From positions 1 through 21,682 of the IMG/VR virus record IMGVR_UViG_3300032308_001439: a DNA stretch of 21,682 nucleotides; one strand, written 5' to 3'. This document shows positions 1 to 21,682 of this stretch, piece by piece (the stretch's first letter is position 1; each line of letters starts with the position of its first letter). Made by a program: the position numbers and the translations under genes. Source of the stretch: a virus. The notes below the pieces were generated by a model. It was not told where the DNA came from, made no database searches, and worked only from the letters and a program-made list of their open reading frames with translations.

Positions 1-362
1 ATGATCGCTTGCAATGTAGCTGCACTGTTGTTGGAACCGTCAGTTGCTGTGTTGAAAGCACCTGTTGGATATGTAGCAACACTGAAGTTTGTAGCATTGC
101 CAGTGGCAGCTACTTGATAGATCGCTACTGTGGCTGTCTGCTGGATTGTCTGTAACAATGTCTGCAACATGCCGTTTACTTCGGCTTCGCCCGAAGGATC
201 TGCACCTAGGTCGCAACCAAAGAAGTCCAGTTTTGGACCCATGAAATTGGTTGGTGTACCTGCTGGTGTGTAGGTTGTTGTTGCGGCTAACTGAGGACCG
301 TTGAGGGTATCAGTTGCAAATACTGGTTGTGAACCACCACTGGTAATAGTTAATGCTGCCAT
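1..362 (-). CDS. Protein of unknown function, N-terminal 120 residues (truncated by window edge)
   Basis: The frame is open from an ATG at 362 to the window edge with no stop, so the 3' end is missing. The visible protein begins MAALTITSGGSQ and is rich in Thr, Ala, Asn and Gly, with few charged residues. That composition is common in phage virion or tail proteins, but I do not recognise a family. A strong Shine-Dalgarno AAGGAG (370-375) sits 7 bases before the ATG and fixes the start. A T4-late-like element (402-409) lies upstream. The gene follows the 623-aa gene on the same strand after a 68-base gap, so it has its own translation signal and perhaps its own promoter. A structural role is inferred from composition and neighbours only. 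Confidence 0.75.
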   Translation of the reverse strand, partial: MAALTITSGGSQPVFATDTLNGPQLAATTTYTPAGTPTNFMGPKLDFFGCDLGADPSGEAEVNGMLQTLLQTIQQTATVAIYQVAATGNATNFSVATYPTGAFNTATDGSNNSAATLQAI

Positions 363-401
363 TTTAATTCTCCTTAGTGTATGGACCTTGAGTCCTACAC
401 T

Positions 402-409
402 TATTTACC
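402..409 (-). promoter_or_regulatory. Possible T4-like late promoter (GGTAAATA)
   Basis: On the minus strand the octamer GGTAAATA matches the T4 late consensus TATAAATA at six of eight positions. It is followed by a 39-base leader with a strong AAGGAG ribosome site before the ATG at 362. The same TAAATA core occurs before several other genes in this window. No -35 element is expected for a T4-type late promoter. On its own the match is weak. Confidence 0.4.
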
Positions 410-430
410 AAACTGAGACAAAAAGGACAG

Positions 431-2302
431 TTAGCCAGCCAAATTGGGGTTGTTTAAGATGCGATTTCCGGCTGTGAACCCAAATCTATTGACCAGTTTG
501 GCACGGCCTGCAGGTGTGGCAAGTACCCAGCCTTCGTGCCCAGGTTCCTGGCGATCCAGCTGATTCAGCATGTCGGTCTTGATTTCGTGCAACAACAAGA
601 ATGCTGTAAAGGCCGCTGTGATACCGTCCATGTTTGACCTGGGACTTTGCAGGTATTCTATGATGTTGGCGAACTTTCTAGGAGTAACATTGCTACGCAA
701 CCATTCGCCAAAGCCTGGCAATAAGTTTTCGTAGTCCCCAGTGATCCTGCTGTTGATGTAGCGTTTGCACAACTGTGGCAAGTCACTGAGTTGCGCGGCT
801 CTGAGTTCGCTGGGATTGAACAAGCCATCTATGGCACGCCCTTGACTGCGGGTGACTTGTTTCAGTTGTTTGACCAGCTGAGCATTGGGTGTGACATTCT
901 TGATATCTTTGACTGTGGGCTCAATTATCAGGAGTCCTGGCACTGGTTCAAGATTCACTTGACGTATGGGTTCGGCTGGCGCATCTACTTGTTTGTATCT
1001 GGTGTGTGCGGCTATGCCTACTTCGCTGGCACCGATGCGCTCGCCCAGTTTACTGGCCGCTGGAATTTTGTATTCTACAAAGTTGGGTTTGAACACATAG
1101 GCGCCCGACACTTCTGGCGGAGTTTCAGTGTACAACAAGTCACCTTGGATATAGCCCCGGAAGTTTTCTGGTGTGGCGGCACGCAACATGGGAAACAGTT
1201 TTTGATAGATGGCAATGAGATCGCCTCGTTCGCCACCTCGCTGATTCATGATTCTAGCAATTTGCTCTGGAGTGGTAGCCAATCCGTCGTAGCCTTTGGC
1301 CCCAAATCCGCTCTTGTCTGTGAGCACAAATTCGCCTGTGGGTTTGCGACCCCAGATGATGGCAGGTTTGCCGTCCCATTTGACTGTGGTTGTTTTTCTA
1401 GTGTCTTCTGCGGCATGTTGCATGATGGTCATGGCTTCTTCAATGCCACGGGTGCCACGTTCAAACACCAAGTCCTCCAGGTGTTCAATCCTGGCACTGG
1501 CCGCTTCCATGATAGGAACCATGCCTTGATTTACTATGCGGTCACGCAAGCGAGCCAAGAAATTGACTTCGGTATATAATTCAGTATTTTCAGCCACGGG
1601 TTGCTCAAACGGTATGCCTTGGCGAGCCATGTGTTCACGGAAGTCGGCCAGCTTGATGTCACGTTTGGGATCACGTTCTAGGGCAGACATGATGGTTTCC
1701 ACACTGGCCAGATCCGCACGGGTGGCCCGTTTGTTTAGCAACATCTTGGCCACAGCATCTGGATCATCTGAAATGATTGTGCTTTTCTCGTCGCGAGTGG
1801 CAATGCCAGCGATCTGATTCAATTTGTAGCCCAGGCTCTTGGCTATCGAATTCATGAGGACGTTGCGTTCGCGACCCTTGTATTGACTGTCAGCAGGCAT
1901 GGCACCCAACACGAACTTTGACCAAGGTACATTTTGCAAGAACATAAAGTCTGTTTGTACATAACCACGATCTGGTCTGCCAGTGATGGGTGTTAGGAAA
2001 TGCACTGCTGTGCCTGATTTGCGCACATAGTCTTCGGGCTTGAGTCCATGACTGGTTGCCCACTGTTTGAGTCTGTATTCCAATTGATCTTTGGTGACTT
2101 GGCCAGAATCAATGGCCAAGTCCAAGTCACCCGACGTGCTTTTGATTCCAGTGCTGCCCAAGGTATTGTTTTGCAGGTCCAGACCTGGCAACATTTCGTC
2201 CAACCAGGCCAAGGTAGGTTTTACATCAGTTTGATTGATGCGTTGTGTGAGTGGACGACCTTGGGCATCTTTGAATACATTGCCACCTTCTAGGATGTTC
2301 AT
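431..2302 (-). CDS. Double nucleotidyltransferase-like phage protein (pol-beta-type NTase plus ligase-like KWDG domain)
   Basis: This 623-aa protein shows two separate nucleotidyl-transfer motif sets. Residues 49-61 read GSTGIKSTSGDLD, the pol-beta-type GS...DxD signature with D59 and D61. The third acidic residue is probably D118 in VQTDFMF. In the second half, residues 308-311 read KWDG, like motif I (KxDG) of ATP-dependent DNA/RNA ligases and capping enzymes. It is followed by GFGAKGY (332-338), a GDLLY block near 387-391 that resembles motif III, and EYKIP near 410. From memory, T4-like marine phages carry proteins of this type (DUF6267-like) annotated as hypothetical. The ATG overlaps the stop of the upstream 510-aa gene as ATGA, so the two are probably translationally coupled. 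The substrate is unknown. A DNA/RNA repair or end-modifying role is an inference, and a virion-associated role is also possible given its structural neighbours. Confidence 0.8.
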   Translation of the reverse strand: MNILEGGNVFKDAQGRPLTQRINQTDVKPTLAWLDEMLPGLDLQNNTLGSTGIKSTSGDLDLAIDSGQVTKDQLEYRLKQWATSHGLKPEDYVRKSGTAVHFLTPITGRPDRGYVQTDFMFLQNVPWSKFVLGAMPADSQYKGRERNVLMNSIAKSLGYKLNQIAGIATRDEKSTIISDDPDAVAKMLLNKRATRADLASVETIMSALERDPKRDIKLADFREHMARQGIPFEQPVAENTELYTEVNFLARLRDRIVNQGMVPIMEAASARIEHLEDLVFERGTRGIEEAMTIMQHAAEDTRKTTTVKWDGKPAIIWGRKPTGEFVLTDKSGFGAKGYDGLATTPEQIARIMNQRGGERGDLIAIYQKLFPMLRAATPENFRGYIQGDLLYTETPPEVSGAYVFKPNFVEYKIPAASKLGERIGASEVGIAAHTRYKQVDAPAEPIRQVNLEPVPGLLIIEPTVKDIKNVTPNAQLVKQLKQVTRSQGRAIDGLFNPSELRAAQLSDLPQLCKRYINSRITGDYENLLPGFGEWLRSNVTPRKFANIIEYLQSPRSNMDGITAAFTAFLLLHEIKTDMLNQLDRQEPGHEGWVLATPAGRAKLVNRFGFTAGNRILNNPNLAG

Positions 2303-3831
2303 GCAGGTCTAAAGCCCATGTTCATAAGCAAGGCATCCACTGCCGGAACTCCGGTGCTTTTGATTGAATCATTGTTGTCTGTGTGATTTCTTTTAATTAG
2401 GTTGCCAGCAGTTAATACCTGTTTAGGCAAGTCACTTACTGTGGCTAACGTTTGTTTAATAGTGTCTTTAAGTTCTTCAGCAGTTTCCCCTCCGCCGGCC
2501 GCTGATTGTTGGCTGCCGGGACCAGTAGTTGTTCCTGCCGATTGAGTACCGCCGGCCTGTGCCGGTGCTTGTTGGGCAACTCCTGCTGCCAATGCTAGTT
2601 TGTTCCAGAGATCTTTTTGAGCACCAACACTATCGCTGGCTGGATCAACTATTTGTTTGATCAAGTTGTCAATCTGTTGAGCATTTTGTAAGCGGCTATA
2701 CTGCATGCCTGCTAATAGATTTTTTTGCACAAAGGACTTGAGTGCTTGCTCATAATCAGGCAATAATGTAGCCGGACTTAACCCTTCTTTTAATCCAGCC
2801 TTGCGAGCTGTTTGAAGTTGTTGAACAAAACTGTATAGCTTTGTGGCCTGTGGTTGTGTCAATTTAAAAATAGCTTGTTGCAATTCATTTGTGGTCATTT
2901 GTGGACCAGAGGCAAATTGTTTACCAGTGCGGTAAGCTGTCTGTGCCCTAGCTGGCATACCTGCGACAGCACCTGCAGTTGCGCCTGCGGCTGTGGCCAG
3001 TGCGCCTGGGGCGGCTTTGACCGCTTGACCAACCTTGGTAGCAGCCTTGCTGTATTCTTTACCAACTGCCTTGGCCAGAGCAGGTGCCTGTTGGATACCT
3101 TGTTTGGCCAACTGTCCTGCGGCGGCCAACCCAGGTTGAACTGCTTGATATGCTGCGGCCGCTGGACGACCAATGACTTGGTATCCAAGTTCTTTGGCGG
3201 CTCCGCCAACCGCTGTTGCGGCACCAGCTATTTTGTCCCCGGTTCGTGCTAGCCCCTTGGTAAAATTTTGAGCACCAGTTTTGACTGCTGTTGCTCCACG
3301 CTGTATGTCACGCCAGCCTAGTTCATTTAACTGGCCAGCAGGTGCAGATGCCTGTTCTGGTTTCTTCAATGCTGCCATGGTAGCAGCAGGACCCACCCGT
3401 TGCGATAGTATCTTGGCAATAGCATTTAACTGTTTGTTATCTAACGACTGAATTGTTGAATATAAAGTCTGTATATTGGTAGCAGAACTTTTAGCGTTGC
3501 TTTGAGTTCCAGGGTTGGCTTGCCCCTGCGCTTGAGCTTGCTGTGCTGTGGCGCCACCTTTACCCGGTTGGGTATATTGACCTCCCATGCTCTTGGCCCA
3601 CTGAACACTGTAGTTCTGCCAGGCACGATAGGCTTTGTCGGCCAACACACTGACTTTTTGATCGGCACGGCCTTGGTTATATCCCTGGGCAATGTTTTTA
3701 AAAGGGCTGGCGATTGCACTGCCTACATTTCTTACTCCAGACACAGTTTTACCTGCTGCTGTACCAAGCCCAGATCCTAATGCTTCATCTAGTTGGTTGG
3801 GTTTTTTTTGGGTTATTTCATGAATTTGCAT
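2299..3831 (-). CDS. Ala/Gln-rich low-complexity phage protein, probably virion-associated
   Basis: This is a 510-aa protein starting MQIHEI. It has no catalytic motif that I recognise. Residues 90-118 are Gln/Ala/Gly-rich. Residues 175-305 are an Ala/Gly/Lys-rich stretch with many short amphipathic segments (such as AKAVGKEYSKAATKVGQAVKAA) that would form helices. Residues 420-450 are another Gln/Ala/Gly/Thr linker. Between these are ordinary helical blocks at about 120-150, 312-345 and 352-412. The start at 3831 overlaps the end of the 82-aa gene by 14 bases, and the stop overlaps the next gene by four. The likely promoter is the late-like element at 4088-4095. Composition and neighbours suggest a structural, scaffold or neck/tail protein, but this is inference. 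Confidence 0.75.
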   Translation of the reverse strand: MQIHEITQKKPNQLDEALGSGLGTAAGKTVSGVRNVGSAIASPFKNIAQGYNQGRADQKVSVLADKAYRAWQNYSVQWAKSMGGQYTQPGKGGATAQQAQAQGQANPGTQSNAKSSATNIQTLYSTIQSLDNKQLNAIAKILSQRVGPAATMAALKKPEQASAPAGQLNELGWRDIQRGATAVKTGAQNFTKGLARTGDKIAGAATAVGGAAKELGYQVIGRPAAAAYQAVQPGLAAAGQLAKQGIQQAPALAKAVGKEYSKAATKVGQAVKAAPGALATAAGATAGAVAGMPARAQTAYRTGKQFASGPQMTTNELQQAIFKLTQPQATKLYSFVQQLQTARKAGLKEGLSPATLLPDYEQALKSFVQKNLLAGMQYSRLQNAQQIDNLIKQIVDPASDSVGAQKDLWNKLALAAGVAQQAPAQAGGTQSAGTTTGPGSQQSAAGGGETAEELKDTIKQTLATVSDLPKQVLTAGNLIKRNHTDNNDSIKSTGVPAVDALLMNMGFRPA

Positions 3832-4066
3832 CGGTTTTCCTTACTGTACGGGTAAACTTGCCAGGATCTCTGAGCTTGATTGCGTTGATCAATTTGCGTT
3901 GCAGATTCTCTGCTTGTTCTGGTGTGTAACTAGAGTCAATTTGCTCCAGCAAGCGTATGGCACTGGCGATGATGTTCGAAGCGCGATTTTCGATCACATG
4001 ACGTTGATCGCGCTCGGCGTACAAATTTTCTAATTCTTCTAACAGGCTTCGTGTTTTCTTTTGCAT
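3818..4066 (-). CDS. Small coiled-coil protein of unknown function (82 aa)
   Basis: The protein is predominantly helical and highly charged. The N-terminal half (residues 6-45) has a heptad-like pattern of Leu and Ile (LLEELENLY, ASAIRLLEQI) consistent with a coiled coil, and the C-terminus is basic. Its last 14 bases overlap the start of the 510-aa gene in another frame, which supports coupled expression. A late-promoter-like octamer lies 21 bases upstream of the ATG. I do not recognise a function. Marine T4-like phages often carry a similar short gene at this kind of position, from memory. Confidence 0.75.
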   Translation of the reverse strand: MQKKTRSLLEELENLYAERDQRHVIENRASNIIASAIRLLEQIDSSYTPEQAENLQRKLINAIKLRDPGKFTRTVRKTDANS

Positions 4067-4087
4067 TTTGGGCCAGGACCTTTTTAT

Positions 4088-4095
4088 TATTTATC
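4088..4095 (-). promoter_or_regulatory. T4-like late promoter candidate (GATAAATA)
   Basis: The minus-strand octamer GATAAATA matches T4 late TATAAATA at seven of eight positions. It lies 21 bases before the ATG of the 82-aa gene and just after the helicase stop at 4121. It would drive the block 4066 down to 431, whose products look structural or late. Confidence 0.6.
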
Positions 4096-4120
4096 GGGTT
4101 CATAAACTCTTTGAATCCGA

Positions 4121-5530
4121 TTATCCCGTCTTTATTTTACCCAACAATTGCTTTAATTTGGCACTTTGCACATCTGCGGTGATTTTGCCAGTGTCTTCCA
4201 TGCTGTCAGCATCAAATTCAGCAGGTGCAGGCATAGTACGACTTTGTGTGCGGATACTGCTTAAAATATCTGGTTTCTTGAAACTGTTGACCGGCCCGGC
4301 TTCTTCGCCGGGATCAGTGATACGCATGGTTTCGATGTTGTAGTCCAAGTCAATCTTTTGTCCTACGCCTGTACTTGATCGTGATTTCATGCACTGGATT
4401 TGATACTTGCCACGTTCACGCATGGCTCTGCTGGTAAAGATACCAAACACGTTGTCTGCTGTGTTGATCTTTGAAATACCGCCCGAGATATGACTGTGAT
4501 CAAACTCAATCTCTTCCACAGCCGATCGATTCAACTGTGACGCTGTCACAAACAACACGTTCAGCTCTTTGGCCAGATTGCGCAGTTCTTCACTGACATA
4601 CTTGTCTTTGACAAACAAGTCATTGGGACTGACCTTGGCACTCACAGGCATCAGCAAGTCCAAGTAATCACACATGACAAAGTCTACTTTCAGTCCTGTT
4701 TGCACTTGCACTTCTTTGATATAACTGCGAATGTCATTGATGTTGCTCTGTGCTGGCAAGGCCTTGATACGATACTGTCCAGCTTTTTTGCTCACAAGTT
4801 TGACCTTGAGTTCAGTTTGATCTATGTCCTTGCGGATCTCCTTGGTGCTCATTCCGGCCAACATGGCATCAGTTCTCAACGCACACAGTTCTTCACTAAG
4901 TTCTAAACTGATATACACGCCAGACAAGCCAGCCTGTAACCAGCTTAGAGCGATGTTCATCATGACCAAACTTTTACCAGATCCTGATCCACCTGCAAAT
5001 ATGTTCAGTTCTCCACGGCTGAATCCACCATACAAGATCTTGTCCATCTGCGGCCAACCTGTTGACACTTGTCCACCGCTGTTAAAGTATTTGTTGATAC
5101 GGGCTTTGGGATCACTCCAGTAGTCTGTGCCCATGTCCTTGGTCAAGCTGATCTGTACCGCATCCTTGATCAGTTTCTCCACAGGATCATACTCGCCCTT
5201 TTCCAACAGGTCTGCACTCTTTAGGATTGCACGTTCAAGTTCTTGACGACGGGTAAAGCCTTCGAACTCGTCCATGAACCATTCAAAGTGTCCATCATTC
5301 AAGTCAGGAATATGATTGAGTGCTATTCCTGTGCTGGCTTTGATTTGTTCTGTAGTGGGCAAGGTTTTGTGATCGTCACTGTGCCGGGCAATAAACTCGG
5401 CCGCAGGTCGCAAACTTCTATCAAAGTTTTCTGGGTTATAGATGTTCTGCACACGCACATAGCTTTCTGCGTCCTGCAACATCATTTCTAAGAATAGGCG
5501 TTGGACTTCAAGTCCGTAATCTTTTAACAA
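4121..5530 (-). CDS. 41: Replicative DNA helicase, DnaB/T4 gp41 family
   Basis: This 469-aa protein unwinds DNA ahead of the phage fork as a RecA-fold hexamer and partners with the primase encoded just upstream. Visible motifs, in order, are STGWPQMDKILYGGF (156-170), typical of the start of DnaB-type C-domains, and the Walker A GGSGSGKS (180-187). These are followed by SLE (208-210) with the catalytic Glu, a Walker B-like VDFVMCDYLDL (282-292), and SQLNR (331-335). The N-terminal 140 residues form the primase-interacting helical domain expected for the family. The start is TTG at 5530. AAGGA stands nine bases before it, and the first in-frame ATG is 15 codons further in and would remove conserved-looking sequence. 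The start overlaps the primase stop by 23 bases. Length is close to T4 gp41 (475 aa). Confidence 0.93.
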   Translation of the reverse strand: MLKDYGLEVQRLFLEMMLQDAESYVRVQNIYNPENFDRSLRPAAEFIARHSDDHKTLPTTEQIKASTGIALNHIPDLNDGHFEWFMDEFEGFTRRQELERAILKSADLLEKGEYDPVEKLIKDAVQISLTKDMGTDYWSDPKARINKYFNSGGQVSTGWPQMDKILYGGFSRGELNIFAGGSGSGKSLVMMNIALSWLQAGLSGVYISLELSEELCALRTDAMLAGMSTKEIRKDIDQTELKVKLVSKKAGQYRIKALPAQSNINDIRSYIKEVQVQTGLKVDFVMCDYLDLLMPVSAKVSPNDLFVKDKYVSEELRNLAKELNVLFVTASQLNRSAVEEIEFDHSHISGGISKINTADNVFGIFTSRAMRERGKYQIQCMKSRSSTGVGQKIDLDYNIETMRITDPGEEAGPVNSFKKPDILSSIRTQSRTMPAPAEFDADSMEDTGKITADVQSAKLKQLLGKIKTG

Positions 5531-6494
5531 GTTGTTTCTTCCTTAGTTCAATTTTTATTCGACTGGTTTCTCTGGCCTGCATGATAGTTATCAAAGTTGC
5601 TACCTTTCCCCAACGAATCACAGCATCATTCGCATCTTTGACATCCGCGGGCCATGCAGGCATGCTCACACTCCATCCCAGTTCCACTGCACGATCCACC
5701 AGGCGCATGCCTGCTTCGTCCTGATCAGGAACCACAATGACTTCACGATCCAGACTACGTATGAGTCTGACCTGTGCATCATTGATTTCGGCATGCAACA
5801 CAGCCAAGCCGCCAATACTGAGTGCATCAAACACACCTTCAACCACGATGGCATAGCGCCAGTCAGCGCCTTGCAGGTCTGTGCCAAACACATAGCCTGG
5901 TTGTGTGTCGTGTATGTACCGGGGTTGTCGATTGTCCAGCATGCGACTGCTGTAGCCTACCACACGATTGTCATAGGTAAATGGCACTATGACCTGTGGA
6001 CGAGTCCAATGCACTGCATCATTTTCAATCACAGTCATCACAGGATAGTCTTCGGGTACGGCACGACCACGCAAGTAGTCCCAGTGTGGACTATGCTTGG
6101 TTGTGACAAGTTCTGCTGCTGGTGGTAGTTCACGTTCTTCAAACTCTATGCCTTGCAAGGTATTGCTTAATCGTTGACGATCTGTGAGCAGGCCTTCCAT
6201 GCTGCGATGGCGCAGACTTTCTAGATTGATACGTTCTATTTCTTCGCTAGGAACACCTAGCCATGACATGAGTTTGCGTGCTTTGAATGAAAGATTACGA
6301 CCTATGATAAAGCTGGCAGTGTAGCCACAGTTGAAACAGTGGTAACTCCAGCCCGCATCACTGGTTTTGATACCACCTCTGCTGCGGCGATCTCGGCTTT
6401 CGCCATTGTGTTCACAACAGGGTGCATTGAAACTGATCCACCCACTGGCACTGGGCTTGCGTCGTGCGGGTAAGTAGGACAAGACATCAATCAT
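5508..6494 (-). CDS. 61: DNA primase, T4 gp61 family
   Basis: This 328-aa protein makes RNA primers for lagging-strand synthesis and pairs with the gp41-type helicase next to it. The N-terminal zinc-binding domain is visible as C26, C27, H29 and C53-x2-C56 (HCFNCGY). A Toprim core follows: VVEGVFDALS (217-226) holds the catalytic Glu at 219, and VVPDQDEAG (254-262) holds the DxD pair at 257/259. A DANDAV block at 287-292 also fits the family. The length is near T4 gp61 (342 aa). The start ATG at 6494 is the only possible one, because an in-frame stop lies three codons upstream inside the promoter -10 box. The ATG comes only five bases after TATAAT, so the mRNA is predicted to be almost leaderless. 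Confidence 0.93.
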   Translation of the reverse strand: MIDVLSYLPARRKPSASGWISFNAPCCEHNGESRDRRSRGGIKTSDAGWSYHCFNCGYTASFIIGRNLSFKARKLMSWLGVPSEEIERINLESLRHRSMEGLLTDRQRLSNTLQGIEFEERELPPAAELVTTKHSPHWDYLRGRAVPEDYPVMTVIENDAVHWTRPQVIVPFTYDNRVVGYSSRMLDNRQPRYIHDTQPGYVFGTDLQGADWRYAIVVEGVFDALSIGGLAVLHAEINDAQVRLIRSLDREVIVVPDQDEAGMRLVDRAVELGWSVSMPAWPADVKDANDAVIRWGKVATLITIMQARETSRIKIELRKKQLVKRLRT

Positions 6495-6499
6495 GTTGT

Positions 6500-6528
6500 A
6501 TTATAACATGATTTTTGATTTAGATCAA
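6500..6528 (-). promoter_or_regulatory. Sigma70-type promoter before primase (TTGATC-17-TATAAT)
   Basis: On the minus strand TTGATC (6523-6528) is separated by 17 bases from a perfect TATAAT (6500-6505). Only five bases separate the -10 box from the primase ATG, so transcription should begin at or within about two bases of the start codon. There is no room for a Shine-Dalgarno site. Confidence 0.75.
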
Positions 6529-6540
6529 TGCTGATTGAAA

Positions 6541-7698
6541 CTAACGGTAAAGTAGATTTACCACAAAGCCTGTGGAAATTATCACTATGGCGCCTTGACT
6601 TTGAGGAGGAACCGGATAGGCATTCACATTGACTCCGGCTGCTGGTACAGGCCAATAGCCCGATCCGCCATTGGTTACTATGATTTCTTCAACCACTCCG
6701 TATGAGCTGATTATGGCTTCGGCCGTGGCGCCGGCACCATTACCCAAAATGCTGACTGTGGGCGGAGCCAAATAGCCACTTCCACCGTTGGCCACTGTGA
6801 TACTGGTCACAACACCATCTGTGCAAAAAGCATAGGCTATGGCTGGTGTTCCAGGAGGCTCCGGTGTAGCAAAAATTGAATTGTTAAAACACAATCTCAA
6901 CAAGGGATGCCATCCAATGATATTCATGTGTATGGTTCTGGTTTCATTTAGGTAGGTAGTTGACTCGGTAACATTGTACCAGATACTTTGATAGTTTTCT
7001 GCAGCCTGTGCCTTGATGGTTCCGGTATAACCAATCAGGTCCATTTGTATGGTGGTTACCGGACCGCGTGGTTCAATAAAACTACTGAAATATTCTGTGT
7101 TCCATAAACCCGGAAAGCCGCCACCTGCACCAGTTGGATTGCCAGACCAGTAAGGATTGCCGCCCGGAAAATTGCTGTATCCAGCTCCATCATAGCTGAT
7201 TTCGTTGGAAATTTCCAATGTGGGGATTGTGAGTTCGGCGCTGGGCACAAATTCGGGCAACACTGAATTTACGATATCTACTGGAGCTCTTGCGCCAGCT
7301 TGTGCGTCGACAAATACTGCTTCGGTAAGCCCGCCTGTTTGTGTGCGAGCCAAACTGTAGCTGGCAGGCTGTGCTTGAACTGCCAAGAGTTCGGCAGTGG
7401 TCAATGTGACCTTGGCGCGACCCGTGGCAGCGTTCAGCGTGACCATAGGCGCTTCCAATAGAATTTTGTCGCCAGCCTGGCTGATTGCACGAAATACAAA
7501 TGTGCTACCGGTGATGTTGACAGGTTTTTGATCTTGATTGATGAATTCAAACAAAATCACATTGTCAACACCCTTGTTAATTGTTAATTTTTTAGCGTAC
7601 ACAGGATCCCACCTATATGTGAATGTAGAACCGTCGCTGGTGTCCAGGAGCAGGACTCGAGTGCGTTGCTGGTACAGATAAGCGGTGGTTGAATACAT
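6541..7698 (-). CDS. Tail/baseplate-like structural protein with GGSGY repeats
   Basis: This 385-aa protein is beta-rich and Gly-rich. Residues 38-145 have the pattern of a BppU-type N-terminal baseplate domain (VILFEFINQDQKPVNITGS, then alternating strands ending in a GxAKVTLT segment). The C-terminal part carries two copies of the VxNGGSGY motif (303-309 and 342-348), each followed by Pro-rich PPTV- or PVPA-like sequence. This unit is frequent in marine phage structural proteins. The gene is divergent from the plus-strand 125-aa gene over a 55-base gap. A late-like GCTAAATA (7705-7712) ends six bases before its ATG. A virion role (baseplate, fibre or tail decoration) is inferred. The exact part cannot be told from sequence alone. 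Confidence 0.75.
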   Translation of the reverse strand: MYSTTAYLYQQRTRVLLLDTSDGSTFTYRWDPVYAKKLTINKGVDNVILFEFINQDQKPVNITGSTFVFRAISQAGDKILLEAPMVTLNAATGRAKVTLTTAELLAVQAQPASYSLARTQTGGLTEAVFVDAQAGARAPVDIVNSVLPEFVPSAELTIPTLEISNEISYDGAGYSNFPGGNPYWSGNPTGAGGGFPGLWNTEYFSSFIEPRGPVTTIQMDLIGYTGTIKAQAAENYQSIWYNVTESTTYLNETRTIHMNIIGWHPLLRLCFNNSIFATPEPPGTPAIAYAFCTDGVVTSITVANGGSGYLAPPTVSILGNGAGATAEAIISSYGVVEEIIVTNGGSGYWPVPAAGVNVNAYPVPPQSQGAIVIISTGFVVNLLYR

Positions 7699-7704
7699 AC
7701 ATGC

Positions 7705-7712
7705 TATTTAGC
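7705..7712 (-). promoter_or_regulatory. Late-promoter-like element (GCTAAATA) before structural gene
   Basis: The minus-strand GCTAAATA shares the TAAATA core of T4 late promoters and ends six bases before the ATG at 7698. The identical six-base spacing is seen for the plus-strand element in the same 55-base divergent gap. The match is partial (six of eight). Confidence 0.4.
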
Positions 7713-7739
7713 GATTGTGCAACCATGACGGAAATTGGT

Positions 7740-7747
7740 TATAAATA
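7740..7747 (+). promoter_or_regulatory. T4-like late promoter, exact TATAAATA
   Basis: A perfect TATAAATA lies six bases before the ATG of the plus-strand 125-aa gene. T4 late promoters consist of this octamer alone, recognised by gp55. Because the start codon follows so closely, the transcript would be leaderless or nearly so. Confidence 0.65.
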
Positions 7748-7753
7748 TCCCAG

Positions 7754-8131
7754 ATGGCCAATGACATATTCAAACAACTAGCAGAAAAATATCCATTTAT
7801 AACGCTGTGTGTGTATGCCAGCACAGAATACGTGGGTATCATACAAAATCAAGATGACTCGATTACTACGATCTACGACTTTGGAAACATACAAGATATA
7901 ACAAGTAAACGGCGTTTTTTAGAATTGGCCAATGTTTGGTGGTGGGAATCAAACCGCAGCATACCCATAAACATATTCTTAAAAACTGAATGGGACCCGT
8001 TCCGTATGTGCTTGCGTACTTTTGTCAACAAGGACCTACAAATCTTGCACGGCCCAGTATGCAGTCTCAGTGAGATGGCCCGTAAAAAAAGCAAGAGAAA
8101 ATCAATTACCCTGGTTCGGCGTGTTAGTTAG
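7754..8131 (+). CDS. Small conserved T4-like phage protein of unknown function (125 aa)
   Basis: This is the only plus-strand gene in the first 17 kb. It is supported by an exact late-promoter octamer six bases before the ATG and by a balanced, protein-like composition. The segment ELANVWWWESNRSIPINIFL (56-75) is distinctive. The C-terminus is strongly basic (ARKKSKRKS). From memory, T4-like aquatic phages have proteins of similar length with a WWWESNR-type motif and a basic tail, of unknown function. The 3' end overlaps the 3' end of the convergent DnaE-like gene by 30 bases, so the two mRNAs are antisense there. The basic tail suggests nucleic-acid contact, but that is speculation. Confidence 0.8.
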   Translation: MANDIFKQLAEKYPFITLCVYASTEYVGIIQNQDDSITTIYDFGNIQDITSKRRFLELANVWWWESNRSIPINIFLKTEWDPFRMCLRTFVNKDLQILHGPVCSLSEMARKKSKRKSITLVRRVS

Positions 8132-8680
8132 ATTCATGTGCAGGGCTACCAGGGCCGCATAAGAAATCGCATGGCTCTGCTTGAACACAAATCCTCGGCT
8201 GCCGTCACCATCCCAAACAGATTCAAACACTTGGTCCCAGGGTTGATTTTGCAAGTGTGCCTTGCCAGGACGTATGATACTGATAAATGCTGCCATCCTA
8301 GGAATACTGTCGGGCCGCATTGATTTAAGCAACTCTGTGTAGTTGCCAATGTGCGCCAATTGACTAGCCCACTCTGGGTCAGTCCACAATCTGGACCATG
8401 GTGGATCCTGATCTAGAACTTGTGCATAATGCTCAGGACTTTGTATCAACTGATACACGGTCATGTTCAATAGATCTATTTTGAAGTAGCCCAGTTGTTC
8501 AGCTGTTTCATAGTCTATGGCCGCACAGGCATCAACAGGATCCACAGGTATATCTGTGACATACACTCCGCTGTTGTGACGTCGGGCCTGTCCTTGATGT
8601 AGTTGACGTGCCGGTGTGGCTTTGATCAACTTCAGTAACTGATCTCTATCGGCCAAGTCTATGTCAATGTCTGCACTCAT
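8102..8680 (-). CDS. Miniature DnaE-like protein (PolIII alpha palm/thumb remnants, 192 aa)
   Basis: Five short blocks match bacterial DNA polymerase III alpha (DnaE) in the same order. ADIDIDLADRD (3-13) matches the DFDVDF catalytic motif, with D6 and D8 at the E. coli D401/D403 positions. RHNSGVYV (34-41) matches KHAGGVVI. LGYFKIDLLNM (63-73) matches GLVKFDFLGL, with D69 at the D555 position. MRPDSIPRMAAFISIIRPG (121-139) matches the QPDCFEDMIALVALFRPG block. FKQSHAISYA (166-175) matches FNKSHSAAYA. DnaE is about 1,160 aa, and the PHP domain, most of the fingers, the clamp-binding motif and the OB fold are absent. The start is the ATG at 8680, sharing its A with the upstream stop (TAATG). 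A longer in-frame start at 8755 would overlap the zinc-finger gene by 76 bases. Whether it polymerises, binds primer-template or has another role is unknown. Confidence 0.8.
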   Translation of the reverse strand: MSADIDIDLADRDQLLKLIKATPARQLHQGQARRHNSGVYVTDIPVDPVDACAAIDYETAEQLGYFKIDLLNMTVYQLIQSPEHYAQVLDQDPPWSRLWTDPEWASQLAHIGNYTELLKSMRPDSIPRMAAFISIIRPGKAHLQNQPWDQVFESVWDGDGSRGFVFKQSHAISYAALVALHMNLTNTPNQGN

Positions 8681-9351
8681 TACCAACCTGCTTTCTGTAA
8701 CATTTCTCTCACATATTCCTGATCGGCCACATAGTCTCCAAACTTTTTCATCCACACTTCACTGTCTATGTAGGGCCATGTCATGGCGATCTGGCTGGCA
8801 TCCAGCTCGCCCAAGAATCGTTGTCCGCTTTCACAATTATACACTATCCAGGCGCTGATGCGACCTGTGGTCACAGCATAGACCATGGCATTGGTATTGC
8901 CGTAACGCAGGCAGTCTTCTGCAGGATTGCCTGTTTGCTCAGACCAATCTATAGCAAACTCCATGGCACGAGCCAAGGCATCATTCACATTCTCCACACG
9001 CAGGTAGTCTACCAGGTATTCGGTGTACATGGTATCTCGGCCCCAGTGATCAATCTTCTTGTTGTGTTTGAGCAACCATTCCATGAATCTGGCCGGATTC
9101 ACAGCCCGGGTATCCACACAGTATCTACCAAATTTCACAAAGGCACGATAGTACGGACTAGCCGCAAAGTCTTCAAAGGTTTTTAGTCGGGCACTGCCCT
9201 GTGACATTTCATAGAACTTCAAGTAGGCCTGCAGGCCCAGTTGTACTCCACGCTCGTCTTGTTCTTGGAATCGCCGTTTGGGCTCGCACATGTGTACGGC
9301 CAGGCTGGTTTCTTTGACAAAACTTCGTTTGCAATACCTGCATTCGTACAT
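8680..9351 (-). CDS. C2HC zinc-finger protein of unknown function (223 aa)
   Basis: The N-terminus reads CRYCKRSFVKETSLAVHMC, a C2H2-like zinc finger with ligands C4, C7, H20 and C22, so it is of the C2HC type. The remaining ~190 residues are mixed helix and strand with many Tyr and Trp and show no enzyme motif that I can name. Start and stop codons overlap neighbours by one base on both sides (TAATG at 9351 and at 8680). It is therefore translated together with the clamp-loader subunit upstream and the DnaE-like protein downstream. The context points to a nucleic-acid-binding partner in replication or late transcription. Similar zinc-finger genes occur in T4-like marine phages, from memory. 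Confidence 0.82.
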   Translation of the reverse strand: MYECRYCKRSFVKETSLAVHMCEPKRRFQEQDERGVQLGLQAYLKFYEMSQGSARLKTFEDFAASPYYRAFVKFGRYCVDTRAVNPARFMEWLLKHNKKIDHWGRDTMYTEYLVDYLRVENVNDALARAMEFAIDWSEQTGNPAEDCLRYGNTNAMVYAVTTGRISAWIVYNCESGQRFLGELDASQIAMTWPYIDSEVWMKKFGDYVADQEYVREMLQKAGW

Positions 9352-9791
9352 TACTTTTCACGACCCAGAGCTTTGACATAGGCATCTATGTCTTTTTTGG
9401 TATTGATTTCGGCCAGGACTTCTAGCTCGTCGTCTTTGAGATGCGGAAACAATTCTGACAGTTGTTTTTTAATGCTGCCTGCGCCGGGTTCTTTTTTCTT
9501 GGGAGCGATCCAGGTGTGACGTTGTGTGCCCATACCAGGGCTGACTGTGGTGGCACATAGCCATTGTAGTTTTGGATGTCGATTGATGGTAAAAAAATGT
9601 TTGTTGAGTCGTTCATTGGTTGCTATCAGATAAAACTCTTGCAGATCTCTGCCGCCTTGCACACTTGATCCATAGCGGATCATAAGGAAGTTGCTGAACT
9701 TTTTCTTTTCGTCGACAGTGAGGCCGTCATAAAACGTTCGATCCTTGCGATCAAACACAGCCATTTCGTTGTTGATACTGAGCTTGTCCAC
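9351..9791 (-). CDS. 62: Probable sliding-clamp loader small subunit, T4 gp62-like
   Basis: The 146-aa protein contains FYDGLTVDEKKKFSNFLMIRY, NKHFFTINRHPKLQWL and a C-terminal HLKDDELEVLAEI. I recognise these as a pattern of T4-like gp62 proteins from aquatic phages. In T4, gp62 works with the AAA+ gp44 to load the gp45 clamp; it has no ATPase motifs, and none are seen here. The start is GTG at 9791, overlapping the upstream stop as TAGTG. An open frame continues upstream to 9890, but that would overlap the previous gene by 100 bases. Neither gp44 nor a recognisable gp45 is in the window. The AAA+ protein at 13923-14942 is not an obvious gp44. The family call is from memory and moderately certain. 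Confidence 0.7.
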   Translation of the reverse strand: MDKLSINNEMAVFDRKDRTFYDGLTVDEKKKFSNFLMIRYGSSVQGGRDLQEFYLIATNERLNKHFFTINRHPKLQWLCATTVSPGMGTQRHTWIAPKKKEPGAGSIKKQLSELFPHLKDDELEVLAEINTKKDIDAYVKALGREK

Positions 9792-10291
9792 TACCAGGCC
9801 TTGTTGTAGTCTAATACTTCGCAGTTCCTGCTGATGTCTTTGACAAAATACACACACTCGGGTTTGGACTCTGTGCCCACTGGAACACACAACATCTGAC
9901 CATTCTTGAGTTTGGGCGCATACCAGGTGACCTCTTGATAAACATCAATAATCTCGATGTCCAGGAAACTGGGCCTAAAACTGCTGAGTGGATTGAACTG
10001 GAATGCTTTGAATCCTCTATCATTAATGGCTGTGAGTGGTAGGATTTCTAAATCGCCCAGGTCGGGTTCACCGATCAGGATCTGCCAATCCACCGGCATC
10101 CGGACTCGATGTTCGCCTATGCGTAACACCAAGGCCGGCGCTGTGAAACTTTCCAAGAAGATCAACGGTATGTAATGATAATCAGGATCAGCCGGATTTG
10201 AATTATCCAGGATGGCAAATCGCATGTCATCTACTTCTTCTGGCAGATGATCTAATTCAAATGGTGCATTGTCTAAAGTTAATATACGCAT
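9791..10291 (-). CDS. Conserved phage protein in replication block, unknown function (166 aa)
   Basis: Starts MRILTLDNAPFELDHLPEE. The protein is acidic and beta-strand-rich, with a hydrophobic segment YIPLIFLESFTAPALVLRI (about 38-56), then MPVDWQILIGEPDLGDLEILPL and SSFRPSF. It has no catalytic motif and no predicted membrane helix of full length. The ATG at 10291 lies six bases after a TATAAT box, so this start is favoured over an in-frame extension to 10414 that would run into the UvsW gene. Its stop overlaps the GTG of the clamp-loader gene. The position beside gp62 suggests a replication or clamp-related accessory role. I see no sequence similarity to T4 gp45 by eye. Confidence 0.78.
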   Translation of the reverse strand: MRILTLDNAPFELDHLPEEVDDMRFAILDNSNPADPDYHYIPLIFLESFTAPALVLRIGEHRVRMPVDWQILIGEPDLGDLEILPLTAINDRGFKAFQFNPLSSFRPSFLDIEIIDVYQEVTWYAPKLKNGQMLCVPVGTESKPECVYFVKDISRNCEVLDYNKAW

Positions 10292-10297
10292 GAATTT

Positions 10298-10325
10298 ATT
10301 ATAACAGATTTTGACACAAATGCAA
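10298..10325 (-). promoter_or_regulatory. Probable sigma70-type promoter (TTGCAT-16-TATAAT)
   Basis: On the minus strand TATAAT (10298-10303) is preceded, after 16 bases, by TTGCAT (10320-10325). The -10 box ends six bases before the ATG at 10291, again leaving no Shine-Dalgarno space. It would serve the four-gene coupled block 10291-8102. The -35 is weaker than at the other sites. Confidence 0.6.
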
Positions 10326-10328
10326 CCT

Positions 10329-11789
10329 TTACTTCCACGACAGTTTCTCCTGTGTGAATGGATAGTTGGCTTCCCGGTAAAAGGTCTTGCGCTTGGTAAG
10401 ATGACGTTTGGCAAATCTACAAGTACTGGTCACGTCCCAGATCTGTACATGATCCTTGTCTTCGGCCTTGCGGATACCACGTCCAATACTTTGTATCACT
10501 CGCACAAAACTCTTGCCAGGTTCCACAAGAACCAAATTGAAAATCCTAGGTATATTGATACCCACCGCAGCCACGCCATAGGTGGCCACAATGATCTTGC
10601 CTGTTGCATCAGCCACTTCATCATATTCATCCTGTCTCGCCTTGGCTTTGGTTGCGCCCGATACCATGACAGCATTGTCACCTAGCCGCTCTATGATGCC
10701 TTGCCCAGCGGCAATGCGATCTACCAACACAAGAGTGTTGCCGGTGAGATTGACCTGCCGGATCAAATCAGCAATGGTATCTAATCTGCCTGGTTCTTCC
10801 AACAGGTATTTTAGCTCGCTTTGATAATTGGTAAACTCTGCATGATCTTCCAACTGCACAATGTTCACGTGACATTGTGCCAACACGCCTTGGCTTTGTA
10901 GTTCGCTGGCACTGAGCTTGCCAATCACTGGACCAAGGCTACACTTGAGTGCCTGCGATTCAAATGGTTCCTTGGGTATGGTTCCTGTGAGTCCCCAGCG
11001 CAGGGGAATACGACTCATGACCCCTGTAAGCAAGGTTTTTAAGGCATCGGCCTTGGCCATGTGTACCTCATCCACAATCACGCACACCACATCTTGTAAA
11101 AACTCACCAATGGTAACATCACCTACTGAATTTTTTGTATTCTTCAGTAGGATGTTTAAACTTTGCCAGGTACAGATGGTGTGTGTGCGGCCCCATTCTT
11201 TGCGGTCGCCAAAATACACACCCACATCCTGTTGCATGTTGACGTAGTCTTTTTCTGTTTGTGTGACCAAGCTCTTGTTGGGCACAATCACAATGGTGCG
11301 ACCATATGGTGCCACAGCGTTGCTGAGTGCGGCTGTGATCACTGTTTTGCCAGCACCGGTGGCGATCTCTTGTATGCATTGTGGGTTGACCAAGAAATTG
11401 TTGATGATCTCCACCTGATAATCTCGCAACTGCATGGGCTGGCCTTCCAGGGGATGACCTGGGCCCCAGGCAATGTGACCAAATGTGTTTTCGTTTACTT
11501 GTTGGAATTCAAATGTGGTACTGTAGTCTCTTTGATCGTCCAAGTCAATATCGTAATTGAACTTTTCCAAGATAGGAATAATATCTGGCAGGAGATTTAT
11601 ATAAGTGCTACCGCCTAGCTGGAAATAACTGACCTTGCCGTCCCAACGGCCCAGTCTCACTGCTGGCAAGTATCTGGCGCCAGGCACATCATACTTGAAG
11701 GCATTCACTAGAGCACGTCTGGCATCTAGCTCAAGACCTTCTATCTTGATATTGACTTCGTCTTTTATAATGATTGTGGCTGTTCTCAT
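10329..11789 (-). CDS. uvsW: Superfamily 2 helicase, T4 UvsW family
   Basis: This 486-aa ATP-dependent helicase or branch-migration enzyme should act in recombination-dependent replication and fork repair, like T4 UvsW. The N-terminal region contains RLGRWDGKVSYF (45-56), typical of the UvsW DNA-binding domain. Motifs follow in order: Q-motif-like LRDYQ (121-125), Walker A ATGAGKT (143-149), DEVH box (240-243), TGT (268-270), VATYGVAAVGINIP (401-414) and QSIGRGIRK (433-441). The start used is ATG 11789, one base after the upstream stop. An in-frame extension of 20 residues from 11849 would overlap the previous gene. No good Shine-Dalgarno site is seen, so translation is probably coupled to the radical SAM gene. 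Confidence 0.93.
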   Translation of the reverse strand: MRTATIIIKDEVNIKIEGLELDARRALVNAFKYDVPGARYLPAVRLGRWDGKVSYFQLGGSTYINLLPDIIPILEKFNYDIDLDDQRDYSTTFEFQQVNENTFGHIAWGPGHPLEGQPMQLRDYQVEIINNFLVNPQCIQEIATGAGKTVITAALSNAVAPYGRTIVIVPNKSLVTQTEKDYVNMQQDVGVYFGDRKEWGRTHTICTWQSLNILLKNTKNSVGDVTIGEFLQDVVCVIVDEVHMAKADALKTLLTGVMSRIPLRWGLTGTIPKEPFESQALKCSLGPVIGKLSASELQSQGVLAQCHVNIVQLEDHAEFTNYQSELKYLLEEPGRLDTIADLIRQVNLTGNTLVLVDRIAAGQGIIERLGDNAVMVSGATKAKARQDEYDEVADATGKIIVATYGVAAVGINIPRIFNLVLVEPGKSFVRVIQSIGRGIRKAEDKDHVQIWDVTSTCRFAKRHLTKRKTFYREANYPFTQEKLSWK

Positions 11790-11790
11790 A

Positions 11791-13293
11791 CTAGTAGGGT
11801 TGAATTGGTATTTTTGACAAAGAAACATATTTACGCGGAGACTGAACAAATTTGGTCACCGCTTGTTCGTACAGTTGCATGGCCAACGCACCGTTCCACA
11901 ACGGCCATTTGTATTTCATGGCATGTTCCATGAGCTCTATGTGTCTACTTATTCTGGCCAAGAAATCATAGTTTGGATTTTGTGGATCGACCCAGGATCT
12001 TAAATTCATAGCACCCGTATGATCAGTCACAAATAGCCATTTGTTGTCTATGGCCATTTCTGCCAGTTTGGTTTCGGGCAGTATGCCTAAAATATTTAAG
12101 GTTTCTATACCTTGTATGGTCCCGTCGGCCACAAATCGTTGCCAGCGTGGAAACATGGTCAAGGTCTCAGCATGATCTTCCTTGGTTTCTGACACATATC
12201 CTGTAAACATCAAAAACAACACCCGTATTTGATTTGCGCTGAAATTTTCCAAATAGTATTCTGTGTCATCATTGGTAAATGGTTTTCCTAGTTCTTGGCG
12301 CACACGATCACTGCCAGATTCCAGTCCTACGAACAGCGTATCACAACCAGATTTCCTCAACATTTCAAAATGATCTCGAGGTGTTGTTGCACGCGATCTA
12401 ATTATATATTGACCCGACCATGATATAGGACGATCAAAATGATAGGCGGCCAGTGAGTTGCACATGTCATTGAAAGCTTTGAAACTGCCATTGATCAGAC
12501 TGTCGGCAAAATAATACCTGGTAATACCGTGTGTCTCATAGTGATGTATGATTTCCTTGGCTATGTTCTTTCCTGACCTGTAACGATATTTGGGACTAGT
12601 CTTGGCTACATCACAAAAGGTACAACTTCTTACACATCCTCTGCTGCCAATTATGGCCAACTCTTGTTGGTCCAAGGTACTGTAATTGTTTAAATTATAA
12701 TAGCTATAGTCTGGCCAAGGTTGCTTGTCCAAATCATCAATTTGTTTAAAACTGTAGTTGCCAATGCCTGGACCATGCCCTTGTTTCAAATACATAGGAA
12801 TGCTTTCTTCAGCCTCGCCGGTAATAAATTCATCAATTATGCCGGCGGCCTTGAAGTCTTCGGCGAAGGCCAATTGACTGTGACTGTTTGTTATATAGAC
12901 TAATCCTGCACCGCCTACGATTATTTTTGCCCGGCTGTGTTTTCGCAATTGCGGTAAAAATATTTGTCCAAAATTTTGTGCCAAATATGAAAACAAACTC
13001 ACAAACACATAATCAAACTGCGTTGAATGCAAATTTTGAAGATGTTGATCTATAAATTTGCCCAACAGGATTGTTTGATCCGATGAGAAGCTGGGACTGT
13101 GTTCATAAAACACATCATCAAAATATCCAGCAATCTTGTTCTGCTGTTTTAAAAATTGATCTAGCTCAAATTGCAAATCCACAACCATGCAATCATGCCC
13201 CTGGCTTGCACAAACAGCAGCAATAATTGCCCCTGACAAGCTGGGCCGAGATTTGTCCAGGGGTGGCAGATTATAGATTAAGGTTTTTATCAT
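11791..13293 (-). CDS. B12-binding-type radical SAM protein
   Basis: The 500-aa product has the two-domain layout of cobalamin-binding radical SAM enzymes. Residues 1-170 resemble a B12-binding Rossmann domain (LIYNLPPLDKSRPSLSGAIIAA at the start, VFVSLF near 97, IIVGGAGLVY near 124, ITGEAEESIP near 157). Residues 210 onward contain GSRGCVRSCTFC with the C220-x3-C224-x2-C227 cluster ligands. A GLESGSDRVRQELGK block follows near 320. The canonical DxHxxG cobalamin ligand motif is not seen, so B12 may be bound without the His ligand or not at all. The ATG at 13293 overlaps the previous gene by 23 bases. The substrate is unknown; modification of a sugar, lipid, nucleotide or peptide are all possible. 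The glycan genes nearby make a sugar-related role a reasonable guess, nothing more. Confidence 0.88.
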   Translation of the reverse strand: MIKTLIYNLPPLDKSRPSLSGAIIAAVCASQGHDCMVVDLQFELDQFLKQQNKIAGYFDDVFYEHSPSFSSDQTILLGKFIDQHLQNLHSTQFDYVFVSLFSYLAQNFGQIFLPQLRKHSRAKIIVGGAGLVYITNSHSQLAFAEDFKAAGIIDEFITGEAEESIPMYLKQGHGPGIGNYSFKQIDDLDKQPWPDYSYYNLNNYSTLDQQELAIIGSRGCVRSCTFCDVAKTSPKYRYRSGKNIAKEIIHHYETHGITRYYFADSLINGSFKAFNDMCNSLAAYHFDRPISWSGQYIIRSRATTPRDHFEMLRKSGCDTLFVGLESGSDRVRQELGKPFTNDDTEYYLENFSANQIRVLFLMFTGYVSETKEDHAETLTMFPRWQRFVADGTIQGIETLNILGILPETKLAEMAIDNKWLFVTDHTGAMNLRSWVDPQNPNYDFLARISRHIELMEHAMKYKWPLWNGALAMQLYEQAVTKFVQSPRKYVSLSKIPIQPY

Positions 13294-13822
13294 TGATAAT
13301 TTTTTTGATTGACTGAATTTTTTCAGTTACATATTCGTATTCAAACTTGCACTGCCCACTGCGAGCATGTGACTCAAAATCCAATTTTCTTTCGCGTTTG
13401 ATATATTTTTGTTCTATGATCCAGTCAAGCGCAGGTGCTGTAACGTCGAATTCCAACATGCCATTGGTAAACATACCCATAAGGCAAGGTCCAGTTTCAT
13501 TGTTTTCTTTATGTAGTGGCAAATCTCGAATCCATTCTGGCCCCATGCTTATGTTTTCAACTCTGATGTCCTTGATCAATAAATTTTTGTCTGAAACAAT
13601 GTTTTCAAACTCATCGACCATGGTGTCCCACTTACCATTGATACCGTTGGATTTTTTCAAGCCTTGCAATGAAATTCTGCTGTAATCGCACAGTGTAACA
13701 TCAAACTCTAGTACCTGTTGTTCTTGTATATATCCTTCGTAAATAATCTCTTGATTGTGTTTGATGGTTATAAATGGATACTCATTGCAAAAGTTACCCT
13801 GTAAAGTAAAACTTATTCTCAT
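13271..13822 (-). CDS. Probable beta-sandwich protein, unknown function (183 aa)
   Basis: Starts MRISFTLQGN. Alternating hydrophobic strands (ISFTL, FITIKHNQEIIYEG, VLEFDVTL, ISLQGL, LLIKDIRVENISM) suggest a beta-sandwich, possibly carbohydrate-binding. A WDTMVDEFENIV segment lies between them, and the C-terminal 40 residues are helical and basic. The strand order resembles that of the 160-aa protein at 15343-15825. The start is the ATG at 13822, seven bases after a TATAAT box. A GTG at 13870 is in frame but lies upstream of the promoter, inside the terminator hairpin. The gene overlaps the radical SAM gene by 23 bases and should be transcribed with it. Confidence 0.72.
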   Translation of the reverse strand: MRISFTLQGNFCNEYPFITIKHNQEIIYEGYIQEQQVLEFDVTLCDYSRISLQGLKKSNGINGKWDTMVDEFENIVSDKNLLIKDIRVENISMGPEWIRDLPLHKENNETGPCLMGMFTNGMLEFDVTAPALDWIIEQKYIKRERKLDFESHARSGQCKFEYEYVTEKIQSIKKIINDKNLNL

Positions 13823-13829
13823 AATATGG

Positions 13830-13858
13830 ATTATAAAGGATTCTGTCCAACAAGTCAA
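13830..13858 (-). promoter_or_regulatory. Sigma70-type promoter (TTGACT-17-TATAAT)
   Basis: On the minus strand TTGACT (13853-13858) is followed after exactly 17 bases by TATAAT (13830-13835). The -10 ends seven bases before the ATG at 13822, so transcription should begin at the start codon. The -35 box abuts and slightly overlaps the T-run of the terminator of the preceding AAA+ gene. Confidence 0.75.
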
Positions 13859-13883
13859 AAAAACAGGCACCTAAGTGCCTGTT
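13857..13883 (-). terminator. Rho-independent terminator after AAA+ gene
   Basis: On the minus strand the stem AACAGGCAC / GTGCCTGTT (13862-13883, four-base loop) is followed by seven T (13857-13863). It lies about 40 bases after the stop of the AAA+ gene. It separates that gene from the promoter of the next unit. Confidence 0.85.
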
Positions 13884-13890
13884 GTAAAAT

Positions 13891-13910
13891 GGACAGCGTT
13901 GCCGCTGTCC
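13891..13910 (-). other. Second perfect hairpin between AAA+ stop and terminator
   Basis: GGACAGCG / CGCTGTCC form a perfect eight-base-pair stem with a four-base loop. It lies 12 bases after the stop codon and seven bases before the terminator stem. It has no T-run, so it is more likely an mRNA 3'-end stabiliser or a helper of the terminator than a terminator itself. Confidence 0.7.
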
Positions 13911-13922
13911 AGGAGCTACCAA

Positions 13923-14942
13923 TTAACTATTCTTCATACATGTACTAGCAGCCAGGGCCTTCCAGTTGGTGTCACTGACCTTGGTCAAGTCCGCAATCTT
14001 CAAGGCCATACGCAAGCTCATCTCACGCAAGCGGTCCTTGTTCTCGTCCATGAAGTTCAGGATCTCTTCGCCCTTTTCCGGCGTAAACTCATAGTCATTG
14101 AACAGTTGTCCTTGGCGGAAGATCTGTTTGATACGCAAGAACTTGTCACGCATGGTGTTGAGTGTGAGATCCAGGAAGTGGCAACGACTCTGTAAGGCCT
14201 CTAAATGGTCCTTCATTTTCTTGCTGGTCAGGTTGTCAAACTTCAAATTGGTGATGAAAATACAGCCACCTTTGAAGTCAAAGCAATCAGGCACACCTTC
14301 TCTGCGCAACATGGCCGAGTCCGAGTTCCAGTAGATCCTACGTTTCTTGCCAGAGTCCAATGCGGCCTTGAGGATGTTCAAGCTCAAGTCATCTTGGAAC
14401 ACTGAGTCACAGTCGTCAAACACCAGGACATTGTTGGGATCACTGTGTTTGTACAATGTGCAGTAGAGACCAATGGGAGTCATGGCACCTTTGATCACTT
14501 CATACTTGATCTTTCTACCAGTGATGCGTTCAAACAGGCCAGACTTCTCCAGTTCATACTCTACACCATAGCTCTTGCCCACGCCAGGAGGGCCTACTAC
14601 GATCATGGCTCGCACATCACCTGCTATGGTAGCACGGGTCATTTCTTGCAGGATTTCAAATCGCTGGCCAATACGGTCCATGACTTCGTCGTCGGTCTCC
14701 ACTGGGGCCTGAGCAGTCGCAGGGCGATCAGTGATCACTGACTCGGTAGTAAACTCTACATCTTCGATCGTGTTTACTTTGATGCGAACTATTTCTGGTA
14801 CTTCGGGTCCAAAAAATCCATCTGCTTTCACGGTAACATAGCCTCCTTTGGCACCAGTTTGAAAACCCTTGACCAAATTAAAGATCATACCGTTCACGGG
14901 TTGATTGCGATACGATCCGTTTTTGACGAGAATAGTTGACAT
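13923..14942 (-). CDS. AAA+ ATPase of unknown role (339 aa)
   Basis: Residues 1-100 form an N-terminal domain with beta character. The AAA+ core follows: Walker A GPPGVGKS (117-124), Walker B VLVFDDCDSV (172-181) and a sensor-1-like IFITNLKF (228-235) with Asn 232. Arginines at 253 and near 304-311 are candidate arginine-finger or sensor-2 residues. Proteins of this type are common in T4-like aquatic phages as 'AAA ATPase'. The order and N-domain do not look like the clamp loader gp44. A strong AAGGAG (14951-14956) stands eight bases before the ATG. A consensus promoter upstream and a terminator downstream make it a single-gene transcription unit that should be highly expressed early. Confidence 0.9.
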   Translation of the reverse strand: MSTILVKNGSYRNQPVNGMIFNLVKGFQTGAKGGYVTVKADGFFGPEVPEIVRIKVNTIEDVEFTTESVITDRPATAQAPVETDDEVMDRIGQRFEILQEMTRATIAGDVRAMIVVGPPGVGKSYGVEYELEKSGLFERITGRKIKYEVIKGAMTPIGLYCTLYKHSDPNNVLVFDDCDSVFQDDLSLNILKAALDSGKKRRIYWNSDSAMLRREGVPDCFDFKGGCIFITNLKFDNLTSKKMKDHLEALQSRCHFLDLTLNTMRDKFLRIKQIFRQGQLFNDYEFTPEKGEEILNFMDENKDRLREMSLRMALKIADLTKVSDTNWKALAASTCMKNS

Positions 14943-14978
14943 ACTTCGAGCTCCTTCTTTGATTGTTTTAATAATACT

Positions 14979-15007
14979 ATTATAGCAAATCGGTTATTTC
15001 TTGTCAA
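14979..15007 (-). promoter_or_regulatory. Perfect consensus sigma70 promoter (TTGACA-17-TATAAT)
   Basis: On the minus strand TTGACA (15002-15007) and TATAAT (14979-14984) are separated by exactly 17 bases, the ideal arrangement. The -35 lies within the last codons of the 74-aa membrane protein gene (stop at 14994-14996). The leader to the AAA+ ATG is about 30 bases and contains an AAGGAG site. Confidence 0.9.
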
Positions 15008-15218
15008 CCATGCGTTTCAGCGAGTCTTCATACTGTATTTGTGCTAGGAAAACGGTGTAGATAAGAAAAACGCAAGACGTAATACCCAACCCAATCACAA
15101 TCATGGGAACCATGTTGGCTGTGACGACTGTGCTTAAAAAATGGAAAAATGCGGTAACTGCCACAACAATGGCCATCATGCCTGCGGTCATTGCTACTGC
15201 TCTTAAATGTTGATTCAT
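14994..15218 (-). CDS. Small two-helix membrane protein (74 aa)
   Basis: Two hydrophobic stretches are evident, at about residues 8-30 (AMTAGMMAIVVAVTAFFHFL) and 38-60 (MIVIGLGITSCVFLIYTVFL). They are followed by a charged tail ending MVDKK. This fits a small inner-membrane protein with two helices. The function is unknown; membrane remodelling, holin-like or host-takeover roles cannot be told apart. The start at 15218 follows an AAAGG-like site and the promoter at 15267-15295. The last codons encode the -35 box of the AAA+ gene promoter. Confidence 0.8.
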   Translation of the reverse strand: MNQHLRAVAMTAGMMAIVVAVTAFFHFLSTVVTANMVPMIVIGLGITSCVFLIYTVFLAQIQYEDSLKRMVDKK

Positions 15219-15266
15219 AAGGTGCCTTTCTTGAAAAGTGTTGTCTAAAAACTACATTATGTTACT

Positions 15267-15295
15267 ATTATACGAAATGATTTCTTTTTGGTCAA
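15267..15295 (-). promoter_or_regulatory. Sigma70-type promoter (TTGACC-17-TATAAT)
   Basis: On the minus strand TTGACC (15290-15295) is 17 bases from TATAAT (15267-15272). The bases around the -10 (TATAATAGTA) are the same as in the promoter at 14979-15007, suggesting a duplicated or selected promoter type. It stands immediately after the terminator at 15300-15327 and about 48 bases before the 74-aa gene. Confidence 0.85.
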
Positions 15296-15299
15296 CCAT

Positions 15300-15327
15300 A
15301 AAAAAACCCTACATGTAGTAGGGTTTT
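15300..15327 (-). terminator. Rho-independent terminator after beta-sandwich gene
   Basis: AAAACCCTAC / GTAGGGTTTT (15303-15312 and 15318-15327) form a ten-base-pair stem with a five-base loop. On the minus strand it runs into seven T (15300-15306). It lies 15 bases after the stop at 15343. A four-T run on the other side could give weak termination on the plus strand. Confidence 0.85.
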
Positions 15328-15342
15328 GACAGTTTTGTACAG

Positions 15343-15825
15343 TTACAATAGGCCAGCCTCAATGTTGAGTGTGGCTGCAAATGTGCTGCCAACAGCCAAT
15401 GGCAAAGTCCAGTTACCATCTGGTCTTGGAGGACATACCAGAGATGATGTTGGATTGCCATCTAAACTGAAATCCGATGCCGCCAACAAATAAGGGATTT
15501 TTTCATCACCATCAAATTCAAATCCTTGAGCGCCGCTGGACACATTGTTAGAAAGCGACACATAGTTAATAGACATTTTCTCAAGCAAAATACCACCGCC
15601 GGAATTCACGGTAATTTCTATAGGCATAGTTCCTTGAAATTCCAGTGGCACTTCCATGGAAAACAATATTTCTGACTGCTCCAGTGGCCATGGCAATGGA
15701 ATCAATGGTTGATCCACTGTGGGAACAGGTCCGTTAAACACTTGACTGCCGTTGGCAGTTACAGAAATTTCTACAGCAGTGGGTCCAAACCCTTGTCCAT
15801 GAAATCGTATAGTTCTATTGGTCAT
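15343..15825 (-). CDS. Probable beta-sandwich protein, carbohydrate-binding-like (160 aa)
   Basis: Starts MTNRTIRFHGQGFG. Strands IRFHG, AVEISVTANGSQVFNG, EILFSMEVPLEF, MPIEITVNSGG and ILLEKMSINYVSL alternate with turns. This is the pattern of small beta-sandwich domains such as carbohydrate-binding modules. The C-terminal 50 residues are Pro/Asp/Gly-rich. No signal peptide or catalytic motif is seen. The ATG at 15825 has GGAG nine bases upstream; a GTG at 15840 in frame is less likely. A late-like CATAAATA lies 18 bases upstream and a terminator follows, so it is a single-gene late unit. A virion decoration or receptor-binding role is inferred. Confidence 0.72.
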   Translation of the reverse strand: MTNRTIRFHGQGFGPTAVEISVTANGSQVFNGPVPTVDQPLIPLPWPLEQSEILFSMEVPLEFQGTMPIEITVNSGGGILLEKMSINYVSLSNNVSSGAQGFEFDGDEKIPYLLAASDFSLDGNPTSSLVCPPRPDGNWTLPLAVGSTFAATLNIEAGLL

Positions 15826-15843
15826 TTTTAAGATCTCCACGGG

Positions 15844-15851
15844 TATTTATG
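15844..15851 (-). promoter_or_regulatory. T4-like late promoter candidate (CATAAATA)
   Basis: The minus-strand CATAAATA matches TATAAATA at seven of eight positions. It occupies the short gap between the glycosyltransferase stop at 15852 and the ATG at 15825, with a GGAG ribosome site in between. Confidence 0.6.
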
Positions 15852-16676
15852 CTATTTCCAGTGTTCTAAGATCAGTGGATCTTGTATGCTGTCTGGTTTG
15901 GGGTGTCCGTGAAAAATCAAAATGCTGTTGTTTTTTGCCAGTTGTGTGCCTGTGCCCGGACGACGATATATCTTTTTGTGATGATCATAGCCGCCATCAA
16001 ATGCTTGCCAACGCCAGCTGGCCACTCGTTCTACGTCAAAAAATCTACGCCGATCGGGCAAAAAACAATCTGAAATATAGTCCTGATCTCCGCGATATCT
16101 TTTTAAAATCTGGGCAAAATCTTTTCTAACAAATTCTTCATAGATATGACCATACTGACGAGTGTCCCAACGCATGACGCTGGAATTGATATTGTAGCTG
16201 GTCGGTCTCCAGAGATATTTAAAATCACGCACCGCCCAAAAATGTTGCAGATTCTGCTGCCAAATCCAGTCAATATTTTGTGTGATCACCACATCAAGAT
16301 CAAAATACAACAAAGGCCCTGCATGGTGATCAGTGTTGAACAATTGCATCTTGTACCACCAGGATTTTTTAGGACCATTGATGTTCCAGTCTGTGAGTCC
16401 ATGTTTGATAAAATTCTCCGGCACTGGTCGATCTGTTTCCGTGTACACATGCAATCTTACGCCAGGTGTGATGTGTCGACTCAGCATGCTATACAAACGT
16501 TCCACATAGTTCCAACTATAGACCGATCCATGTATGACACAGGCACAATCAATTGGACCTGATTCCGGCAATGGCAATTGATTGCGTTCAGCATTCAGCG
16601 ATTGTTTCAGAGCTCGATTTGCCGCAGGATCATGCGCGGCTGCCAGTTTAAGAGCTCGTTTGGTAGCCTTATCCAT
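15852..16676 (-). CDS. Glycosyltransferase-like protein with DxD motif (274 aa)
   Basis: The first 35 residues are Ala/Lys-rich and probably helical. A GT-A-type fold follows. CACVIHGSVYSWNYVERLYSML (44-65) looks like the sugar-nucleotide-binding start. KSWWYKMQLF (104-113) and LLYFDLDVVI (122-131) carry the metal-binding DxD at D126/D128. QDYISD, near 197-202, may supply a second acidic site. It resembles GT8-like and phage 'glycosyltransferase' families. The gene overlaps the upstream gene by eight bases. It probably transfers a sugar to a phage- or host-surface glycan; donor and acceptor are unknown. Confidence 0.78.
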   Translation of the reverse strand: MDKATKRALKLAAAHDPAANRALKQSLNAERNQLPLPESGPIDCACVIHGSVYSWNYVERLYSMLSRHITPGVRLHVYTETDRPVPENFIKHGLTDWNINGPKKSWWYKMQLFNTDHHAGPLLYFDLDVVITQNIDWIWQQNLQHFWAVRDFKYLWRPTSYNINSSVMRWDTRQYGHIYEEFVRKDFAQILKRYRGDQDYISDCFLPDRRRFFDVERVASWRWQAFDGGYDHHKKIYRRPGTGTQLAKNNSILIFHGHPKPDSIQDPLILEHWK

Positions 16677-17532
16677 GATCGCTTGGCAAGGCAGAGGACA
16701 AGCGAGTCAACCAACGACCTTGTGCTATTTCTTCAACTGTGTATTCGGTATGGCAAATTTCAATCAGCCACTGATCGCGATCCACTGCATAGGGCTGATC
16801 AATGTTTTGTATTTGTATGCTCACAGGATGAGCCAGACTGCTGACGTCCACAATGGGTCTGGTTCCTGCAAGTGCGGCCTGTATGCCAGGGCCTGAATTG
16901 TGATTAACGATGGCATGGCAGTCAAAGGCCAAGTTGTAGCTGTCATAGGTGTTGACTATTTTGACAGGTTGTTCTATGATCACATCCTTGGGCAAGTGTA
17001 CCAATCCGGCCCATCCCAATGCACTTCTAGGATGTGGTCTGACCACAATAGGACGATCAGTGACTGTGCGTAGTCGTTCTACTTGTTGGATGACCCAACC
17101 CTCCATGCTGACGAGACCTACCACCTGCAGACTGCGTGCATGTTGTGCGGCTATCACAATCCTGGGATTGCGGGTCAAATTGAGGGCCAGGCTTATACCT
17201 AATTTTCTTGGCCGGTCCAAGTCTAAATTTTCTGTGTGTCCATAGTAACCGTTGGCCGTGATGGAGTTTACAGCTATCTTCCAGGTTTCCCCGCGATACA
17301 AGGCCCCTATGTCTATCACAATGACTGGCCGGCCCAGGCTTCTATAGTGACTCCACACTGCCTGATTAGCGGCCATGCGGCCCGACCACAACACACTCCA
17401 AATCACAGCTGCGTCGGCATCCAGGCTGTTTTCTACACAGACATGTCCAGCACGTCGCAGGCTGGCGATCACTGCGGTCATTACCGGAGCACTGTTTTGA
17501 GCACATTGATTTGGAAAGTAGGCCACACGCAT
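16669..17532 (-). CDS. Capsule-synthesis-like (GT-B type) protein (287 aa)
   Basis: Starts MRVAYFPNQC. Residues 163-170 (VVRPHPRS) and 209-228 (VNHNSGPGIQAALAGTRPIV) resemble the nucleotide-sugar site of KpsS/KpsC-like capsule proteins and other GT-B glycosyltransferases. In these a RPHP-type motif and an Asn/Ser-Ser/Gly-x-x-x-Glu/Gln-Ala-x-x-x-Gly-x-Pro-hydrophobic block are conserved. The N-terminal half has a Rossmann-like pattern (AAVIWSVLWSG, VIVIDIGALYRG). The ATG at 17532 is separated from the divergent plus-strand start by only 18 bases containing a palindrome; no ribosome site is present. Function is inferred from motif and neighbours. Confidence 0.68.
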   Translation of the reverse strand: MRVAYFPNQCAQNSAPVMTAVIASLRRAGHVCVENSLDADAAVIWSVLWSGRMAANQAVWSHYRSLGRPVIVIDIGALYRGETWKIAVNSITANGYYGHTENLDLDRPRKLGISLALNLTRNPRIVIAAQHARSLQVVGLVSMEGWVIQQVERLRTVTDRPIVVRPHPRSALGWAGLVHLPKDVIIEQPVKIVNTYDSYNLAFDCHAIVNHNSGPGIQAALAGTRPIVDVSSLAHPVSIQIQNIDQPYAVDRDQWLIEICHTEYTVEEIAQGRWLTRLSSALPSDHG

Positions 17533-17534
17533 AA

Positions 17535-17550
17535 GGTTAAATATTTAACC
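17535..17550. promoter_or_regulatory. Perfect 16-base palindrome between divergent glycan operons
   Basis: GGTTAAATATTTAACC is identical on both strands. It contains a TAAATA late-promoter-like core in each direction and fills the 18-base gap between ATG 17532 (minus) and ATG 17551 (plus). It ends directly at the plus ATG and two bases from the minus ATG. It could be a symmetric bidirectional late promoter or an operator. Neither start has a Shine-Dalgarno site. Confidence 0.65.
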
Positions 17551-18339
17551 ATGAAACTACCACCACTGCTAGGAAACCTAGACCAAAATCAATTTTTTAT
17601 ATATGCAGCCGCCGATACTGTATATTTTGACTTGCATGCTCGCCCGTTGATCAAAAGTATTATTGCTAATACACCAACTTACGGAGTGCATATGCACATC
17701 TACAACCCAAGGCAAGATCAAATTGATTTTTGTCGCAGTTTCCCAATGGTAACTTGTACCTATGAACATCTTGACAACGCGGAGTTTAAAAAGGTAACCG
17801 ACTCTTGGCTAGTTAGAAATGATTTTAGCAACGATCGACAAAAACAAATGCATAAAAAAGGGCAAACGCAAGGCCCAGCCGAATTGTTAAAATTGGTTCA
17901 GCAAACTTATTATGCCTGTGTTAGATTTGTCAGACTGGCAGAATTACTACGTCCGGGTCAGCGGTGTCTGAGCATAGATGTAGATGGACTGGTGCGTGGT
18001 CAATTTATGGATCAACTGGGTACCCAAGACTTTTACCTGTATGAAAAACCCAAGGATGGCACACATCTAGCCGGGGCTATCCTGTTCAATGGTACTGCAG
18101 GCTCACATAGCTTTCTACAAGAATATGCCAAACAGTTACGAAATAGTATAGGCCAGGATGATTTGTACTGGTTTCTGGACCAGATCGTTCTGGATCAACT
18201 GGTACCACAATATCACAAAGGACTCCTGCCCATGAGCTATATTGACTGGGCCATGCGCAACGAAAGTGCCATATGGTCAGCCAAAGGCAAACGCAAAGAG
18301 TTAGACCTATTCAAACAAGAACAAAGAAAGTATCTATGA
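17551..18339 (+). CDS. Glycosyltransferase-like protein with DxD motif (262 aa)
   Basis: Starts MKLPPLLGNLDQNQ. The first part (FIYAAADTVYF, residues 16-26; PLIKSIIANTPTYGVHMHIYNP, 32-53) has the GT-A shape in which a set of strands binds the sugar nucleotide. CLSIDVDGLVRG (139-150) carries the DxD at D143/D145. A conserved-looking HLAGAILFNG block follows. It has no signal peptide or membrane helix. The ATG at 17551 directly follows the palindrome; an upstream open frame from 17236 overlaps the divergent gene and was rejected as the start. The stop overlaps the next gene as ATGA, so it is first in a coupled six-gene run. Confidence 0.75.
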   Translation: MKLPPLLGNLDQNQFFIYAAADTVYFDLHARPLIKSIIANTPTYGVHMHIYNPRQDQIDFCRSFPMVTCTYEHLDNAEFKKVTDSWLVRNDFSNDRQKQMHKKGQTQGPAELLKLVQQTYYACVRFVRLAELLRPGQRCLSIDVDGLVRGQFMDQLGTQDFYLYEKPKDGTHLAGAILFNGTAGSHSFLQEYAKQLRNSIGQDDLYWFLDQIVLDQLVPQYHKGLLPMSYIDWAMRNESAIWSAKGKRKELDLFKQEQRKYL

Positions 18340-19106
18340 TATCAATTGTAATGAGTTACTTTAACCGCCTTGATCAGTTAAGGTACACCCTTAAAACCAT
18401 TGGTATGAGTCAAGTTAAAGATTTAGAGATCATCATTGCCGAGGACTTTTGTGATCCCGGGGAACAATTGCATAACATACAAGCAGAGTTTGCGCACCTA
18501 GATATAAAAGTTATACGCATGTCAGAAGGTCGGCCCGGCAAAGATTACTGCAATCCTTGTGTGCCGTATAACACAGCGTTGCGTGCTAGCCGTGGTGATC
18601 TAATCATTATACAAAATCCTGAATGTTGTCACATGGGAGATATACTACAATACACCAAAAATAATTTAACCGATGCAAATTATCTTACCTTCCATTGTTA
18701 TGCGGCAACCAAAGCCGAAACAAGAGTTATGCAGTCTGGTGAACCATTGCCCATGTTCACAGACAAAAAATCTCGTTGGTACAATCATGTGGTTGAGCGT
18801 CCGTACGCCTATCATTTTACTTCGGCTATTACTAGAGGAAATCTTGTCAAGTTAAACGGGTTTGACGAACAGTTTGCACAGGGACAAGACATGGACGATG
18901 TGGAATTTATCTATCGAGTCAAGGCACTAGGACTAGAATTAAAGTTTGTAGAGGATCCCTGGGTGGTGCATCAATATCACCGCAAGACTTATGACAATCC
19001 ACACAATCCGCCGGTGACTGTAAACAACAGAGAACTATGGGCCAGTATCAAAGACAATCTGCAAGTGCGAGCCAACAACAACGGTAATGATATATGTGGT
19101 ATTTGA
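18336..19106 (+). CDS. Family 2-like glycosyltransferase (256 aa)
   Basis: Starts MISIVMSYFNRLDQLRYTL, the usual beginning of GT2 enzymes. IIIAEDFCDPGE (32-43) contributes the first acidic site. PYNTALRASRGDLIIIQNPEC (77-97) is typical of the family, with the QNPE segment in place of a classical DxD. LNGFDEQFAQGQDMDDVEFIYRV near 192-214 matches the GT2 block that binds the acceptor and contains the likely catalytic ED-type acids. It ends in WVVHQYH. The start overlaps the previous stop (ATGA). An upstream in-frame start at 18273 would overlap more and is unlikely. Sugar and acceptor are unknown. Confidence 0.85.
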   Translation: MISIVMSYFNRLDQLRYTLKTIGMSQVKDLEIIIAEDFCDPGEQLHNIQAEFAHLDIKVIRMSEGRPGKDYCNPCVPYNTALRASRGDLIIIQNPECCHMGDILQYTKNNLTDANYLTFHCYAATKAETRVMQSGEPLPMFTDKKSRWYNHVVERPYAYHFTSAITRGNLVKLNGFDEQFAQGQDMDDVEFIYRVKALGLELKFVEDPWVVHQYHRKTYDNPHNPPVTVNNRELWASIKDNLQVRANNNGNDICGI

Positions 19107-19930
19107 CACAGATACCCAAGGTAGCACACTTCTATTGGGGCGGGGGTCCGCTTTCCTACTTGAGATTTTTATCAGTTCAAAGTTTTAAAAAACAAAATCC
19201 AAATTGGCAAGTAAAAGTTCATCAACCTGTGACCAATAGTCAAGCACCCAGTACTTGGATCAACAATATCAAACAAGACTTCCGCAATCTGATTAGCACT
19301 CTTGATGTTGCTGTTGTTGAACATGATTTTGACAGTTACGGATTCAGTAATCAGGCGCATGAAGTTCACAAGTCTGATTTTCTAAGATGGCGTTTGTTGG
19401 CCACGGAAGGTGGTGTATGGTCAGACATAGACATCTTTTATATCAAACCCATGGAATGCTTAGAAGAAAATAATCTGCAACATGCCAATATTGATGTTGC
19501 ATTGTGTCCACTAAAACCGCCGCACAAACACACAGTTGGATTCATGCTTGCTTCCAAACACAGTGCCTTTTACCAGTACATGAGTCGAGTGGCCTTGTCA
19601 AACTACAACAAGGATGTGTATCAATGCATGGGCAGTGATTTGATCAATGGACAATTTGAAAGTTTTGAAAGTTTTGGCCGCCAATTTCCCAACAATCAAT
19701 TTGTATTTTTAAACAAAAAAAGTGTGTATGCGATTACCAGCAAAACCATTGATTATTTTTATCAACCAGTTGACCCTGCATTGAACAAAAAATTTAACGG
19801 ACCACAGATTATAGGATATCACTGGTTTGGTGGGCACCCACAGTCTCAAGATTTTGAAAACAATTTACAGCCAGACACAATAAATGATTACAATCATTTT
19901 TTAGCTCGGGCAATACAGGAACAATTATGA
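19094..19930 (+). CDS. GT32-like glycosyltransferase (278 aa)
   Basis: IPKVAHFYWGG (7-17) matches the IPKIIHQ-W start of OCH1/GT32-type sugar transferases. HKSDFLRWRLLATEGGVWSD (92-111) with D111-I-D113 gives the DxD 'Gly_transf_sug' signature. GYHWFGGH near 251-258 may be the C-terminal His/Trp block. The ATG at 19094 overlaps the preceding gene by 13 bases in another frame, and no start further in would keep the IPK motif. It should act in the cytoplasm on a growing glycan together with the neighbouring transferases. Confidence 0.85.
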   Translation: MWYLTQIPKVAHFYWGGGPLSYLRFLSVQSFKKQNPNWQVKVHQPVTNSQAPSTWINNIKQDFRNLISTLDVAVVEHDFDSYGFSNQAHEVHKSDFLRWRLLATEGGVWSDIDIFYIKPMECLEENNLQHANIDVALCPLKPPHKHTVGFMLASKHSAFYQYMSRVALSNYNKDVYQCMGSDLINGQFESFESFGRQFPNNQFVFLNKKSVYAITSKTIDYFYQPVDPALNKKFNGPQIIGYHWFGGHPQSQDFENNLQPDTINDYNHFLARAIQEQL

Positions 19931-20454
19931 AACACAAAGTAAAAGGAAAACGAGCTTTTAGCAACGATGATTTGGTTGCATACTTACAGTCCCAAGTGGT
20001 TGCTGGATCCACCTTGTTGGATCTAGGGTGCGGGCCAAAAATGTACAGCAATCCCTTGCGTGAACAATGCAGCCGCATACTCACAGTTGATGCGTGGGCC
20101 TGGGTTGAGCCAGACATTGTGGCTGACCTGGAAACCACTCCAATTGCAAACATTACTCCAGATCGCTGGGACTATGTGCTTATGTTGGACTTTATCGAGC
20201 ATCTGACCAAAGAGGCTGGATTGAGCTTGATTGAACAAGTCAAACAAATAACCAATCGACGAATATTTCTACTGACCCCAATGGAAGAAATTTGGACAGA
20301 AAATCATGAGAATGTAGACAATCCAGAACTTTGGTGTCATGGCAATGAATATGATCTACACAAGAGCCTGTGGTCACCAGAAGACTTTGCAGGCTTTGTT
20401 CGTGTTGACATTCGTGGATTCCACGATTACTATGTAGGATACTATGAAGCGTAA
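19927..20454 (+). CDS. Class I SAM-dependent methyltransferase (175 aa)
   Basis: Motif I is LLDLGCGPK (30-38). An Asp at 55 (TVDAW) is the probable ribose-binding acid. MLDFIEHL (86-93) is the motif-IV-like block seen in small-molecule methyltransferases. The enzyme is short and has no added domains. The start is coupled to the GT32 stop (ATGA) with an AGGA ribosome site six bases upstream. In a glycan cassette a methyltransferase of this size typically O- or N-methylates a sugar; the true substrate cannot be told. Confidence 0.85.
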   Translation: MKHKVKGKRAFSNDDLVAYLQSQVVAGSTLLDLGCGPKMYSNPLREQCSRILTVDAWAWVEPDIVADLETTPIANITPDRWDYVLMLDFIEHLTKEAGLSLIEQVKQITNRRIFLLTPMEEIWTENHENVDNPELWCHGNEYDLHKSLWSPEDFAGFVRVDIRGFHDYYVGYYEA

Positions 20455-21505
20455 AATACTGACTATACTAGGCACCAGGCCAGAAATAATTAGACTTAGC
20501 CGAGTAATACCTAAATTAGATCAAGTGGCTGACCATCGTGTATTGCACACTGGACAGAATTATGATCCTACCCTCAATGACATATTCTTTGAAGAATTAC
20601 AATTACGTAGACCCGATGCAGTGCTGGCCAGTCGTGGCACTATTGCTGAACAATTGGCCACAACGTTTGTAGGAGTAGAAAAGTATTGCCAAGAATTCCA
20701 ACCCGATGCTGTTCTAGTACTAGGTGATACCAACTCTGGATTAGCGGCTGTTGTATGTGAACGCATGGGCATTCCAGTGTATCATATGGAAGCTGGAAAT
20801 CGTTGTTATGATTTGAGTGTGCCCGAAGAAAAGAATCGCAGAATAATTGATCATGTGTCCAGCGTCAACTTGCCTTACACTGGCTACAGTAGAGAAAACT
20901 TGCTGCGTGAAGGCCTGCCAAACAACAAAATATTTGTTACCGGTAATCCCATCCGAGAAGTGCTAGATTACTACAGTGGAGCAATACAGCACAGCACTAT
21001 CCTTGAACGGCTGGGCCTCGCTCCATATCAATACATTGTGGCCACTGCACACAGAGCAGAAAATGTAGACGATCCTGTTCGCTTAGCAAATATACTAGAA
21101 GCATTCGAAACAATCAGTCAAGACTTGCCCATAGTGTTCAGTTGTCATCCAAAGACCGAACAACGCATGACTAGGAAATTAAACAGCCGCATCATTGTGT
21201 CCAAGCCCATGGGCTTTTTTGACTGGGTCAATTTGGAACGCAACAGTAGATTGGCCATTAGCGACTCGGGCACTGTGCAGGAAGAAATGTGCCTGTTCCG
21301 ACGACCAACAATAACTATACGAGCAACCACAGAACGACCAGAAACTGTCATGTGCGGATCAAACATTGTGACCGGTCTCGAAACTGCGGATATTGTAGCA
21401 GGTTACCAGCAGGCACTGACACTAGGCCCGTGGACTGTGCCCGAAGAGTACACCAGGGCCAATGTCAGTGACGTGGTTGTAAATATCATATTAGGAAACA
21501 TGTAA
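20444..21505 (+). CDS. UDP-sugar 2-epimerase, WecB/FnlC-like
   Basis: A 353-aa non-hydrolysing UDP-GlcNAc 2-epimerase family protein. It interconverts UDP-N-acetylamino sugars at C2 through a 2-acetamidoglucal intermediate and provides an activated sugar for surface glycans. Visible motifs are GTRPEIIRL (10-18), HTGQNYD (35-41), GDTNS with D95 (94-98), HMEAGNR with E116 (114-120), PEEKNRRIIDH, HRAEN (203-207) and SDSGTVQEE (273-281). HTGQNYD and EAGNRCYDLSVPEE are closer to FnlC/CapG, which act on UDP-6-deoxytalose or fucosamine type sugars, than to E. coli WecB; this distinction is from memory. The start overlaps the methyltransferase by 11 bases and has a weak AGGA upstream. Confidence 0.93.
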   Translation: MKRKILTILGTRPEIIRLSRVIPKLDQVADHRVLHTGQNYDPTLNDIFFEELQLRRPDAVLASRGTIAEQLATTFVGVEKYCQEFQPDAVLVLGDTNSGLAAVVCERMGIPVYHMEAGNRCYDLSVPEEKNRRIIDHVSSVNLPYTGYSRENLLREGLPNNKIFVTGNPIREVLDYYSGAIQHSTILERLGLAPYQYIVATAHRAENVDDPVRLANILEAFETISQDLPIVFSCHPKTEQRMTRKLNSRIIVSKPMGFFDWVNLERNSRLAISDSGTVQEEMCLFRRPTITIRATTERPETVMCGSNIVTGLETADIVAGYQQALTLGPWTVPEEYTRANVSDVVVNIILGNM

Positions 21506-21682
21506 ATGGATCACAATCGAGAATTTTGGAACAAACAACACGATCAAGACAACCAACGGACCTTGTCGGGTTGCGGATTTGATGCCACCGTAGATTTCTT
21601 AAATGTAAAAGATTTAATTGTGCCTGGAATGCGTGTGTTAGAGATTGGATGCGGGCTAGGATATGTGACCCAAGGGTTTGCA
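21506..21682 (+). CDS. SAM-dependent methyltransferase, N-terminal fragment (truncated by window edge)
   Basis: The ATG directly follows the epimerase stop, with AGGA nine bases upstream. The 59 visible residues begin MDHNREFWNKQHDQDNQ and contain VLEIGCGLGYV, motif I of class I methyltransferases. The rest lies outside the window. It would be a second methyltransferase in the cassette. Confidence 0.85.
   Translation, partial: MDHNREFWNKQHDQDNQRTLSGCGFDATVDFLNVKDLIVPGMRVLEIGCGLGYVTQGFA

What the first reader, a model, noticed from the sequence alone, without database searches (positions are those of the whole stretch)
431..2302. One protein with two different nucleotidyl-transfer motif sets
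The N-terminal GS...GDLD plus VQTDF triad is pol-beta-like. A KWDG ligase/capping motif I, with motif-III- and IV-like blocks, follows 250 residues later. Two such domains in one virion-block gene suggest an unusual end-processing, tRNA- or DNA-repair, or capping activity.
Basis: partly seen in the sequence, partly recalled or inferred. Interest (0 to 1): 0.7.

Follow-up and report, generated by a model that had tools for sequence, protein, structure and literature searches.

The report
Phage head protein with polymerase–ligase domains
A widespread but unstudied protein of large water-dwelling phages joins a small repair-type DNA polymerase fold to a ligase-type fold, and it carries signs of being packed in the virus head, so it may be a ready-made nucleic-acid repair tool that enters the cell with the viral DNA.

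Summary
ORF 431-2302 (-) encodes 623 aa with GS..GDLD (D59, D61), VQTDF (D118) and KWDG (K308); the three Asp and KWDG are invariant in 80 IMG/VR homologues.

AlphaFold2 gives two separate folds. Residues 3-202 match only family X DNA polymerases among the top 50 rows (pol beta/lambda palm plus thumb, Z 10.7); 6 of 19 members also weakly hit Pfam DNA_pol_B_thumb. Residues 272-613 are Pfam DUF6267 (unknown function): all top 50 structural rows are RNA or DNA ligases (Z 5.8-7.6), and ligase motif order (KWDG, GDLLY, EGWV, AKLVNR) is kept in relatives only 26-29% identical. No OB fold or motif VI follows, which argues against capping.

In jumbo phages the two halves are separate genes, adjacent or two genes apart; the polymerase half is in PA5oct's mass-spectrometry virion list. 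All 77 readable N-termini read [L/I/V]-x-E|GG, close to the T4 prohead-protease site, and a 344-kb relative encodes that protease.

Best reading: a head-packaged protein with minimal polymerase-X and ligase domains, delivered to repair DNA (or RNA) at infection. Predicted folds and conservation are shown; packaging is strongly suggested; activity and substrate are inferred.

The parts
431..2302 (-). 623-aa CDS: PolX-like NTase domain fused to DUF6267 ligase-like domain
   Evidence: ORF; at least 594 related stretches in IMG/VR, best 80 kept; two-domain model, pLDDT 84
2285..2296 (-). residues 3-6, [L/I/V]-x-E|G: putative prohead-protease site after E5
   Evidence: 77 of 77 readable homologues; T4 gp21 motif L/I-x-E (PMC9026906)
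1604..2302 (-). residues 1-233, family-X polymerase-like domain (palm and thumb)
   Evidence: VIA Z 10.7 to pol beta, 165 aligned, rmsd 3.3; Pfam DNA_pol_B_thumb in 6 of 19 members, sub-threshold
2120..2158 (-). residues 49-61, GSTG...SGDLD with catalytic D59 and D61
1946..1960 (-). residues 115-119, VQTDF with third carboxylate D118
1493..1603 (-). residues 234-270, low-confidence linker between the domains
   Evidence: pLDDT under 50
452..1489 (-). residues 272-617, DUF6267, ligase-superfamily nucleotidyltransferase core
   Evidence: Pfam PF19782 E 1.1e-36 over 272-613; separate model with only ligases in the top 50 rows
1370..1381 (-). residues 308-311, KWDG, motif I (putative adenylated lysine K308)
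   Evidence: invariant in A1 and A3
1130..1147 (-). residues 386-391, QGDLLY, motif-III-like (D388)
   Evidence: G387, D388, L389, Y391 invariant
548..883 (-). residues 474-585, helical insert between the beta core and motif IV
   Evidence: DSSP of the models
524..535 (-). residues 590-593, EGWV, motif IV
   Evidence: E, G and V invariant
485..502 (-). residues 601-606, AKLVNR, motif-V-like (K602; second lysine absent)
   Evidence: K602, V604, R606 invariant
2299..3831 (-). 510-aa upstream gene, end overlapping this gene's start by 4 nt; hypervariable, starts MQIHEIT...QLDE|A
3818..4066 (-). 82-aa conserved block protein, PHROG 'virion structural protein'
   Evidence: phrog_11854 E 1.5e-17; PA5oct gp259 E 6.6e-19
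1..362 (-). start of the next block gene (MAALTITSGGSQPVFATDTLNGP..), cut by the window end
   Evidence: conserved at this place in relatives

Best explanation
The protein is a head-packaged, two-domain nucleic-acid repair enzyme. The N-terminal domain is a minimal family-X polymerase (palm and thumb only) that would add nucleotides at a gap or 3' end with D59, D61 and D118. The C-terminal DUF6267 domain is a ligase-superfamily nucleotidyltransferase that would adenylate itself on K308 and seal the strand. Made as MNILE-GGNVF..., it would enter the prohead, lose its first five residues to the prohead protease and be injected with the genome, so that gap filling and sealing can start before phage genes are expressed. 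Shown here: both predicted folds, conservation of the catalytic residues, the N-terminal motif, the gene order. Supported by published mass spectrometry of relatives: packaging. Inferred: catalysis, a DNA rather than RNA substrate, timing.
For: N domain: top 50 VIA rows are all family X polymerases (Z 10.7); DNA_pol_B_thumb is the only Pfam model hit by more than one of 19 members; catalytic Asp invariant. C domain: top 50 VIA rows are all RNA or DNA ligases, motif order kept in relatives of 26-29% identity. Pairing: separate neighbouring ligase-like and NTase genes in Atu_ph07, Phosso and PA5oct. Packaging: [L/I/V]xE|GG in 77 of 77, S77 prohead protease in the 344-kb relative, jumbo homologues start at the predicted mature end, PA5oct NTase in the MS list, partner cytidyltransferases of cyanophage DUF6267 carry T4-like targeting peptides (77 of 77) and were found in virions (PMC3037559; PMC10665884).
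Against: No sequence match to solved PolX or ligase structures. C-domain structural scores (Z up to 7.6) are each below the safe level of 8. No OB fold or C-terminal domain, and one lysine in motif V, so strand joining may need a partner or may not occur. The 5-residue pre-peptide is shorter than T4's 10-19, and the motif start was not enriched among MS-detected PA5oct proteins. The PA5oct MS list also holds cytosolic enzymes.
Confidence: 0.45

Rival explanations
1. RNA repair rather than DNA repair: the C domain is an RNA ligase of the Rnl type and the N domain adds nucleotides to RNA 3' ends. Packaged in the head, it would restore tRNAs cut by host anticodon nucleases at the start of infection, as T4 Pnkp and Rnl1 do later in infection (T4 role from established knowledge).
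For: RNA ligases head the C-domain list (Naegleria RNA ligase 7.6, TbREL1 6.8, Trl1 6.6, T4 Rnl1 6.6, against 6.2 for DNA ligase 1). The separate ligase-like genes in Atu_ph07 and Phosso match Pfam RNA_ligase, weakly. No OB fold after motif V. A canonical DNA ligase is encoded separately in 5 of 6 relatives.
Against: The N domain matches DNA polymerases of family X with a thumb, not tRNA NTases. No kinase/phosphatase partner for tRNA ends was identified in the block. Z differences of about 1 are near a tie.
Confidence: 0.27
2. The protein acts inside the infected cell as a replication-associated enzyme and is not packaged; the N-terminal [LI]xE-GG motif and the mass-spectrometry hits are coincidence or carry-over.
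For: Upstream neighbours are replication genes (DnaB helicase, primase, UvsW). The PA5oct MS list includes cytosolic enzymes such as ribonucleotide reductase. The motif test in PA5oct was not significant.
Against: [L/I/V]xE|GG in 77 of 77 with a free middle residue and variable length before it; mature-like starts in jumbo phages; block families annotated as virion proteins in PA5oct.
Confidence: 0.15
3. The domains are nucleotidyltransferases that modify a protein or small molecule (for example AMPylation or nucleotide-cofactor work), not nucleic-acid polymerase and ligase; the protein would be an injected effector that reprograms the host.
For: DUF6267 pairs in cyanophages with a HIGH-type cytidyltransferase/NMNAT-like domain, whose proposed role in virions is NAD metabolism (PMC9602691). 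No OB fold, atypical motif V. T4 injects the ADP-ribosyltransferase Alt.
Against: PolX-type thumb in the N domain and ligase-only structural matches for the C domain.
Confidence: 0.1

Closest known systems
Pfam DUF6267 (PF19782) / phrog_455 of T4-like cyanophages (Kyanoviridae; T4-GC 71 in S-SM1)
   Same: The C-terminal half is a member: E 1.1e-36, same KWDG, GDLLY, EG.V and K.V.R motifs
   Different: Cyanophage members stand alone or are joined to a HIGH-type cytidyltransferase; here the partner is a PolX-like domain at the N-terminus
Family X DNA polymerases (pol beta, pol lambda; minimal form as in ASFV PolX)
   Same: Palm and thumb fold, GS...GDxD plus third Asp
   Different: No lyase domain, about 12-16% identity, no sequence-level match above cut-off
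Covalent nucleotidyltransferase ligases (Naegleria RNA ligase, T4 Rnl1, DNA ligase 1)
   Same: Motif I KxDG, motif IV EGxV and overall core
   Different: Large helical insert before motif IV, single lysine in motif V, no OB fold after motif V
PA5oct gp253 and gp256, Atu_ph07 AUZ94877 and AUZ94878, Phosso 447 and 446 (jumbo phages)
   Same: Homologous NTase (E 4e-25 to 6e-13 with the N-domain profile) near a ligase-like gene with KxDG and EGxV
   Different: Two genes in the order ligase then NTase; here one polypeptide in the order NTase then ligase
T4 internal head proteins (IPI-III, Alt) with capsid-targeting peptides
   Same: N-terminal L/I-x-E cleavage motif; a gp21-type S77 protease in the 344-kb relative
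   Different: Pre-peptide of 5 residues against 10-19 in T4; the cargo is a predicted nucleotidyltransferase pair

Membership tests
DUF6267 (PF19782) | Pfam profile match above the curated cut-off | tested here: met
   127.5 bits against a cut-off of 27, residues 272-613
Family X DNA polymerase | Pol-beta-type palm with GS motif and three catalytic carboxylates | tested here: met
   Fold; G49/S50, D59, D61, D118 conserved
Family X DNA polymerase | Thumb subdomain of the PolX type | tested here: met
   Structural alignment of model 3-202 to pol beta 102-335; DNA_pol_B_thumb in 6 of 19 members, below cut-off
Family X DNA polymerase | Sequence-profile match above the curated cut-off (palm or thumb) | tested here: not met
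   Best E 0.025; so it is filed as PolX-like by fold, not as an established member
Family X DNA polymerase | Template-directed nucleotide insertion | not testable with these tools
   needs enzymology
Covalent nucleotidyltransferase (ligase/capping) superfamily | Motif I KxDG in the nucleotidyltransferase core | tested here: met
   K308-W-D-G invariant; fold rows all ligases
Covalent nucleotidyltransferase (ligase/capping) superfamily | Motifs III and IV in order after motif I | tested here: met
   GDLLY and EGWV invariant; motif III has D where E is usual
Covalent nucleotidyltransferase (ligase/capping) superfamily | Motif V with two lysines (KxK) | tested here: inconclusive
   AKLVNR: first lysine invariant, second position not lysine
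DNA ligase or mRNA capping enzyme | C-terminal OB fold with motif VI after motif V | tested here: not met
   Only about 17 residues, mostly helical, follow motif V
T4-type internal head protein | N-terminal peptide ending in L/I-x-E cut by the prohead protease | tested here: inconclusive
   Motif in 77 of 77, protease in a relative; cleavage itself not observed
T4-type internal head protein | Presence in the mature virion | not testable with these tools
   Only the homologue gp253 of PA5oct is annotated ESI-MS/MS

The most novel reading that the evidence does not exclude
A phage carries a one-polypeptide gap-filling-and-sealing machine (PolX fused to a ligase) inside its head and injects it with the genome; and DUF6267, present in many T4-like cyanophages, is an unrecognised virion ligase that pairs with different nucleotidyltransferases in different phages.
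Probability: 0.33. Interest if true: 0.8.

Novelty: new variant of a known kind. Interest (0 to 1): 0.62.

Why it matters
DUF6267 is a family of unknown function matched in 442 phage records, mostly cyanophages. A ligase reading gives those genes a testable activity. A PolX-ligase pair packaged with the genome would mean that some large phages bring repair enzymes into the cell, something usually discussed for large eukaryotic DNA viruses. It would also explain a conserved gene block listed so far only as hypothetical or virion proteins.

Tried and rejected
(1) DUF6267 as the phage's missing replicative ligase: rejected for this group, since 5 of 6 relatives carry a separate PF01068 ligase. 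(2) mRNA capping: no OB fold or motif VI after motif V. (3) Cellular relatives: a pattern scan of genome contigs confirmed none. (4) More NTase-only relatives in IMG/VR with the Phosso protein: none confirmed. (5) PDB profile searches by sequence: no useful hit for either half. In the VIA lists only PolX appears for the N half and only ligases for the C half; families not listed are not excluded. (6) PHROG and NCBIfam searches for the N domain: nothing relevant. (7) Enrichment of an M-x-[LIV]-x-E start among MS-detected PA5oct proteins in a 50-kb stretch: 2 of 27 against 1 of 38, p 0.37, not significant. (8) Literature: no paper in the held library mentions DUF6267; searches for a viral PolX-ligase system gave nothing relevant. 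(9) Promoter/terminator scan: counts only modestly above shuffles, not informative. (10) S-CREM2: in the 18-kb stretch read around its MS-detected cytidyltransferase no gene is annotated as DUF6267; not searched further.

Full report
What is there. The minus-strand ORF at 431-2302 encodes 623 aa. The gene belongs to a large viral family: an IMG/VR scan found at least 594 related stretches and kept the best 80, 61-97% identical and mostly full length. The three aspartates and KWDG are fully conserved in them. A pattern scan of bacterial and archaeal species genomes confirmed no relative.

N-terminal domain. AlphaFold2 with 31 sequences gave pLDDT 84. Residues 3-202 match family X DNA polymerases only among the top 50 rows: pol beta at Z 10.7, 165 residues, rmsd 3.3, over palm and thumb (Foldseek). 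Sequence evidence is weak but points the same way: of 24,736 Pfam models, DNA_pol_B_thumb is the only one hit by more than one of 19 N-domain members (6 of 19, best E 0.025, below its cut-off). D59 and D61 lie at the strand 60-65 and D118 in the strand 114-122, as expected for a pol-beta palm. Adding distant jumbo-phage homologues (26-33% identity) leaves 15 invariant columns; these include D59, D61, D118, G143 and R146. There is no lyase domain, so this resembles a minimal palm-thumb PolX such as that of ASFV (from memory).

C-terminal domain. Residues 272-613 are Pfam DUF6267 (E 1.1e-36), of unknown function and found mainly in T4-like cyanophages. I modelled this half separately with 41 sequences, including Kyanoviridae members of 26-29% identity (pLDDT 83). 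The top 50 VIA rows are all ligases: Naegleria RNA ligase Z 7.6, TbREL1 6.8, Trl1 6.6, T4 Rnl1 6.6, human DNA ligase 1 6.2, T4 Rnl2 6.0. No row passes the safe level of Z 8; the case rests on the uniform list together with the motifs. Conserved across the whole family are H.ED..F, KWDG, GDLLY, F.PN...Y, EG.V and K.V.R. Deviations from textbook ligases are a helical insert (474-585) before motif IV, one lysine in motif V, and no OB fold or motif VI after it. That argues against a capping enzyme.

The halves occur as neighbouring genes elsewhere. In Agrobacterium phage Atu_ph07 and Sinorhizobium phage Phosso the NTase is a separate gene, overlapped by the end of an upstream gene with KLDG...EGVV...K. 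That gene matches Pfam RNA_ligase weakly (E 0.002 and 0.085), and the Atu_ph07 product is named RNA ligase in BFVD. In Pseudomonas phage PA5oct, gp256 has KIDG and EGYV...VKIVDK, and a 446-aa PA5oct protein (the length of gp256) matches the fused model in BFVD (E 2.5e-5); gp256 lies two genes from the NTase gp253. The order is ligase then NTase there, and NTase then ligase here, so the pairing has survived rearrangement. In cyanophages DUF6267 is instead next to, or joined with, a HIGH-type cytidyltransferase.

Packaging. All 77 homologues with a readable N-terminus have [L/I/V]-x-E immediately before GGN, with a free middle residue and variable length before it. T4 gp21 cuts after L/I-x-E and removes short targeting peptides from internal head proteins (PMC9026906). 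The three jumbo-phage homologues start at M-GG or M-SG, the predicted mature end. The 344-kb relative encodes an S77 prohead protease (E 5.9e-24). The upstream gene (2299-3831), whose end overlaps this gene's start by 4 nt, starts MQIHE(I/L)T and has a further [LIV]xE near its N-terminus in most relatives. The block is conserved. Three of its families, the 82-aa protein, the NTase and a 281-aa protein, occur in the same order in PA5oct, where the NTase and the 281-aa family are marked ESI-MS/MS. A caution: that list also holds ribonucleotide reductase and thymidylate synthase. In Kyanoviridae, the cytidyltransferase next to DUF6267 starts MRFIQFIREA or similar in 77 of 77, close to T4's capsid-targeting peptide (recalled), and such cytidyltransferases were detected in S-SM1 and S-CREM2 virions (PMC3037559; PMC10665884).

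How it most likely works. Enclosed with the genome and injected, the protein would fill gaps (PolX half) and seal them (ligase half) as infection begins. It is probably not the replicative ligase, because 5 of 6 relatives have a separate PF01068 ligase. An RNA substrate is the main rival, because RNA ligases head the C-domain list. My rough step probabilities are: PolX-type fold 0.85, ligase-type fold 0.8, packaged in the head 0.65, nucleic-acid repair as function 0.7, DNA rather than RNA 0.6 given repair.

Novelty. Each half belongs to a known superfamily. The combination, its position in a head-protein block and the ligase reading of DUF6267 were not found in the papers searched. That is limited evidence, since the library holds openly licensed papers only.

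Noticed in passing
2299-3831 (-): The gene directly upstream is hypervariable in length (about 215-517 aa in relatives) and Ala/Gly/Gln-rich, yet always starts MQIHE(I/L)T; a candidate head-interior protein.
   Followed up: partly
L085-L165, gene after DUF6267: Kyanoviridae cytidyltransferases start MRFIQFIREA or similar in 77 of 77, resembling T4's capsid-targeting peptide; this would explain why they are found in virions.
   Followed up: yes
8102-8755 (-): A 217-aa gene (about 190 aa in relatives) is called DNA polymerase by phrog_11778 but matches no Pfam family; its DIDID..D segment reminded me of the C-family (Pol III alpha) palm.
   Followed up: no
L079 13195-13882; L001 11456-11839; L063 13121-13812: Relatives carry genes that by eye look like the iron-sulfur scaffold proteins IscU and IscA, downstream of this block.
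   Followed up: no
L063 1867-2526; L027 4720-5430: Different extra genes sit between primase, helicase and the 82-aa gene in different relatives; some resemble GIY-YIG homing endonucleases by eye, so this stretch may be an insertion hotspot.
   Followed up: no
15852-21505: A run of genes that by eye look like glycosyltransferases, a methyltransferase and a sugar-nucleotide epimerase suggests glycan synthesis by the phage.
   Followed up: no
11791-13293 (-): A 500-aa radical SAM protein (Pfam Radical_SAM E 5e-13) is encoded among the replication genes.
   Followed up: no
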